A stretch of 64,000 nt of DNA from positions 124,001-188,000 of the forward strand of contig NZ_QKNX01000005.1 of assembly GCF_005239135.1 (NCBI RefSeq). Reading direction: 5' to 3'. The stretch is from Natronomonas salsuginis (lineage in GTDB: Archaea > Halobacteriota > Halobacteria > Halobacteriales > Haloarculaceae). Numbering within the stretch: the first letter of the stretch is position 1; the number at the start of each line of letters is the position of its first letter. A program made the position numbers and the translations under genes. Shown here in pieces: positions 1 to 64,000 of this stretch. Below the pieces are notes generated by a model. That model was given only the letters and a program-made list of their open reading frames with translations. It did no database searches and was not told where the DNA came from.

Positions 1-21
1 ACCGAACATCGACGAGGCGTT

Positions 22-756
22 TCACCTGTCTTCCAACCGCTCACGACGCTTCTGGAACTCTTCTTCGTCGATCTCGCCTCGTGCGTAACGGCGTTGGAGG
101 GTTTCCATCGCGGAATCATCGCTCTCGGGAGATGCGTCACCTCGTCCTAGTGCCCAATAGAGGAGTCCGCCAGCTAAGCCGAGCATTCCGAGTGCCCCGC
201 CGACGAACGGGACGCCGCCCCACCCGCCTCTCGAGCCACCCATCATGCCCCCTCCGCCGGGCCCCATCATGCCGCCACCGGTGCTCCCGCTTCCGTCGAC
301 GTCCGAGCCGATGGCCACGGCGCCGTTCTGGACGATCGTCTCGCTATCGGGGACCTCGCCGTCGGGGATTGAGCTCTCCTCGGCCGGGCCGCCGGGGCTG
401 CCGACGACGATGCGGCCGACCATCCCGACCGACTTGTGCGGGATGCAGTAGTAGTCGTACGTGCCTGGCTCTTCGAACGTGTACTCGAAGGATCCCGACG
501 AGATGGTTCCACTGTTGAATGCGCTGGCGTCGGATGGAATCCGATTCTCGTAGGCGGTCGCCGAGTGGGCTCCGGCCGCTAGCTCGAAGCGAACGGTCGT
601 GCCGGGTTCGACGTGGAGTCCGATCGGGTCGAAGTAGTTGTTGCCCATCTTCACGACGGGCGTCTCCTGTGCGCTCGCTGGCTGAGTGATCCCTACACCG
701 GCGATTGCGCCGGCACCGAGTACTCCCAGGAACTGACGTCGGTTATAGTTCGTCAT
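22..756 (-). CDS. Tat-exported cupredoxin (halocyanin-like) fused to a membrane segment and SHOCT domain
   Basis: A blue-copper domain likely to carry electrons or bind copper outside the membrane. In order: a twin-arginine signal (NYNRRQFLGVLGAG) ending near ASA, a plastocyanin-type domain with the usual C-terminal ligands (YDYYCIPHKSVGM, i.e. Cys, His and Met, with an upstream His in AGAHSA), a Met/Gly-rich linker (GGGMMGPGGGGMMGG), one membrane helix, and a C-terminal SHOCT motif (LQRRYARGEIDEEEF). I chose the ATG at 756, which starts directly before the Tat motif; the upstream ATG at 798 would overlap the end of the thioredoxin-like gene. Halocyanins are usually lipoproteins without a SHOCT tail, so the fusion is unusual. 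Copper binding is known for the family; the job of the SHOCT tail is unknown. Confidence 0.85.
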   Translation of the reverse strand: MTNYNRRQFLGVLGAGAIAGVGITQPASAQETPVVKMGNNYFDPIGLHVEPGTTVRFELAAGAHSATAYENRIPSDASAFNSGTISSGSFEYTFEEPGTYDYYCIPHKSVGMVGRIVVGSPGGPAEESSIPDGEVPDSETIVQNGAVAIGSDVDGSGSTGGGMMGPGGGGMMGGSRGGWGGVPFVGGALGMLGLAGGLLYWALGRGDASPESDDSAMETLQRRYARGEIDEEEFQKRRERLEDR

Positions 757-781
757 GTGGTTTGAATCGGTCTGCTGGTCG

Positions 782-1090
782 TTATTTTCGCACGGCATCG
801 ACGAGGCGCTGGACGAGTCCAGACGGTTGCTGGGTCGCGCGCTCGATGGCTGACTCGAGGTCGTTCCGGTCGACGATGCCGATGAACTCGGCGGTCTGCT
901 CTCCGTTCGCGTAGACGAGTGTCGTCGGCGTCTTTCGGACGCCGTATTCTTCGGCCGTTTCCAGATCTTTCCGGATGTCGACCTCCCGGAACTGCACGTC
1001 CGGATACTTGTCCTCGAGGCCGTCGTTTTTCTCCCGCTGTGTTGTGCATGCCCCGCACGTCTCTTGGGTGAAGAGGATTACTTCGGTCAC
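782..1090 (-). CDS. Thioredoxin/glutaredoxin-like protein with a CGAC redox site
   Basis: A small thiol-disulfide oxidoreductase fold. The protein begins with a beta strand (TEVILFTQ) followed directly by the CxxC site TCGAC, then the cis-proline motif KTPTT and a last strand, LVYANGEQ, all in the expected order for thioredoxins. The GTG at 1090 is preferred because it starts just before the first strand; an ATG at 1123 would add an unstructured extension. It lies 25 bases upstream of the cupredoxin gene on the same strand and is probably co-transcribed with it. A role in cysteine redox or copper-thiol chemistry is inference. Confidence 0.8.
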   Translation of the reverse strand: MTEVILFTQETCGACTTQREKNDGLEDKYPDVQFREVDIRKDLETAEEYGVRKTPTTLVYANGEQTAEFIGIVDRNDLESAIERATQQPSGLVQRLVDAVRK

Positions 1091-1266
1091 ATTGTATACT
1101 ACGGTATTGTAACTTAACCACATTACTATTCAGAATCGTAAGCTGAGAGTCTCCCATTTCTTCGATTCGAAGTCCTGCTCACACAGTGGTGATAGGGAAT
1201 AGCTTGACGAACGAAATCGAATACACAGGCTCCGGATATACGCACCTGGGTGTGTACTCGTTGAGT

Positions 1267-1638
1267 TTACTCCGACCGTTCGAGTTTCTCGCGGCGGGAT
1301 TCGAACTCTTCGTCGGTGAGGTCGCCGCGAGCGTACGCCGTGCGGAGTTCCTCCATCGCGGGGTTTCGAGACGTCTGGCTTTCATTCGCACGTCGGACGA
1401 CGAGGTAGCCACCGCCAAGGAGGATGAGGAGGAAGATGAGCGGGACGAGCATCCCGACGAACGGCCACCACCCGCTGGTGGTCCCGCCGTAGCCCATCAT
1501 CCCTCCGTAGCCCATCATCCCTCCGTAGCCCATCATCCCTCCGAACCCCATCCCCATGGTGAGCAACGGGAGGACGATGAACGCCCCGAGGATCAGGAGC
1601 ACGATAGTCGTGGTGTCGAGTTGATTCGACGAAGACAT
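1267..1638 (-). CDS. Two-helix membrane protein with MMGYGG repeats and a C-terminal SHOCT domain
   Basis: Two hydrophobic helices (around residues 10-30 and 60-80) bracket a stretch containing three tandem MMGYGG units, visible in the DNA at about 1493-1545. The C-terminus is a SHOCT motif (EELRTAYARGDLTDEEFESR). SHOCT is a short helical domain of unknown role, often found on membrane or oligomeric proteins. The Met-rich loop could bind Cu(I) but this is inference. The gene follows DUF302 directly: the ATG at 1638 is two bases after its stop, and a GTG at 1644 would overlap that stop. Confidence 0.75.
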   Translation of the reverse strand: MSSSNQLDTTTIVLLILGAFIVLPLLTMGMGFGGMMGYGGMMGYGGMMGYGGTTSGWWPFVGMLVPLIFLLILLGGGYLVVRRANESQTSRNPAMEELRTAYARGDLTDEEFESRREKLERSE

Positions 1639-1640
1639 CG

Positions 1641-2060
1641 TCACTCCTCCTCTGGCACCGTTCCCAACTCGTCTGAGACCGTTGCGATGACGCGCTCGAA
1701 TCGTTCGTGCACGTCGACCGCGATCTCGTCGAGGTCTGGATTCTCCGTGATGCCGACCAGTTGCTGGGGGTCGACGGCGCTCACGACGACGTCACCGGCA
1801 TCCGTCTCGTAGACGATGACGTTACACGGGAGCAGGGCCCCCAATTCCGGCTCTTCGGCGAGCCCCTCGTGGGCGAGTGGAGGGTTACACGCCCCGAGAA
1901 TCCGGTATTGGTCTACGTCGACATCGAGCTTTTCCTTCAGGGTCGTTTTGACGTCGATGTCACAGAGGATGCCGAAGCCTTCGTCCTGTAGTGCGGTCGT
2001 GACTGCGGTTACGACATCGTCGAACTGTGCATCGATCGTTGTGGTGATGGTATACGTCAT
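1641..2060 (-). CDS. DUF302 domain protein
   Basis: A 139-residue protein matching DUF302 along its length: the N-terminal strand TYTITTTIDAQFDDVV, an ILGACNPPLAHEGL segment with the conserved Cys-Asn-Pro-Pro, and LLPCNVIVYE. DUF302 proteins are small alpha/beta proteins often encoded beside copper or redox genes; the biochemical role is unknown. It is the second gene of a likely three-gene unit (small basic protein, DUF302, SHOCT membrane protein) with almost no spacing, downstream of the palindrome at 2456. Confidence 0.85.
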   Translation of the reverse strand: MTYTITTTIDAQFDDVVTAVTTALQDEGFGILCDIDVKTTLKEKLDVDVDQYRILGACNPPLAHEGLAEEPELGALLPCNVIVYETDAGDVVVSAVDPQQLVGITENPDLDEIAVDVHERFERVIATVSDELGTVPEEE

Positions 2061-2064
2061 TGGT

Positions 2065-2238
2065 CTATCGGGTGTTTTTGGCTTCCAAGCTTGCGATGAG
2101 CTTCGTTGCTTCCGCTTCGGTCAATCCAGCGCCGCCAGACGCTTCTGAGGCGGTGAATGCGCGGAGTCGTCGGCGTTCGGCAGCCTGTCTGCGTTGTTTT
2201 CGTGAGTCGATTCGGATATTGTGTTGTGAGTGCTTCAT
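2065..2238 (-). CDS. Small basic protein of unknown function heading the DUF302 unit
   Basis: A 57-residue frame (from MKHSQHNIRI) with an Arg-rich centre (RKQRRQAAERRRLRAF) and a helical end (LTEAEATKLIASLEAK). No family recognised. It ends four bases before the DUF302 start on the same strand, which supports translation in one transcript. An in-frame ATG at 2268 would add ten residues. It could be a small nucleic-acid-binding or SHOCT-like helical protein, but nothing shows that directly. Confidence 0.45.
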   Translation of the reverse strand: MKHSQHNIRIDSRKQRRQAAERRRLRAFTASEASGGAGLTEAEATKLIASLEAKNTR

Positions 2239-2455
2239 TGTGGTGGTTGATTTTGTCGTGACGCACATTTCGTCTCGGTCTGTGACTGGAGTCGACGCAC
2301 GCCGAGGTCTGTTTAGATCGCTTGAGTCGTCCCCGACGGAGTCGGAGAGTCCTTGTCGTCAGGTTAGCTCAGTTGCTTTTTCAACATTTTGTGTGTTCGT
2401 TCTTTCTCTCCACAATACTATGGACGATTGCACGAGGCATAACCGGCCAGGTCCG

Positions 2456-2472
2456 TTTGCTGACCCAGCAAA
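2456..2472. promoter_or_regulatory. Perfect 7+3+7 palindrome, candidate operator (copy 1)
   Basis: TTTGCTG-ACC-CAGCAAA lies in the gap of about 350 bases between the SHOCT protein gene (ends at 2592) and the small-protein/DUF302 unit starting at 2238. The identical 17 bases occur at 10386 in another promoter region. Nothing else gene-like was seen in 2239-2591. Confidence 0.6.
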
Positions 2473-2591
2473 TCGCCCCGTCATTCTAGTCCACTCTCTC
2501 GTGGTCGCTGTAGCACCCCTGAAGGTGCCAGCCGGCAATACGAATGTATGTGGACGACGTGGAAGGGTACATGGACGGAGGGTGTTGATAC

Positions 2592-2954
2592 TCACTGGGT
2601 GAGCGAGGATCGTCGGTTCTCGAACTCCTCGTCCGAGAGTTCACCCCGCGCGTAGCGCTCGCGGAGTTCAGCGAGTGCAGTATCCGTCTTCGAGGTCTGT
2701 TCTTCGCGGTTAGTCCCGTACATGAGGAGCAGGACGAGTCCGATCAGGAGCAACGGCCAGAGGAACATTCCGCCTCCGAGCATCCCGAAGCCGCCGAGTC
2801 CGCCCATTCCGCCCCAGCCGCCGCCCATCATACCGCCGCCGTAGCTTCCACTACCGTGGGCAGCAGCCGTTCCAGTCGCCGCGACCAACAGCGGAACAGC
2901 GAGTATCGTGAGTCGACGAGCAGTGCGTCCGATGTGCGTGGTGAGTTGCGTCAT
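2592..2954 (-). CDS. Exported Met/Gly-rich membrane protein with SHOCT domain
   Basis: The N-terminus is a Sec-type signal (LTILAVPLLVAATGTAAAHG), followed by a Gly/Met/Trp-rich segment (GGGMMGGGWGGMGG), one membrane helix (FLWPLLLIGLVLLLMYG) and a SHOCT tail (ELRERYARGELSDEEFE). Layout and tail match the proteins at 1267 and 22. It lies downstream of the exported Met/His-rich protein at 3010 on the same strand, about 55 bases apart. A copper-related role is inferred from composition and neighbours only. Confidence 0.75.
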   Translation of the reverse strand: MTQLTTHIGRTARRLTILAVPLLVAATGTAAAHGSGSYGGGMMGGGWGGMGGLGGFGMLGGGMFLWPLLLIGLVLLLMYGTNREEQTSKTDTALAELRERYARGELSDEEFENRRSSLTQ

Positions 2955-3009
2955 TATTGTGGATTGGTGAATTGCGTTCAGTCGAAGCGATCGAAACGGT
3001 CAGGGCCTA

Positions 3010-3330
3010 TCAGCAGTGGCCCTGCCCGTACATCCCGCCGTTGTAGTCGTCGTCAGTCCCGTCGTGGTATTCCTCGTCAGCCATGTCCTGGGCCATTTCG
3101 TCGACGGTCACACCCATGTGCGACTCCATCCACTCGACGCTACCAGGGCCCATGTGTTCGGTCATCTGTGCCTCCATCCACGTGGCCCATTCATCTGCGG
3201 TGGTATTGTCCGTGGGCGCGTCGTCTGCGGTCGTGTCAGTGCCGTGTGCGCTGACCGCGGGGGCGGCGAACGCGAGTCCGATGATCGCGAGTGCCACCAG
3301 CAGCCAGCGGCCGAGTTTGAAATTAGTCAT
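3010..3330 (-). CDS. Exported acidic protein with Met/His-rich tail
   Basis: The signal peptide (WLLVALAIIGLAFAAPAVSA) is followed by an acidic mature domain containing MEAQMTEHMG, WMESHMG and a GGMYGQGHC end. Repeated Met and His with one terminal Cys suggest a metal-binding secreted protein. No family is recognised. It stands upstream of the SHOCT protein at 2592 and probably shares its transcript. Its function is unknown; copper or silver binding outside the cell would fit the neighbourhood. Confidence 0.7.
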   Translation of the reverse strand: MTNFKLGRWLLVALAIIGLAFAAPAVSAHGTDTTADDAPTDNTTADEWATWMEAQMTEHMGPGSVEWMESHMGVTVDEMAQDMADEEYHDGTDDDYNGGMYGQGHC

Positions 3331-3565
3331 TGTCTTTCTCCTCGGTTACTCGTAGGACCGCTCGGGGGTTATCGACGTGGGTGTGAATCCACGCAGGAGA
3401 ACGTTCGAGAGCGTGTATAGAGCGTTATAACTGTTTTTCAGAGATGCGACCGTTCATATCCGCCGAATTCGAGGAGCTCCCCGCTTTTCCCACGTTTCGT
3501 GAACCGGCTCGGGGGCAGACCCTGCGGCAATTGGCCTGCTCGGCCTATTGAAAAAATAGTCCCCG

Positions 3566-4156
3566 TTATCCTGGGGAATCCTCATGCTGTTTCCGAAATG
3601 CAGATTCACATTCTTCGCAACAAAACTGTTGGAGGGAACCACCAACACGCGAGGCTAATCCGTCTTCGCGAACCGTGCTCCCACAGTTTGCGGATGTAAG
3701 TGTAGACTCCGTTCCGTTTGAATACGTGGAGTGGGTGATGCTCGACAGCAATTGCACATCGTATCGCCGGACATCACTCAGTGGAATATTTTGTTGCACC
3801 CAGCTTCCGATTGTGGGGCGTGGTGGAGTCGCCACGGCGATAATCTCACCTTCAGCAGTTGTGAATACGTGTTCCACGTATGGGGCCTGGATAACTGACT
3901 CTCGAAGTGAGTCCGCACTATCGAGTACAGATTGGAAACGCACCATGATACGCACCCGGTTTTCGTACTGCGTTCGATCGGTGTCGACTGTGAATTGACG
4001 AATAACGCCGTCTTGTTCCAATCGACGGATACGCGCCGAAACAGACGGGGCTGAGAGATTTACTGCTTCAGCGATTTCATTGTACGAACGACGTGCGTTC
4101 TCCTCGAGGAGTCGGAGGATCTCACGATCCGTGTCGTCAATCGCATTTTGTGTCAT
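3566..4156 (-). CDS. Lrp/AsnC-family regulator with C-terminal TRASH metal-sensing domain
   Basis: Residues 1-60 form the AsnC-type helix-turn-helix (DTDREILRLLEENARRSYNE, then SAPSVSARIRRLEQDGVI). The middle is an AsnC-like ligand domain. The end has a TRASH-like module with paired cysteines (SANCGS and QQFCCEECESAF). TRASH-tailed Lrp proteins are known metal-responsive archaeal regulators. It is the paralogue of the protein at 25257 beside CopA. The YHS protein gene lies about 90 bases upstream on the same strand, and the SHOCT and Met-rich genes lie downstream. It probably controls local metal genes, possibly through the motif at 4438. Confidence 0.85.
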   Translation of the reverse strand: MTQNAIDDTDREILRLLEENARRSYNEIAEAVNLSAPSVSARIRRLEQDGVIRQFTVDTDRTQYENRVRIMVRFQSVLDSADSLRESVIQAPYVEHVFTTAEGEIIAVATPPRPTIGSWVQQNIPLSDVRRYDVQLLSSITHSTYSNGTESTLTSANCGSTVREDGLASRVGGSLQQFCCEECESAFRKQHEDSPG

Positions 4157-4245
4157 TGAAAGATGAACCGGGGGTGGGGAAAGGGGGGTGGGTTGAGGGG
4201 GAAGCTACGACGCCAGACGCGGGGCTTTCTCGGTGGTTGTGACGT

Positions 4246-4386
4246 TTAGACGTATTCCTCCGGTGCCGAGGTGAACGTGTCCTTGCATCCTTCGGCACAG
4301 AAGTAGTACGTCTGACCATCGTACTCGGCAGTAGCCGCTGCATCGGTTTCGTCGACGTCCATTCCACAGACGGGATCAGTTGCCAT
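4246..4386 (-). CDS. Free-standing YHS/TRASH metal-binding domain (46 aa)
   Basis: A 46-residue protein: MATDPVCGMDVDE at the start, then YDGQTYYFCAEGCKDTF, then a stop. This is a complete YHS domain with the DPVCGM signature and the FC..GC pair, as found at the ends of copper ATPases and permeases. It may act as a cytosolic metal carrier. It sits just upstream of the TRASH regulator on the same strand, and a copper-operator-like motif lies about 50 bases before its start. Confidence 0.85.
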   Translation of the reverse strand: MATDPVCGMDVDETDAAATAEYDGQTYYFCAEGCKDTFTSAPEEYV

Positions 4387-4437
4387 TCGGTTTCACCCCG
4401 CATCTAATGTACGGGGCGATAAATCAAGCACTTTGCT

Positions 4438-4452
4438 CTTAACAATCCAAAG
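4438..4452 (-). promoter_or_regulatory. Operator-like motif CTTTGGATTGTTAAG upstream of the YHS gene
   Basis: On the minus strand this reads CTTTGGATTGTTAAG. It resembles CTTTGGATTCTAAG at 25926 and CTTTGGAATCCTAA at 25238, both next to the copper ATPase genes and a TRASH regulator of the same family. The position, about 52 bases before the YHS start codon, fits a regulatory site. Confidence 0.45.
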
Positions 4453-4794
4453 TCGAGATACCGACCGGCCTGAGCAGTTCTGAACGTTCTGAAGGCTCAG
4501 AGCGGCGGATGGGCCACTGCTTTAGCACGATACCGAATGGGTCGCTTGGGCGAACCCACAGTTTCTTATCTCAGTCCAATATAAAAAGGAGGCTCGTGGC
4601 TGGAGAGTGTCTGATAAGTCACCCTATTGGGCGGGAACTGCTGATCACCAAGTTTCGACCGTCAAACAAGGCGAATGTCCGTGGGTGGAGGGGCAACTGC
4701 CCCAAGATAGTAGGTCATTTCCTCCATGGAAGGCGCGAGTTCCGTCCTCAACGTGCGAGCAAAAGCGAGTAACGACTGCGTAGCAGGGTAGTTA
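4453..4794. other. Intergenic stretch with no supported gene
   Basis: About 340 bases between the YHS promoter and the convergent end of the HTH membrane protein. There is a TATA-like element (CAATATAAAAAGG) near 4578 on the plus strand, but the frame behind it has no recognisable family. Short frames on both strands look non-coding. Confidence 0.4.
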
Positions 4795-5400
4795 CTATGC
4801 CTGATTCTCCTGTAAATCATCACTTGGATAGATACGATACGTTCGCCCCTGGCGTTCACGATACAACAGCCCACGTTTCTCGAGGGCACTTACTGTCTGA
4901 CTCACCTTGCTCTTCGAGAAGTTCGATCGGTCCCGCAATTCGATCTGGGTGATGCCGGGTGAGGAGAGGACTGGCTCGAGGATACGACGTTCGTCATCGG
5001 GCAGCAGGTCCAACACACGTGCCTGCGGTTGAGATTCTGGATTGATAACGCCGCTCGATTGGGCCGCTTCCTCGGGCGAGTTATCCGTCTCGGAAACAGT
5101 TTGACTCTCCGTCTTGGCCTGCGTGTCGTCGGGTACAGCTGTGTTAGTGAGGTCGTTCCGAATCAAAAGATATCCCCCAATAATGACCGCTGAGACGAGA
5201 AGAGTCCCACCGATGTACCAGATGGGGTTCGTCCCATGCATCGCCCCTACCGATGAATCCATTCCCATCATCGACCCCATTTGCTCGATGGATTGTTTTT
5301 GCTGGTAGGCTTGCCAACCGAGCGCACTGCCGATGAGGAGGACAGCAGTGACAAGGAGACTGGCGAGGAAGTCCGCTCGCCGTTTATTCATATACTCCAC
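4795..5400 (-). CDS. Membrane-anchored winged-helix regulator
   Basis: Two membrane helices (about residues 10-30 and 60-80) enclose a Met-rich outer loop (MGSMMGMDSSVGAMHG). A charged linker follows, then a C-terminal winged helix (LLPDDERRILEPVL, ITQIELRDRSNFSKSKVSQT, LEKRGLLYRERQGRTYRI). The design fits a one-component membrane sensor: the outer Met-rich loop could sense metal and the inner domain bind DNA. That role is inferred. A second ATG at 5391 is an alternative start. Genes of this layout are common in haloarchaea, and their ligands are unknown. Confidence 0.8.
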   Translation of the reverse strand: MEYMNKRRADFLASLLVTAVLLIGSALGWQAYQQKQSIEQMGSMMGMDSSVGAMHGTNPIWYIGGTLLVSAVIIGGYLLIRNDLTNTAVPDDTQAKTESQTVSETDNSPEEAAQSSGVINPESQPQARVLDLLPDDERRILEPVLSSPGITQIELRDRSNFSKSKVSQTVSALEKRGLLYRERQGRTYRIYPSDDLQENQA

Positions 5401-5583
5401 CTCAGTCCGGAATAGCTACCATTCATTATCTGGTGTTCGCGAGTCATTACTGTACCAGTTTCGATAGATACGAACAGTTCAGTGTGGCTGTCTATCCCCT
5501 CTGTGTGTCCCACGACCCGTCAATATTCTCCCAGCTAACCGTTGTAACGCTGGCGCAAAGTGGGTAGAACGTATTCGATCGAG

Positions 5584-6285
5584 TTAGCTCCCCTGTAACT
5601 GCGAGACTACTATCGCAAGCCGATTTCGATGATAGAGAATAGCTAGCCCTAAAAGAAATAGGACTGTCGCAAATTCATATCCATAGGTACCGAACAATAT
5701 TGTCGTTGTAGTGCCACCCACTCCGCCCACAAGTGCTAGCACGATTGGGCTGACGCAGGCCGGACACGCCACGATTCCTATAACGCCCCCAACCGCTGAC
5801 TGAGAAAAGCTCAGTACTGCGTCATATACAAGATATGCCATTGCGAACAGGCCGACTGCTTGATAGGGTATGATTGTAGCTGTAATTATATTCCCAGTGT
5901 AGAGTAGAACGGGGCTCCAGCCTAGTGAGCGCCCCCACGTCAAGCCGTAATCGGTGGCCCCAGTGAGTTGCCCGAGGTGGGAGGTAGATGGGCCGACTAA
6001 GCCTGAAAAATATAACATAATGAGAAAGTAGATTGCGACAAATAACCCGGCACCGACTCGGTATATCCAGCTCGTTGTAGGGGGACGGGTATGCCATAAA
6101 ACCCATCCAGATGCGGTAAACCAAATAAACGGTATAACGAAGTGAGTCCATCGTCCCACGGTATCACCTGTCACATACACGTAAGTGATTCCAACCACCA
6201 GCTGGATGGCTAGTATCAAGTTAAGCCACGTACTCGATTCGAGAATCTGACCGAGAGATTGGATTTCGCTTGTTGTTTTTGTCAT
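5584..6285 (-). CDS. Multi-spanning membrane protein with CPAC motif
   Basis: About seven hydrophobic helices in 233 residues. Near residue 175 a helix carries a Cys pair, IGIVACPACVSPIVLAL, reminiscent of the metal-binding cysteine pairs in MerT/MerC-type mercury carriers. The similarity is short and may be convergent. The codon use is more AT-rich than the neighbouring genes. It stands between the HTH membrane protein and the YHS permease on the same strand, which supports a role in metal transport, but no substrate is evident. Confidence 0.6.
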   Translation of the reverse strand: MTKTTSEIQSLGQILESSTWLNLILAIQLVVGITYVYVTGDTVGRWTHFVIPFIWFTASGWVLWHTRPPTTSWIYRVGAGLFVAIYFLIMLYFSGLVGPSTSHLGQLTGATDYGLTWGRSLGWSPVLLYTGNIITATIIPYQAVGLFAMAYLVYDAVLSFSQSAVGGVIGIVACPACVSPIVLALVGGVGGTTTTILFGTYGYEFATVLFLLGLAILYHRNRLAIVVSQLQGS

Positions 6286-6393
6286 AGGGCAAAACAGGCT
6301 GGGAGCGGTTTAAGTGTTGATTTGTGAAGCACTCTCCACTGATAATGAAAAAGAGTTCGGATCTAGACAAATGACTATCCCACTCTACTGGCG

Positions 6394-7782
6394 TTAGTGG
6401 TCGTGACTGTGATCTTGAAATTCTGGTTTCTGATGAGCGAATTCATTCGGCTTCTTTTCAAATTTTTGCCTACAGGCTTGAGAGCAGAAGTAGTATGTTT
6501 CCCCGTCGTGGGTCACGGTCGGTCCCTTCTCGTCGGTCCGCATTCCACAGACCGGATCGCGGTACTGGCCGGGGGCACCGAGGCCACGCCGGTAGACGTA
6601 GAGGAGGAATCCGGAGAGCCCGAACGCGATAATGTTGAGATAGAAGGTGTAATTGATCTCAAAGTACGTTTGTTCGGTCGCAGTCTCACCGCCGGCGAGG
6701 TTTGGAACAATTCCGAGGATGTTGAACAGTTCTTCCATGAGGAAGCCTGTGAAGGCCATCGTCACGAAGAAGATGCCGAGAATGTACAGCATCACCTTCC
6801 AGCCGTAGTATTTCCGGTAAACGTTGAGGACAGGAATCGTGATGAGGTCGGCGTAGACGAACGCGATGACGCCCGCAAAGCTGATCCCACCGCCCCAGAG
6901 CGCGACGGCAAAGGGGACATTGCCCATACTGCCGACAAAGCTGAGGACAGCGATCGTCACGCCCATGATGGCGTTCTCTGCGCTCACCAGCAAACTGTCG
7001 CCCTGAAGGAAGAGCGTGTTCCACACCCACTGCGGGACGAAGACGATGACGAACCCTGAGATCAGAAAGCCCGCGATGACGTCCTTCCAGATCATCGACC
7101 ACTCCTTGCGGTACTGGTTCCCGACCTTGTACCACCCGCCCCACGAGAGGAGTTCGTCACGCCACCCACCGGAACTGGCGATTTCCTGTTGATATGTCTC
7201 CATACACCCCTTCGAGCAGAACTTCACCGTTTCACCCCCGTCGGTCGTCAGCGAGTACTCGTCTTTGCCCTCCATCCCGCAGGTCGGATCCTCGGTGACG
7301 CCGTGTTCGTGATCACGTTGATTCAGTTCCTCCCGAACTTCGTCGAAGAGGTTCTCCGGGAGAGTCAAATGGACCAGGAGCGCCATGACGGCGATAAGGA
7401 TGAGGCCGCCGAGGAGTTCGGCGACCAGAAACTCCCACCCCAGCAGAATCAGGATCATCAGCCCCAATTCTACGATGAGGTTTGTCGAGGCAAACATGAA
7501 GGCGAGGAAATTCACTGTGTGTGCTCCCTTCTTGAACAGTCCCTTACCAATCGCTACTGCACCGAAGCTACAGCCGCTACTCGCAGCACCGAAGACCGTT
7601 GCCTTCGTGAGTCCGCTCAGATCCCCTTCCCCAAGGACTTGGGCCATCCGCTCTTTGGAGACGTAGACCTGGACGAGGCTCGTAATCGTGAGGCCCATAA
7701 TAATCGCCCAGGCCGCTGTCCAGAGAAAGCCGACACCGATCCGCAACGATTCGAGGATTCCGTCGACGAGGGCGGCCTGCAT
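6394..7782 (-). CDS. Metal permease (DUF318 type) with two YHS domains
   Basis: A permease-family transporter split by a soluble insert: about four helices, then a YHS module (DPTCGMEGKDEY ... VKFCSKGCMETY), then about five helices, then a terminal YHS module (YRDPVCGMRTDEK ... YYFCSQACRQKF) and the tail HSHDH. DUF318/SO_0444-type permeases are linked to metal or arsenic export. I start it at the ATG at 7782: a TATA-like element lies near 7850 inside the longer frame that begins at 7869, so that extension is unlikely to be translated. Two metal-binding modules on one permease suggest metal loading from both ends. Confidence 0.85.
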   Translation of the reverse strand: MQAALVDGILESLRIGVGFLWTAAWAIIMGLTITSLVQVYVSKERMAQVLGEGDLSGLTKATVFGAASSGCSFGAVAIGKGLFKKGAHTVNFLAFMFASTNLIVELGLMILILLGWEFLVAELLGGLILIAVMALLVHLTLPENLFDEVREELNQRDHEHGVTEDPTCGMEGKDEYSLTTDGGETVKFCSKGCMETYQQEIASSGGWRDELLSWGGWYKVGNQYRKEWSMIWKDVIAGFLISGFVIVFVPQWVWNTLFLQGDSLLVSAENAIMGVTIAVLSFVGSMGNVPFAVALWGGGISFAGVIAFVYADLITIPVLNVYRKYYGWKVMLYILGIFFVTMAFTGFLMEELFNILGIVPNLAGGETATEQTYFEINYTFYLNIIAFGLSGFLLYVYRRGLGAPGQYRDPVCGMRTDEKGPTVTHDGETYYFCSQACRQKFEKKPNEFAHQKPEFQDHSHDH

Positions 7783-8100
7783 ACGTAGACCATCACAAGC
7801 CTCTGTTTTGTCAATTGCCCTTAGAAATATGGGCTTGTGACCCTCTATAAAATTTGCATTCGAAAGCACAAACCACCAGAGACAACAACTCCCTGCTTGA
7901 AATGCCCTCTCACTAATTTAATACTGGGAGTTCGGGCTCCAGTTGGTGAATCGCTATGGCCTTTTGAACGACTAATTACCCAGACAGCGACGCAATATCC
8001 TCCTTCTGTCCCCGCATTTTATGATGGTTCGTTACCCAGCCGGGTGTTCTTTCGAATTGTAATAGAAACTCGATTGAATGAGCCAGGCGTATCTCTACAT

Positions 8101-8400
8101 ATGAGCACGACTACCAGAACTCAGGACGCGCATGACATGGAATCCAAGCCCCGCACGATGTCCCTCGACGCACTGGCGCTGTCAGGTGCAGCTGCCGTCG
8201 TCTCTGCCGTCGTGATGCTGCTCTTCGGCGTCTTCGGAGCGATTGGAGTCTACGAGCAGGGGATTGAGGCAATGGAACAGTGGCACCTGTTCTTCGAACC
8301 GACCATCGTCGGGACAGCAGCAGGTATGGTTGAAGCCGCGGTGGCCAGCTTCGTCCTCGTGTACGCCTTCGCCTGGCTGTACAACTCCTTCACACGGTAA
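8101..8400 (+). CDS. Small two-helix membrane protein (DUF5676-like)
   Basis: A 99-residue protein starting at the ATG at 8101 (MSTTTRTQDAH). It has one helix at about residues 28-50 (LSGAAAVVSAVVMLLFGVFG) and a second at the end with AGMVEAAVASFVLVYAFAWLYNSF. The terminal FAWLYN pattern matches DUF5676, small membrane proteins frequently found near metal genes. It precedes the universal stress gene by 16 bases and is probably in the same transcript. Confidence 0.7.
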   Translation: MSTTTRTQDAHDMESKPRTMSLDALALSGAAAVVSAVVMLLFGVFGAIGVYEQGIEAMEQWHLFFEPTIVGTAAGMVEAAVASFVLVYAFAWLYNSFTR

Positions 8401-8416
8401 ATCGGAGAACTACGCC

Positions 8417-9322
8417 ATGTACACCGATATCCTCATCCCAACCGATGGCAGCGATCACGTCGAACCCGCGATCACGTACGGGCTCGACATCGCGGACCGA
8501 TACGATGCAACCGTTCACGCTCTACACGTCGTCGACAGTTCGCCGATCGAACGGAAACTCGAACTGACCGCGCTGACTCCCGATTTGGAGCCGCTTCCAG
8601 ACCAATGGTATGACGCTGGGGATGCCGCCACGCAACAGATCGCGACACGAGCCGCAGAACACAATCTCGACGTAGTTTCTGAGGTCCGCCGTGGCGTTCC
8701 AGCGCGAGAAATCCGATCCTACATCACCGACGCCGGAATCGATCTCGTCTGTATGCGAACCCGAGGACACACTGGCCTCGACCGATTTCTGCTTGGGAGT
8801 GTAACGACCCGAATTATCCGCACTGTTAACATCCCTGTCCTTAGCATCAATTCGAAGCCGGCTGAAGCGAGTTCTGAAGCCGAGATACGAGCTGGATTCG
8901 ACCGCATCTTATTTCCGACAGATGGCAGTATTCCGGCACGAGAGGCTTTTTATCACGCACTCGAAGTGGCTAAGATGTACGATGCGGCAGTTCACGCTCT
9001 TTATGTTGTTGATAGGGGTGACTACGCGTCTCGTCCGGGATGGACATGGGACGAACTGCAGCAAGTGCTAGAGCAGACTGGAGAAACGGTCCTCGAAGAT
9101 GTCCGATCTCGAGCGACTTCTGACGGGGTTGCAGTCACTGCTGAGATAACCCACGGCGTCCCCCATCAGGAAATATCGGAGTACTGTGACCAGCATAGCG
9201 TTGACCTCATCGTTATGGGGACGCACGGTCGATCCGGTATTTCACGACACCTCATCGGAAGTGTGACTGAACGAGTTCTCCGGAACGCTGATGGGCCAGT
9301 TCTGACCATTCGAGGAGCGTGA
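8417..9322 (+). CDS. Universal stress protein with two UspA domains
   Basis: Two UspA domains in tandem. The first opens with YTDILIPTDGSDHVEPAI and ends near NIPVLSIN. The second starts FDRILFPTDGSIPAREAF and ends with the ATP-binding loop type MGTHGRSGISRHLIGSVTE. The start is at 8417, where the first strand begins; the longer frame to 8243 overlaps the previous gene out of frame. UspA tandems bind ATP or AMP in many archaea and are linked to stress tolerance. The second domain keeps the G-2x-G-9x-G pattern; the first has a slightly altered version (RTRGHTGLDRFLLGS). Confidence 0.88.
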   Translation: MYTDILIPTDGSDHVEPAITYGLDIADRYDATVHALHVVDSSPIERKLELTALTPDLEPLPDQWYDAGDAATQQIATRAAEHNLDVVSEVRRGVPAREIRSYITDAGIDLVCMRTRGHTGLDRFLLGSVTTRIIRTVNIPVLSINSKPAEASSEAEIRAGFDRILFPTDGSIPAREAFYHALEVAKMYDAAVHALYVVDRGDYASRPGWTWDELQQVLEQTGETVLEDVRSRATSDGVAVTAEITHGVPHQEISEYCDQHSVDLIVMGTHGRSGISRHLIGSVTERVLRNADGPVLTIRGA

Positions 9323-9426
9323 ACCGCCATCGGGGGCAAGCTCCGGAGCACTCACCTCATCAGTGTAAATCGCGTTTAGTCTCGCCTTGAGACACTCGGC
9401 TTGCGTTTCCAGAGAGGTGTCTGGAG

Positions 9427-9702
9427 CTACCGGCGAAGCGAGATGAGAAGAACCACGAATCCGAGGCCAATGGCGACTGATTCGATGACGTGGACGACAG
9501 CGAGGTCAACTCCCGCGAATTCGAACAGCACTCCTTCAATGAAGACACCGAGAGTGATGATCCCGAATCCGATCGCGGCGTTTCGCATATAGTACGTGCC
9601 CGTTCGTCGATACGCCTCGAAGCTGTAGTACGTGATCAGAATACCGAGTGCGAGAACGAGCAAGCGAACGACTACAAGAATCGCTGTTGTTGCGTCCACC
9701 AT
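9427..9702 (-). CDS. DUF7521-type three-helix membrane protein (copy 1)
   Basis: 91 residues with three membrane helices. It is clearly paralogous to the upstream gene: both share the pattern ITYYSFEAYRRTG/AYQAYRGYRRSNG and GFGIITLGVFIEGVLFE/GFAIISFGAIIEGVLFD. Such proteins occur in haloarchaea directly downstream of a winged-helix gene, as here. Function unknown. The two copies could form a heteromeric membrane complex. Confidence 0.75.
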   Translation of the reverse strand: MVDATTAILVVVRLLVLALGILITYYSFEAYRRTGTYYMRNAAIGFGIITLGVFIEGVLFEFAGVDLAVVHVIESVAIGLGFVVLLISLRR

Positions 9703-9704
9703 TC

Positions 9705-9992
9705 TTATTCCTCCAGTTTCCGCGGGTCGCGTCCGTACAGGGCGTACAGGATCGTGAGCATCCCGAGCGCGACGATTACTGTCGCCACTATTCCAGCATT
9801 GTGCAACGTCAGGCCAACAACGTCGAATAACACCCCTTCGATGATTGCACCGAAGCTGATAATTGCGAAGCCGATAGCGAGATACAACATTGACTGGCCG
9901 TTGCTTCGACGGTATCCTCGATAGGCTTGGTATGCGATCACGAACCCGAGAGTCATGGTGACGAGTTTTGCGATGACGAGACCGATGTGCAT
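9705..9992 (-). CDS. DUF7521-type three-helix membrane protein (copy 2)
   Basis: 95 residues from the ATG at 9992 (MHIGLVIAKLVTMT), with three helices and a basic C-terminus (YGRDPRKLEE). It starts two bases after the stop of the winged-helix regulator and ends two bases before copy 1, so the three genes form one tight operon. Function unknown. The tandem with a dedicated regulator suggests a sensor or transport module. Confidence 0.75.
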   Translation of the reverse strand: MHIGLVIAKLVTMTLGFVIAYQAYRGYRRSNGQSMLYLAIGFAIISFGAIIEGVLFDVVGLTLHNAGIVATVIVALGMLTILYALYGRDPRKLEE

Positions 9993-9994
9993 GG

Positions 9995-10345
9995 TTAGTC
10001 GTTCCTCATTGTATCCCACAACCGAGAGAATCTGTCGGGGGCGTCTTCCCGAAGTTCGATGCGGACATCGAACCCAGACTCCAGAAGTTGAACCTCGACC
10101 CGGTTGAGCTGGGCTTCGTATTCGCTGTAATGATGACCGTCGGGGTCCATGTGCGTTCGTTCGACGAGAAAGTCGTACTCGAGCAACGTATTGACTCGCC
10201 TGGAAACCGTCGAGACGGACATATCGCACTCATCACTGAGTTCCTTGGCAGACATCTGTGTTCGGCGAGTCGCCTCGAGGATCGCTCGTGCATAGTCGTC
10301 GTCGAGGATGGCGAGGATCCCCGAGATGTCTCGCTCTTCACTCAC
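9995..10345 (-). CDS. ArsR-like winged-helix regulator
   Basis: 116 residues. The winged helix covers residues 5-70: ILAILDDDYARAILEATRRT, then AKELSDECDMSVSTVSRRVN as the recognition helix, and TLLEYDFLVERTHMDPDGHH as the wing. It is divergent from the halocyanin gene at 10462. A TATA element (TATATAAAG, plus-strand reading) at about 10369-10377 places its promoter about 25 bases before the start, so the mRNA is leaderless. The palindrome at 10386 lies just behind that promoter and could be this protein's own operator. Confidence 0.8.
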   Translation of the reverse strand: MSEERDISGILAILDDDYARAILEATRRTQMSAKELSDECDMSVSTVSRRVNTLLEYDFLVERTHMDPDGHHYSEYEAQLNRVEVQLLESGFDVRIELREDAPDRFSRLWDTMRND

Positions 10346-10385
10346 ATTCTACATTTCTGTGGATGGGTATATAAAGAAACGCCGA

Positions 10386-10402
10386 TTTGCTGACCCAGCA
10401 AA
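10386..10402. promoter_or_regulatory. Perfect 7+3+7 palindrome, candidate operator (copy 2)
   Basis: TTTGCTG-ACC-CAGCAAA, identical to the site at 2456, placed between the divergent winged-helix gene (start 10345) and halocyanin (start 10462). It is about 10 bases beyond the TATA box of the regulator gene, where a dimeric repressor or activator could act on both promoters. Confidence 0.65.
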
Positions 10403-10461
10403 TCTGCTTTCCGGACTATATGCCCCGAGTGTGTATATTCACGTGTAAGGTGACCGATGCC

Positions 10462-11112
10462 ATGACCGATTCACTCACGCGTCGACGGATGCTCCAGCTG
10501 ACTGGCGGTGCAGCAGTCGTTGGCCTCGCCGGTTGCACAGGGACTCAGGACAACAACAGCGAGGCGGCGGGCGGATCGCCGACTGAGAGTGGCCACGACG
10601 AGACCAGCACGGAGTCCGGCCACAGCGACGACGAGGACAGTCACGACGACGATGGGGGGCATGACGAAGCGGTCGGAGCGCCGTCCGATACGGCCGAAGT
10701 GAACATGATCACCCAAGACGGGGGCTACCACTTCGAGCCACACGTTGTGCGGGTGAACGTCGGTGGGACCGTGACCTGGCACAACGAGAGCGGGAGTCAC
10801 TCGACGACCGCGTACCACTCCGAAAACGACCAGCCCCAGCTCGTTCCCGACGGAGCGGCGTCTTGGGACAGTGGCATCGTCTCTGAACAGGGCGCAACGT
10901 TCGAACACACGTTCGAGACCGAGGGGGTCTACCACTACTACTGCACGCCCCACGAGAGCCTCGGGATGATCGGGAGCGTCATCGTCGGTGAACCGGATCC
11001 CCACGAGGAGGTCGCCCTCGAGGATCCGCCGGCAGACAAGCCCGATCGGGTCCGCGAGAAGCTCGAAGAACTGAACGGAATGATTTCGACCGCCCTCGGC
11101 GACGACCACTAA
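10462..11112 (+). CDS. Halocyanin-type blue copper lipoprotein
   Basis: A Tat lipoprotein signal (TRRRMLQLTGG, lipobox VGLAGC) is followed by a His/Asp/Glu-rich linker (GHDETSTESGHSDDEDSHDD) that could itself bind metal. The cupredoxin domain has WHNESGSHSTTAYH and the ligand loop YHYYCTPHESLGMIG (Cys, His, Met). Halocyanins are membrane-anchored mobile electron carriers. The C-terminus has an extra helical tail of about 40 residues. The start at 10462 directly precedes the Tat motif; an in-frame GTG at 10450 is possible. It is divergent from the winged-helix gene and shares the palindrome at 10386. Confidence 0.9.
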   Translation: MTDSLTRRRMLQLTGGAAVVGLAGCTGTQDNNSEAAGGSPTESGHDETSTESGHSDDEDSHDDDGGHDEAVGAPSDTAEVNMITQDGGYHFEPHVVRVNVGGTVTWHNESGSHSTTAYHSENDQPQLVPDGAASWDSGIVSEQGATFEHTFETEGVYHYYCTPHESLGMIGSVIVGEPDPHEEVALEDPPADKPDRVREKLEELNGMISTALGDDH

Positions 11113-11146
11113 TCACTCCCGGACGTTTTCAGCAGCGCGCCCCCTC

Positions 11147-11704
11147 CTACCGTACAAGTAGATTGTAGCCGATATGGAGTACTGCGAGGCCGAGATATCC
11201 AAGACCGAGTACCGCCAGATTTCGTCGCGACAGCGACGGTAAGCCTACCTCGTCGGTATGATGAATCCGCTCGCCGAGCGCGTACGCGAACCGCCCGGCA
11301 ATGAGTGCGAACGGTAGGTGAACGAATACTAGCGGGAGCACGAGCGAATCGAACTGGGCTGTCGCCTCGAGACGTGACAGGTATTCGAGTTTGAGCACCA
11401 GTTCGAGGAAGGCGACTGTCAGACCGGAGGCCACGGTTGCGAGTAGTCCCTCGGTTTTCGAGAGGAGTTGACCTTGCCAGTAGCTCCAGCCGTAGAAAAC
11501 GAGTATCAAAGGAATGAGACGGACGAACGCCTCCTCGATGAGCCCAACCAGAAGAGTCCACGTGCTTGCGGTCGTCACCTGAAGCAGGGCAAGTTCGAAC
11601 TGATAGGCACTCCACACGCCGATACCGGTCACGACGCTACTTACGACAGTCAACCCGACCAGTGACCGGTACTGTGACGGCATATGTGACAACGACCGTT
11701 TCAT
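11147..11704 (-). CDS. PrsW-like intramembrane protease homologue
   Basis: A 185-residue protein with about six helices. Four polar positions in membrane segments match the PrsW/CPBP pattern: EE at 57-58 (LIEEAFVRL), E101 (FLELVLK), H129 (VHLPFA) and H177 with N181 (LHIGYNLL). PrsW-type enzymes cut regulatory membrane proteins such as anti-sigma factors. The motif-1 Lys of PrsW is Arg here. The target is unknown. The assignment is by motif only, and a non-proteolytic membrane protein remains possible. Confidence 0.6.
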   Translation of the reverse strand: MKRSLSHMPSQYRSLVGLTVVSSVVTGIGVWSAYQFELALLQVTTASTWTLLVGLIEEAFVRLIPLILVFYGWSYWQGQLLSKTEGLLATVASGLTVAFLELVLKLEYLSRLEATAQFDSLVLPLVFVHLPFALIAGRFAYALGERIHHTDEVGLPSLSRRNLAVLGLGYLGLAVLHIGYNLLVR

Positions 11705-11824
11705 ACGTGAGAGTCAGTCAAAATAGGCGTATCCGTTCGAAGTCCACACTGCGAAGAGCCTTTATTATCCTTCACCTGTTACTCACTCACACGAATACTA
11801 ACTGTAGCCGGTCACCATACTACC

Positions 11825-12559
11825 ATGCCACCCGACGAACCCGCTTCCGTCTCTCGGTCGGCTTATACGGAGCACGACGTAATCGGCCGGATTGAAGAGA
11901 CGGCTCTGTCACGTCGGGGGTTTCTTGCCGGACTCGGCCTGGGGAGCCTTGGGGGCGCCGGTGCGGTTTTCGGTCTCACGCGAGCGGGGGAGGGATTTCA
12001 GTCGCTGGCGACACTCGCTGGTGGGGCCACACTTCCCGCAACAACACGGTACTATCTTCCAGCAGTCGACGGCTCCGATAGCGGCCTCATGGTTCCGGTG
12101 GCATTTGAGTTCACCGACGGCGAGGGCGAGTTGTTCGTGAATTTGAATGGAATCGAAGTCCGCCACGACCTCCAGCTCGCGCTTCGTGAAGCGATTGCGA
12201 CGGCCACGCGGCTCACCGACAGCTCGCTGGCCGGAACGGCGACGCACGTCACGTTCGATTCTCCCACGGACAGTGTGCTCGCACTTCGCGGGAAGAGCTG
12301 GGAAGCAGGACTCACGGTCGCCCTCGTCGCCAGCCTCCGCCAGCAGTCACTCACACCGGAGACGCTCATCACGGGAATCGTCGACGACGAAGGAGCGTTG
12401 CTTCCCGTTGGGGAGATCGAGACGAAAGCCCATGCAGCACGAGGACTTGATGCACGGGCTTTGGTCATTCCGGCGGACGAACCGACAGAAGTGGCTGTAT
12501 CGGGGCTCCGTATCGTCAGAGTTCGCTCGATAACGGAGGCGCTTAGCCGGATTCTGTGA
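11825..12559 (+). CDS. Tat-exported Lon-protease-like (S16) domain without ATPase
   Basis: An N-terminal Tat motif (LSRRGFLAGLGLG) precedes a domain resembling the proteolytic part of Lon: AGLTVALVASLRQQ, then ITGIVDDEGALLPVGEIETK, then AARGLDARALVIPADE. The Lon catalytic Lys is matched by K201. The position of the catalytic Ser (GPSAG in Lon) is occupied by Glu (SWEAG, E160). There is no AAA domain. Either it is an inactive Lon fold, like the one in RadA, or it uses S158 in a shifted position. Export outside the cell removes it from ATP-driven degradation. Confidence 0.7.
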   Translation: MPPDEPASVSRSAYTEHDVIGRIEETALSRRGFLAGLGLGSLGGAGAVFGLTRAGEGFQSLATLAGGATLPATTRYYLPAVDGSDSGLMVPVAFEFTDGEGELFVNLNGIEVRHDLQLALREAIATATRLTDSSLAGTATHVTFDSPTDSVLALRGKSWEAGLTVALVASLRQQSLTPETLITGIVDDEGALLPVGEIETKAHAARGLDARALVIPADEPTEVAVSGLRIVRVRSITEALSRIL

Positions 12560-12660
12560 ACGAAGGCCCTTCGCGACAGCTGTATGAAGTGCTGCAGTGA
12601 CTGGGTCTTCCGACTGTTCGGAGCCAACAATTCAAGGGCTGGGTAAGCGTAGCTCACTCC

Positions 12661-15438
12661 ATGGTCGAAACTGATCCTTTCGATGCGATACGTGAATTCG
12701 AGTTCGATGGGGACGCCTATCAAATGGCGGATCTCACCGCTCTCGAAGAGGCCGGCCTCTGCGAACTGGACCGCCTTCCGGTTAGCATTCGTGTCCTCCT
12801 CGAATCCGTCCTTCGGAACGTCGACGGCGACACCATTACGGCTGAGGACGTTCGGAACGTCGCTTCGTGGCAGCCTGACGTGCCGGATGTCGAACTTCCG
12901 TTCACGCCGTCGCGGGTCGTCCTCCAGGACCTCACCGGTGTTCCCGCCGTCGTCGACCTCGCGGCACTCCGCTCGGCGGTTGAGCGCAAGGGCGAGGATC
13001 CAACCCTCGTCGAACCGGAGATCCCGTGCGATCTCGTCATCGACCACAGCGTTCAGGTCGACTACTTCGGCTCTGAGGACGCATACGAGAAGAACGTCGA
13101 ACTGGAGTATGAGCGCAACGGCGAACGCTATCGAGCGCTCAAGTGGGCCCAACAGGCCTTCGACGACTTCCGCGTCGTACCGCCGGGAACCGGGATCGTC
13201 CACCAGGTGAACCTTGAATACCTCGGCCAGGTCGTCCACGCCCGAGAGCGTGATGGCGAGCAGTGGCTGCTCCCCGACACCCTCGTCGGAACTGATAGCC
13301 ACACGCCGATGATCGGTGGTATCGGCGTCGTCGGGTGGGGCGTTGGCGGCATCGAGGCGGAAGCCGCGATGCTTGGCCAGCCCATCACGATGAAGCTCCC
13401 CGAGGTCGTCGGCGTCCGACTCACCGGCGAACTACCCGAAGGTGCGACAGCGACCGACCTCGTCCTCCACGTCACCGAGCAACTCCGCGAGGTCGGGGTT
13501 GTCGACCGCTTCGTCGAGTTCTTCGGACCGGGCGTGTCGAACCTCACTGTTCCGGACCGGGCGACCATCGCGAACATGGCACCCGAACAGGGTTCGACCA
13601 TCTCGATGTTCGGGGTGGACGAGGCGACTCTCGATTATCTCGAGCTTACGGGACGCGACGAGGAGCACATCGAACTGGTCCGTGAATATCTCGACGCCCA
13701 GGGGCTGTTCGGCGAGCAGAACCCCGAGTACACCGAAACAGTCGAGCTCGATCTCTCGACGATAACACCCAGTCTCGCCGGGCCGAAGCGGCCTCAGGAC
13801 CGCGTCCCGATGGACGACATGAAGACGCACTTCCGTGGATTGGTCCACGGTGAATTCGAAGACGAAGTGGACGAAATCGACGAGGACGCGCTCACCCGAT
13901 GGCTTGGCGAAAGCAGCGCTGCCGATGACCGACCGGACCCCGATCTTCCGGAGCCGGACGTCGGCGACCTCGACAAACGGGTCGAAGTCGACGTACACGG
14001 CGAAACGACTGAAATCGGCCACGGGAGCGTCGTAGTTAGCGCCATCACCAGCTGTACGAACACGTCGAACCCTTCGGTGATGCTCGCGGCAGGACTCCTC
14101 GCTCGCAACGCTGTCGAGCGTGGGCTTGACGTCCCCGCGTACGTCAAGACGAGTCTCGCTCCGGGAAGTCGTGTTGTCACCCAATATCTCGAGGAATCGG
14201 GCCTCCTTCCGTATCTCGAAGACCTCGGCTACAACGTGGTCGGCTACGGCTGTACGACCTGTATCGGGAATGCCGGACCACTGCCCGAGCCGATCGAACG
14301 CGCGATCGACGCCGAAGACCTCTGGACGACGAGTGTCCTCTCGGGCAATCGCAACTTCGAGGCACGCATCCATCCGAAGATCCGGGCGAACTACCTCGCC
14401 AGTCCGCCACTCGTGGTCGCCTACGGCCTCGCCGGCCGCATGGACATCGACCTCGAACACGACTCGCTCGGAACGGACGCTGAGGGCGACCCAGTCTACC
14501 TCGCAGACATCTGGCCCGACCCCGACGAGATTCATACGGCGGTTCACGATAGCGTCGACTCGGCGATGTTCGAGGAGAAGTACGCCGAGGTGTTCGAGGG
14601 GGACGAACACTGGGATGCGCTCGATGCGCCGAGCGGTGACGTCTACGAGTGGGACGAGTCTTCGACGTATATCCGAGAGCCGCCGTTTTTCAAGGACTTC
14701 CCGCTGGAGAAACCCGGCGTGGCGGACGTTGAAGACGCCCGCACACTCCTGTTGCTCGGGGACACGGTCACCACGGACCACATCAGTCCCGCCGGACCGT
14801 TCAGTCGCGAGCAACCGGCTGGGGAATGGCTCGTGGAGCGCGGTGTCGAACCGCACGAGTTCAACACGTACGGTGCTCGGCGAGGGAATCACGAGGTGAT
14901 GATGCGCGGGACGTTTGCGAACGTCCGCATCGAGAATCAGATGCTCGACGACGTCGAAGGTGGCTACACGATTCACAACCCCACGGACGAACAGACGACG
15001 GTCTTCGAGGCCAGTCGTCGCTACCGCGAGAACGACACGCCGCTTGTCGTGTTCGCTGGCGAGGAACTCGGAACGGGATCGAGTCGTGACTGGGCTGCGA
15101 AGGGGACGGATCTGTTGGGAGTCCGTGCCACTATCGCCGAAAGTTACGAACGAATCTTCCGCGACAACCTCGTCGGTATGGGTGTCCTGCCGCTGCAGTT
15201 CCAAGAGGGAGACTCGTGGGAGTCGCTCGATCTCGACGGCTCGGAGATCATCGCGATCCGTGGCCTTGATGACGGGTTAGACGTGAACAACGAGCTGACC
15301 GTCCTCGCAGAACGGGCTGATGGATCGACCGTTGAATTCCCGGTTACTGCCCAGGTTGGTACGCCTGCAGCCGTTCGATACGTCGAGAACGGAGGCATTC
15401 TCCACCTCGTCCTCCGACGACTACTCTCCCAAGGATAA
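12661..15438 (+). CDS. acnA: Aconitate hydratase, IRP1/AcnA type
   Basis: 925 residues, full length for the AcnA family. It interconverts citrate and isocitrate through a 4Fe-4S cluster. Cluster cysteines are visible in SCTNTSNPSVM (about residue 465) and GCTTCIGNAG (about 530-533). Other signatures are DSHTPMIGGIGVVGWG, TTDHISPAGPF, RRGNHEVMMRGTFANVRI and GTGSSRDWAAKG. The ATG at 12661 is followed by a normal N-terminus. Its place inside a copper and stress island suggests an extra isozyme; Fe-S enzymes are known targets of copper damage. That link is inference. Confidence 0.95.
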   Translation: MVETDPFDAIREFEFDGDAYQMADLTALEEAGLCELDRLPVSIRVLLESVLRNVDGDTITAEDVRNVASWQPDVPDVELPFTPSRVVLQDLTGVPAVVDLAALRSAVERKGEDPTLVEPEIPCDLVIDHSVQVDYFGSEDAYEKNVELEYERNGERYRALKWAQQAFDDFRVVPPGTGIVHQVNLEYLGQVVHARERDGEQWLLPDTLVGTDSHTPMIGGIGVVGWGVGGIEAEAAMLGQPITMKLPEVVGVRLTGELPEGATATDLVLHVTEQLREVGVVDRFVEFFGPGVSNLTVPDRATIANMAPEQGSTISMFGVDEATLDYLELTGRDEEHIELVREYLDAQGLFGEQNPEYTETVELDLSTITPSLAGPKRPQDRVPMDDMKTHFRGLVHGEFEDEVDEIDEDALTRWLGESSAADDRPDPDLPEPDVGDLDKRVEVDVHGETTEIGHGSVVVSAITSCTNTSNPSVMLAAGLLARNAVERGLDVPAYVKTSLAPGSRVVTQYLEESGLLPYLEDLGYNVVGYGCTTCIGNAGPLPEPIERAIDAEDLWTTSVLSGNRNFEARIHPKIRANYLASPPLVVAYGLAGRMDIDLEHDSLGTDAEGDPVYLADIWPDPDEIHTAVHDSVDSAMFEEKYAEVFEGDEHWDALDAPSGDVYEWDESSTYIREPPFFKDFPLEKPGVADVEDARTLLLLGDTVTTDHISPAGPFSREQPAGEWLVERGVEPHEFNTYGARRGNHEVMMRGTFANVRIENQMLDDVEGGYTIHNPTDEQTTVFEASRRYRENDTPLVVFAGEELGTGSSRDWAAKGTDLLGVRATIAESYERIFRDNLVGMGVLPLQFQEGDSWESLDLDGSEIIAIRGLDDGLDVNNELTVLAERADGSTVEFPVTAQVGTPAAVRYVENGGILHLVLRRLLSQG

Positions 15439-15698
15439 CTACGCCTCTCTAGTGTCTCCCCACGAACTCCGGGCTGGTTGGTCACTGTCGGATGTGATCC
15501 ACCGCGGAGCCGGTTTTCTTCCAGAAGAAGCGTTACGTTCCACGTGAATCGGCAAGGAAGAGCATCTTTATGCGATATCGGCGAATAGGTTTGCGGTATG
15601 TCATCACGAGAAAACCAATTAGGAGAGTTTGGAATCAAAGGGTGTAGCAGTTCGGATGCGGAGTAATGAACTTATAGCTGGCTGGTGAGAACAGCCAT

Positions 15699-15998
15699 AT
15701 GCTCACGTCCCCCAGCGAACTTCTCTTGACCAGTATCATCCTCGCGAGCACCGCGTACACCGCGAGCAAAACGCCCGCGATCTGGTCTCAATACGAGGGA
15801 CGATATGGGCGCTTACTCGTTGGAGTACCGCTTGTCGGATTCTTGTTCGGGATTGTCCATCTTGGGATGGTCACGCCGCTTCCGCACGGCCTGCTCGCTG
15901 CCGTGGAAACAGGCGCTCTCCTCGGTGTTACTGTCGTAATCGGCGTATTCGGATACATCCACCCGCGACTTGGACATTTTGGGGGAGAACTTCGATGA
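15699..15998 (+). CDS. Small membrane protein, first of an overlapping pair
   Basis: 99 residues with three helices. No family recognised. A TATA-like element (CTTATAG) lies about 25 bases before the ATG, which suggests a leaderless transcript. Its stop overlaps the next start (ATGA at 15995-15998), so the two products are probably made together and may interact in the membrane. Confidence 0.7.
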   Translation: MLTSPSELLLTSIILASTAYTASKTPAIWSQYEGRYGRLLVGVPLVGFLFGIVHLGMVTPLPHGLLAAVETGALLGVTVVIGVFGYIHPRLGHFGGELR

Positions 15999-16294
15999 CA
16001 GCGCTACTGCTTTCGCTCCTCTCGGCACTCGTCGCTGGTGGGCTTGCGTTCCTTTGCTACATCCTGCTCTATGGGGACATCGTGCTAGTGATTCAGCGCC
16101 CGTTCTTTTTCAGAATCGGCGTTGGTGCGCTCTGTGCTGCAGTCCTCGGAGTGAGCGCAGTAGCGGTCGACTGGGTTCCGACACACCTCGTTCACGCCAT
16201 CTTCGCCGGGTCAATCGCTGCGGCGGTCCAGGCAGTTCATAACGGTCTCCATCCAGATACTGAAGCGTGGTTCTACTCGCTCTTTCGAACCTGA
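15995..16294 (+). CDS. Small membrane protein, second of an overlapping pair
   Basis: 99 residues with two or three helices (LLLSLLSALVAGGLAFLCYI at the start). No family recognised. It is translationally coupled to the preceding membrane protein by a four-base overlap. Confidence 0.7.
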   Translation: MTALLLSLLSALVAGGLAFLCYILLYGDIVLVIQRPFFFRIGVGALCAAVLGVSAVAVDWVPTHLVHAIFAGSIAAAVQAVHNGLHPDTEAWFYSLFRT

Positions 16295-16385
16295 CCGTCG
16301 ACGCAGCCGATTTCCGATTCAGGACTCAGCTGGTTTGGATTCATAACGACAAGCAGCCTAAACGGGGCACCCTAAAGGAGACACA

Positions 16386-17689
16386 ATGAGCGAGAAACTG
16401 GGCCTTCTCGGTGCAGTCTCGATTGCGCTAGATGGCATGATCGGGGTGGGATCTTTGCGGTGCTTGGCGTCGTTGCGGAAATGACGGGGCCCGCGGCGTG
16501 GCTCGCCTTTACCGGCGGTGGTATCGTCGCTTTCTGCGCTGGCTACTCGTACGTTCGCCTCCAGCGGGTTGGAGACGTGACCGGCGGATCGGTCAGTTTC
16601 TTGGAGGAGTTCGTCCAGTCGACGACGGTTGCTGGGATGGTCGGTTGGACGCTTCTGTTCGGTTATATCGGGTCGATGGGTATGTACGCGTTCGCGTTCG
16701 GCAGTTTCGCGACGAAACTCCTCGGCGTCGAAACCGCTCTCGGCATTCCACTTCGACCCGTCGTATCGGTTCTCAGCGTCCTTGGATTCGTGGTACTGAA
16801 CGTCCTCGGTGCTCGGGCCAGTGGCGTGACCGAGGTGCTCCTCGTCGCCGCGAAGGTTGGGATTCTCCTCATTTTCGGTGTATGGGGTTTCTATTTTGGA
16901 GCACAGACAGGACAGCTGACGACCGGACTCTCTTCCGTTGCCACCGGCGGATTGCTCATGTCCGCCTCCCTGTCGTTCGTCGCCTTTCAGGGTTGGCAGC
17001 TACTCTTCTACGACGAGGGAAGTCTTCGGAACGCTCGGACGACCATCCCACGGGCGATCTATCTCTCTATTCCTGCGTCCCTCGGGCTATACGTCCTGGT
17101 TACAGTCGTCACGACGGGCCTACTTCAGCCAGAAACGATCGCCGCGAACCCCGAGGTGTCGCTCGCTATCGCGGCCGAACCGTTCATGGGTCAGATGGGG
17201 TTCATCCTCATCTCTCTGGCGGCGCTGTTCTCGACTGGGAGCGCGATCAACGCGACACTGTTCTCGGCGACCCACTTTGCGTCGGGCATGCTTGAAGACG
17301 ATCTCCTCCCCGATCGGATTGGAGACGCCAATGTCGATGGTGTTCCTACGCGAACACTTCTTGTTTTGGGTCTGATTACGTCCGTGTTCACCGCCTACGG
17401 GTGTATTCAGGGGATTACGTCGTTCGCGTCGCTTGCCTTCATCACGGTCTTCGGGTCGATGAGTCTTCTCGCGTTCAGATATCGGGAGGGGTTCTGCACA
17501 GGTATTTTTCCTGTGGTCGGCGTGGTGGGTGCAGTACTGTTCTTCCCCTCGTTAGTGTACCACCTGGCAGTTATGGAGCCTGCCGTCTTTAGTGTGGCAC
17601 TCGTTGTGACGGTCGGTCTTCTTGGACTGGAGGTCCTCTATTTCGAGCGCGAGACTATTCGCTCAGGAATCGACGGCATCCAACGATGA
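16386..17689 (+). pseudogene. APC-family amino acid permease with a one-base frameshift near the start
   Basis: The frame from the ATG at 16386 reads MSEKLGLLGAVSIALDGMIGVG and then stops. The frame that carries the rest resumes at TTT GCG GTG (16454) as FAVLGVVAEMTGPAAW. One base is missing at about 16452; adding an A would restore GIF, the expected unwound helix 1 motif of APC transporters. The remaining 409 residues hold about eleven helices and look intact. It is a very young pseudogene, a sequencing error, or a protein started at the GTG at 16460 without its first helix. A TTTGGATTC motif lies about 50 bases upstream. Confidence 0.75.
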
Positions 17690-17713
17690 TGGGATCGTGA
17701 TCTCTCGTGGTGT

Positions 17714-18271
17714 TTGAATTATTATATAGTTCGAATCGTATTGTCGAGTGTGCTCTTTTGGGTCCACGCTGCAGTCGCGTATCTCGTTTACCGAACGAGT
17801 CTCTCTATTTCTGGACGTGGTGACATCGATAGAGGGGTGATGCTTGCCCTCATGGCCGGTGCGTTGCTTCCTGACCTCATCGACAAACCGGTGTCATTCG
17901 TATTCTCGTCTGCCCCGAGCAGGTCGCTCGCCCACTCAATTTTCACAACAATTTTCCTCATCGCGGTTGTCGTCTATATTAGCCGCCGTCTCGGCCGCTC
18001 AAAGGACGCATTAGCCTATATTCTCGGTCACTTCTCCCATCTCGGTGCAGACCTCGTTGATTCTCTTTTTATTCCAGAGGAGACGTTCGTGTTCTTGTTC
18101 TGGCCGCTGATAACTGACTACCATCATATCGACACCGTTCAGGAGCTACTTTCCCTGGTCACACCCTCGCCGTACGTACTTGCACAGACCGGAATAACGA
18201 TTCTCGCAGTTGCTCTCTGGCTCTACGATGGGAAACCAGGGTATGGAAGTTTTGGTTCAACGAGATACTGA
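17714..18271 (+). CDS. Membrane-bound metal-dependent hydrolase family (DUF457/YdjM-like)
   Basis: About five helices with the family's His/Asp positions: LMAGALLPDLIDKP, RSLAHSIFTT, LGHFSHLGADLVDS and DYHHIDT. The family is annotated as membrane metal-dependent hydrolase, but its substrate is unknown. The start is uncertain: a TTG at 17714 gives 185 residues, and a GTG at 17750 would shorten the first helix. No ATG fits. Confidence 0.65.
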   Translation: MNYYIVRIVLSSVLFWVHAAVAYLVYRTSLSISGRGDIDRGVMLALMAGALLPDLIDKPVSFVFSSAPSRSLAHSIFTTIFLIAVVVYISRRLGRSKDALAYILGHFSHLGADLVDSLFIPEETFVFLFWPLITDYHHIDTVQELLSLVTPSPYVLAQTGITILAVALWLYDGKPGYGSFGSTRY

Positions 18272-18406
18272 CTATGATGGCTTTCAAGATAGCTATTGGA
18301 TCGTACCCAAGGCAACCACCGCTATACAAAACAGCAATTGAAGACCACGGAAACTACGCTTCCCGTTCGACATGCGATACGACGCGTAATTTCTTCAGGG
18401 GATCGT

Positions 18407-18847
18407 TCAGTATGGGTCTTCACCACTGCCCCCGCTATCGCCACCGAGTGGACTTTCGATTGTGGCGTCGCCGACACCGACTTTCATGCTCATCCCCGAT
18501 AGGTCAGATCCGCCGTGGATCGTACAATATACATCGTACACGCCATTATTCTCGAACGTGTGTGTCGTTTGACCCTCACCAGAGACATTCGTGTCTTTGT
18601 CCCAGTTCTCCGAAGCACTTGTGACAGTATGATCGAAGTCGTCGTCGTTCGACCACGTGACTGTCGTCCCAGCGTCGACGTGGATGTTCCGGGGTTGGAA
18701 CTGGTTGCCCGTCATTGAGACATCCGATGTCTCTTCAACAGTAGCACCATCTCTCCCGCTTCCCCCGTTGTTTGCTCCCGTACACCCAGCTACGAGAGGG
18801 ACTGTACTCGCGGCTGTAACTGTCAGGAAACGCCTCCTCCGAATCAT
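18407..18847 (-). CDS. Halocyanin-type cupredoxin lipoprotein
   Basis: A Tat-like signal (MIRRRRFLTVTAAS) with lipobox VAGC, a short Gly/Ser linker, then a cupredoxin domain: NQFQPRNIHVDAGTTVTWSN, DFDHTV (His ligand), and YDVYCTIHGGSDLSGMSM with the Cys, His and Met ligands. The start at 18847 directly precedes the arginines; an ATG at 18862 is also in frame. It is probably an electron carrier on the outer membrane face. It is followed upstream by another halocyanin gene in the same direction. Confidence 0.88.
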   Translation of the reverse strand: MIRRRRFLTVTAASTVPLVAGCTGANNGGSGRDGATVEETSDVSMTGNQFQPRNIHVDAGTTVTWSNDDDFDHTVTSASENWDKDTNVSGEGQTTHTFENNGVYDVYCTIHGGSDLSGMSMKVGVGDATIESPLGGDSGGSGEDPY

Positions 18848-18924
18848 GTTTCTAGTTAACAAACTACTTTGTTGCAGTCATTAGTTGTTTTGATGAGGAC
18901 GCCACATCCAGTTCAAACAGCGTC

Positions 18925-19359
18925 TCACTCCACGATGACGGTTCCGATCATCCCGTTCTCCTCGTGTGGAAGGCAGAAATACTGGTACGTCCCGGTAACC
19001 TCAAACGCATATTGATACGTTTCGCCGCGTTCGAGAAAGCCGCGTGCCGACGTGCTCTGTCGGACAGCCTGTTCGGATTCGTACCCACCGCTGCCAAAAT
19101 ACGCTGCCCCCTCTGGAAGCGACTCCTCGTACGCTGACGCCGTGTGAGGGGCCCCACTCTCGTTTTCCCACGTCACAGTCTCTCCAGATTCGATGGTGAC
19201 CTCGGCTGGGTCGAACCGAAGGTCGTCAGTCATAGTCACGGTCGGGCCCGAAGAGCCACTGAGTCCGCCGAGACACCCCGAGAGAGCGGGCATTCCGGTC
19301 GCTACAACGAGTCCACCCTGGCGAAGCACCGACCGTCGTGAGTGTGTGTTCGATGGCAT
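18925..19359 (-). CDS. Halocyanin-type cupredoxin lipoprotein
   Basis: Tat lipoprotein signal (SRRSVLRQGG, lipobox LSGC) and cupredoxin domain. It has DLRFDPAEVTIESGETVTWE, APHTAS (His ligand), and YQYFCLPHEENGMIG with Cys, His and Met. The ligand-loop spacing matches the proteins at 22 and 10462 more than the one at 18407. It begins ten bases after the CPBP protease gene on the same strand and is likely the last gene of the operon that starts at 22534. Confidence 0.88.
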   Translation of the reverse strand: MPSNTHSRRSVLRQGGLVVATGMPALSGCLGGLSGSSGPTVTMTDDLRFDPAEVTIESGETVTWENESGAPHTASAYEESLPEGAAYFGSGGYESEQAVRQSTSARGFLERGETYQYAFEVTGTYQYFCLPHEENGMIGTVIVE

Positions 19360-19368
19360 CTGGGCCTC

Positions 19369-20103
19369 CTACAACGCAGTACCCTGTGTAACCGTATAGT
19401 ATGCAAGGCCGAACTGGACTGCATTGTATGCGCCGTGGATAAGTGCGGGCACAGCGAGATTATCGGTGAGTTCGTACGTCACCCCGAGCACGAGGGCGAG
19501 CGTAAAGACCACGCCAATATATACGAGTTTCCCACTCCCCTGGAGTGAAAAGACGTGGACCATCGCAAAGATGAGGCTCGCCAAGACGACCGCTCGCATC
19601 GGATGGAACGATTCCCGCAATGTTCCCTGAATGAGCCCTCGAAACAGAAGTTCCTCGCCGGGGCCCACCAGCAGAAACGAGAGCGGGATCAGCACCAGAA
19701 AGACGGTTGGCTCTTCCCGCCCGACTTCGATGATCTGGTTGCTGGCGTGGTCGAATCCGAGATACGCGATGATCGCCGAGAGTGCCCGGACGGCAACCAG
19801 TAACATAATGAATCCCCCTGTGACCCAAGCGATATCACGGCGTGTTGGAACGCGAACCCGGATAAATTCCAAGCCAATATCGCGGGTCTGTAGATAGAAG
19901 AGGGCAACACCGCCAAACGTCACTCCCTGGAGTAACACTGTGCTCACTCCCAGACGGAGCGCCGGACGATCCGAGAGAGAAATCCCGACGGCACTGAGCG
20001 CCTGTGAAACGAGCATCAAGAAAATCGCCCCCACGACAAAGCTCCCGAGCGCGATCCCGAGAGTAATCCCCACGGCACGGATTTGCTGCCGACCGTTCGT
20101 CAC
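19369..20103 (-). CDS. CPBP-family intramembrane metalloprotease (Rce1-like)
   Basis: About seven helices with all CPBP motifs: GPGEELLFRG (E150, E151, R155), MVHVFS (H183) and IHGAYNAV (H223, N227). Such enzymes cleave prenylated or membrane substrates. The start overlaps the end of the DUF1405 gene by four bases (ATGA at 20100-20103). Its substrate is not evident; position beside a lipoprotein gene could point to envelope processing. Confidence 0.85.
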   Translation of the reverse strand: MTNGRQQIRAVGITLGIALGSFVVGAIFLMLVSQALSAVGISLSDRPALRLGVSTVLLQGVTFGGVALFYLQTRDIGLEFIRVRVPTRRDIAWVTGGFIMLLVAVRALSAIIAYLGFDHASNQIIEVGREEPTVFLVLIPLSFLLVGPGEELLFRGLIQGTLRESFHPMRAVVLASLIFAMVHVFSLQGSGKLVYIGVVFTLALVLGVTYELTDNLAVPALIHGAYNAVQFGLAYYTVTQGTAL

Positions 20104-20837
20104 GGCTCGACACCCCCTCCATTCGAATCAGTTGCCGATCCTCGCTGTTCTGGGGCAGGTGATCGTTGAAGCTCGATATTTTTGACCCGTGTTGCCAGTG
20201 CGAGGAACGTTGCGACAAGCGTGAGCGTCACCGCGGCGGCCGCTGCGAGGTCGTGAGCCCGGAGCGCATGGTTGAGCGTGCCGTCGACGAGTTCGGCCCG
20301 CAGGAACGTGTGATGGAATTCCCCGACGAGTGGCACGAAGTAGTCAACGATATCGTTGAACCCGTACCAGACGGTTGCGACGGCGACCGCTCCGACCGAG
20401 AATTCGGCATAGCGATAGATCAGGAACGACTGCAGACTCATCGCGAGATGGCTCACGATGAGGAACCAGTAGAGCCAGGGTTCGATACCCCCCGGACCGT
20501 TGAGAAACAGCTGGACGAACGGCGTCCAGAGTCCGAGTTTGATGTTGCCGAAGAAGGCGAGCATGTGGAGCCACTCAATGTCGAGGTCCAGTTTCCACGC
20601 CGCGAGACTGAGCGCGACGAGCAGCGTCGCGGCGGGGCTGTCGGGGACGAACGGCCACATGACCAGCGGAGTTTGGGCGAGCTGGAAGCGGTAGTACCAG
20701 AACCCGAACGCGGTCCCCGCGAGGTTTATTATGACAATGAGCCACGCACATCGGAGTGCAAGATTCTCCAGCTGCCGGGGGAGTGGGGCAAGGTAGTTAG
20801 GCAGACGATCTGTGGTCGCTGTAGGTGTGGAAGGCAT
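20100..20837 (-). CDS. DUF1405 membrane protein
   Basis: 245 residues with about six helices. The DUF1405 signature is visible: FGFWYYRFQLAQTPL followed by WPFVPDSPAATL, and later HAFG-like helices with GFNDIVDYFVPLV. The function of DUF1405 is unknown. It lies in an operon of membrane proteins between a Met-rich protein gene and the CPBP protease, with a four-base overlap to the latter. Confidence 0.8.
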   Translation of the reverse strand: MPSTPTATTDRLPNYLAPLPRQLENLALRCAWLIVIINLAGTAFGFWYYRFQLAQTPLVMWPFVPDSPAATLLVALSLAAWKLDLDIEWLHMLAFFGNIKLGLWTPFVQLFLNGPGGIEPWLYWFLIVSHLAMSLQSFLIYRYAEFSVGAVAVATVWYGFNDIVDYFVPLVGEFHHTFLRAELVDGTLNHALRAHDLAAAAAVTLTLVATFLALATRVKNIELQRSPAPEQRGSATDSNGGGVEP

Positions 20838-20850
20838 TCGTCTCGCTGAA

Positions 20851-21309
20851 TTACATCCCGGAACTGTCGGTTCGCCGGTTCGTCATAATAACCCCACTGA
20901 GAAGCATCAGCACTGCGAGCGCGACCATGCCGAGATCCCAGCCCATTCCGGCAGTCATCGACGAGCCCATTCCACTGCCCATCCCGCCGTTCATACCGCT
21001 GCCCATTCCGGAACCCATACCCCAGTCCATACTCCCGGTAACGCCGACGAGTGCCTGATTGAGCAACATTAGGAGCGAGTAGCCGATCATCAGCGGCCCA
21101 CTCGCGTTCCCGAGCCAGCTCGCGTAGGGTGTCAGAAGAACGACTCCATGGACGAGCACGATGACACCAAGGAGCGCCATGAGGAGCCCGCTGTTCGAAC
21201 TCATCATTCCACTGCCGGTTGTCACCGAGAGCAGCGAGTACAGTCCCGAGACGAGTGCGATTGCCGCGCCATACAGTCGTGTCGTATCATCTGTGTTCAT
21301 CGTATCCAT
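20851..21309 (-). CDS. Four-helix membrane protein with a GMGSGM repeat loop
   Basis: 152 residues from the ATG at 21309 (MDTMNTDDTTRLYG); an ATG at 21300 is also possible. Three helices are followed by a loop made almost only of Gly, Ser and Met (MDWGMGSGMGSGMNGG, continuing to GMGWD) and a last helix. The DNA for the loop is a degenerate six-base tandem repeat at about 20940-21030. The Met-rich loop resembles those in the SHOCT proteins near the left end. No family recognised; Cu(I) binding is a guess. Confidence 0.7.
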   Translation of the reverse strand: MDTMNTDDTTRLYGAAIALVSGLYSLLSVTTGSGMMSSNSGLLMALLGVIVLVHGVVLLTPYASWLGNASGPLMIGYSLLMLLNQALVGVTGSMDWGMGSGMGSGMNGGMGSGMGSSMTAGMGWDLGMVALAVLMLLSGVIMTNRRTDSSGM

Positions 21310-21311
21310 TG

Positions 21312-22313
21312 TCAGACACCGAGCATCATCCGGAGTGACCCACGGACTCCCATCGGGAGTCCGATCGCCCCGATGAAGAACGTCATGAGCCACCACCAGG
21401 TGTGGTTCATCTCGTCTTTCGCGTCCGCAAGGTACCAGACGATTCCGCCGGTCACGAGGAGTTTGAGGACGAACGTCGATCCGGAGAAGCCAGTCGCTTG
21501 ATACACGAAGTTCGTGATGACCAGCTTCGGCGAGTAGCCGAGGAACGTGACGCCGATGAGGTTCTGTGCGGCGTCCCACGTCTGTCCGAAGACGGCCAGC
21601 AGGAAGAGTGGATGCCGGAGGTGTGCGACGTCGACGAAGCTCGTCCCCCAGTAGTAGAGAGCAGTCACGGTGAGGGCGATTCCCGTCGTCGCGACGGGGA
21701 CCCACAGGCGAAGCGGGGTCGCCGTCGAGAGTCCGTACCAGAGTGCCCATCCGACGGCGCTGACGGCCCAGACTGTCCCGACGACGCCGACCGTCGCCGG
21801 GATGGATCCGATGCCTCTGTCGCGCACGAGTGTGCCAAGGCCGAGCGCGAAGACTGTGACGCCTGTGACGACGAAATAGATCGACGGGGTGATGAACCAC
21901 ACCGCGTAGTCACCGAGCAGTCCGATGTCCTCGAGTGCACGCATCGCCCCGCCGGCGACGATTATCGGCGCGAACCCGTATGCGAGTCGCGCGTCGAACG
22001 TGACACCGAGGTGGTTGAGATACGCTCGGAGGCCGGGAAGGCTGTACACGACTGCACCGAGATAGGTCACCATGTTCACGGCATTATACCCCCGGACGGC
22101 CCGTATCCCCTCGTGCGTGACCGGCTGGCTGGCGGCGTCGGCGACGACCGGCCCCCAGAGATACTGCCAGACGAACCGATCGTAGACGAGCGTTGGGAAT
22201 GCGAGGAGGGCTGCGCCGATGAGGACGACCGGGGCAAGCAGATACAGCGCCCACCACTCACGAGTCCCCGTGTCGGGGAGGACGGTTTCGACGCGCTGTG
22301 TGACAGTGCTCAC
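21312..22313 (-). CDS. DUF63 family membrane protein
   Basis: 333 residues from the GTG at 22313, which overlaps the stop of the upstream winged-helix gene (GTGA). About nine helices. DUF63 features are visible: FVWQYLWGPVVADA near the start, GYNAVNMVTYLG, YGFAPIIVAGGAMRALED and TPSIYFVVTG. DUF63 proteins are archaeal membrane proteins of unknown function. The longer frame to 22361 would run into the neighbour and is not preferred. Confidence 0.85.
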   Translation of the reverse strand: MSTVTQRVETVLPDTGTREWWALYLLAPVVLIGAALLAFPTLVYDRFVWQYLWGPVVADAASQPVTHEGIRAVRGYNAVNMVTYLGAVVYSLPGLRAYLNHLGVTFDARLAYGFAPIIVAGGAMRALEDIGLLGDYAVWFITPSIYFVVTGVTVFALGLGTLVRDRGIGSIPATVGVVGTVWAVSAVGWALWYGLSTATPLRLWVPVATTGIALTVTALYYWGTSFVDVAHLRHPLFLLAVFGQTWDAAQNLIGVTFLGYSPKLVITNFVYQATGFSGSTFVLKLLVTGGIVWYLADAKDEMNHTWWWLMTFFIGAIGLPMGVRGSLRMMLGV

Positions 22314-22534
22314 GACTCGTCCACCTCGACTCGCCACGTTGTGCTCTTCGACCGACCCCACTGTTCGAGCGAGACGTCGGCGAGGTCGTCCTGAAGCTGG
22401 CTCAGATACTGTGCGACGGCTTTCGGCGATCCGTTGAGGTCGCTGGCGATGTCACGCGCCCGGAGGTAGGTGGGCTCGGTATCGGCCGTCTCGACGAGGT
22501 ATGTGTGTACCGCACGACGTGAAATATTGGACAT
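22310..22534 (-). CDS. Small winged-helix protein (DUF7123-like)
   Basis: 74 residues forming a single helix-turn-helix (LRARDIASDLNGSPKAVAQY) and a short wing ending in TTWRVEVDE. It heads the operon that continues with DUF63, the Met-rich protein, DUF1405, the CPBP protease and the halocyanin, and it follows CopA by 22 bases on the same strand. It could autoregulate the operon. Confidence 0.7.
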   Translation of the reverse strand: MSNISRRAVHTYLVETADTEPTYLRARDIASDLNGSPKAVAQYLSQLQDDLADVSLEQWGRSKSTTWRVEVDES

Positions 22535-22556
22535 GATGGACTGGGACGACGCGTGA

Positions 22557-25163
22557 TTACCGGAGCTTCCCCAACAGTTCGTAATCGTGGTCGGGCGTGT
22601 ACCGACGGAACAGCAGGCTGTTCGACAGCACCGAGATGCTGGAGAACGCCATCGCCGCCGCAGCCAGAACCGGCTGGAGCAGTCCGAGAGATGCCAGTGG
22701 GATCATCGAGGTGTTATAGCCCAGCGCCCAGACGAGGTTCTGCTTGATCTTCTGTAGCGTCGCGTCGGAGATGCGGATCGCTTTCACCACGTCCAGCGGA
22801 TCGTCCCGCATCAGCGTCACGTCAGCCGCCTCGATGGCGACGTCCGTCCCGCTCCCGATCGCCGTACCCACGTGTGCGACGGCGAGTGCGGGAGCGTCGT
22901 TGACGCCGTCACCGACCATCATCGCCTGCCGCCCCTCGGCCTGAATGGACTCGACGGCGTCGGATTTGTCCTCTGGGAGTACCTCCGCACGAACGTTGGC
23001 GGGGTCGATGCCGACCTGCTTCGCGACCGCGCGAGCGGTCCGTTCGTTGTCGCCCGTGATCATCATCACGTCGACATTGCGCTCTTGGAGCGCGTTGACC
23101 GCGTCCTTCGCGGTTTCTTTGACCGTGTCGGCGTCGGCGACGACACCCACCAGCTCACCGTCGACGGCGATCAGCATCGCGGTCTTGCCCTCGTTCTCGA
23201 GGCGCTCCATCGTTTCCGCAGCGGGCGTGGGGTCGATGTCGTTGTCGCGGAGGAGTTTGCGGTTACCGACCAATACCTCGCTCCCGCCGACGGTGGCACG
23301 GATCCCGTGACCGGGGACGTTTTCGAAGTCCTCCGGGCCGGTGACGTCTAACCCGCGGTCTTCGGCTCCCTCGACGATGGCGCGGGCAAGTGGGTGTTCG
23401 CTGCCGCTTTCGGCATTAGCCGCGAGCCGCAACACGTCGTCCTCACTGAGTCGATCCCGAGCGGACAGCTGGCCGCCATCGGCAGCAGGATCCCCACCAT
23501 CGGTGACAGGTTGGCCATCTCCGTCGAAGACGACGACATCAGTCAGCTCCATCTCACCCTCGGTGAGCGTGCCGGTCTTGTCGAAGACTACGGTGTCGAC
23601 GTCCTTGGCGCGCTCGAGAATGTCGCCACCCTTGAACAGGACGCCGTTCTGTGCGCCTATCGTGGTCCCGACCATCGTCGCCGCGGGCGTCGCCAGCCCC
23701 AGCGCGCAGGGACACGCGATGAGGACTGCCGACGCGAACACGATGATGGCGAACTCGAACACCGAGACGGTTCCGCCCGCAGCAGCCGGCCCCCCGGCGA
23801 CCTGCCCCCACAGCGGGAGCCAGTCGACGAAGCCTGCCAGTGCCTCCGGGAACAGGAACCAGACCACGCTCCACAGCACAGCATTCACAATGACTGCGGG
23901 GACGAAGTACGCGCTGATGCGATCTGCGAGGTTCTGGATGTCAGGCTGGCGGGACTGGGCCTCTTTGACCGTTTGGACGATCTGCTGCAGGGCGGTGTCT
24001 TCACCGACCTTCGTGGCCTCGACGACGAGCACGCCGTTCTCGTTGATCGTCGAGCCGACAACCTCGTCGCCCTCGCCCTTCTCGACGGGGACGGACTCGC
24101 CCGTCACCATCGATTCGTCGACGGCCGACTGCCCGTCGACGACGACACCGTCGGTCGGGATCTGCTCGCCGGGCCGGACTTTCATCCGGTCACCGACTTT
24201 GACGTCTTCGAGCGGAATCTCCTCTTCGTTGCCGTCTTCGTCGACGACTGTCGCCGTCTCCGCCTCCATCTCCAGCAGCTTGCGGAGTGCTTCACCGGCC
24301 TGTCCCTTCGAACGGGCTTCGAGGTAGTTGCCCAGCGTGATGAACACGAGGATAAGCGCCGCCGTGTCGAAGTACAGACCGCCCGCGATCACCTCGAGTA
24401 GCACAGCAACGGAGTAGACGTAGGCGGTGGTCGATCCCAGCGCGATCAGCACGTCCATGTTGGCACGCTTGTTGTTCACCAGCGCATTGTACGAGTTCTT
24501 GTAGAACGGCCAGCCGAGAAGCGCCTGCACCGGTGTCGCGAGCAGAAACTCGACCCAACCGAGTTCCACGCCGAAGACGGTCTCGGGGACGAAGGCGCCG
24601 CCGAGAAGATAGTTGTCGATGAGGAAGAACAGCAACGGCGCAGAGAGGACTGCCCCGAACAGTGTCAGTCGGAGCTGTTTTCGTATCTCGGCCTGCCGCG
24701 CGGCGTCGCGCGCGTCCTCACCGGAGTCGCCGTCGTCGCCGTCCTCTCGGACGGGCGAGTAGCCCGCGCTCTCGATGGCATCGTAGAGCGCATCCAGCGA
24801 CGTGTCCGCGGGATTGTACCGGACTTGGGCTTCGTCGGTGGCGAAGTTCGCCTCGGCTGCGATGACACCTGGCGTGTTCTCAAGGGCAGTCTCATTGGTC
24901 TGTACACAGTTGGCACAGGTCATATCGGAGATGCCGATAGTCACCGTGTCAGACACCGCCCCGTACCCGGCATCTTCGATCGCCTTGTATATCTCTTCGA
25001 GCGTTACCTCGTCAGGATCGTACTCGACGGAGCCCTCGTCGGTGGCGAAGTTCGCGTTCGCCTCAACGACGCCGTCGAGGGACTCTAGCGCGTCGCCAAC
25101 TGTCGCCGAACAGTTGGCGCAGGTCATCCCTGTGATATCGAGATGGGTTGTTCGGCTTGTCAT
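22557..25163 (-). CDS. copA: Copper-exporting P-type ATPase, CopA type, two HMA domains
   Basis: 868 residues. Two N-terminal heavy-metal domains with GMTCANC (about residue 13) and DMTCANC (about 80), then the P1B-ATPase core: TGES actuator loop ([12 protein letters not shown]), ACPCALGLA ion path at about 483, DKTGT phosphorylation site at about 530, EHPLARAI in the N-domain, and [12 protein letters not shown] at about 752. CPC with this motif set is typical of Cu(I) exporters. It pumps Cu(I) out of the cytosol with ATP. The operator-like motif at 25238 lies about 70 bases before its start, and a TRASH-Lrp regulator is encoded next to it. Confidence 0.95.
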
Positions 25164-25237
25164 GCTGGTTTAACTATACGGGGTCCATGTTTAGACGATT
25201 TGTTGTTACGAGAGCCCGGGTATGAGCCCCAACAAAA

Positions 25238-25251
25238 TTAGGATTCCAAAG
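25238..25251 (-). promoter_or_regulatory. Operator-like motif CTTTGGAATCCTAA upstream of copA
   Basis: On the minus strand this reads CTTTGGAATCCTAA, in the gap between the TRASH regulator end and the copA start. It resembles the motif at 25926. On the plus strand both sites share AACAAA..TT.GGATTC.AA. A common metal-responsive regulator is the likely reader. Confidence 0.5.
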
Positions 25252-25256
25252 GCCCG

Positions 25257-25847
25257 TTATGCGCCTTCTTTTAATCGCTGGTATCGATCCTCAAACCGTG
25301 CAAGACAGGATGGACAGCAGAAGTGGTAGATCTCGCCATCGATTCGCGTCGTCTCCCCCTCATTATCGACGGTATTGTTACACTCAGCACACGTAAGAGC
25401 GAATTCGACGCCATCGACAGATGGCGTCCATTCGATGTCGTCGACGAGTGTGACTGTATACTCCGTTATCTCGATCTCGTCGAAGAGTCCATTCACCCAC
25501 CGACGAATGTTCTGTGCTTCGACGCGAGCGTAGAACCAAAGGTCTCCCTCAGATGTCGTAAAGACGTGTTCGACGCCGTCTGACTCGCGAACCTGGGTAC
25601 GGGCTGCCTCCAGTACTCCCGGGCCGATCTCGGCTTGGATAAACACTGGAACACCGGCCCGGAGATGGGCTCGATTGACATCGATCGTGAAGTTGTTGAT
25701 GACATCCGCCTCCTGTAATCGTTTGACTCGATCGGAAACGGCAGGCCCCGAAAGACCGACCTCCTCACCAATATCGCTGAATGGGCGGCGAGCATTTTCA
25801 GCCAGTAACGAGAGAATTTCCAGGTCGGTTTCATCCAAGTTGCGCAT
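25257..25847 (-). CDS. Lrp/AsnC-family regulator with TRASH domain, copper-locus type
   Basis: 196 residues from the ATG at 25847 (MRNLDETDLEILSLL). It has an AsnC helix-turn-helix (LSGPAVSDRVKRLQEADVI), a middle AsnC domain, and a TRASH module (LTCAECNNTV and YHFCCPSCLARFEDR). It lies between copA and the divergent copZ-copB genes. Haloarchaeal regulators of this architecture activate copper exporters, so control of copA and copZ through the motifs at 25238 and 25926 is likely. It is the paralogue of the protein at 3566. Confidence 0.9.
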   Translation of the reverse strand: MRNLDETDLEILSLLAENARRPFSDIGEEVGLSGPAVSDRVKRLQEADVINNFTIDVNRAHLRAGVPVFIQAEIGPGVLEAARTQVRESDGVEHVFTTSEGDLWFYARVEAQNIRRWVNGLFDEIEITEYTVTLVDDIEWTPSVDGVEFALTCAECNNTVDNEGETTRIDGEIYHFCCPSCLARFEDRYQRLKEGA

Positions 25848-25925
25848 ACCGATGCCTCGGCTCGCAGAATACATTATTGTTGCCCACGAAATGCCTTCGA
25901 CACCGCCGATCTACGGCCTAACAAA

Positions 25926-25939
25926 CTTTGGATTCTAAG
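25926..25939 (+). promoter_or_regulatory. Operator-like motif CTTTGGATTCTAAG between regulator and copZ
   Basis: Lies 43 bases before the copZ start (25982) and about 80 bases before the divergent regulator start (25847). Matches the motifs at 25238 and 4438 with one or two changes and is close to palindromic. Confidence 0.5.
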
Positions 25940-25981
25940 CAGAAAACCACATAGAACAACAGCCCCTATTCAGTATTGGAT

Positions 25982-26179
25982 ATGAGCCAGACCATCACCG
26001 TCGAAGGGATGAGTTGTGGGCACTGTGAACAGACTGTCGAAGATGCGCTTCAGGAGGTTAGCGGCGTAACTGATGCGAGCGCCGATCACGAGTCCGGACA
26101 GGCGGACGTTGACGGCGACGCTGATGTCACGGCACTCGTCCAGGCCATCGAAGACGCTGGATATACGGCACACGCCTGA
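25982..26179 (+). CDS. copZ: CopZ-like copper chaperone (HMA domain)
   Basis: 65 residues forming one heavy-metal domain: SQTITVEGMSCGHCEQTVED with the MxCxxC site (MSCGHC), and the last strand ending AIEDAGYTAHA. It carries Cu(I) to the ATPases. The start is the ATG at 25982; the TTG two codons earlier is less likely. It is transcribed divergently from the TRASH regulator and toward copB. Confidence 0.92.
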   Translation: MSQTITVEGMSCGHCEQTVEDALQEVSGVTDASADHESGQADVDGDADVTALVQAIEDAGYTAHA

Positions 26180-26300
26180 GAACCACCGAATCGTCGTCAC
26201 CGGAGGCCCAGCCGCTCCTTTCGACTCCGGGTCCTCTTGACCTCCTTCGCGATGTCGGGGGCAGGACTAAATCATGGGGGACGGCATCAATATTCAATAA

Positions 26301-28655
26301 ATGGACAACGATCCAAATCGCGAGAAGTCCGATACATCCGCATCGGATTCTCAGACATCACCCCAGACCGACGGTCCCGTCTACTGCTGCCGAGTCTGCC
26401 AGTTACACGCAGACGAAGAAGCGCGTCCAACGGCTCAAGCGACGTCCGAGCAGCACTCACATTCCCCGGGACACGAGGCTCACCCGACAGGGGACGGTGC
26501 TCGTACCGAGTCCGACTCCACGGAGGAACACGCACAGCACGATCCCGACGCCGAACACGGTCACCATCACGCCGATGCTGAATCGCCACCTTCTGCAGAG
26601 ACAGAGCCCACTCACGACGGGCACGATCACGGTGCAGGCGTCGACGAGGACGGACACGAAGATCACAGCGATCACACGGATCACTCAGGCCACGAGGCGA
26701 TGTTTCGGCGGCGGTTCTGGGTGTCGCTCGTCCTCTCGATTCCGGTCATCGTCTTCAGCGAATTCATTCAGGACGTCTTTGGGTACACTGCGCCGTCGTT
26801 CCCCGGCAGCGTCTGGATTACGCCGGTCCTCGCGGTGATCGTCTTCGCGTACGGTGGCGTGCCGTTCCTCTCGATGGCACGCACCGAACTGAAGACCCGC
26901 GAGCCAGGGATGATGATGCTCATCTCGCTAGCCATCTCGGTCGCGTTCGTCTACTCGGTTGCGAGCCTCTTCCTCCCGGGAACGACGCCCTTTTTCTGGG
27001 AACTCGTCACGCTGATTGACATCATGCTCCTCGGGCACTGGATCGAGATGCGGTCGGTCCGGGCGGCCTCGGGGGCGCTGGACGAACTAGCGAAGCTCAT
27101 GCCCGATACTGCCGAGCGTATCACCGAGAGTGGGGATACCGAGGAAGTACCCGTTTCCAAACTCGGCGAGGACGATGTCGTGCTCGTCCGTCCCGGTGCT
27201 TCGGTTCCCGCCGACGGCGAAGTCGTTGAGGGCGAATCATCAGTCGACGAATCGATGATTACGGGCGAATCCAGGCCGGTGGGCAAGGAACCTGGATCAG
27301 AAGTGGTCGCCGGGACGGTCAACCAGGACGGGAGCCTCCGCATCAAGATCACGAAGACGGGCGAGGAGACGACGTTAGCGGGCATCATGCGGCTCGTTGA
27401 TGAAGCCCAGAAATCGAAATCTCGAACCCAGTTGCTCGCCGACAAGGCAGCTGGCTGGCTATTCTACGTGGCACTCGGCGTCGCGGCGATTACGGCCGTC
27501 GCGTGGGTCGTCGCCACCGGGTACAACATCACCGTCCTCGAGCGTGTCGTGACGGTCCTGGTCATCGCGTGTCCCCACGCACTCGGCCTGGCCGTCCCGC
27601 TCGTGGTAGCGATCAACACCTCAACCGCTGCCAAGAACGGGATGCTCATCCGCGACCGCATTGCCATGGAGGAATCCCGTAATCTGGACACGGTGATGTT
27701 CGACAAGACCGGGACACTCACGAAGGGCGAACAGGGCGTCGTCGGTGTCGAGACGGCAAGTGACTGGAGTGAAGAGAGAGCGTTCGAAGTCGCCGCTGGT
27801 GTCGAGGGTGACTCCGAGCACATGATCGCGCGTGCCATCCGGGACGCCGCCCAGGAACGGGACATCCAGCGAGCGAGCGTTTCGAACTTCGAGAATTTCC
27901 GCGGTCTCGGCGTCAGAGCCACTGTGGACGGCGAGACGGTTCATATCGGTGGACCGAACCTGATTGAGAAATTCGGTATCGAACGATCTGACGACATCGC
28001 TGCCTTCGCGGAGGAAGCTGGCTCGAACGCAGAGACGGTTATCTACCTGGTTCACGACGAATCCGAAGTTGTCGCAGCATTCGCGCTGGCGGACGTTATT
28101 CGGGAAGAAAGCAGGCAGGCCATCGAGGCACTACATGCGATGGACATCGAGGTGGCGATGCTGACCGGTGACTCCGAGGACGTCGCACGGGCTGTCTCGG
28201 AGGAACTCGGCATCGACCAGTACTTCGCGGAGGTCCTCCCCGAGGAGAAGGACACGAAGGTCGAACAACTCCAATCAGAGGGGAAGCTGGTCGCGATGGT
28301 CGGCGACGGCGTCAACGACGCCCCCGCGCTCACCCGCGCCGACGTCGGCATCGCCATCGGTTCCGGAACGGACGTCGCCATCGAGTCGGGCGACATCATC
28401 CTCGTCGACAACAACCCCCTGGATGTCGTCCGCCTCATCAGGCTGTCGAAGGCGAGCTACCGGAAGATGCAGGAGAACCTCGTCTGGGCGACCGGATACA
28501 ACGTATTCGCGCTCCCGCTGGCAGCGGGGATACTTGCGCCCATCGGCATCCTCCTTTCACCGGCGATCGGCGCCGTGTTCATGTCGCTGTCGACGATCAT
28601 CGTCGCGATTAATGCGCGCAGACTGCGGAATATCAATCTCTCGGTGGCTGCGTAA
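26301..28655 (+). CDS. copB: Metal-transporting P-type ATPase, CopB type (CPH), His-rich N-terminus
   Basis: 784 residues. The first 135 or so are hydrophilic, with a Cys pair ([10 protein letters not shown]) and many His clusters ([27 protein letters not shown]). The core has TGES ([12 protein letters not shown]), ACPHALGLA at about 424, DKTGT at about 468 and [12 protein letters not shown] at about 667. CPH-type ATPases with His-rich tails export Cu(II), Cu(I) or Ag(I). It starts a probable four-gene operon: the next gene follows after 15 bases and the others overlap. Confidence 0.93.
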
Positions 28656-28670
28656 TCCACTATCATAGCC

Positions 28671-29288
28671 ATGCCCGTCATCACGACATCGCTGTTCGGT
28701 CTAGGACTCCTGTCTGGAGGGATACTTCTCGGTGGAGTTCTCGTGAGCATCTGGAGCCAGTCTCACCGGTTCTGGCCCCACGGCACCCGCAACTGGACGT
28801 TCTGGCTCAGCTGGACTGCCTGGGTCGTCTACGTCGGCAGTCTGTTCGGAGTTGCGTATCTCGACTTGTGGAGATGGTACCGGCCGTCGATACTGATTCA
28901 GATGATCAGTTTCCTGTTGCTCTTGGTCGGTGCCGCCGTCTCGCTCTGGGCTGTGTGGCGGCTCGGATTCCACGAGAGTGCCGGTCTCGAAGGGCAGTTG
29001 AACACCGATGGACCGTATCAGTATTCCCGGAATCCACAGTACGTCAGCTACATCGCGATGCTCGTCGGCGGAGCGGTTCTCGCCGGGTCCTGGATGACGG
29101 CGGTACTCGCCCTGCTTGGAATCGTCTGGTTCCTGCTGGCACCACTCGCGGAGGAACCGTGGCTCCGAGAACAGTACGGAGAGGTATACGAAACGTACCG
29201 CGAGTCAGTTCCCAGATTCATCGGTCGGCCGAACCAGCGACAAAAACCACAGGAACGCACCAACACCTCACGGAGAGATGATCCATGA
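28671..29288 (+). CDS. Isoprenylcysteine/phospholipid methyltransferase-like membrane protein
   Basis: 205 residues with five helices. The family signature is at the C-terminal half: GPYQYSRNPQYVSYIAML, and EEPWLREQYGEVYETYRES near the end. ICMT-type enzymes methylate prenyl cysteines, isoprenoid quinone precursors or lipids using SAM. The N-terminal part has extra helices. It lies 15 bases after copB and overlaps the next gene by four bases (ATGA at 29285). Confidence 0.85.
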   Translation: MPVITTSLFGLGLLSGGILLGGVLVSIWSQSHRFWPHGTRNWTFWLSWTAWVVYVGSLFGVAYLDLWRWYRPSILIQMISFLLLLVGAAVSLWAVWRLGFHESAGLEGQLNTDGPYQYSRNPQYVSYIAMLVGGAVLAGSWMTAVLALLGIVWFLLAPLAEEPWLREQYGEVYETYRESVPRFIGRPNQRQKPQERTNTSRRDDP

Positions 29289-30427
29289 CTGGCGACAGTC
29301 ACCAGTCGCTCGAAGTGGGGGACCGCGTGGTCCCTTCAGGCAGGAAGGTTCAGTTCCGGTACGCCGTTGGAACGACATTTAACGACGATCCGATTGAGAT
29401 TCCGGTCACGGTCATCAACGGCACACGATCTGGACCCACAGGCTTTCTGACTGCAGCAGTTCACGGCGACGAACTCAACGGCATCAAAATAATCCAGGAG
29501 GTCGCGGGCCACTACGCTCCCGAGGACATTCACGGAGCGCTCGTCTGCCTGCACGTGTTGAACGTACCAGGCTTTCTCGCCCAGCAGCGCTATATCCCCA
29601 TCTACGACGAAGATCTCAATCGCTCGTTCCCCGGCAACTCACGGAGTACGACCACAAAACGACTCGCCAACGCCATCTGCGAGGAATTCGTTTCGAAGTG
29701 TGACTTCGGTCTCGACTTCCACACATCGACGCGCAACCGAACGACAATGTACCACGTCCGCGCCGACATGAACGACCCCGCTGTCGAACGACTGGCCCGG
29801 GCGTTCGGGACGAGCGTGATTCTCGACGGCGAGGGTTCACAAGGGACGCTCCGACGCGTAGCCTGCGAGGACGGGATCCCCACCGTCACCGTCGAGATGG
29901 GACGAGCACACCGCTTCCAAACGACACACCTCGACCGGGCGCTCCACTGCGTCGCGAGCGTCCTCGCCGAACACGAGGTGCTTCCGGATCACCCCGTCTC
30001 CTGGCCCGGCTGGACACGCGTCATCGCCCGTGATGGTGAGAAGTCGTGGCTCCGCGCCGACACTGGTGGGCTCGTCGAGATGAAGTGGGGCCCACACTCC
30101 CTCGTTGAAGATGGCGAACCGCTGTTCACGATTTCTGATCACTTCAAAGACGAAGTCGAAGTCGTTCGTGCGCCGTCGACTGGCCTCGTCGTGGGGGTCC
30201 TTGAAAATGCAGTCGCATATCCGGGCCACCCGCTGTGTCACTTCGTGAGCGTCGACGAGACGACCGCTGACATCATACGAGACGACATCGAGCGGGGCGT
30301 TTTCGATGTCTACCGTGAAGGCGGTTTCCAGTGGCCCGAGTCGCAGTGGTACGCAACACATGGACATGGCACTAAGTCAAAACATGCAAGAAATATCTCA
30401 GAAACTGAACGGGAGGAAAACAGATGA
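29285..30427 (+). CDS. Succinylglutamate desuccinylase/aspartoacylase family zinc hydrolase
   Basis: 380 residues with the M14-like zinc site: AVHGDELNG (His and Glu ligands), DLNRSFPGN (substrate-binding Arg) and LDFHTSTRNR (third ligand His), and the catalytic Glu in VTVEMGRAHR. Family members remove acyl groups from amino acids or related amides. The C-terminal domain is of the lipoyl-like type seen in this family (GLVEMKWGPHSLVEDGEPLF). It overlaps its neighbours on both sides by four bases, so it shares the copB transcript. The substrate is unknown. Confidence 0.88.
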   Translation: MTGDSHQSLEVGDRVVPSGRKVQFRYAVGTTFNDDPIEIPVTVINGTRSGPTGFLTAAVHGDELNGIKIIQEVAGHYAPEDIHGALVCLHVLNVPGFLAQQRYIPIYDEDLNRSFPGNSRSTTTKRLANAICEEFVSKCDFGLDFHTSTRNRTTMYHVRADMNDPAVERLARAFGTSVILDGEGSQGTLRRVACEDGIPTVTVEMGRAHRFQTTHLDRALHCVASVLAEHEVLPDHPVSWPGWTRVIARDGEKSWLRADTGGLVEMKWGPHSLVEDGEPLFTISDHFKDEVEVVRAPSTGLVVGVLENAVAYPGHPLCHFVSVDETTADIIRDDIERGVFDVYREGGFQWPESQWYATHGHGTKSKHARNISETEREENR

Positions 30428-31086
30428 CTGACCCGTCTCATCCGATGTTCGCACGACTGTACGATCCGGTGATGAAACCAGCGGAGCGAATCGTACTTGC
30501 CGACCATCGACGCTACCTCGTGGACGACTTGTCCGGGCATGTTCTGGATCTCGGGACGGGGACGGGCGCGATGTTTCCGTACTTCGCAGAAGCCGCTACT
30601 GGTGGTGACGATCTCACGCTGTTCGCGATTGAGCCAGACCCCCACATGCGCCGGCAAGCAATCGAACGAGCACGCGAACTGGGACTCGATATCGAGATAG
30701 AGAGTGCCGGGGCGGAAACACTCCCGTTCGCGGACGACTCGTTCGATGTCGTCATCGCATCACTCGTGTTCTGCACCATCCCCGATTTCGATACTGCGCT
30801 CTCCGAGGTTGCACGGGTACTGAAGCCGGGCGGCGAGTTCCGGTTCCTCGAACACGTCCGCGGAGAGGGTGCTATCGGTGTCGCACACGACGTACTCGCT
30901 CCAGCGTGGCATACCGTCGCTGGCGGTTGTCACCTGAATCGCAACACCCACGAGATATTCCGGGACGACGAGCGATTCGAACTCGTCGATTACACGCGAC
31001 TGGAGAACATCCCGCAGGTCGTTCCAATCGTCCGTGGAACGCTCAAACGCCGACGCGGAGGCTCGATTCTTTCTCGGTTCGTGTGA
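30424..31086 (+). CDS. Class I SAM-dependent methyltransferase
   Basis: 220 residues with the Rossmann methyltransferase motifs: VLDLGTGTGAMFPYFAEA (motif I), LFAIEPDPHMRRQA (motif II), LPFADDSFDVVIASLVFCTI (motif IV) and RVLKPGGEFRFLEHVRG (motif V/VI). It resembles UbiE/phospholipid N-methyltransferase-type enzymes. It is last in the copB operon, coupled by a four-base overlap. Confidence 0.88.
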   Translation: MTDPSHPMFARLYDPVMKPAERIVLADHRRYLVDDLSGHVLDLGTGTGAMFPYFAEAATGGDDLTLFAIEPDPHMRRQAIERARELGLDIEIESAGAETLPFADDSFDVVIASLVFCTIPDFDTALSEVARVLKPGGEFRFLEHVRGEGAIGVAHDVLAPAWHTVAGGCHLNRNTHEIFRDDERFELVDYTRLENIPQVVPIVRGTLKRRRGGSILSRFV

Positions 31087-31096
31087 GGAGCGAAGG

Positions 31097-31969
31097 TCAC
31101 CTCTTCGCAACAAGGATGACGTGCTGGAGGAACGGCAACGCGTGGTGCGCATTTCTCACCTGCTTGGTAATCGCCGATGGATCGAGATCATACGCTCGTA
31201 ACAGTCGCTCCAAGAGAGGCCGGATCGGGCTCCTGAGAAGTTGGAGGTACAGCGTCGTCCATTTCCGGAATCGTCCAACACTGTGTCGCGTGATATCTTC
31301 GACCGTTTTAACCTCAAAACTCGCATTGTCGAGAGCGGATTTGTATCCCTCGACAGTACCTAACGACGGCATATCCCACGCGTCTGCGAACGAGTCGACA
31401 AACACTTGTTCCTTCTCGCCCACGTCGGACTGCATCACGAGATCGGAAAGCACGAGGACCCCCTCAGGTTCGAGGACATCTGCGATCGCGGCGAAGACGC
31501 TTTTCCGGTCGGGGAGATACACGAGCGCATCGATGGCTGTACACGCGGTAAACGATGCCTCCGTGAACGGAAGTTGCGTCGCATCGCCGACGACGAATCC
31601 GGCCTCGACGTGCTCCTCACGTGCGTTCTCGGTTGCCCGCTCGATGTTGTACGGAACGAGGTCTAGTCCAGTGACGCTGAATCCGAATCGATCGGCGAGG
31701 TGGATCGCCGGACCACCCCGTCCACACCCCACATCGAGGAGCCGAATGCCGTCCGTGGCGGGCAGGTACGACGCGACCCTCGATCCGACCTCCCCAACAA
31801 GGCGACGCTGACTCGACCCGACGACATGCGGTTGGTACCACTCCGAGTAGCCGAGATTAAGAAACTCGTCAGTGTCGAGCAGGAGGTCGAACGCCCGCCA
31901 GATGCCGGCCCGATCACCGCGGTAGGAGAACTGGTCGGTGATACGCTTGCGGAGGGGGTTCTTATCCAT
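31097..31969 (-). CDS. Class I SAM-dependent methyltransferase
   Basis: 290 residues from the ATG at 31969 (MDKNPLRKRITDQF); the longer frame to 32041 overlaps the gene upstream. It has an N-terminal helical lid (LGYSEWYQPHVVGSSQRR), motif I LLDVGCGRGGPAIHLADRFG, LDLVPYNIERA and ALVYLPDR. It is of the small-molecule C- or O-methyltransferase type. It is convergent with the methyltransferase at 30424, ten bases apart. Confidence 0.85.
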   Translation of the reverse strand: MDKNPLRKRITDQFSYRGDRAGIWRAFDLLLDTDEFLNLGYSEWYQPHVVGSSQRRLVGEVGSRVASYLPATDGIRLLDVGCGRGGPAIHLADRFGFSVTGLDLVPYNIERATENAREEHVEAGFVVGDATQLPFTEASFTACTAIDALVYLPDRKSVFAAIADVLEPEGVLVLSDLVMQSDVGEKEQVFVDSFADAWDMPSLGTVEGYKSALDNASFEVKTVEDITRHSVGRFRKWTTLYLQLLRSPIRPLLERLLRAYDLDPSAITKQVRNAHHALPFLQHVILVAKR

Positions 31970-31976
31970 AGAAGGC

Positions 31977-32348
31977 CTACTCGAGTCCGGAAACCTCCGA
32001 GTAACAGTACTCGGACTCGTCGCAGTAAGCGAGGTCGGCACACCCGCGGGGGCGCTGGTACTCTATTCCCTTGTGCCGGCGGAGATACGTCACGTATCCG
32101 TCGTCAACGCGGTCGAGAATGTCGTGACAAATCCACTTCTCACCAAACCAGTTGGCAGCCAAATTCCGGTATGGACACAGGAAGATCGTCCGCTCAACTG
32201 AATCGACTTGCGGCGTCTCGACGATCCGGACGCCGACGATTCGGTACGCCACGCGGAGACGCTTGACGACCGATTCCGGTGTATTCGCGCCGACAAAGAG
32301 AACATATGCGATCACATATCCGATGTCGTGGAGGAGTCGTCTAATCAT
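31977..32348 (-). CDS. Cysteine-rich protein of unknown function
   Basis: 123 residues. The first 30 are hydrophobic (DIGYVIAYVLFVGANTPES). The second half has five cysteines (FLCPYRNL, WICHDILD, GCADLAYC, EYCYSE), a possible metal or Fe-S site. No family recognised. It stops seven bases before the methyltransferase start and is likely co-transcribed with it. Confidence 0.65.
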   Translation of the reverse strand: MIRRLLHDIGYVIAYVLFVGANTPESVVKRLRVAYRIVGVRIVETPQVDSVERTIFLCPYRNLAANWFGEKWICHDILDRVDDGYVTYLRRHKGIEYQRPRGCADLAYCDESEYCYSEVSGLE

Positions 32349-32409
32349 CGTTCAGACCGTCGTCCGCCGTCCCAAAGTATCTTGACCAGGTGCTCACTCG
32401 ATCAGGCAC

Positions 32410-32622
32410 CTATATTTCGGCGTACACCTCACCTGTCTTCCCGCCACCGAGTGCGTAGACGGTGAACGAGCCGGACTTCGTCCCGCCCATCCCCGGCGAC
32501 CCGGCCGGCATACCGGGCAACGAGATGCCGTCGATCGCCGGGTTTTCGTTGAGCATTGCCGCGATGACCTCGTCAGGGACGTGTCCTTCGACGACGTACT
32601 CGTCGAGAACGAGGGTGTGATA
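32410..32622 (-). pseudogene. DUF411 (CrdA-like) metal-binding protein, 3' remnant
   Basis: On the minus strand the frame reads HTLVLDEYVVEGHVPDEV, then LPGMPAGSPGMGG and SGSFTVYALGGGKTGEVYAE before a TAG at 32410. This is the C-terminal half of DUF411, a family linked to copper tolerance. The N-terminal half with its CxxC site is missing, and the frame upstream of 32622 is unrelated. About 230 bases further right the IS4-type element begins, so IS activity probably removed the 5' part. Confidence 0.8.
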
Positions 32623-32851
32623 ACTCTGATTCAGAAGCGGTCAACAAACAGTGCCGCCGCTCAGCAAGCAGTAGACACGCAACGACATCTGTCGTTAGTC
32701 CGGCGAGTCGAGACTGTAGTACTTTTGCCACTGTCAAGACTTGGTTCGCGTCCACACGCGGTTCCTATGTCGAGTTCTCGCCATTAATGACGAGTTTGAC
32801 CAACAAATCTACGAGCTGCCAAACGTTGTACAGCACGAACACGGACACGAA

Positions 32852-34760
32852 GGTTTAGTTATAGACCTCAGCAGCTGAATTATAGACTATCCACAAACCC
32901 TTACCAAGCTCCGAAGCGTTGATTTTGTAATCTTTCCCAATACCTCGCATGAGTGGTTCTAGCGGCTCGCATCCTCGTGAGAGTCCACGAATGCGCTATC
33001 TGTGCGAAGCGTATCAGATTGGGATAGCTATCCGAAATAATCTCCCTGAAACTGACCTCGTCACCGCGTTCGAGCGTCTCGATCAATCAATCGATGCCAT
33101 CGAAGACGAGTATCCAGCGTGGCATCCTGCCCCGCTTTCCTTTCGCGCGATGGTGCTCTCGTTCATTTTCATGGAGATCACAGGCGACTCCTACGCAGCC
33201 TTCACACGTCGATTGACGCGACAACCCGAAGTCACCACAATCTTCGGATTCGGCCGTGTTCCTGACGAATCAGCATTCTCGCGGGCGTGGCGGAATCGAT
33301 TCGACAACGCTGTTCAGGAGTACGTGCAGACCGCGGCTCACTTCGTCGTCAAAGAGGTCCACGATTCCGACATCCCTGCACCTGAGGTTCGCCCCAAGGC
33401 AGAAATCGTCGACGAGCCTCCAGTAGAGGAGGACTCAGTGGAGAATGACCATTTCTCACAGGACGAGATCGTCCAGACGACGCGCCTCGCACGCGATCAC
33501 GCCTTCGGCTACTTCGAATCTGGGCGGGCCGACAACGCGTCCTACGAGGACACGCGGTTCTTCGAGTTACAGACCTTCATGGGGATGGTTCGGTGCGGCA
33601 CCGCCCAAGGAGCTGCGCGCTTCCAGTATCGGCGCGGCGCGGAGTACGGACCACACGGTGACACGCACCTTCGTGCTGTCAAGCAGTTCGACTCTGAAAA
33701 TCTCGTAGATGGATTCAATGAGACGACAGATCGCTTGCTCTCAGTTATCGCCTCCGAAGCATCCTTTCGTCGACCAGTAACCGCTGCGATCGACATCACG
33801 ACTATTCCGTACTACGGCGATGTCGAGGAGATGCCGATGGTCAGCGGGACGAAAGATGATGGGGGTCGCGCGTTCAAATTTGCGACGCTTTCGATCATCG
33901 GACAGAACATTCCGCTGATCTTAGCTGTCGAGCCGGTTCGAGAGAGTTCTGAGTGGGATGAGAACTCGTCGAATCAGATTCATCGCACTGTGCGGCGACT
34001 GGTTCGACGAGCGAAAGAACACGTTCCGATCGAGACAGTGCTGTGTGATCGGGAGTTCGATTCGATACGCGTGTTTCAGACGCTCTCAAACCTCGATGTG
34101 AACTACCTCATTCCGAAGCGAGTCTCCAGCTCTGAACGGGATGTACTCGAACAAATGGAGGAAGACGACCAAGAGGTGGCCGTTGAGTCAGCTTCTGTCC
34201 ATGTGGAATCTGGATCGCATCCAATGCGGCTCCTGTACGTGCCGTCGACGAGTGGTGAGGGGACGGCCGTCTTCGCGACGAATCTCCGAGTCGGTCCGGA
34301 GGAAGCCGAGTCGTTCTGTCAGCGCTACAGCCGCCGGTGGCAGATCGAGAGTGAGTACAAATCGATCAAAGGTGACTTTCTCGCCAAGACCTCCTCGAAA
34401 GACTACCGCGTTCGCCTGTTCTACTTCGTGTTCGCGATCCTCTTGTACAATATCTGGCGGCTCACCGATTTCCTGCTGAAAGCAGGTGTCGACGGAGAGA
34501 TGGACTACGCACCCGTGTTGACTGCGGGTGAGTGTGTTGAGCTCGTTGCCTCGTCGTTGATTCCACACGACTAACCCGCTGAGATCTCGCTGGGTCCGCC
34601 GCTCAAGAGTGACAACCGTATTCAGCAGCGCCAAAATCCGCGCAATTTCCTACGCTCGTCCGGTAGATGCGACCAGTAGGGATCCAAATCAGGACTGGTC
34701 GGTGAGAGGAACCACGAATTGATGATAATTCGACCTGAAACTGGCCTATCCTCCGAAACT
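32852..34760 (+). mobile_element. IS4-type insertion sequence
   Basis: The right boundary near 34760 is supported by a second diverged copy: the DNA after both transposase stops stays alignable until GGCCTATCCTCCGAAACT (34743-34760 here, about 49330-49347 there). The left end is tentative; GGTTTAG..TATAGACC near 32852 is a weak inverted match. No target duplication found. Confidence 0.55.
32949..34574 (+). CDS. IS4-superfamily DDE transposase
   Basis: 541 residues, full length by eye. The DDE residues are in AIDITTIPYYG (first Asp), TVLCDREFDSIRVF (second Asp) and YSRRWQIESEYKSIK, which fits the IS4 Y-x2-R-x3-E-x6-K signature. The C-terminal half is closely related to the remnant at 48615. 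The exact ISH group is not assigned. Confidence 0.85.
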   Translation: MSGSSGSHPRESPRMRYLCEAYQIGIAIRNNLPETDLVTAFERLDQSIDAIEDEYPAWHPAPLSFRAMVLSFIFMEITGDSYAAFTRRLTRQPEVTTIFGFGRVPDESAFSRAWRNRFDNAVQEYVQTAAHFVVKEVHDSDIPAPEVRPKAEIVDEPPVEEDSVENDHFSQDEIVQTTRLARDHAFGYFESGRADNASYEDTRFFELQTFMGMVRCGTAQGAARFQYRRGAEYGPHGDTHLRAVKQFDSENLVDGFNETTDRLLSVIASEASFRRPVTAAIDITTIPYYGDVEEMPMVSGTKDDGGRAFKFATLSIIGQNIPLILAVEPVRESSEWDENSSNQIHRTVRRLVRRAKEHVPIETVLCDREFDSIRVFQTLSNLDVNYLIPKRVSSSERDVLEQMEEDDQEVAVESASVHVESGSHPMRLLYVPSTSGEGTAVFATNLRVGPEEAESFCQRYSRRWQIESEYKSIKGDFLAKTSSKDYRVRLFYFVFAILLYNIWRLTDFLLKAGVDGEMDYAPVLTAGECVELVASSLIPHD

Positions 34761-35005
34761 GTGTTGCTAACGGTACAAACGCTTGAAAACCTAGTTATTA
34801 GTCGCTTCAAGCCATAGAAACAGTAATCTTCACTACAGACATTCATTATTTGTGTTTTACTAAACAATTAATTAATAATACCACACGCCAGTTACAACAC
34901 ATAACTATGCAAGTGAACAATACGTATCTATTAAATTGAACAATACATTGTTGTGCAATATATGTCTGACGAACACTCAACATGATTGAAATCGATGAAT
35001 GTCGT
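34761..35005. other. AT-rich gap with two TGAACAATAC repeats before a ParA remnant
   Basis: Between the IS4 end and the ParA remnant. It contains AGTGAACAATACG and TTGAACAATACATTGTTG, i.e. TGAACAATAC twice about 25 bases apart, the second followed by its inverse (AACAATACATTGTT). By position it could be what is left of a centromere or operator for the broken parA. No gene seen. Confidence 0.4.
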
Positions 35006-35304
35006 ATGTTGGCGTACTCAACGTACAGCGAGGCTGGTGGCGTCGGGAAAACCACCACGGCAGCGAACTTGGCCGTCTCGCACGCGCGCGGGTCTAAAAC
35101 CGCTTGTCGTCCCGCTCGTTCCACAGGATGGCGATCTCTCTCGGTTATTTCGCGTCGACGACGAGCGGACAGAGTCTGCCGATAATATCGTTCGTCATAT
35201 GATCCGGCGACCAAAGGGGGACTTCGATGGCCTCATTCGAACTGTCGAGGGGAAGGAGCCGCCGATGAGTAGCGGCTCCGACCTGACGCTGATCAGAGAT
35301 TACT
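35006..35304 (+). pseudogene. ParA-type ATPase remnant, frameshifted and truncated
   Basis: Starts MLAYSTYSEAGGVGKTTTAA (Walker A GGVGKTT) and runs to VSHAR. The frame then shifts: loss of one CG in the CGCGCG run near 35088 moves the rest (AGLKPLVVPLVPQDGDLSRL) to another frame. It continues to about DLTLIRDY, where the IS5-type element is inserted. Beyond the element the frame picks up only a few residues (SMMD), so the gene was already truncated. It is related to the intact ParA at 44790. Confidence 0.8.
35297..35304. repeat. Target-site duplication, left copy (AGATTACT)
   Basis: AGATTACT directly before the left end (GGCTCTGTTGAAATCCT) of the IS5-type element. The same eight bases follow the right end at 37244-37251. 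Confidence 0.9.
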
Positions 35305-35356
35305 GGCTCTGTTGAAATCCTCAGGGAGTTACAGATTCAGCCAGTAGTCTGACCGG

Positions 35357-36178
35357 ATGGAAACCCTCCTGAAATCGCGGTTGCTCCGATTCGTTGAGCA
35401 AGCGATGTACTTGGCACGTCGAGCTGTCGCTCGTTACTCCTCGAAGTTCTCAAAACGACGCTACACACTCCACCAGCACATCGTTCTACTCTGTCTCAAA
35501 GTTCGGAAGAACACGACCTACAGGACGCTCCTCGACGAACTCATCGAGATGCCCCGCATTCGGAAAGCCATCAATCTGGACGAACTCCCGTCACCCTCAA
35601 CGTTGTGTAAAGCGTGTAGCCGGCTCGATATGGCAGTCTGGCGTGTTATTCTCAACCTCTCAATTACGCTTCTCCCGACTAACGGTGTCGTCGGGATCGA
35701 CGCTTCCGGATTTGACCGCAGTTACGCCTCGAAGCACTACACGAAGCGAGCGAAATTGACGATTCAGCAGTTGAAAGTCACGCTTCTCGTAGGCACAAAG
35801 TCGAACGCGATTATCGACGTACACGTAACGACGACACGGAAACACGACTCACAGATTGCGCCGTCACTCATCAAGCGAAATTCCAGCGAAATAGCGGTTC
35901 TCCTTGGCGACAAAGGATATGACGACCAGAAGGTTCGTGCCCTAGCTCGAAAAGATGGTGTTCGTCCCCTGATCAAGCCCCGCGAGTTCTCGCCACTCCA
36001 CAAAGCGTGGAACGTTCGGTTGGACGGCGACCTCCACGGCCAACGGAGTCAGAACGAGACGGTGAACTCTCGCATCAAACGAAAGTACGGTGCATTCATT
36101 CGCTCAAGCCACTGGTGGAAGCAGTTCCGGGAACTCATTGTCGGCTGTCTCACTCACAACATCGACAAGACACTCTGA
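35357..36178 (+). CDS. IS5-family transposase
   Basis: 273 residues. DDE residues: GIDASGFDRSY (first Asp), LLGDKGYDDQK (second Asp) and the NETVNSRIKRKYG region (Glu). The C-terminus has WWKQFRELIVGCLTHNID, typical of haloarchaeal IS5 transposases. It begins about 50 bases inside the left inverted repeat. It appears intact. Confidence 0.88.
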   Translation: METLLKSRLLRFVEQAMYLARRAVARYSSKFSKRRYTLHQHIVLLCLKVRKNTTYRTLLDELIEMPRIRKAINLDELPSPSTLCKACSRLDMAVWRVILNLSITLLPTNGVVGIDASGFDRSYASKHYTKRAKLTIQQLKVTLLVGTKSNAIIDVHVTTTRKHDSQIAPSLIKRNSSEIAVLLGDKGYDDQKVRALARKDGVRPLIKPREFSPLHKAWNVRLDGDLHGQRSQNETVNSRIKRKYGAFIRSSHWWKQFRELIVGCLTHNIDKTL

Positions 36179-36200
36179 ACGTTAGATACAGAGGGCTCAA

Positions 36201-37109
36201 TTATCGGACGGCCCCAACTGCGTCAACACGCTCTTCGGCCTCAGTTAGTAGTGACTCAAGGTCGTCTGGTTTCCCTTCTAATTCGTAGAGCCGATCGATG
36301 TACCGTTCGTTTCCTGCCTCAGAATACGAGAAGCGACGATACAGGTCCATTACTGCGGCAACAGTCTCATCTGTTGTTTCGTGATGCCGAAGAAGTTGCA
36401 CTACGGGCGTCATATTGTCATCACGTAAATCTCGCTCCACGTCACGGATATCTTTGAACAAGAGGCGACGCGCACGGTACGTTCGGAGATCGTGGCGGAC
36501 CCGCGGTTTGGTTTCAGTGTCGAGGTCGGTGACGACGGCAGCTGTGTCTGCGAACGCATCGATGTCTCGGGATCGGTACGCATAGATCTGCTCGGCTGCT
36601 TGCTGTCGTTGATACTCCGCCCCAGCATCTTCCATCGACGCAAATAGCCGCTGTTCGACCAGGGGGATCTGGAATAGCGCGGTGAAATACTCGCGTAGCT
36701 GGTTTCCCACCTCGTCATGAGTTCCTGGTGGGCAGTTCTCGGCGAGGAGAACCGCCGAAAACAACGCGTTGACCGTGAGACCGATCCTGACCTGAGGCGT
36801 GAGTTCTTGCGTGTCTATGATATCATCGAGAACGTTAATACTGGCATCGAGTCCCGTAAGGAGTTGTGTCAGCGACTCCTCCAGCGGCTTGCCTAACTCC
36901 TGGGTATAGACTTTACAGACCGGGACCGTCCGGACGGACTTCCGTCCGCTCTCCCAGTCGTTGACGACCCCACGCAGGTGCGTATGGATCTCTGCGGTCG
37001 ATTCAATCGGAAGTTCTTCCCGCAACTGCCTTTCCCGGGCCGATACATCCTCGGCAAGGTCGGCGTAGTGTTGACCAATCTCGTCAGAGCCAACCGGATC
37101 TCCCATCAC
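36201..37109 (-). CDS. IS passenger gene: class 1 isoprenoid-synthase-like helical protein
   Basis: 302 residues, all-helical by composition. Two Asp-rich stretches recall class 1 isoprenoid synthases: INVLDDIIDTQELTPQVRIG (DDxxD) and LFKDIRDVERDLRDDNMTPV. They are spaced about 140 residues apart, as in prenyl diphosphate or terpene synthases. The N-terminus is a charged helical lead. It has its own promoter: a TATA-like ACATATAAG (plus reading, about 37133) lies about 25 bases before the start. It is convergent with the transposase, 22 bases apart. Substrate unknown; a non-catalytic relative is possible. Confidence 0.7.
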   Translation of the reverse strand: MMGDPVGSDEIGQHYADLAEDVSARERQLREELPIESTAEIHTHLRGVVNDWESGRKSVRTVPVCKVYTQELGKPLEESLTQLLTGLDASINVLDDIIDTQELTPQVRIGLTVNALFSAVLLAENCPPGTHDEVGNQLREYFTALFQIPLVEQRLFASMEDAGAEYQRQQAAEQIYAYRSRDIDAFADTAAVVTDLDTETKPRVRHDLRTYRARRLLFKDIRDVERDLRDDNMTPVVQLLRHHETTDETVAAVMDLYRRFSYSEAGNERYIDRLYELEGKPDDLESLLTEAEERVDAVGAVR

Positions 37110-37243
37110 GTTTTTTCTTGGCAGTCATAAATCACATATAAGACTGGTCATTCAGGAAGTATTACTAGTTGCTCTGTCTGCACACCTACCCAACAGCTGT
37201 TTCAGCGGGAAAGCTGTCGGAACAATAGGATTTCAACAGAGCC

Positions 37244-37251
37244 AGATTACT
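37244..37251. repeat. Target-site duplication, right copy (AGATTACT)
   Basis: Follows the right inverted repeat of the IS5-type element directly and equals 35297-35304. Confidence 0.9.
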
Positions 37252-37278
37252 CAATGATGGATTGTGTATTCTTGATAC

Positions 37279-37728
37279 TCATTGTTCGTTCATTTGTGTC
37301 ACGACAGGACACTCAGCATTCAACAAGACCTTCTGAGCTGTGTCCCCAAATAACGCTTTCCCAGTAGGCGATCGACGCCGTCCGCTTATGACGAGAAAGC
37401 GAGGGGCAAGAGAGTCAACTTCTGACAAAATTTCTTGTGCGACATCTCCCATACGCCCCCGACCTTCGAGTTGTTGCGAATCCATATCATCGACCGTCTC
37501 CAGCACGAAGTCCTCGGCGAAGTCTGCCGCGGCATCCGCGGCCTGTGTAAACGAATAGTCCCGAAACTCGGGTATACTTTTTAAAGACTCTTTATGTGCC
37601 TCAAAATCTTCCTCCGGAATTACGTGTAAAGCAACAAGAGTGTCATCATATGCTTCCGCAAGATTGAACGCGATTCTGGCGACGATTCTGGACCGTTCAT
37701 CTTCATCAATTGCAGCGAGTATTGCCAT
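37279..37728 (-). CDS. Universal stress protein (single UspA domain)
   Basis: 149 residues from the ATG at 37728 (MAILAAIDEDERSRIV). Features: AEAYDDTLVALHVIPEEDFE in strand 2, and the ATP-loop region VISGRRRSPTGKALFGDTAQ ending in ECPVVTQM. It is a compact UspA with the glycine-rich loop partly kept. The frame continues upstream into a transposase remnant, which is not part of the gene. Confidence 0.82.
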   Translation of the reverse strand: MAILAAIDEDERSRIVARIAFNLAEAYDDTLVALHVIPEEDFEAHKESLKSIPEFRDYSFTQAADAAADFAEDFVLETVDDMDSQQLEGRGRMGDVAQEILSEVDSLAPRFLVISGRRRSPTGKALFGDTAQKVLLNAECPVVTQMNEQ

Positions 37729-37759
37729 ACCAGTATTCTTCATCCAAAACGGCAAATAG

Positions 37760-37935
37760 ATTTGCATACTCGGTGGCGCGTTCGAAGTTTCGCACCATTG
37801 ATCCCATGACAAGTTCGCGGAATTGACCGAACCACGTTCTCGCCCACAGCGTCTCACCGTGTCGCTGCCGCAAACCGAAAAACACCGACGCCACGTTCGA
37901 GCGAGTGAATAAACTGCCGGTAAACTCATCCGTTG
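37760..37935 (-). pseudogene. IS5-type transposase C-terminal remnant
   Basis: The minus strand encodes VFFGLRQRHGETLWARTW followed by FGQFRELVMGSMVRNFERA, the C-terminal signature of haloarchaeal IS5 transposases. The rest of the gene is missing. It is a different lineage from the transposase at 35357. Confidence 0.65.
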
Positions 37936-38016
37936 GCTCCGACTTCGGAACTGATCAGGCTCCCCTGTTCTGAGACCGAGAAAGGGTAGCGTTGGATCGT
38001 TGCGGCCCGTGGGTTA

Positions 38017-38060
38017 ATTAACCAACAGGCGCTCGCTTTCTGGGCCCAATGTTGGTTAAT
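38017..38060. repeat. Paired inverted repeat ATTAACCAACA/TGTTGGTTAAT (copy a)
   Basis: Arms at 38017-38027 (ATTAACCAACA) and 38050-38060 (TGTTGGTTAAT) with 22 bases between. Perfect 11-bp inverted match. No intact gene follows: 100 bases later an IS6 element begins. The same arm pair occurs at 55643, 57244 and 58275. A GCGCCC...GGGCGC hairpin follows at about 38077. Confidence 0.75.
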
Positions 38061-38161
38061 GATATGTTGTTTTTGCGCCCGTCAGATGGGCGCAGGGCAC
38101 CAGACAATGCAGGCGATCGTCGATGAGAGCCTCGATTCGAGGTGATCGAAATGGATGATCC

Positions 38162-38857
38162 GGTAGTGTTCAGATAAGCTGATTCCATGCGAAAACGAAG
38201 GATCGAAGCCAATTGTCGGCGGTGTCTGCTTCGGCGTTGCTGAAACAGTTTGAGAAACTGGTGTTCGTCGTTTTATCTCTCAAAATAGACGTTCGACACT
38301 ATTCCGATGTCTATGTTTTTCATATCTGAAATCGAGGCTGTGACGGCGACAGGCGTATTTCAATGAGTGGTAACCATCGATGAGAAACACGGCGTTGCCA
38401 ACGTCGTGTTTCTCGCGGAGTTCAGCAAAGAACGTTTGAGCGATTACGCTGTTTGTGGTTGGTTCAAGCGTTGTATACAGTAATTCGTTTGTTTCGGGAT
38501 CGATAGCAGCGTACAGCCAATACTGCTCGTCGTTGAGTCGGATCACAGTTCCGTCGACCGCGACGTGATCCGGACTCCGACCAGATTCAGGCTGTGGCTC
38601 TGCTTTGTGAATCCAGTTGTGAACGGTGGACCGAGCTCGACTGACACCGAATATTTCAAGAATCGAAACGGTATTCGAAAGTGATAAGCCAGCATGATGG
38701 AGCTGAATACCGAGCTTCATCAGCAGTTTCGGTGTCGCCTCTCGTTCCACAAAACCTAACTCGATATCGCTCAAACAGCTGTCGAGGCGGTCGTTTTCGG
38801 GCATAGAGCACTCAGAAAACGAACCGCCTCACTCTTCATCCTTATCTGAACACCGCC
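38162..38857 (-). mobile_element. IS6-family insertion sequence
   Basis: About 696 bases with imperfect terminal repeats: GGTAGTGTTCAGATAAG at 38162 and the complement of GGCGGTGTTCAGATAAG ending at 38857. No matching target duplication flanks it, so one end may have recombined. Confidence 0.75.
38170..38804 (-). pseudogene. IS6-family transposase, dead
   Basis: The first 174 residues read normally, with the DDE domain (HVAVDGTVIRLNDEQYW, FLIDGYHSLKYACRR, RHRNSVERLF). Then a TGA replaces an expected Arg codon (CGA in the conserved ERLFREIKRRT), and a one-base deletion follows a few codons later. The last frame carries TSFSNCFSNAEADTADNW and ends FAWNQLI at 38170. Transposition from this copy would need help from another. 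Confidence 0.85.
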
Positions 38858-38905
38858 CCTTAGGCGGAGCACACTTATTTAAACAGGCATCCGGAACAGC
38901 CGTGT

Positions 38906-39973
38906 ATGCGTGCTGCAGTCTACCACGGTCAACGAGACGTGCGAGTCGAAAACGTCGAACCCCGGTCCGTCGGTCCGAACGACGTGGCAATCGAGGTCGC
39001 CTACTGCGGTATCTGTGGCTCCGACGTCCACGAGTACGCGGCCGGCCCCATCGCGATTCCGGATGAGAATACGCACTCGCTCACCGACGAAACCCTACCA
39101 CTAACGCTGGGCCACGAGTTCAGCGGGACCGTGAGCGACGCGGGGGAAGCCGTCGATGACGTCACTGTCGGTGACCGCGTCACGGTCAACCCGGCTATCT
39201 GGTGTGGCGAATGCCGGTTCTGTCAGGAGGGCAATTACCACCGCTGTGTCTCCGGCGGGAGTATCGGCCTCGCTGGATGGGGTGGTGGTCTCGCCGAACG
39301 AGCCGTGGTCCCTGCCTCGCAAGTCGTCCCCGTCCCCGACGACGTTGGCCTCGATTATGCCACACTCACCGAACCGTACGCCGTCGCACTGCACGCCGTC
39401 CGTCGGTCGAGCCTCCAGTCCGGTGACGACTGCGCCGTCTTCGGTGCCGGACCGATCGGCCTCGGCATCGCCCAGACCAGTCGGTTGGCCGGGGCGAGGC
39501 GCGTCTACGTGAGCGAACCGCAGGACGGCCGTCGGGCCGTCGCCGACGAACTCGGCATGAGAGGCATCGACCCGACCGATGTCGACCCCGTCCGCTGGAT
39601 ATCGAGTCGGACGAACGGAGGTACTGACGTGGCCTACGAGGCGGCAGGCGTCGAACCGGCGCTCGAAACCGCAATCCGGACGACGATCCGCGGTGGCGAG
39701 GTACTGCTCGTCAGCGTGTTCGAAGACGAGGCGACGATTCAGCCGAACTACCTGATGATGGCCGAGCGGTCGATCGTCGGCTCGATCGCCTACCGGACCG
39801 GGCCACGGGCCGCCGAATATGAGTTCGCGGCCGTGCTGGAGGCGCTATCGGACGACCGACTCGACCCAGATCCGCTCGTCACGAAGCGGATCGACCTCGA
39901 CGACGTGGTCGAAGACGGCTTCGAAGCGCTCACCGAACCGGGCGAACAGGTGAAGATCCTCGTCTCGCCCTGA
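38906..39973 (+). CDS. Zinc-dependent alcohol dehydrogenase, 2,3-butanediol dehydrogenase type
   Basis: 355 residues. Catalytic zinc ligands in YCGICGSDVHE and LTLGHEFSGT; structural zinc site CGECRFCQEGNYHRC; nucleotide fold GAGPIGLGIAQTSRLAGA with an acidic residue after strand 2 (YVSEPQ), which suggests NAD. The PIAIP...NTHS insert near residue 50 is typical of (R,R)-butanediol dehydrogenases. It oxidises a secondary alcohol or diol. A TATA element (TTATTTAAAC) about 28 bases before the ATG marks a leaderless promoter. It stands alone beside IS6. Confidence 0.9.
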   Translation: MRAAVYHGQRDVRVENVEPRSVGPNDVAIEVAYCGICGSDVHEYAAGPIAIPDENTHSLTDETLPLTLGHEFSGTVSDAGEAVDDVTVGDRVTVNPAIWCGECRFCQEGNYHRCVSGGSIGLAGWGGGLAERAVVPASQVVPVPDDVGLDYATLTEPYAVALHAVRRSSLQSGDDCAVFGAGPIGLGIAQTSRLAGARRVYVSEPQDGRRAVADELGMRGIDPTDVDPVRWISSRTNGGTDVAYEAAGVEPALETAIRTTIRGGEVLLVSVFEDEATIQPNYLMMAERSIVGSIAYRTGPRAAEYEFAAVLEALSDDRLDPDPLVTKRIDLDDVVEDGFEALTEPGEQVKILVSP

Positions 39974-40130
39974 CGGCAGCAAGTTAGGTCGAGCGAGGAT
40001 GCGGATCGCTGCCTCGGTGATAGTCGGTGCCTGTGCCATCGGTCCCTCTTCTTTCTCGGTTCTACGATGGCTCTCTATACAAAAGGCTAGACCGTCGTGC
40101 TCGTCAATATCCTTCCGTAGTGGGCGGAAT

Positions 40131-40433
40131 TCAGGGTTCAGTACGAACTGCATCGGTGGTTGCCAGTAGTTCATCGAGGAATGCTGTGACGAGATCATTC
40201 GGGTCTCGAGGAAGGCCGTCCGGCGGCTCTTCCCAGAGTTCGACTGTAAATTCTCGTGTTTCCGTTACTCGTCCCGTACTGGCGATAACCATCAGAATCG
40301 CGTGCTGATAGATCACGATCGTCCGCTGGTCGTCGACATCAAGATATTCGACTGCGGCCGCCTCGAGTGCTGCTGGGATATCCACCGGCTCGTCCAGAGT
40401 GCAATCCTGGACCGGCTCATCCTCATCCGTCAT
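40131..40433 (-). CDS. Small acidic protein of unknown function
   Basis: 100 residues from the ATG at 40433 (MTDEDEPVQDCTLDEPVD). Acidic, with an alpha/beta pattern (RTIVIYQHAILMVIASTG, EFTVELWEEPP). No family recognised, but composition and codon use look like a real haloarchaeal gene. An ATG at 40460 is in frame. Confidence 0.55.
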   Translation of the reverse strand: MTDEDEPVQDCTLDEPVDIPAALEAAAVEYLDVDDQRTIVIYQHAILMVIASTGRVTETREFTVELWEEPPDGLPRDPNDLVTAFLDELLATTDAVRTEP

Positions 40434-40639
40434 GGCCGATGCTACCACCCGTTCGTACAAGTATGCGCGGACCGCATGATTCCTGCAGGTTCGTCCGCTC
40501 CGCTGTTGATTCGCTCACGCGTATTGACGGACTATGATAGTGGCGAGTGGATCGTATTGGGATGTACACGAGTACGACGAGCTTCTGTCGACAGCTCTGT
40601 CCACCCTGCAACCTAGCCGGACTGGGGATTTTAAGCTCT

Positions 40640-41066
40640 CAGCAGCGAGAGTATAGATACGTCGTTCAGCGGAAACTGGCACACACTCCTCGAAGCGGCC
40701 GAGGAGCTTTCTTCGGATGCCACTCTCATCACACCGCTTTCACACACGAAGTTTCGTATCACCGATATACAAGAACACCGCGTCATCATCGAAATTCTGA
40801 CTCGGACGATTCTCAGCCGCTCCAGCGCGACCAGTTCGAAACGCTCTATCGACGCGTTCAGGATGCGAGTGGCGGCTTTGAGCTTGACCGGCTTCCGCCG
40901 GATGCCGAACCCTATGCTGCCATGCTAACGCTCCATCCGTAATTCGAGATTGACGAGGATGCCGGGATACTCGTTGAAACGGACGCTCCAGATTCGACCC
41001 AGGCGATTGATGATGGCCCTGCCGAGACTGCCGATAGAACTGAGCCGGATGTCGGCGTCTATACTA
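40640..41066 (+). pseudogene. Fragment of an unrecognised haloarchaeal gene, frameshifted and with a stop
   Basis: One frame reads NWHTLLEAAEELSSDATLIT then FRITDIQEHRVIIE. About 40795 the sense moves to another frame with SQPLQRDQFETLYRRVQDAS and LPPDAEPYAAMLTLHP. A TAA interrupts it at about 40940, after which FEIDEDAGILVETDAP continues. No start codon precedes it. Its right side is cut by the TnpB element. Confidence 0.55.
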
Positions 41067-42495
41067 GAAGGGCGAGGGCGAGTACCCCGACCTACCGTGG
41101 TCGGGGATGAAGCCTGACACTCGACCAACCCATAACCTGTAGTCCATATGTTTACAATACCGCAGTACCACGATTCAAATATGCAGAAGTCGCTGACCAA
41201 AACACTCGTCTTCGAACTTGACCCCGACGAGAATGGTCCGCAACTTCTGAACGACGCCTTCCTCGAATCCCGCCGCACATATAACGAAACAATCCGCAGA
41301 GCGAAACACGGTGATGACTGGGGAGAAATTCGAGAGGACTTGGAGTCCGACGCTGACCTCGTGAATAACACGGCGCAACTCGTCGTACAGAAATCGCTGG
41401 GAGCGATGGAGAACTACTACGAGTACGACGACTACAACCAACCTAGCCACACCAAAGACGGTGCGTATCCGCTCCGGTCGAACTACGAGGAAGGCTACAA
41501 CCTGTTCCTCGAAGACGACTGCATCCGCTACCGAATTAGCGCGAAGCCGTACCACCCGGTGAAGGGAACTCTCCACGGTTCTCCCGATGCCCTTGGACAA
41601 CTCCGAACCGCTATCGAATCGGATGCGTGGCGTGTCGGTACAGCGGAAGCCATGAAGCGTAACGGCAACTACGAACTCCACATCAACATCACCCACACGG
41701 AGGCAAGCGTTCGGGACAAGCAGGACTCAACAGACGGTGATTGGTGTGGACATCAACGAGGACTGTGTTGCTCTCGCCGCGCTCGATGAATACGACATCG
41801 TTAATTCGGTTGTCATCGACTACCCGGAAATCAAGGAAGAACGACATCGATACTTCACGATGCGGAAACGGATGCAGAACGCCGAGAAGTTATCGTTCGA
41901 CCGGGCGTTCGAGCAAAAAGAAGAACGGTTCGTCCATGACCAACTCCACAAAGTATCACGACGAGTGGTGGAGTGGGTGTCGCAGTTCGACTGTCCTGTC
42001 ATCGTCTTTGAAGACCTCAAAGAGATGCGGGACTCGATTGACTACGGCACCCGGCTGAACCGTCGTCTCCACAGTCTCCCGTTCCGCAAACTCCGGGATT
42101 TCATCACGTACAAGGCCGCGTTTCAAGACATCCCGAGCGAGGAGATTAAACCTGAATATACGAGTCAGTCGTGTTCGCTCACTGAGTGTGAGCATACGAC
42201 TCGTGCAAATCGGGACAAGAAGCGGTTCAAGTGTGTGGAGTGTGGGCGACAAGACCACGCTGACCGGAATGCGGCTATCAACGTCGCCAAGAAAGGGTTG
42301 GAGAAACTGAATCGAGATGTGCCTGCTCTCAAGACGCTTCCCAACGTACGAAAGATGCGACGGCAGGCATCGGGCTGTGTGAACCAGCCGACCGTAACCC
42401 ACGACACCGCTATAGGTCATCACGCCGATGGTGTCGCGGGTGTGTCCGATTAATCCACAGGAAGCCACGGGCCACCGCGCCCGTGGTAGTTCACG
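41066..42495 (+). mobile_element. IS200/IS605-group element with tnpB only (IS1341 type)
   Basis: A tnpB-only element. The left side has a hairpin (CCCCGACC...GGTCGGGG at 41081-41106); the right side has CCACGGGC...GCCCGTGG at about 42466-42488 after the tnpB stop. Hairpins at both ends are typical of this group. There is no tnpA. It separates two gene fragments, at 40640 and 42490. Confidence 0.65.
41181..42453 (+). pseudogene. tnpB: TnpB (RNA-guided nuclease family) with one frameshift
   Basis: The N-terminal part (MQKSLTKTLVFELDPDENG) is in one frame to about 41740. There the frame breaks inside TDG|VIGVDINEDC, and the rest runs in a second frame to 42453. RuvC residues are all present: GVDINED, VIVFEDLKEM and DHADRNAAIN, with a zinc finger (CSLTECEHT ... 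CVECGRQD). One missing base separates an otherwise complete protein, so the damage is recent or a read error. The 3' part and hairpin may encode an omega-RNA. Confidence 0.8.
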
Positions 42496-43051
42496 CTGAT
42501 GCGCTCCTGTTGATCGACGCAATAGAACGCCACGATCCGACCCGCATGAACACCTTGGAGACGGAGACCCTCATCGACCTTTACACGCTACTCTCGGACG
42601 TGCAACGTGGCGCGAACGACCTTCGGAAAGACATCGCCGGCAGCCTCCTTGATCGCGTCCATCACGACCAGCCAGTTCATGCCCAGTGCGGCTCCGTCCA
42701 GCGAACTTCTCGCCGCTCGAACTCACTGAAGGACGATACAGAGGTCCTCGCCGCGGTGGAGGATGCCGGTATCGATCGGGATCGTGTACTCGGCGTTGAC
42801 CCGGACAAGGTCGATGACGCACTTGACGTGACTGACCGCCACGAGCAGGACGTCTACGACATTGACGAGCGGGCGTACGTCAGGAAGGCCGACGTCAACG
42901 AGGACGTGAAAGCGACGTGATTGCAGGGATTGAAGGACCGACTCGCGACCACTGAAAGCGAGGAGGCGGATGTCCTCCGTAGCGAGATTGAGGACTTGGA
43001 AGAGCGGATCGACGAACTCACGAGCTTTCGTACTGGTTCCGAGGTGCAGTG
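42490..43051 (+). pseudogene. Truncated gene of unknown function with an in-frame TGA
   Basis: The frame runs from the TnpB element end as LLLIDAIERHDPTRMNTLET, LSDVQRGANDLRKDIAG, SVQRTSRRSNSLKDDTEV and AYVRKADVNEDVKAT. A TGA follows at about 42918, and the same frame continues LQGLKDRLATTESEEADVLR and IEDLEERIDELTSF to a stop at 43051. The TGA probably replaced an Arg CGA. The 5' end is cut by the element. Helical, DNA-binding-like composition; no family recognised. Confidence 0.55.
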
Positions 43052-43144
43052 AGGAATGACGAGTATCGCTGCCGGGTAACGCTCGCAGCAGATCCGGCGG
43101 CGACAGCTTCTCAATCGAACATTCCTAGCTGACTGCGAGTCCGA

Positions 43145-43813
43145 TCAGTCGAGGCGATCAAGCGAGCCATAGAGCTCCTCGTTCTGAATGTGGGTGCAGA
43201 ACTGCGCGCAGAGCCGACAGCAGTTCGCGGCATCGCTGAACGTCCGGACACCGGCGTCCCAACGTGCGTGGACGGCGCCAAGCATTGCACTTCGAACCGA
43301 TGGTTCGGTCGCGACCATGACCCGCCGTGTGCGCTCTGGTGGCGTCGCGTCGGTTGCCGGCCCCTGCATTCCAGCTGTCGACAGAATATCCTCGAGGACG
43401 CTGCCGATCTCGATTCCAACACCGAGATTATCGCCGACCTGTGGGGCGATGAAAATCGTTGCATTACTCGCCTGCGCAAAGGCGATACTCTGTGTGGCAG
43501 CATCCATCTTGTCGAGCGGGATTCCCACGTCGATCGCGAGGAAGGCATTGAAGCCACGATCGCGGAGACAATCCCGCGTTTCCTGGAGGAGCCGCAAGAC
43601 ATCATCTTCGGCGTACTCGCCGCTGGTCTCGTCCCACGTCGCAAACGACGGGGCATCGGTTTTGATATCGGCGTCCGCCGGCAGCAGCGCGTCGACATCG
43701 AACGTCCGGTATGGGCCCATCAAATAGACGAGAAACTGTTCCCGCTGGACTGGAGCGAGCGCAGCTGAATCACCGGCGGCACGGGGGAGGTTGTCGATAA
43801 TCCGTTGCCGCAT
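43145..43813 (-). CDS. DUF7509-like protein, possible nucleoside deoxyribosyltransferase fold
   Basis: 222 residues. Pieces resemble the Rossmann-like fold of nucleoside 2-deoxyribosyltransferases and TIR-related proteins: VYLMGPYRTFD near the start, FLAIDVGIPLDKMD, and FIAPQVGDNLGVGIEIGSVLE, where the Glu would be catalytic. The C-terminus has a Cys/His group (ANCCRLCAQFCTHIQN) that could bind zinc. It is divergent from the winged-helix gene at 43926 with about 110 bases between, so the two may form a regulated pair. The enzyme role is a weak inference. Confidence 0.55.
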   Translation of the reverse strand: MRQRIIDNLPRAAGDSAALAPVQREQFLVYLMGPYRTFDVDALLPADADIKTDAPSFATWDETSGEYAEDDVLRLLQETRDCLRDRGFNAFLAIDVGIPLDKMDAATQSIAFAQASNATIFIAPQVGDNLGVGIEIGSVLEDILSTAGMQGPATDATPPERTRRVMVATEPSVRSAMLGAVHARWDAGVRTFSDAANCCRLCAQFCTHIQNEELYGSLDRLD

Positions 43814-43925
43814 TCGACTCGTCGATTCGGAACGGCAGTGTATAAATATCGGTGTTTTCAGGAATATTCTAGTCGAGAACGACTAAGTACGTGGCGTCCC
43901 AACGTAGGACCTGAGGCACCCTCAG

Positions 43926-44318
43926 ATGTCTGAAACCAATCACCAGCCAACAGAGGAGGTTCGCCAGCCGGAGCCACCTCTTCCCGAAGATAGCGGGCTG
44001 ACGCTCGAGGAGTACCTCGCGATGCAACAGGCGATCGGTCACCCGACGCGGTTCCGGATCCTCCGCACGCTCGTCGCCAACGACGAGCTGAGTGCTGCCG
44101 ATCTCAAGGCCGCGGTCGATGTCGAATCCCACAATTTCCACTACCATCTCGACGAACTGGTCGACGTCGGGCTCGTCGACAAGCGACAGCGACGGACCGC
44201 CGACAGCCAGGGCTTTTACACGTACTATCGGCCGACAGCGATGGGGCGCGGCATCCTCGAGCACGGCGTTGAGGAACTGATGCGCCGTGAACGCGAATTC
44301 AACGACGCTTATTCATGA
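43926..44318 (+). CDS. ArsR-like winged-helix regulator
   Basis: 130 residues. A proline-rich acidic lead is followed by a winged helix: AIGHPTRFRILRTLVANDEL, SAADLKAAVDVESHNFHYHL as the recognition part, and VDVGLVDKRQRRTADSQG as the wing. It ends with a helical dimerisation tail. Divergent from the DUF7509-like gene. Confidence 0.8.
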   Translation: MSETNHQPTEEVRQPEPPLPEDSGLTLEEYLAMQQAIGHPTRFRILRTLVANDELSAADLKAAVDVESHNFHYHLDELVDVGLVDKRQRRTADSQGFYTYYRPTAMGRGILEHGVEELMRREREFNDAYS

Positions 44319-44349
44319 TATCCTCCTCCGCGTTAGTCGCAGGAGGACG

Positions 44350-44793
44350 TCAACCGAGGGCACCAAACCCCTCGTTCCGCATTAGTTCAGCGACACGCTC
44401 GGGATGGTGAAACGCGGCGAGAAGGGCGAACTCTCGAGCGTCTGTTTTCGAGATCTCGTTCACTCCGAGCTGGTTGGCAACTGCATTTCGGAATTCGGCT
44501 TCCTGATCCGCTACTTTGTCTCGAACATGGATTTCGAGCCGCGTGTCGCGTTCGTCCCCGACGTTGTTTCGCCGAACAAAATACGGATATTCCTCGGTTG
44601 GAGAACCAGCTTCTGACTCTTCTGTGGTTCCTTGCGTCGGTGCAGTTGGGGGGGCCTGTTCCGCCGGTTTCGATTTGGGCTTTTCCTCCTCGGCCTGAGT
44701 CTCCGTTGTTTCGGCGGGAGCTTCGTCCTCTTCATCAGTTCCGTCGCTCCCGCCGAAATCAAGATTCCCCGAGCCGGATTTGAAATTACTCAT
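44350..44793 (-). CDS. Probable partition partner of ParA (acidic, disordered N-terminus)
   Basis: 147 residues. The first 75 are Glu/Pro/Thr-rich and disordered; the rest is a folded domain (YPYFVRRNNVGDERDTRLEI, DAREFALLAAFHHPERVAEL). No ParB family is recognised, but it overlaps parA by four bases (ATGA at 44790-44793), as small partition adaptors do. It would bind the iterons at 45847 or bridge to ParA. Confidence 0.6.
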   Translation of the reverse strand: MSNFKSGSGNLDFGGSDGTDEEDEAPAETTETQAEEEKPKSKPAEQAPPTAPTQGTTEESEAGSPTEEYPYFVRRNNVGDERDTRLEIHVRDKVADQEAEFRNAVANQLGVNEISKTDAREFALLAAFHHPERVAELMRNEGFGALG

Positions 44794-45785
44794 GCGGTTG
44801 TCACCTCCGTTGTATCGGCCTCTCGTAGGTTGATGATCTTCTTTTCGTGATCCTGAATCTCGAGTTCCAGTACTGGGTCGACGTCGGCGTCGAACGTGTC
44901 GGTTGCAATGAACCAGGCAAGTTCATACAATTTCTGTAGCGTCTCTATTTCTCTGTCACGCACTCGTCGCTGGCCGGGTTCACTTACCATCTTACCATCC
45001 TTCTCGAAGGTTTTCCATCGCTCTTCGATCACCTTGAACGCCGATCCTCTGGCCTCCCACATGGCATCCATGAGACTTTCTCGATTCCCGATGGTGACGG
45101 GGGTGGCAAATGCCTCGGTGTCCTCGAACTGCTGCTGGTATTGCTGGTGGGCGTTCGTTTGACCAACACCTGACGGAACGACACAGGACAGTCCGATCTC
45201 GATATCCAATTGACTCTCCATGTTCCCGACGAGTTCCTCCAGTCCTTCCAAACTTAGATTCCCCTTCCCAGCTGGTTTGACGGGTGCGACGAGTGTCCGC
45301 AGTGCGAAAATGGCGTTATAGAGTAGATCCTCCGCTCGTGCATTTGGATCGATAAGGACGGCGTCATATTCCTCGTGTAGTTCCTGCTTGTTCCAGAGCA
45401 ATTCATACAACAGCTCATACCGGGGATACTCTTCGCGGCTCATGTTCTGCATTCCCGTTTCGTAGGAGATTTTCTGCTCTAGGTTGGATGTAAAATCGCT
45501 GAGCATATCGTGGCTTGGGATGATATCGACGCCTTCAGCAGTTGTTTCGATGAGATCGCGGAAGTCTCCGTCTGGCATGTCGAGAATGTGTTTGACCAGA
45601 TTATCTGCTTCTGGATCACCCCGGCGCTCGCCGACATCGAAGAGACTGGTCAGATTCCCTTCTTGTGGATCAAGATCCAGCACGAGGATATTCTGACCCA
45701 TGCGCTTGAGCGCGACTGCGACATTGGCTGTCATTGTCGTCTTGTACGTTCCACCTGACTCCGAGTAAACCACGGCCGTAATCAT
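44790..45785 (-). CDS. parA: ParA-family partition ATPase
   Basis: 331 residues. The deviant Walker A is SESGGTYKTTMTANV (K15), in which the Gly before the catalytic Lys is Tyr and the signature Lys of ParA is Ser. Switch and Walker B regions: ILVLDLDPQEGNLTSLFD and YDAVLIDPNARAED. The C-terminal half keeps the ParA fold (VAPVKPAGKGNLSLEGLEEL). It drives plasmid segregation. It heads a two-gene operon, and the 13-bp iterons lie 60 bases before its start, suiting both centromere and autoregulation. Confidence 0.88.
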   Translation of the reverse strand: MITAVVYSESGGTYKTTMTANVAVALKRMGQNILVLDLDPQEGNLTSLFDVGERRGDPEADNLVKHILDMPDGDFRDLIETTAEGVDIIPSHDMLSDFTSNLEQKISYETGMQNMSREEYPRYELLYELLWNKQELHEEYDAVLIDPNARAEDLLYNAIFALRTLVAPVKPAGKGNLSLEGLEELVGNMESQLDIEIGLSCVVPSGVGQTNAHQQYQQQFEDTEAFATPVTIGNRESLMDAMWEARGSAFKVIEERWKTFEKDGKMVSEPGQRRVRDREIETLQKLYELAWFIATDTFDADVDPVLELEIQDHEKKIINLREADTTEVTTA

Positions 45786-45846
45786 ACGCCTCGTAATTTC
45801 ACCTCCTATAGCATAAATCTGTGTCAGACATCTGTACCTTCTTTCC

Positions 45847-46082
45847 GTAGCAGATAGCTGTAATAGATAGCTGTAATAGATAGCTGTAATAGATAGCTGT
45901 AGCAGATAGCTTTAATAGATAGCTGTAATCATGGAAGTCTCGTGATTTTGTACAACTTCATTTATTACAGATAGTCGTTACAGATAACAATTACAGAATT
46001 CTGTGATAGATATCCGTGGCGAACTTGTGGGTATGCAGCTGGCATCCATCAAATTGTTACAGATAGCTGTTACAGACGTTCA
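45847..46082. repeat. 13-bp iterons upstream of parA, candidate centromere
   Basis: Six consecutive 13-base units at 45847-45924, of the type GTAATAGATAGCT with one- or two-base variants. Four weaker units in 13-base register follow at 45965-46016 (TTACAGATAGTCG and relatives), and two more at 46057-46082 (TTACAGATAGCTG, TTACAGACGTTCA). Twelve units in three clusters, all directly repeated. They start about 60 bases before the parA start. Tandem short repeats next to parA are a usual form of plasmid centromere. Confidence 0.75.
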
Positions 46083-46179
46083 TCATGGGCCAATAACAGA
46101 TCGCGATTGATTCTCGGCTTGCAATTGTTTGATGAGGTGAGCCTCTCGTATTTCTCCTACCCACGAAGGCCGGTCTCGG

Positions 46180-46545
46180 CTCGTCCTATTATCAGGCCCC
46201 TCTGTCGGTGAGATCGTGGCCTACGAGTGGTCAATTGCAGATCAGGAACTCACCGGTGAGACGGCGACCCTCGAGGTGAACGAGCCCGGCGAATACACAG
46301 TTAGGTTGATAATCCGCAACGATGCCGGAGAGACGTCGACAGCAACCGCAACCCTGAGTGTCCAGACTGGCGATGAACCCGGGGCGACAGACGAGTCGGG
46401 CGAAGAGACGACCGCGACAGACGAGTCGGACGATGAACCGGCGCAGTCGTCCAGCCCACTCCTGACGTTCGGGCCGGCGTTCGCACTCCTCGTCTTGCTG
46501 GCTGCGGGGCTGATTGTCTGGCGACGACGTGGGGATGAGATGTGA
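46180..46545 (+). pseudogene. C-terminal end of a PKD-domain surface protein
   Basis: The frame has the end of a PKD domain (GEIVAYEWSIADQELTGE, YTVRLIIRNDAGETSTAT), a Thr/Glu/Asp-rich wall linker with two ETTATDESDDE-type repeats, and a membrane anchor (TFGPAFALLVLLAAGLIVWR). No proper start exists upstream; the GTG at 46216 lies inside the PKD domain. The anchor lacks the PGF motif of sorted archaeal surface proteins. Probably a truncated surface glycoprotein gene. Confidence 0.6.
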
Positions 46546-46941
46546 CTGTTCGAACGGGTCAGTTACCCACCACCGAACAGTCGTTGCCGATGCAGAGTGC
46601 GACGAAGTCGCGAGGGGAGACGGGGTCACGGTAATCCGGGTCGCGACGGGTGTTCAACGAATGTGTGAGGAGTCGGCGATGAGACGAGTCCTGCCACAGT
46701 ATCCCCTGCTCTAGGGTCTCCCACCCCCGCCGCCACCACGGAGAGTGACCGTGTAGTCTGGATGCAAGAGCGCTCTGTGGAGCCCCCACAAGCCGAGAAG
46801 GATGAAGACCCCGGAAAAGAGCAGCCCTGGAGGGAGCACCCCACCGGCAGCCTCGTCTGCGAGACGCCTACGGAACAGGGAAGCAGTGGTTCGATCAATC
46901 CGGACGCTACGTGGCTCGTGTCCGGGGCCTCCCGACCCAGT
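46546..46941. other. Gap without a supported gene
   Basis: About 400 bases between the PKD fragment and the carotenoid oxygenase. On the minus strand, in frame after the oxygenase stop, there is a short hydrophobic reading (LLFSGVFILLGLWGLHRALL) starting only from a GTG. It could be a small membrane peptide but is not supported further. Confidence 0.3.
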
Positions 46942-48420
46942 TCACGCAGGAGAGGCCGCCCGAAGTTCGGGGAAATACCGGCCGTGAAAATCAAAGGGGG
47001 CTGCGTGTGGCAGGGTGATACGCGCCCGCTCCGAGAACGTCTCGCCGTCGAGAACGAGAAGGCGCGAGCGGTTTGCCGTCGTGTCGAGGGCAACCGTCAG
47101 GACGACGCCGTCGTCTTCGGCCTCGGCGTCGGGTGCGGGGACGAAAATCGGCTCGCCGAAGTACTCACCGCCCTCGTCGAAGGCCTTGAGAGCGCCGGTC
47201 CGGGTGTCGAGTTTGAGGATGCGCTGCGCCCACTCGGTGACCGGCGTGTCCATCCCCATCGCGTAGACGTACCGGTGGGGACGACACCACCGCGAGGGGG
47301 AGACGGTCGGCAGTGCAGTGCCATCCTCGGAGAGCAACTCACGGGAGACGGTCGGCTCGCCGATCCCGTAGCGCCGTCGACGCCCCGCAGACCCCAGGTC
47401 GACCGTGAAGCGTTCGATGCGCCCGGCGATGGCACTCAACTCGCCAGCCCGGAGGTGCTCCAGATACAGTGAATCGATCGTCGTCGCGTCCGGGACCGTT
47501 TCGAGATCGAAGACGAGTTCGCTCCCCTCGTTTCGCTCGAAGGCGTTGACGTGGTGGAACCCAAAGAGAGCGTCTGTCACCGGCTCTGCGACGACCGCAC
47601 CACTCGTCCGGTCCAGGACGATGAGACGGGTGCCGCGGTCGGGTTCCCACTCGAACTGTTCGATGAAGGGGGCCTGTCGACCCGGTTTGAGAAACCGCCG
47701 TGGATCGAGACGGAAGGGGAACTCCGTCAGCACGACGTAGTGTGGCGTCAGCGCGAAACTGTGCATGTATGCGGGTTTGTCGGTGTCGACACTCCCGATG
47801 TGTCGCCGCTTGCCCGCGGGCGTCGTCGCGTGGACGTGATACTGACTCCGGCGGCCAAACGCTGTCTCGACGTTGACCAGAACCCCTGAGGAGGGATCGC
47901 GCTTGAGATGTGCACACGACAGATGCCCGGCCAGGCCGTCGTCGTATTCGACGTGACCGAGGGTGTCGAGGGTGTTCGGATCGAATCGAACTTTTCGCGG
48001 CGACTCGGTCAGGGCGACGTACTCGCCGTCGACCCGCTCGGCAATGATGTTCGTATTGTCGTAGGGGTCGGTGAGAAACGCCGCTAACCGTGAGCGAAGC
48101 GTGGTCTCACCGGTCGCGAAGCCGCCCTCGAACTCGCCACGCCGGGCTGCGTCGTGGGCGTCCGTCCGGAGGAAGCGATTCCGGTAGTGGAGCCTGTCTT
48201 CGTCGGCCGGGCCGGCACCCGAGGCGGGGTCGAACGTGAACCGGTAGAGCATCGCGAACCCGTCGAACCAGTGATCGACGCTGGTACCCGTGGGGAAGGA
48301 GAAGGCTCCGGGGCCGTTACGAATGAGGCTGCCAGTCAGCCACGCGGGCAGGGAGCCCGTCACGGGGAGTGACGTGGCTGTCTCCTCGTGCAGCGAGTGG
48401 AAACCGGGGTGGGACGCCAT
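46942..48420 (-). CDS. Carotenoid cleavage oxygenase (RPE65/CCD family)
   Basis: 492 residues, normal length for the family. Signatures include GSLIRNGPGAFSFPTG and DHWFDGFAMLYRFTF at the N-terminus, HLSCAHLKRDP, YMHSFALTPHYVVLTEFP (His ligand), FGFHHVNAFERNEG (His ligand) and the terminal FDFHGRYFPE (His ligand). It splits carotenoid double bonds using iron held by four His. In haloarchaea retinal is usually made by Blh/Brp, so the product could be another apocarotenoid. No rhodopsin gene is present in the window. Confidence 0.9.
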   Translation of the reverse strand: MASHPGFHSLHEETATSLPVTGSLPAWLTGSLIRNGPGAFSFPTGTSVDHWFDGFAMLYRFTFDPASGAGPADEDRLHYRNRFLRTDAHDAARRGEFEGGFATGETTLRSRLAAFLTDPYDNTNIIAERVDGEYVALTESPRKVRFDPNTLDTLGHVEYDDGLAGHLSCAHLKRDPSSGVLVNVETAFGRRSQYHVHATTPAGKRRHIGSVDTDKPAYMHSFALTPHYVVLTEFPFRLDPRRFLKPGRQAPFIEQFEWEPDRGTRLIVLDRTSGAVVAEPVTDALFGFHHVNAFERNEGSELVFDLETVPDATTIDSLYLEHLRAGELSAIAGRIERFTVDLGSAGRRRRYGIGEPTVSRELLSEDGTALPTVSPSRWCRPHRYVYAMGMDTPVTEWAQRILKLDTRTGALKAFDEGGEYFGEPIFVPAPDAEAEDDGVVLTVALDTTANRSRLLVLDGETFSERARITLPHAAPFDFHGRYFPELRAASPA

Positions 48421-48614
48421 GACGGAGTGGACGGCTCGCGGACGCTAAGGCCTAACGGCACTGGCGAGGGTGCGAGAAATCGAGAGGCTCGACAAATACA
48501 CTCGCCCGGCCGGCGAGACAATACATCTAGCCACGTCGTCTGCAGGGAGCAACAGACGTAGTGAGTGGGCTTGTGGTGAGAGGGTGCGTCGGGGTATGTG
48601 AGTGGACTGCTTCC

Positions 48615-49347
48615 ACAGAAACTGTGCTGTGCGACCGTGAGTTTGACTCTTAACAGGTCTATCAGACGCTCTCAAACCTCGGCGTGAACTACCTGATTCC
48701 GAAGCGAATCAACAGCACCGAGCGGGAGGTCATCGAGACGATGGACGACGACGAGAAGGAGGTCGCCGTGGAAACAGCGTCCGTCCACGTCGAAGCTGGC
48801 AGCCACCAGATGCGGTTCGTGTACGTGCCATCGACGAAAGGTGAGGGGACGGCAGTCTTCACGACGAACCTCAGAGTTGGACCGGAGGAGGCAGAGACGG
48901 TCTGTCGGCGGTACAGCCGTCGTTGGCAGATCGAGAACGAGTACAAATCGATCAAGCATGACTTCCTCGCAAAAACCTCGTCGAAGGACTATCGCGTACG
49001 GCTGTTCTATTTCGTGTTCGCCGTCCTCCTCTACAACATCTGGCGGCTCACAGATTTCCTGCTGAAAGCTGGCGTTGACGGCGAGATGAACTATACGCCC
49101 GTGCTGACCGCGGGCGAGTGTGTCGAACTCGTTGCCTCGGCGTTGATCCCGCCTGACTAACCGGCTGAGCTCTCGCTGAGTCCACCGCTTGGGAGTGGCA
49201 ACACTATTCAGCAGCGCCAGAATCAACGCAATCTCTTACACTCACCCGACAGGTACGACCACGAGGGGTCAAAGCCGATGCTTGATTGGTGAGAAGCACC
49301 ACGAATCGACGGAGATTCTACCTAAAAATGGCCTATCCTCCGAAACT
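48615..49347 (+). pseudogene. 3' remnant of the IS4-type element
   Basis: DNA similarity to the element at 32852 starts near TGTGCTGTGCGACCGTGAGTT (second catalytic Asp) and runs past the transposase stop (49160) to GGCCTATCCTCCGAAACT. A TAA lies early in the frame (DS*QVYQTLSNL). The rest is open, including YSRRWQIENEYKSIK. The 5' two thirds are missing. Copies this diverged suggest an old insertion. Confidence 0.85.
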
Positions 49348-49379
49348 CTGGGTATTCCAAACGGCTCAGTTTTAGTATA

Positions 49380-49684
49380 GCAGTATAAAGTTTACAGACA
49401 CATATTCGAAGCTATTAGCACTGCTACCACCGGAATTCGGCGCTTCGAGCGAATACTCGCTTGGCCATGATTACTCCAATAATCACGATCACTTTTACAT
49501 ACCCCGACGCCCTCGGGGAAGCACGAATGCTGCAACCGTCTCACGACGACGCTTCCCCCAGGAGACCGGGCTTCGAGTTTGCTGTAGTTTCACTCAGCTA
49601 CGTCGAAGAACTGGTGGAATATAGCAGTTCGATATAGGACGAATGGCCTCAACCTATATGCAGATGGAGCGTGAACGGTAACGT
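49380..49684. other. Gap with a hairpin resembling an IS200/IS605 end
   Basis: Contains CCTCGGGGAAGC, then about 32 bases, then GCTTCCCCCAGG (about 49512-49562), a long stem with a loop. Similar GAAGC...GCTTCCCC structures mark ends of haloarchaeal IS200/IS605 elements. No gene seen. It may be a remnant or a small non-autonomous copy. Confidence 0.4.
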
Positions 49685-50224
49685 ATGATCGAGGACGAAT
49701 CGAATTCCAAGAGTCTGATGGAGCGCCAGACCACGGGTGAAGACCGGGTGAGGATGGCCGTCCGGCAGCTGTCGGAGCCGCGGACGGCTAACTGGATCGC
49801 TTCCGAAGCGGGCTGGTCACACGAGCCGACCAAGCGCGTCCTGGAACAACTTGTCGACGATGGTATCCTCCATCGTGACGAGAGCGGTACTCACACGACG
49901 TACTACCCTGATTACCGTCGTCAGGCGATGCAGGAGGCGATGCGCCTCCGGGATAGCGGGCACACTGTCGAGGAACTCACGGACCAGCTTGCGGAGATGA
50001 AGGCACAAATCCGCGACTGGGAGGACGAATTCGGCGTCGAGTCACCGAACCAGCTTCGCGGGACACTCGCCGACGAGGCCCTCGACGCCGATCAAGAAGA
50101 CCGTCGGCGTGAGATCGCTCGTGAGTGGGAACATCTCCAACGGCGTATCAAAATTGTCGGGTTCGCTATCCGCGAGTGGGACTTCCTTGCTCCGACGACA
50201 GAGCCCGCAGAGGCCAGCAGCTAA
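49685..50224 (+). CDS. DUF7342-type winged-helix protein
   Basis: 179 residues. Winged helix at 15-75 (TGEDRVRMAVRQLSEPRTAN, EAGWSHEPTKRVLEQLVDDG, THTTYYPDYRRQA) and a long helical tail likely to form a coiled coil (VEELTDQLAEMKAQIRDWED). It heads an operon with an unknown gene and a tyrosine recombinase. A second protein of the same family begins at 63770. It probably regulates the recombinase operon. Confidence 0.8.
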   Translation: MIEDESNSKSLMERQTTGEDRVRMAVRQLSEPRTANWIASEAGWSHEPTKRVLEQLVDDGILHRDESGTHTTYYPDYRRQAMQEAMRLRDSGHTVEELTDQLAEMKAQIRDWEDEFGVESPNQLRGTLADEALDADQEDRRREIAREWEHLQRRIKIVGFAIREWDFLAPTTEPAEASS

Positions 50225-50227
50225 CGG

Positions 50228-50686
50228 ATGTCGGTCCCACATCCCGGTGGTGACCCGAACGCAAATCTCTACGCTCAGCTGAAGAGGGACGTCCTCGCCC
50301 GCGTGCCACAGATCACAGCCGTTGAGTACGTTCCTGACGATATCGAGGCCAAGCAGCTGCGAGCAATTTTCGATCCGGCTCGTCTTAACCCGCCGACAGG
50401 TCCTGACTTACCGAAACTGACGATTAAATGGTACCGACAGGACCCCCACGATTGGTTCCGTATCAACTACACCGACCCGAACACGGGCTTTCACGCTGGC
50501 TGGCACCAGGACGAGGACCATCCCGATCTTGGACGGACACATTTCCAGTACTCAGCTGACAATGAAGAGGATCGCTGGGGAATCAAGTTCGAACACGAGA
50601 CGCCCTCCCTGATTCTCTGGAAGATCGTCGAAGACCTCCTCGAGGAAGTCCGTCCGAACTACCAATCCGGAAACGAGGAACTATGA
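50228..50686 (+). CDS. Unknown protein encoded between a DUF7342 regulator and an integrase
   Basis: 152 residues starting three bases after the DUF7342 stop and overlapping the integrase start by four. It is an alpha/beta protein with Trp/His-rich stretches (IKWYRQDPHDWFRINYTDPN, FHAGWHQDEDHPD, WGIKFEHETPSL). No family recognised. Tight coupling implies a shared role, perhaps as a recombination factor. Confidence 0.65.
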   Translation: MSVPHPGGDPNANLYAQLKRDVLARVPQITAVEYVPDDIEAKQLRAIFDPARLNPPTGPDLPKLTIKWYRQDPHDWFRINYTDPNTGFHAGWHQDEDHPDLGRTHFQYSADNEEDRWGIKFEHETPSLILWKIVEDLLEEVRPNYQSGNEEL

Positions 50687-51927
50687 CCTCTGAGAAGATG
50701 TCTGGCGAACGTACCGGGCGGTCGCTCGCGAGTTCGTTCGAGCGATATCTTCAGGACAAGGGGAAAGGTCGCGGTGGCGACGGCGGGAACTATCGACGAA
50801 ACGCTGCACGCGAGCTCGAGCGGTTCGCCGAATGGGCAACCGGTGACCGCGGTGACGACGATTGGACCGGAATTGTTCCGGACGACGCCGACCGAGAGCC
50901 AACCTTCGAGGACCTCGACGAGCGTGTCTTCCGGGAGTACGCTCGGCATCTCGCCGGCGATCGGGGACTCAAGCAGAATACGGTACAAACCTATTACCGC
51001 TATATCTCCGCGTGGTGTGGCTGGTGCGTCAATGAGGGCTATCTCGAAACCCATTACGCGCAGCGGGCGAGTGCGATGGCGCCGCTGCCGGAGGACGACG
51101 GCCGCAAGCCCGGCGACCAGCAGGCCTGGACGTCCGAACAACGCCACGCCCTCACCCGCTACATCGACGAACTGGCCCACGAGGACATCGAGGCATACAC
51201 GACCCTCCCGGAGGATACTGATCCCCTAGACAAGCAGCGAGCACGCTACGCGGCGCTGAAGGCGGCTCGTGACCGGGCGCTCGTGTTCGTTCTCGCATAC
51301 ACCGCTGTCCGAGTTGGAGAGCTGCTTCGAGACCCGAATGATCCGCGCCGGCGTGGGGTTCGGTGGAACGAAATTTCGCTTGATGACGGGAGTATGGACG
51401 TCTACCGGAAGAAACAGCAGTGGGACGCTGCGAGTCTCCCCGACCCGGTGATCATGCCGCTGCGAAGCTATCGTAAGCTGATGGACCCGCCGACAGAGCG
51501 CTGGCCGGTGTTTCCGACGTTCGACCAACGGACGCTTGCGGGGCTCATCCAGGATGAGTTAGCTAATCGAGGGAAACGTCCAGAGGAAATTACTGACTTT
51601 CGTGAGGCGTACGCTCGCGACCTCCTGCTGGCACTCGATGAGGACATTCGGCCGCCGTCGATCACGACGGACGGCGCACGGTCGATTCTCCAACGACTCT
51701 CGGAGGCCGCAGAGATCGACATCGACCATCCGAAACACGATTATCTCGCCCCCCATGGTGGTCGTCGCGGCATGGGTGAGGTCCTTGTCCGCGCGTTCGG
51801 ATACACGGTTGCGGCCCGGTATCTCGATAACTCCGAAGAGATGGTTCGAGAGCGGTACTCACATATTGAGGCTGGTGAGTTAGGTGATGTTGCAGCCGAT
51901 GCCCTAACTCAGATTGATAATCTTTAA
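50683..51927 (+). CDS. Tyrosine recombinase (phage integrase family)
   Basis: 414 residues. An N-terminal SAM-like core-binding domain (EYARHLAGDRGLKQNTVQTY) precedes the catalytic domain with the first Arg in AYTAVRVGELLRDP (about 209), HGGRRGMGEVLV (His and Arg, about 357-361) and the nucleophile Tyr in MVRERYSHIE (about 391). It catalyses strand exchange for integration or resolution. It is translationally coupled to the unknown gene before it. No clear attachment site was found beside it. Confidence 0.88.
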   Translation: MTSEKMSGERTGRSLASSFERYLQDKGKGRGGDGGNYRRNAARELERFAEWATGDRGDDDWTGIVPDDADREPTFEDLDERVFREYARHLAGDRGLKQNTVQTYYRYISAWCGWCVNEGYLETHYAQRASAMAPLPEDDGRKPGDQQAWTSEQRHALTRYIDELAHEDIEAYTTLPEDTDPLDKQRARYAALKAARDRALVFVLAYTAVRVGELLRDPNDPRRRGVRWNEISLDDGSMDVYRKKQQWDAASLPDPVIMPLRSYRKLMDPPTERWPVFPTFDQRTLAGLIQDELANRGKRPEEITDFREAYARDLLLALDEDIRPPSITTDGARSILQRLSEAAEIDIDHPKHDYLAPHGGRRGMGEVLVRAFGYTVAARYLDNSEEMVRERYSHIEAGELGDVAADALTQIDNL

Positions 51928-52174
51928 ACATCGTAGGTTAGCTTTGCTGGCGCGACCGGTAGTTACCACAACCAGTTGTGGGTGTTATAATTGAAAGACG
52001 AGAGAAACTCACCGGTACCAGCGGACGAATCTGTAACTTGATTAACTCCTATACAGTGGGCCATCTATAAATTATATACAAATACGAAGCATCGAATCGT
52101 GGCGGCGCGGAACACCGGCTGAACACTGGCCGAGGCGTGCTGGAACACGCCCGACCGCGCTTCCCTGAACAAGC

Positions 52175-52471
52175 ATGCATTCATACACTACCTGGTCTGA
52201 AACGACCACCAACACGACGAACGGTCGCCTCGAACTACCCTCCGATGCCTCGATGCTCGGGACGGACCGTCGGCGAGCGACTCACTACTACTCGCGTGCG
52301 ACGAATCAGGTCGTTGTCGTTGCTACGGCAGATCTCGTCAATCGATACAATCTCGGTCGTCACTCGCTGCTCACGTGGGTGACGTACATCGCATTGAAGT
52401 GTGGCTTGCACGCCCTCGACGATGCTAAGTGGTTTCTCGAACTCCTCGCAGAGGCACTGGTGCGAACATAA
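52175..52471 (+). CDS. Small protein of unknown function
   Basis: 98 residues starting MHSYTTWSETTTNTTNGRLE, with an alpha/beta end (ATNQVVVVATADLVNRYNL, YIALKCGLHALDDAKWFL). No family recognised. A TATA-like element (CTATAAATTATATAC) lies about 100 bases upstream. Its stop overlaps the start of the zinc-ribbon gene (TAATG), so the two are coupled. Confidence 0.65.
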   Translation: MHSYTTWSETTTNTTNGRLELPSDASMLGTDRRRATHYYSRATNQVVVVATADLVNRYNLGRHSLLTWVTYIALKCGLHALDDAKWFLELLAEALVRT

Positions 52472-52614
52472 TGGCCATCGCTGTTCTCAACACCGATGTG
52501 GCCTGTCCGGAGTGTGGTCATACGGCTGCCTGGGCACACACCATCTCCGACGCTCCTTCAGCCGAAGAAGCGTTCCAATGCCCAGAGTGCAACGTAGTCT
52601 GGCGGTCACATTAA
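52471..52614 (+). CDS. Zinc-ribbon microprotein (47 aa)
   Basis: 47 residues with two CxxC pairs, DVACPECGHTAAW and FQCPECNVVW, forming a zinc ribbon. Starts on the stop of the previous gene (TAATG). Such microproteins are abundant in haloarchaea and act in transcription or stress adaptation. Function here unknown. Confidence 0.7.
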   Translation: MAIAVLNTDVACPECGHTAAWAHTISDAPSAEEAFQCPECNVVWRSH

Positions 52615-52754
52615 AACTCCTCAGGATTCATCATTCGTTTCCCACTCGGGGCGTCGTGTCGATAATAGAAGTTCAGTAACAACAGTACGAAGTTTCGCTT
52701 CACCAGTCCATGGAAAGCACCGATCGTATAATTTGAATTTGCGAAACTTTTGCG

Positions 52755-52982
52755 ATGGGCCCAACTATACGTCGCTGGTTCTACTCCCTCATGCGTTCGG
52801 TCGTCGATAACATCCCAGACCGTTTTTCGTCGATATGGATCCCTGTCTCTCAAGCACGAGCAACGAACGAGAAAATCGAACGCCAAGAATCGGCACCACG
52901 ACCGGACCTTCCCGAAGCTGTCGTGACGGCACTCGAGTTTGACGAACCCGATCTCAAGGCCATTGAGGTCAACGTGAATTGA
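52755..52982 (+). CDS. Small hypothetical protein, weak
   Basis: 75 residues. The second half (RPDLPEAVVTALEFDEPDLK) is acidic and looks haloarchaeal; the first half (IRRWFYSLMRSVVDNIPDRF) is less convincing. Convergent with 52993. It may be the end of a truncated gene. Frames on the opposite strand in 52620-52890 look like decayed sequence. Confidence 0.3.
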   Translation: MGPTIRRWFYSLMRSVVDNIPDRFSSIWIPVSQARATNEKIERQESAPRPDLPEAVVTALEFDEPDLKAIEVNVN

Positions 52983-52992
52983 CAGATTCCAC

Positions 52993-53283
52993 TTACGGAC
53001 CGAATACCGCCTCGGGATCGACAGGGCCTTGCATGATGAGTGTTTGGTCGGACGGCATCCGAATCTCGGGGTCGGGCTCGTCGAATGAAAGCCCCATAAA
53101 TGATGTCAGCCACTCGGACGAGTCTTCCCAGGTATGCCTCGGGTCGTCGACGTCGTCCCGGAATCGGAGGACGATAACACCCGTTGCGGGGGAGTGCGGC
53201 CCGTCGAAGTGGATTGTTTCTCCCGCTGTTTCGATCTGCTCTCTTGGAAGTCGCAGATTGAGGTTGGAAATATCCGGATACAC
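52993..53283 (-). CDS. Small acidic protein of unknown function
   Basis: 96 residues, acidic, with an alpha/beta pattern (TGVIVLRFRDDVDDPRHTWE, WLTSFMGLSFDEPDPEIRM). No family recognised. Convergent with the frame at 52755. The stretch 53284-53570 to its right holds no supported gene. Confidence 0.5.
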   Translation of the reverse strand: MYPDISNLNLRLPREQIETAGETIHFDGPHSPATGVIVLRFRDDVDDPRHTWEDSSEWLTSFMGLSFDEPDPEIRMPSDQTLIMQGPVDPEAVFGP

Positions 53284-53570
53284 GCGAGTGAAGACACCTT
53301 GTGGGAGATATTCAACCAGGTCTGTGTGAGGTTCGCCGGACAGGTAGTGCGGAGTTCGTTACTTCCCGAACGATCCGAGAGACCGCTGCCTGAACGCCAC
53401 GAAACAGTTACTTTCTGTATGATTTGACGGTCAGCCTCTGCCGCTACCGCGGCGTAGATCGAGGCAGTTCCAATTCACCGCTCCGAACAGACGATAGCAA
53501 CCGAGTCTTGGCGGTATCTGACGAAAGCTGTTGCTCACCGCCCAACGGGCAGGCCGTGGGCTGACCCCGG

Positions 53571-54636
53571 TCAGCCCGCGGCCGTTGCTTGTGACGCCGG
53601 CACGCCAACCCCGTTCGCTTTGATCTTCCACCGACGCCGTAACTCCTCTTCCAGCTCGTGACGAATCCAGTCACAGAACGTCTTGAACGTGAACTCTTTG
53701 GGCAGGTCGCGCCCGCCCTGCCGTGGGCGGGCGACGACTGCCCACCTGAGCACCAGCCACAAGTTCTCCAGCAGTGCTGCAACGAGCATGACCGCAAACC
53801 GCACGACGCGATCACGCGTGCTTGCCCCGATCTCCGTTTTGGTAGGAGACAGCAACCGCGAGCTGGAAGCGCAGTTCCCGCTCGCTGTCCTTGTACATGC
53901 GATAGGTCGTCATGTACGACTTGTGCGTATCGAGCTTGTCCTTAATCCGGTCACCCTTCTTGGGCATGTGAACGACCGTTGCAGCGATATCACGAGCACG
54001 GCGGATGACGCGCTCGTTGTAGAAGCCGCTGTCGGCGAGCAGGAGTTCGATCTCGAACGGATAGTTCTCGACGCGGGCGAGCACGCGCTCGACCGCGTCG
54101 GCCTCGTCTTCGTCGTTGCGGACGTACGTCATTGCCAGCGTGACCGGCTTCTCGTTGGAGACGACGTAATCTGTACAGTAACGGTGGCAAGTCGTTGTAC
54201 CGTCTTTGGGAGCCATCCAGCAGAGTTCGCCTTCGTCGGCGTAGTGCTCGCCGTGGTAGGGGTTGTCGATGAAGTCGATGGAGACGATTCTCGACCCCGA
54301 CCGGTCGAGAATCGTCATGGCGAGGCGTCCAAGCAGGAGGTTGGCCACGACTCCGAGCCAGTGACGGTTGAGCGTATGCAGCCAGTTGAAAACGGTGTCG
54401 TCACACGGTGTGCCGTCGGTATCCTTGCACGTTTCCCAAATCGAGGTCTGATTGGTGCAGGCCAAGATGACGACGAGCCAGATGTCGCCGGGGTCGAGGG
54501 GGCTCCCCTCGACACCCGGCAACGGGAGTGGAGTGATGAATTCTTCCGCTACGCCTTTTAACTCCGACGCCGAAAAGTACCCGTCTGGATCGGGTATGCT
54601 GAACACATTCTTATCCAGACACTTTCGTGTGGTCAA
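53571..54636 (-). pseudogene. ISH3-type transposase with one frameshift
   Basis: The first 270 or so residues run from MTTRKCLDKNVFSIPD, with DIWLVVILACTNQTSIWETC, VSIDFIDNPYHGEHYADEG (first Asp) and ELLLADSGFYNERVIRRARD (second Asp), to VSYQNGDRG. At the G run near 53830 the frame shifts by one base. The last part continues in another frame as ASTRDRVVRFAVMLVAALLE and FKTFCDWIRHELEEELRR. The layout matches ISH3-type transposases. It is damaged by one base only. Confidence 0.72.
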
Positions 54637-54695
54637 TTCGGCGATTCAATTCGACCGATTACGTCAGTTGGGAAGTACAGGATGTGCTGCAATCC

Positions 54696-55625
54696 ATGCT
54701 GACAACCAGTGAGTCGGAGGTCTCGTTCGAGGAGACCGACACCCGATACGACGAGATGCACAGTACCATCGAAGACTGGATCGACAAGCTCGTCGCAGAC
54801 GTCGACGAGGCAAAAGCCAGCCAACAGTTCCAAGAGTGGCTCGAGGTCCAGGCCTGATTCCACGACTACTCCCATCGCAACACCCTCTTGATCAAGCTCC
54901 AGTGTCCCGAGGCACCCCGCGTGGCGGGCTACAATACGTGGAGGTCGGAGTTCGACCGGTACGTCCAGGAAGGCGAACAGGCGATCTGGATATGGGCACC
55001 CATTATTACGAAGCAGTGCCCTGAGTGCGAGAACTCACCGAGCTACCACGAGCAAAGCGGCTGTGACTATGACGAGACACCGCCAGAGGAATCGTCGAAA
55101 GGACTGGTTAGATTCAAACCAACGGCAGTCTTCGATGTGTCTCAGACCGAGGGCGAACCGCTCCCCGAGCTGGAAGCCGAGGCAGCTGGTGACGCCGACG
55201 ACCTGGTGCCAGCGCTCCTTGATCCGGCACCTACTCTCGATATCGACGTCCGTGTCGTCGACGCTGCCGAGTGGGAGCATGGCGACGCGAAAGGCGTCTG
55301 CAAACACCGGACTCTCCACGAGGGCCAGCCCGTCGTCGAAGCGAAAGCCCGCTCAAATCAGGCCGATCTCGCGGTGACATTGGTTCACGAGTACGCCCAC
55401 GCGCTGCTTCATTTCGATGGCGGCCACGAGCCCGAGCGCGCAAAACGCGAGGTCGAAGCGGAAGCCGTTGCGTACATCGTCGGGCGGTATTTCAACCTGG
55501 ATACGAGCGGGTCAGCGTTCTATCTTGCCGCGTGGCAGGACGATGATCCCGAGGTGATTCAGGATCAACTCGGGCGGATCAGTTCGACCGCGCAGGAGGT
55601 CATCGACACAGTTGTAGAGGGCTGA
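54696..55625 (+). pseudogene. ArdC-like antirestriction/ImmA-type metalloprotease gene with in-frame TGA
   Basis: One reading frame from MLTTSESEVSFEETDTRYDE to 55625, broken only by a TGA at 54855 between EWLEVQA and FHDYSHRNTLLIKLQ. The N-terminal ArdC-type domain (WLEVQA, FHDYSHRNTLLI, VAGYNTWRSEFDRYVQEGEQ, IWIWAPI) is followed by a zinc-ribbon-like pair (KQCPECENS) and an ImmA/IrrE-type HExxH site (LVHEYAHALLHF). An Arg or Gln codon was probably lost. ArdC protects incoming plasmids from restriction. A restart downstream of the stop is possible. Confidence 0.8.
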
Positions 55626-55642
55626 ACACGCCTTCCCCGGCT

Positions 55643-55685
55643 ATTAACCAACGCCTGGGGAACTTTGTCCACACTGTTGGTTAAT
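55643..55685. repeat. Paired inverted repeat ATTAACCAACg/TGTTGGTTAAT (copy b)
   Basis: Arms at 55643-55653 and 55675-55685 with 21 bases between; ten of eleven positions pair. It lies between the convergent ends of the ArdC-like gene and the nucleotidyltransferase remnant, so it is not a simple promoter element. Confidence 0.75.
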
Positions 55686-55747
55686 TCGTTCAGCGTTCGA
55701 CCACGTGTGTTTCGATCGGTCCCGAGATACCCCACTGACAGTCGATA

Positions 55748-56443
55748 TTATGGTTCAGAATCAATTCGGCGCTGCTGGTCACGAAGGTACTCAACGACGG
55801 CATCGATATCCTGTTCGGGAACCGTTTGTTGTTCGAAGACTCATTTGAATGCATCTGCGAAATCCTCCGACGTGAGGCGGTTAAGGACAGTCTCGATGCG
55901 ACCAGCGAGCTTCTTGGACTCCCCGCGATGCAGATGAGTCGCGATCCGGTCGAAATCCGCGCCAGCAGCCAGCACCACCAGATCCCGGGAGTCTGCCTTG
56001 CGGCCACTGTGGAGTTTCACCGCGAACAGCAACTCCCGTTCCGGAATCCTGGCTGTTACCGGACGCCCGGTTCGCAGTTCCTCGGTGACAGAGTGCTAGG
56101 CCAGATAGCGATGCGACCACTCAGCTTCCGTCTGGCGACAGCCCAGCGCGTCCACCATCGCGTCGAACCGAACCGGATTCCCGATATCTTTCGTAAACCG
56201 GATAGTCCGGCCCTCGTAGAGCTCGTTTCGCTCGACATCGGCCGTTTTCTCGTAGCCGCGGTCGGTGAGAAGGTCCGTGTAGTCGTCGACCGCTTGGGCC
56301 GGAATGACGACGTCGACGTCCGTGGTGAAGCGTTGATTGAACGCCGCGATCGCCCATCCACCGACGAGCACGTACGGCAGGTCAGAGTCAATGACGGCCT
56401 CCAGCGTGTCCAGCAATTCATCTTCGCGTTCACCGAGACTCAT
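55748..56443 (-). pseudogene. Nucleotidyltransferase (AbiEii/toxin-like) with two in-frame stops
   Basis: One frame on the minus strand. It starts MSLGEREDELLDTLEAVI, with the nucleotidyltransferase site VLVGGWAIAAFNQRFTTDVD (GGWA and DVD motifs). A TAG at 56096 follows HRYLA, then RTGRPVTARIPERELLFAVK and KLHSGRKADSRDLVVLAAGA. A TGA at 55841 takes the place of an expected Trp before VFEQQTVPEQDID. It ends at 55748. Such proteins are the toxins of AbiE-like pairs that modify RNA. The gene overlaps the upstream partner by four bases. Confidence 0.8.
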
Positions 56444-57114
56444 GCATTGAGACGCGGATCCTCGTGGAATGCGTCGATATCGCGGTCATATTCATCGGCG
56501 ATCATCTCCAACGCCGGCTCGTAGTTCACCCGGTAGTTCAACACGTGCTCGATTGCCTCGTCCAACGGAATGACCGGATTGCCGTCAACCCACTCGCGAG
56601 TGATTTCCCCACTCGTCGGGAACAACACGTACGAGACGGTCGCGTCGTAGTCGGTCGCATCCGGCCGCTCTTCGATCCGGCTCGGAATCCCGAACTCATC
56701 AAAGAACGCCGTCCACTGTTCGACATCGCGGTCGGCAACCTGGATGAAGATCGGATAGTCGTCGTGGCCGCGGGCGATCTGATAGCCGCCGTGGGTCCAG
56801 ACGTAGACGCCGTCGATTTTCGTGTACGCAAAGGGCATCCCGGCGAAGTGCGGAATGACGTAGCCGTCGTCGATCGAGGGAGGAACCGAGCGGGAAATAG
56901 CGGCGACGAGATCGTAGTAGCGATCCCTGACAGCGTAATTCTCGATGTAGACGCCGTCCTCGCGCCGGATGAAGCCTGCGTCCTCCAACCGCTCGATCCA
57001 GTCGTAGACCCACGAGTAGGAGCCGTCGATCTTCTGGGCGATTCGACGGATCGAGTCGCCGGGTCGGGCCGCGACCATGATTTTCGCCGCGGTCTCGTCG
57101 ACGTACTCCATCAT
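56440..57114 (-). CDS. Winged-helix partner of the nucleotidyltransferase, likely antitoxin
   Basis: 224 residues. The helix-turn-helix is at the start (RPGDSIRRIAQKIDGSYSWV, IERLEDAGFIRREDGVY), followed by an alpha/beta domain (IDGVYVWTHGGYQIARGHDD, PIFIQVADRDVEQWTAFFDE). It is intact and overlaps the nucleotidyltransferase by four bases (ATGA). HTH plus nucleotidyltransferase pairs work as toxin-antitoxin systems with the HTH protein as antitoxin and autorepressor. Whether it neutralises anything now is doubtful, since the toxin is broken. Confidence 0.8.
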   Translation of the reverse strand: MMEYVDETAAKIMVAARPGDSIRRIAQKIDGSYSWVYDWIERLEDAGFIRREDGVYIENYAVRDRYYDLVAAISRSVPPSIDDGYVIPHFAGMPFAYTKIDGVYVWTHGGYQIARGHDDYPIFIQVADRDVEQWTAFFDEFGIPSRIEERPDATDYDATVSYVLFPTSGEITREWVDGNPVIPLDEAIEHVLNYRVNYEPALEMIADEYDRDIDAFHEDPRLNA

Positions 57115-57243
57115 CGTTAGTTATCGGTATCGCATCTAACGGTATTAGTTTTGTCCCCTGTATTCCCTATGAAGTTATCGCTATACAGATACGCTATTTT
57201 GGCTCTGGTAGTCCGATCCGGCTCAGCATTCGAGCAGAGAGAG

Positions 57244-57287
57244 TTTAACCAACAGAGGAGACGATTGATCGGTATTTGTTGGTTAAT
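57244..57287. repeat. Paired inverted repeat TTTAACCAACA/TGTTGGTTAAT (copy c)
   Basis: Arms at 57244-57254 and 57277-57287, 22 bases between. It lies between the divergent starts of the antitoxin-like gene (57114) and the SWIM gene (57339), 52 bases before the latter. Confidence 0.75.
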
Positions 57288-57338
57288 TTTATCAGCGCCC
57301 GCCGAGGGGTGGAGGCGCACTCCCGTCTCCACCGACCC

Positions 57339-58157
57339 ATGACCGACCGATATCCACCGATCGTTCTCGACGAGTCAGAGCGAGTCGCAGAGCACCACGA
57401 GCAGGTCGCCCAATCTTCAGACAATCCGAATCACGAGTATCTCCGGTACGCCGTCCTTCGGCTGCTCGAAGACGAGGGCGACGACACATCGGTGGAAATA
57501 CCGCAGATTGACGGCGTGACCGTCGGATACGGGGAGGACAAGGCAATGTACGAGAGCTGGGACGACGACGTCGAGTGGTGGGAGACGGTTCCGCCGCAGG
57601 CGAAATGTACTCGCTTCCGGATATTCTACCCCGACAAGCACGAGGCTGTTCCGCGAGTCATCGTCGACGTGATGGCAGCACTCGGGGCGTGGCGTGTCTG
57701 GACTGGGAGTGCAGCCGCCTGTGGCTCCTACGATCATCGCGAGCGGCAGGAAGGCCACTATTTGTGGCCGGAAGGCCATCCGGTCGAAGACCTGCTGCAG
57801 GATCGGCTCCAGAGTCGTGCCAGCGCCGTCACACCAGACGGTGGACAAACTGGCGATGTTCGCGACCGGATGGTCGTCACGGAGGATTCGAGCCAGTATA
57901 CAGACCTCGAACCACGAACTCGACGGGCCGTCGACGAATCGATGGCTGTCTCGCTGCTCGAAAAGGGTGGCCGGTACGAGGTCCGATCGGCGTCCGGAAA
58001 CTGGTACGAAGTCGACGTGATCAGCGAGTCGTGTACGTGTCCAGACTGGCGGAAGCGTACGCCCGAGGGCGGCTGTAAACACCTCCGGCGAGTCGATCAG
58101 GAGATCAAGCAGGGGCGGGTCCCACGACCTGATGGGCGTCTCCCCTCGAACTCGTAG
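57339..58157 (+). CDS. SWIM zinc-finger protein
   Basis: 272 residues from the ATG at 57339 (MTDRYPPIVLDESERVAE). An alpha/beta N-terminal domain (CTRFRIFYPDKHEAVPRVIV) is followed by a C-terminal SWIM finger: NWYEVDVISESCTCPDWRKR and GGCKHLRRVDQE, i.e. CxC ... CxH. SWIM domains bind DNA or proteins, often in recombination or plasmid proteins. It lies between repeat copies c and d and close to the replication origin. Confidence 0.85.
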   Translation: MTDRYPPIVLDESERVAEHHEQVAQSSDNPNHEYLRYAVLRLLEDEGDDTSVEIPQIDGVTVGYGEDKAMYESWDDDVEWWETVPPQAKCTRFRIFYPDKHEAVPRVIVDVMAALGAWRVWTGSAAACGSYDHRERQEGHYLWPEGHPVEDLLQDRLQSRASAVTPDGGQTGDVRDRMVVTEDSSQYTDLEPRTRRAVDESMAVSLLEKGGRYEVRSASGNWYEVDVISESCTCPDWRKRTPEGGCKHLRRVDQEIKQGRVPRPDGRLPSNS

Positions 58158-58274
58158 GATCGCCCAGCGTTCGAGAGCTCCCGAGGCTACTGTAACTGCA
58201 GACGAAACTCCTTGATGTAGAGTTTCGAGTAGTGTTACAGAAGCTGGAGAACCGGTGAGAGCCGTTGATAGCGA

Positions 58275-58317
58275 CTTAACCAACAAAACTATTGTTTCGT
58301 GGGTCGTGTTGGTTAAC
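58275..58317. repeat. Paired inverted repeat CTTAACCAACA/TGTTGGTTAAC (copy d)
   Basis: Arms at 58275-58285 and 58307-58317, 21 bases between. The right arm ends 13 bases before the ATG of the next gene, close enough to cover its transcription start. Confidence 0.75.
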
Positions 58318-58330
58318 ACGAGAGTAGCCG

Positions 58331-58654
58331 ATGTCCTACGAACCCCCGACCCCACCGGCGAACCTCCCAACGGAGATCATCAACACGCTCAACGAGTCGG
58401 ACCCGGAGCAGCTCCGAGACGTTGCGACGTACGCTGAAGCGCTCGCCGAGCACCAGGAACGAGAGGCCCGTCTTGAGGAATCGGCAGATCAAGAAGAGGT
58501 CGAAGAGCGACCAAACGATCTCCCGGACGACGTCCCTGCCAAAGCGACAATCACGATCAAGGAGATCAATGACAATCGCTACTACTACTGGCAGTGGCGG
58601 GAGGGTGATTCAGTGAAGTCGAAGTACAAAGGCCCGGTCAACCCGGACGAGTAA
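58331..58654 (+). CDS. Small acidic protein beside the origin, unknown function
   Basis: 107 residues: a helical acidic first part (LPTEIINTLNESDPEQLRDV, YAEALAEHQEREARLEE) and a beta-rich end (KATITIKEINDNRYYYWQWR). The end resembles a short beta domain seen in many haloarchaeal plasmid proteins. No named family is certain. It stands directly before the origin boxes and after repeat copy d. Confidence 0.7.
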   Translation: MSYEPPTPPANLPTEIINTLNESDPEQLRDVATYAEALAEHQEREARLEESADQEEVEERPNDLPDDVPAKATITIKEINDNRYYYWQWREGDSVKSKYKGPVNPDE

Positions 58655-58671
58655 AAATCGATGATGGAGGA

Positions 58672-59236
58672 CACCCACCCCACGTTTCCGTCGTAACTGG
58701 ATGTTGGTGGAGGGGGTGGCGCTGATTTCGAAGGGACCACACCCCCCGCCTTTCCGTCGTTTCTCCACGACGGCATAGGGAGAGGCTACGATAGTGCTAT
58801 GCAGCCGCTAATTCTGTTGACCTATAACCAATCTAGAGATGAACTGACTTCTGCAACACATAGATTAAAGTAGTATAGCTGAGAAACGCTCACTAAGCGT
58901 ACTTCGGCCAAAGAGGGGGCGAAGTACTTCGCCCCCTCAGCTGAAACAATCCTTTCCAGTTGTTTCTGCAGACGGCCAGTATTGGACGGCTAGGCCGCTC
59001 TCGTCTTTGGTATCTCATCGTGGACGTCTTCTTCGAGTCCCCTCCCCGCCTGTTCGGTGATTACGACGGAAACGTGGGGGGTGTGGGTTCGGGATTCGAC
59101 ATCAAGGCGACGCTTCCGTCTACGGGTTTCCTCTCTCACGTCGGAAACGCGGCTATATTATCAGTAATCCAACTCCACCGAATGACGGCATTTTCCGGCT
59201 GATATCGGACAAGGAACGTCGGAAACGTGGAGTGGC
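58672..59236. other. Replication origin region left of orc1: inverted origin boxes and an AT-rich stretch
   Basis: Origin-recognition-box-like repeats of the form ACG(A/T)CGGAAAC..GGGG. Two face left (58672-58696, 58736-58763; seen as CCCC..GTTTCCGTCGT and relatives). Three face right (59061-59087 with a full G run, 59136-59152 weak, 59214-59236). Between them, 58800-58890 is AT-rich and may unwind first. Boxes of opposite direction around an AT-rich core next to orc1 are the classic haloarchaeal origin design. Confidence 0.85.
58913..58938. repeat. Perfect 26-bp palindrome in the origin
   Basis: GAGGGGGCGAAGT joined to its exact complement ACTTCGCCCCCTC, no spacer, between the AT-rich stretch and the rightward origin boxes. 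GTACTTCG also occurs a few bases upstream. Could be a protein site or a cruciform in the origin. Confidence 0.8.
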
Positions 59237-59284
59237 ATTCTCCACTAGATTTATACTCCCTCCGATCACACCGTGTGATATTCA

Positions 59285-60505
59285 ATGACGCCCGACTCTT
59301 CACCCAGTTCTGTCGACGATCCACTCTTTAAATCCGGGCATCGCATCTTCGCGAACAAGGATCTCCTGAAAATCGGCCACGTGCCGGAGGCTGACCGGAT
59401 CGTCGGTCGCGACGAGGAAATCTCAAAGCTCGCGAAACGTCTCAACGGTGCTGTCCACGGGTACTCCCCGGAAAACGTGATGATCTACGGGAAAACTGGG
59501 ACCGGTAAATCTCTCGTTTCAAAACACGTCTGCCAGCGAGCTCAAAATGCCGCTCAGGATGGCGTCGAGATTGGGACAGCGTATATCGACTGTGCTGAAG
59601 ACAATACCGAAACCCAAGCAATCTCCTCACTTGCCGCGAAGCTGAACGATGAATCTTCGACTGGAATCTCCGTCCCACATACCGGCCTCAGTACGTCGAA
59701 ATACTACAAACTCCTCTGGAATACGCTCGACGCTCAATTTGATTCTGTGATCATCATCCTCGACGAGATCGATCTGATGAACGATGACAGCGTGCTGATG
59801 AAGCTCTCGCGCGCTGAGGAGGCGGGGAAAATCGACTGTAGCGTCGGCGTCATCGCGATCAGCAACAAGATCCAGTACGTCGACAACGTGAACGAGCGCG
59901 TGAAAAGCAGCTTCCAGCACAAGGAGCTGTTCTTCAAGCCATACGACGCCAACCAGCTCCGGGAAATCATGTTTAACCGTGAGGACGCCTTCCAGGACGG
60001 CGTCCTTTCCGAGGACGTGATTCCGCTCTCGGCGGCCTTCGCCGCGCAGGAACACGGCGATGCTCGGAAGGCGATCGACATTCTTCGCCACGCCGGCGAG
60101 GTCGCCTACGAGGCCGGGGCAGAGCAAGTGACGGAGGAACACGTCCGCCAGGCACAGCAGCACGCCGAAAAGGACCGGTTCAGAGAACTCGTGAACGGCG
60201 CACCCACGCAGGCGAAGGCGGCGTTGCTGGCGCTCACGGAACTGAGTGTCAACAGCAACGACGATGCGTTCCTCACGAGCCGGGTGTACGACCAGTACGA
60301 ACGCATCTGCAACCATCTCGATATGGATATCCTCTCAGTCCGTCGGTTCCGCGACATCCTGAAAGAGCAAGCCTTCCTCGGGGTTGTCGAAATCGAGAAG
60401 ATCAACAAGGGGAGTGCGGGCGGCATTCACCTCCAGAACCGACTCATCGAAGATCCCCAGGTCGTCCGCGAAACGATCCTCGAGGACAGCCGGATGCAGG
60501 ATTAA
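59285..60505 (+). CDS. orc1: Orc1/Cdc6 replication initiator
   Basis: 406 residues. AAA+ domain: Walker A YGKTGTGKSLVSKHV (about 69-76), Walker B VIIILDEIDLMND (about 158-164), sensor 1 VIAISNKIQY, sensor 2 GDARKAIDILRHAGE. The C-terminal winged helix includes YDQYERICNHLDMDILSVRR. It binds the flanking origin boxes and starts replication of this replicon. The start at 59285 follows a TATA-like TTATACTCC about 30 bases earlier. It is the only initiator in the window. Confidence 0.95.
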   Translation: MTPDSSPSSVDDPLFKSGHRIFANKDLLKIGHVPEADRIVGRDEEISKLAKRLNGAVHGYSPENVMIYGKTGTGKSLVSKHVCQRAQNAAQDGVEIGTAYIDCAEDNTETQAISSLAAKLNDESSTGISVPHTGLSTSKYYKLLWNTLDAQFDSVIIILDEIDLMNDDSVLMKLSRAEEAGKIDCSVGVIAISNKIQYVDNVNERVKSSFQHKELFFKPYDANQLREIMFNREDAFQDGVLSEDVIPLSAAFAAQEHGDARKAIDILRHAGEVAYEAGAEQVTEEHVRQAQQHAEKDRFRELVNGAPTQAKAALLALTELSVNSNDDAFLTSRVYDQYERICNHLDMDILSVRRFRDILKEQAFLGVVEIEKINKGSAGGIHLQNRLIEDPQVVRETILEDSRMQD

Positions 60506-60512
60506 ACTCGCG

Positions 60513-60531
60513 AGTAGTGCCCCCCACTACT
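60513..60531 (+). terminator. Hairpin after orc1
   Basis: AGTAGTG-CCCCC-CACTACT, a seven-pair stem eight bases after the orc1 stop. Probably a transcript end; archaeal termination usually also needs T runs, which are lacking here. Confidence 0.45.
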
Positions 60532-60540
60532 GAGTGAGTG

Positions 60541-60650
60541 CGGACGACGGAAATCCGGGGTGGGGCGTGAGGAAACACGGAAACGAGGGGGATCGAAAAT
60601 TACGTCGGAAACGTAGGGTTGGTTCGAAACGACGGAAACCAGGGGTGGGG
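60541..60650 (+). other. Four origin boxes right of orc1
   Basis: Four direct copies in about 110 bases: GACGACGGAAATCCGGGG (60541), AACACGGAAACGAGGGGG (60573), TACGTCGGAAACGTAGGG (60601) and AACGACGGAAACCAGGGG (60627). All face the same way as the boxes at 59061 and 59214. They complete the origin and suggest strong initiator binding on both sides of orc1. Confidence 0.82.
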
Positions 60651-60654
60651 TTAA

Positions 60655-61826
60655 CTACGACAGTTCGTTGGTGGCTCCGAACGAGCTCAAAACGGCGTCC
60701 CTCTCACCGGAGAGCTCTCGGCGAATGTCGGATCGGTCCCACCCGAGTGGTGATAACAGGCTTTCGACAGCTCGGACGAGCTGCGTCTCATAGTACGAGG
60801 CGTCGTAGGTCTCGATCTCTTCATACGCGAGGGCGACCCGCTCTCGTGAGCTCTTCTCGTCGTCGACGACCACGTACTCGATATCTTGTCCAGGATGAAC
60901 AGCGAGATCTTGGTCGCGAGCCCGTTTCAGGGCCGCCACGTTCTGTGTGTTCTGTGTGTACCTCTCCAGCGGCTTGGAGACGCGATTCCGTTCGACCAGG
61001 TCCTTGATTGGGACCGTTCCAGCATGGAGGCGCGTGACGGCGTCCTGAAGATCATCGATTACCGCACCAGGCGACCGAGTCGCATCAAACTGTTCGAGAC
61101 AGTTCCGCTGGACCTTCTCGATAAACGGTGGTGTCGAGCGCTGCCGCGCTTCGATACCTCTGATCTTGAACTCGTCGGCATCCGCGACCTTCCCGAAGTA
61201 CTTCGTCAGCGCGCCGGCGTCCGTCGCCATCTCGTACAGCGTCGGGACGATCTCGCTCGTCGAGCAGACCAGGACGTCCGGATCGTGTGCGTCGAGCACC
61301 CCCTGGACGGCGGTCAGGATATCCGTCGGCGAGCCGGTGACGGCGTCGCCGCCGACGGACAGTTTCTCGTAGACGTCGTTGCTCGTTTCGGTCACCGGAA
61401 CGCTGAGCCGGAGCGTCGACAATTCGCTCGCCGGCGTCGGGTCGACGCCGGTCTCCAGACAGTACCGGAACTCTCGCGAGAAGTCCACGTTGAAACAGGC
61501 GAGATCCCCAACTGGATAGTTGGACAGTTGGCGCGCTTGCCGGGCGAGTGGGGTGACGCGGTCGATATGGGCGACGTCGACGGCGAGGACTGGTTCCTTG
61601 TCCCATCGAAAGCCGGGTCGTCGCGCAACCGTCTCGGTCGCGACGACGTCCGGGTGCTGGTCGTACACCGATTGGGGGTCGTGAGGTCAAGGTCGCCGTC
61701 TAGGTTGCGAGGGGCGACGTAGAATCGCGGTGTGTAGTTATCTCGTTCTGTTGCGACGGCGCCGTCAGCGGTTGCCTCCCACTCCAGGACGCGGCCGTCG
61801 CTTAGGAAGTCAATTGTGAACGGCAT
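60655..61826 (-). pseudogene. polB: Family B DNA polymerase with the polymerase core deleted and a frameshift
   Basis: The start (MPFTIDFLSDGRVLEW, YTPRFYVAPRNLDGDLDL) is followed by a one-base loss in a C run near 61677, after which the frame continues VYDQHPDVVATETVARRPGF. Exonuclease-domain-like sequence follows (FNVDFSREFRYCLETG, DPDVLVCSTSEIVPTLYEM). It then jumps at ATDAGAL|TKYFGKV directly to thumb-type sequence (PPFIEKVQRNCLEQFDATRS, NRVSKPLERYTQNTQNVAAL). The palm motifs (DxxSLYPS, DTD) are absent. About 390 residues remain, so no polymerase activity is expected. Confidence 0.8.
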
Positions 61827-61870
61827 TCCCTACAGAACCAACAGTGGGGTTCCGGATAATCGATGGCGCG

Positions 61871-62016
61871 TCACTTCCGGATTTCAGGGAACGACATTCT
61901 CTCTCGCAACCATCTCGGTCGTGGTGACGACAGATGCTGGTCGTACACCGACTGGAGTGTGATAAGGTCGGGGCCGGCCTCTGGGACGTGAGGGAATACG
62001 TAGAAGCGTGGAGTTT
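61871..62016 (-). pseudogene. polB: Second polB 5' fragment, interrupted by the TnpB element
   Basis: The minus strand encodes PRFYVFPHVPEAGPDLITLQ and SVYDQH, then diverges to a stop at 61871. It matches the first 50 residues of the neighbouring polB (PRFYVAPRNLDGDLDL, SVYDQHPDVV). The codons that should precede it (ATEQVDS) lie beyond the TnpB element near 63420, so the element inserted inside this fragment. Confidence 0.7.
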
Positions 62017-63416
62017 GACATCCTCCGCGCCTTCTAGGGCGCGGTTTCCTCTATGGAGTTTTCGGCTATGCCGATTCTCTGAGGGCAATATTCCCGTGGT
62101 GAACGGTACTCGGGTCTGTGCGCTGTTCGTTGGGACTTTCGTGAGGGTGTGGTGTCCCCGACCAGGTGTGGTCGTCCCACTGGAACCGCACGGGCCGTGC
62201 CATCGGCCTGACTGCCTGTTTTATGTGCCGCTCGAGAAACGTCTCTGATGCGGTTAGGTCGGCGTGCCCCTGGAACCCACACGGACAGGTGAGTGTGTCC
62301 TGATGCCGCGTCGTTCGGTCAGTCGATCCACACCGTGGACATTCCTGACTCGTCCACGCCTCCGATCGAACCTCGACCGAAATCCCGTATTCCTCTGCGG
62401 TACACGCTAATCGCTCTGTGAACTTGTTGAACGCCCAGAAGTTGTGGGTCTTGGCGTTGGTTTCGACCGACCAGTGTGTGTCCAGCACGTCGGTCAATCC
62501 GCCGATATACACCGTATCCACGCCCTCGACGTACAGTCGATCTAGCAAGTCACGACACAGTGCTTCTTGAGCGTGGTTGCGGCGGCGGGTGCGTTTCCGG
62601 TACAGTCGCCGGATACGCTCACTACTGTACCGGCCTTCCGGGAGCTTGGATTGCAACCGGGCAATCTCTCGTGTCGTCTCACGGAACCGCTGGAACAATT
62701 CGCGGCCTTCGTACAGGTATTGCTCGCCGGTCGTGGTGGTACAGGCGACGAGATTGTTCGCACCGATGTCCAGAGCGGCCGTTTCATCGGCCAGTGGAGT
62801 TGCCCGTGCACTATCAGAAACAGTCACGGGTTGGGAAGCTCGGAAGGTGCTTTCAGTCTCGTCGTACCATAGCTCCAACCGGCCCTGTTTTTCGTAGTCG
62901 GGCCAATTCGGGTTGCCAGCGATTTCGATTCGGAGACAGCCGGTGTGATCGTATCGGTCTTTCAGCTCGCTGCCGACCAGAATCTCAAGCCGAGACCGAT
63001 CGCCCCACTCAGTCGTGTATGCGTCGTTACGAATGACGGTCCTGAGTTGGCGTCCGTCGTCTTCGTTGCCACGGAATCCCGGCGGGTTGGGATGTTCCGT
63101 AACCGACGTGTTCGACTCGTCGTGGTACTGGTCTTTCAGATGCAAGAAACTGCGCCACGCTTCGCTGTTTTTGCGTATCACCTGTTGAGCTGTAGACGCC
63201 CCGAGCACGCCTTTGTATCGACCTTGAACTCGGCCGGTGTCGGCGTCCCATATGCCGCCTTCGAAGCTGCCCTCGTCGTTGTACCGCATAAGGCGTTGGT
63301 AGTTAACTTCGTTCCAGAGGGCGGCAGAAGCGTCCGACAGATCCCGTAACAGTTGCTCTCCGGTCTCGGAGAGCGGTCGCACGGCGAACGTGTCGGTGTG
63401 CTTCATCGACCAACTA
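62017..63416 (-). mobile_element. IS200/IS605-group element, tnpB only (IS1341 type)
   Basis: Bounded by matches to the polB fragment on both sides. A hairpin CCGCGCC-TTCTA-GGGCGCGG lies at about 62022-62041, downstream of the tnpB stop, as usual for the right end and omega-RNA of such elements. No tnpA. Confidence 0.7.
62066..63406 (-). CDS. tnpB: TnpB-family protein lacking the canonical RuvC glutamate
   Basis: 446 residues, uninterrupted. RuvC-I Asp in [15 protein letters not shown] (about 213); zinc finger [12 protein letters not shown] ... TCPCGFQG (about 356-380); RuvC-III Asp in GHADLTASE (about 383). At the RuvC-II site, where TnpB has an ED dipeptide after two hydrophobic residues, this protein has [14 protein letters not shown], with Gly in place of both acids. 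Either a nearby Asp takes over or the protein does not cut DNA. It is unlike the TnpB at 41181, which has VIVFEDLKE. Confidence 0.85.
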
Positions 63417-63429
63417 TCGACTTGTTCCG

Positions 63430-63769
63430 TCGCAAGGTAAACACTGTCCAGCCAGAGTGAAAGTAAAACTGGAGTCGCTACGTTGGAGACTTCTGACCGG
63501 AAGGAATACCGCGGTATCTCAGCAGATCGGCCCCGATTCCTGTCTACCCTCTTCGGACCTTGGTTCCGAGGAGCGACGCCGTGTCCTTTTCGAGTTTCAG
63601 CAAATAGGTTCGAAAAGCGGTCTCGACGTTATATTTGGCTTATTGTTCGTCGTCGGCTTCTGGAACGATTTCCGGAATTCACCGGGGTGGATTCAGCCGG
63701 TGTACTCTCCACTGAAGTAATATAGAGATTTGCAAAAGGAATATATTCCTCCAGATAGTTCATTTCTAT
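63430..63769. other. Gap without a supported gene
   Basis: Starts with the last traces of the polB fragment, then about 300 bases with no convincing frame on either strand. An AT-rich stretch near 63720-63745 could hold the promoter of the gene at 63770. Confidence 0.4.
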
Positions 63770-64000
63770 ATGAACGACCGAAACCCACCAGATGAGTTTG
63801 CGGACGTCAACGAAGCGGTTGGCGAGGAATGGGAAGTAGAAACAACACCCTATGAGCGCATTCGACACGTCGTTGCGCATACCTACAGCCCCGTCTCAGC
63901 TGATACCGTAGCTGACGATGCACGGACGGCTCCAAAGACCGCTCGAAAGCACCTGAACACACTCGCAGACGAGGGGTTTGTCGAGACGACACCCGGCGAA
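63770..64000 (+). CDS. DUF7342-type winged-helix protein, cut by the window end
   Basis: Starts at the ATG at 63770: MNDRNPPDEFADVNEAVGEE, then TTPYERIRHVVAHTYSPVSA and DARTAPKTARKHLNTLADEG as the helix-turn-helix. Same family as the gene at 49685, which heads a recombinase operon, so a second such operon may continue beyond the window. The 3' end is not in the window. Confidence 0.75.
   Translation, partial: MNDRNPPDEFADVNEAVGEEWEVETTPYERIRHVVAHTYSPVSADTVADDARTAPKTARKHLNTLADEGFVETTPGE

Follow-up and report, generated by a model that had tools for sequence, protein, structure and literature searches.

An insertion sequence (IS) of the IS5 family in the genome of Natronomonas salsuginis encloses a second gene of 302 codons between its transposase gene and its right end. 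The locus raises the question of whether this passenger is a peculiarity of one copy or the mark of a group of gene-carrying elements, and how such cargo may be gained. The window analyzed here, a stretch of 64,000 nucleotides, contains at 35305-37243 a single complete IS5-type element of 1939 bp with the following features.

35297..35304, no strand: left copy of the target duplication, 8 bp, AGATTACT
35305..35321, plus strand: left terminal inverted repeat, 17 bp, GGCTCTGTTGAAATCCT, conserved clade-wide
35357..36178, plus strand: IS5-family transposase, 273 aa, frame intact, with the DDE-type motifs DASG (115), LLGDKGYDD (182) and NETVNSR (233)
36179..36194, plus strand: short block 3' of the transposase stop, ACGTTAGATACAGAG, kept in related copies; left border of the cargo slot
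36201..37109, minus strand: passenger gene, 302 aa, GTG start or ATG at 37106; a rare haloarchaeal family
37135..37141, minus strand: TATA-like CTTATAT within the cargo, 27-33 nt upstream of the passenger GTG, by sequence inspection only
37178..37226, no strand: conserved subterminal right-end block; right border of the cargo slot
37227..37243, minus strand: right terminal inverted repeat, 17 bp
37244..37251, no strand: right copy of the target duplication, 8 bp, AGATTACT

The 17-bp inverted repeats are perfect and AGATTACT is duplicated exactly at both flanks; at a predicted end, an exact duplication of 8 bp would arise by chance with a probability of about 1.5e-5. Features of IS5 membership are present, namely an IS5-type DDE transposase (E 3.1e-60 and 204 bits against a cut-off of 140 with the NCBIfam IS5 model NF033579; E 2e-12 with Pfam DDE_Tnp_1), short inverted ends and a short duplication. 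The first-pass annotation had regarded the whole 1939 bases as a single mobile unit with a passenger, and the perfect ends and the exact duplication bear this out; both ends belong to one subfamily, with no sign that they derive from two IS copies. ISs with passenger genes are a known kind of element, defined as transporter ISs (tIS) in PMC9330008, with one IS6-family example in PMC7986276. The passenger of a tIS lies between the ends and moves with them as one unit, as is seen here from the outer duplication of the window copy and from its mobile relatives. The window copy has one transposase and no internal ends, and hence no composite-transposon structure of two complete IS copies around the cargo. 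Integron-cassette features are also absent: the element contains no integrase, and the cargo borders have no general inverted repeat. The insertion site is the remains of a ParA-like gene (window 34982-35315) that had been frameshifted beforehand. The surrounding contig region is IS-dense, and the element is flanked by genes for a 541-aa DDE_Tnp_1 transposase (32949-34574) and an IS240/IS6-like transposase (38280-38804).

The passenger open reading frame (ORF) is longer than the longest ORF in 60 of 60 dinucleotide shuffles of the window cargo. The TATA-like box ascribed to the gene in the first-pass annotation is present, and its distance from the GTG matches the usual location in promoters of haloarchaeal leaderless genes. 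Scans for Sigma-70 promoters and intrinsic terminators, both ill-suited to archaea, gave no matches. The protein has no match in Pfam, NCBIfam, PDB sequences or PADLOC and no homologues in viral contigs; a PDB profile search returned weak unrelated matches only. Relatives were found, outside such elements, in 9 of about 390 sampled haloarchaeal genomes (the window's own counted) and in Haloferax mediterranei. The close subfamily (51-62% identity) has no conserved neighbors; one of its members (L144) adjoins a gene for a UbiA-family prenyltransferase. Members of the distant subfamily (31-39%) usually adjoin a gene for a conserved transcription regulator of the FilR1/HVO_A0261 type (L007, L147, L148, L149, L151).

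The passenger had also been described as isoprenoid-synthase-like, with two Asp-rich stretches. The stretches are real, as D95/D99 and D220/D223/D227 are invariant in 11 sequences of the family. The passenger-family profile was compared with profiles built from haloarchaeal proteins; both Asp motifs fell in register with those of polyprenyl synthases (single-pair P 0.0027; a score attained by 0 of 300 shuffles), whereas the squalene/phytoene-synthase profile (P 0.23) and the UbiA profile gave no signal. In a control with the same tool, the known remote pair SQS/PSY versus polyprenyl synthase scored weaker (P 0.022). Because of the two invariant motifs and the weak polyprenyl-synthase match, the isoprenoid-synthase reading is plausible, even though no Pfam, NCBIfam or PDB family match accompanies it. 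We lean towards an isoprenoid-synthase-like protein, possibly a remote member of class I. It is nearly an even chance that the motifs are instead a metal or nucleotide site that arose by convergence in an unrelated helical family. A single-sequence structure prediction, made without homologues, gave an all-helical model of low confidence (pLDDT 38). The missing database and PADLOC matches and the silent squalene/phytoene-synthase profile point to an unrelated family, whereas the in-register motifs, the weaker score of the control pair and the prenyltransferase gene beside L144 point to the isoprenoid-synthase reading.

A search of the same genome with the whole window element yielded three complete copies, the window's included, of 1939, 2767 and 1635 bp with duplications AGATTACT, TTATATTT and AATTCCGT, respectively. 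The 2767-bp copy on contig C2 (TTATATTT) carries a 307-aa lipoprotein-like gene, and the 1635-bp copy on contig C5 (AATTCCGT) a gene for a 163-aa low-molecular-weight phosphatase (ArsC-like, LMWPc E 7e-28). The three copies are alignable only over nucleotides 1-887, which comprise the left end, the transposase and a dozen bases, and over the last ~50 bp. Their cargos are mutually unrelated, and the window passenger gene occurs once in this genome.

The sole criterion for picking further relatives was similarity of the transposase. They came from GTDB genomes and a class-wide sample of 391 genomes, 191 of which have a transposase match at E 1e-60 or better. A copy was considered complete if both ends and the target duplication were found, with mismatches tolerated in the end search. 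This yielded 73 distinct complete copies from haloarchaeal genomes, with transposases 74-100% identical to the window's; the 8-bp duplication is exact in 71 of them and has one mismatch in the other two. Non-conserved DNA of 147-4200 bp (median 678), measured from the transposase stop to the last 50 bp, occupies the same slot in all 73. The sole cargo-less complete element encountered is a 938-bp outgroup whose transposase is 41% identical. The named members of the clade are ISHla2 and ISHxa2 (IS5 family; NCBI: IS5-like element ISHla2 family transposase), which have transposases of the same clade at 75-78% protein identity and the same 17-bp ends. In Halorubrum lacusprofundi the ISHla2-type unit measures 1193 bp and has a tiny 57-aa ORF after the transposase, in contrast to the 302-aa gene of the window copy and to the unrelated cargos of up to 4.2 kb elsewhere in the clade.

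These counts revise two points of the first-pass annotation. Its assertion that the transposase is normally the only gene of related elements is untrue for this clade, where all complete copies have extra DNA, and the passenger is not a special feature of the window copy. A search of haloarchaeal copies for the same passenger, which it had proposed, found the window gene in none of the others and different cargo in all of them. Different cargo in practically every copy would explain the occurrence of the window passenger in one element only. With the slot of the other copies filled by unrelated genes, interest shifts from the single passenger gene to the clade of cargo-carrying elements.

Sister transposases at 65-67% identity (L265-L268) were also inspected for ends and duplications. 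L265, L267 and L268 (1628, 2765 and 1512 bp), which have perfect or near-perfect right ends, were left uncounted for want of a matching duplication. The layout of L268 (L268:5911-6420) suggests that cargo carriage may extend to sister clades: downstream of the 67%-identical sister transposase lie a gene for a universal stress protein and a perfect right end.

The cargos of the clade are nearly all mutually unrelated. A cargo ORF exceeds a Pfam cut-off in 22 elements. Proteins of transport and signaling include sensor histidine kinases, MATE and CNNM transporters, a formate/nitrite transporter and a periplasmic binding protein; enzymes include a PLP enzyme, a glutathione transferase, methyltransferases, and GNAT and hexapeptide acetyltransferases. 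Among the other matches are two RibD_C proteins, a redoxin, an alpha/beta hydrolase, HTH_10 regulators and a type IV pilin. The longest cargo ORF exceeds all 60 shuffles in 33 of the 73 copies, and 21 of these 33 significant ORFs are convergent with the transposase. In eleven copies no ORF reaches 80 aa, and part of the cargo may thus be small, non-coding or decayed. PADLOC defense models matched one of ten cargo proteins tested, a methyltransferase, and none of the other nine. Some long cargos contain other transposase genes (L077, L107, L125, L186), so the inserted DNA is not all host gene cargo. L077 was considered as a case of capture and rejected; it is an L166-type element with a different IS5 inserted in its right end. 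At L077:4949-7200 an ISHla2-type element has its right terminal repeat broken by this IS5, whose duplication is GTTTCAAC.

Two sets of copies illustrate the mobility of the loaded unit. An identical 1304-bp element occupies two sites in genomes of two families, with duplications TTCTGAGT and AGAATGAC, and an identical 1412-bp element occupies two sites of one genome, with duplications AATCTCTC and TGAGAACC. The recurrence of identical loaded copies at several sites, each with its own duplication, shows, at the level of sequence comparison, that the unit can transpose whole, making an 8-bp duplication. It is very improbable that the window copy is an ordinary IS with a one-off hitchhiker and that other copies merely lie near genes, their outer ends being matched by chance. 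Transporter ISs with single passengers are indeed known (PMC9330008), and the end search tolerated mismatches, but an exact 8-bp copy of the left flank follows 71 of 73 outer ends, each at a chance of ~1.5e-5, and the identical units at different sites, each with its own duplication, contradict this explanation.

Cargo and transposase have separate histories in several pairs of copies. L100 from Haloferax larsenii and L179 are 99.8% identical over the left 939 bp and 100% over the right 60 bp, while their cargos of 766 and 2326 bp are unrelated; an inverted repeat of 12-17 bp, CTGCTGAATACAG / CTGTATTCAGCA, lies at the cargo borders. Near-identical transposase halves are similarly joined to unrelated cargo in L037/L171 and L060/L169. 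L008, one of the copies in the window's genome, shares 885 bp at 97.7% with L216, and the two differ in cargo and in the right end beyond the 17-bp repeat. The reverse situation is found in L056/L099, with 94% identical cargo and 83% identical transposases, and generally in L056/L099, L179/L181 and L190/L196, where cargos are 93-94% identical and transposases 13-18% different. Right-end types are loosely coupled to transposase clusters, and several copies are hybrid. Taken as a record of past events, these alignments show that cargo has been replaced over time, with or without the right end. The left border of the cargo lies 11-13 nt past the transposase stop in most copies; in several pairs of close relatives, the right border lies ~60-67 bp short of the right end.

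The copies thus have a layout of left end and transposase (~887 bp), cargo (0.15-4.2 kb) and right end (~60 bp), and we infer that right-end skipping is the most likely route of cargo gain. The transposase would pair its own left end with a farther compatible 17-bp right end of another IS, so that the element's own right end, often mutated, would be bypassed and the DNA between carried along; the buried right end would subsequently decay or be deleted. The window cargo, the 302-aa gene with its own TATA-like promoter, would in this way probably stem from a haloarchaeal genome. Its donor was not found, and the nearest relatives (51-62% protein identity) sit outside such elements. Right-end skipping is preferred because of buried right ends, hybrid ends and one recognizable source-type locus. 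Right-end profiles detected buried ends in the complete copies L137, L173, L181 (two), L008, L080, L125 and L216, and none in reversed-sequence controls. The clearest case is the 5124-bp element L137, which consists of the left end, the transposase, a MATE gene, a buried decayed right end (2873-2931), a 2.19-kb segment and the outer right end. The segment is 95.5% identical to a chromosomal locus of another genome (L279) that contains a CNNM gene and a neighbor gene. This homology ends within the neighbor gene, exactly at the buried end; its other limit is a diverged IS-end-like 17-mer upstream of CNNM. Such a pattern is expected if the element had inserted in the neighbor gene and then left via its own left end and the distant right end.

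Two observations concern the DNA of this locus itself. The CNNM/CorC locus (L137:4949-10072, L279:1410-3597) has 85-96% DNA identity over several haloarchaeal families, unusually high for chromosomal genes, and some genomes have an IS-end-like sequence upstream of it. Within the captured segment, a ~430-bp block (element ~2933-3365), separate from the CNNM gene, matches dozens of haloarchaeal genomes at 90-95% and is possibly another repeat.

Other observations weigh against right-end skipping as the whole explanation. Most copies, the window's included, have no buried end. Right-end skipping alone does not predict the tidy left border past the stop codon, and the swaps that keep both ends (L100/L179, L037/L171) need a second step, such as internal deletion, gene conversion or template switching. 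Template switching has been proposed for the Pack-MULEs of plants, and it could in principle account for the exchange by itself, with host DNA copied between inverted-repeat-like slot borders during gap repair or replicative transposition. The near-fixed borders in several close pairs, and the pair L100/L179 that differs in cargo alone with its borders at an inverted repeat, agree with this model. We nevertheless consider it unlikely as the main route, as it does not predict complete buried or hybrid right ends, and over the whole set the inverted repeat at cargo borders is not above chance (mean best pairing score 7.5 versus 7.1 in shuffles). Still less probable, to a degree that we regard as slight, is a dedicated loading site similar to an integron cassette system, in which selfish addictive or host-beneficial genes are specifically recruited. 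The presence of cargo in every complete copy, many complete genes and the prevalence of convergent orientation (21/33) might be read in this way, but no integrase, attC-like repeat or common cargo signature was found, the cargo functions are heterogeneous, and nine of the ten proteins tested match no PADLOC defense model, the exception being the methyltransferase. On balance, the window element is probably a member of a haloarchaeal ISHla2/ISHxa2-like IS5 clade that acts as small gene shuttles with exchangeable cargo, right-end skipping being the likeliest route of gain.

The clade shares with tISs the single transposase, two ends, an internal passenger and movement as a unit. In contrast to the accounts of tISs (PMC9330008, PMC7986276), where passengers are occasional, cargo is present in 73 of 73 complete copies here and is exchanged between near-identical ones. 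One passenger of a Halorubrum lacusprofundi transposon, the gene Hlac_3088, is strongly expressed during virus infection (PMC10544981). It encodes a PGF-CTERM surface protein, and our H. lacusprofundi copy L156 (G064 C1:341842; L156:591-2394) similarly has the clade transposase followed by a 233-aa PGF-CTERM ORF for a surface-protein passenger. L156 fits the Hlac_3088 element, with the locus-tag correspondence deduced by us, and the transposon of Hlac_3088 very probably belongs to the present clade; PMC10544981 reports it as a single case, without the general pattern. Composite transposons and ISEcp1-type units also use a distant end to carry adjacent DNA, whereas the clade makes do with one transposase copy and with true 17-bp/60-bp right ends from related ISs, and its product requires no second full IS. 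In a 2019 survey, the element classes undetected in archaea included composite transposons that carry diverse passenger genes (PMC6563490). No description of a haloarchaeal IS clade with cargo as a regular and exchangeable component was found in the openly accessible papers searched.

Plant Pack-MULEs are DNA transposons in which the interior between conserved ends is replaced by host gene sequence, and the clade resembles them in both respects. Unlike Pack-MULEs, it is prokaryotic and keeps its transposase gene, so its elements are autonomous. We tentatively suggest that Halobacteria may own a dedicated and widespread gene-capture vehicle, an autonomous prokaryotic counterpart of Pack-MULEs. 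It would be a minimal IS5 clade in which every copy is loaded with different host genes and one left end pairs promiscuously with interchangeable right ends. The many independent cargo swaps among copies with near-identical transposases open cargo capture to direct tests in Haloferax, which is genetically tractable. If the clade has this nature, cargo genes annotated as ordinary neighbors of transposases are mobile, and if every copy is a loaded shuttle, these elements of 1-5 kb would be an overlooked means by which genes pass from one haloarchaeal family to another.
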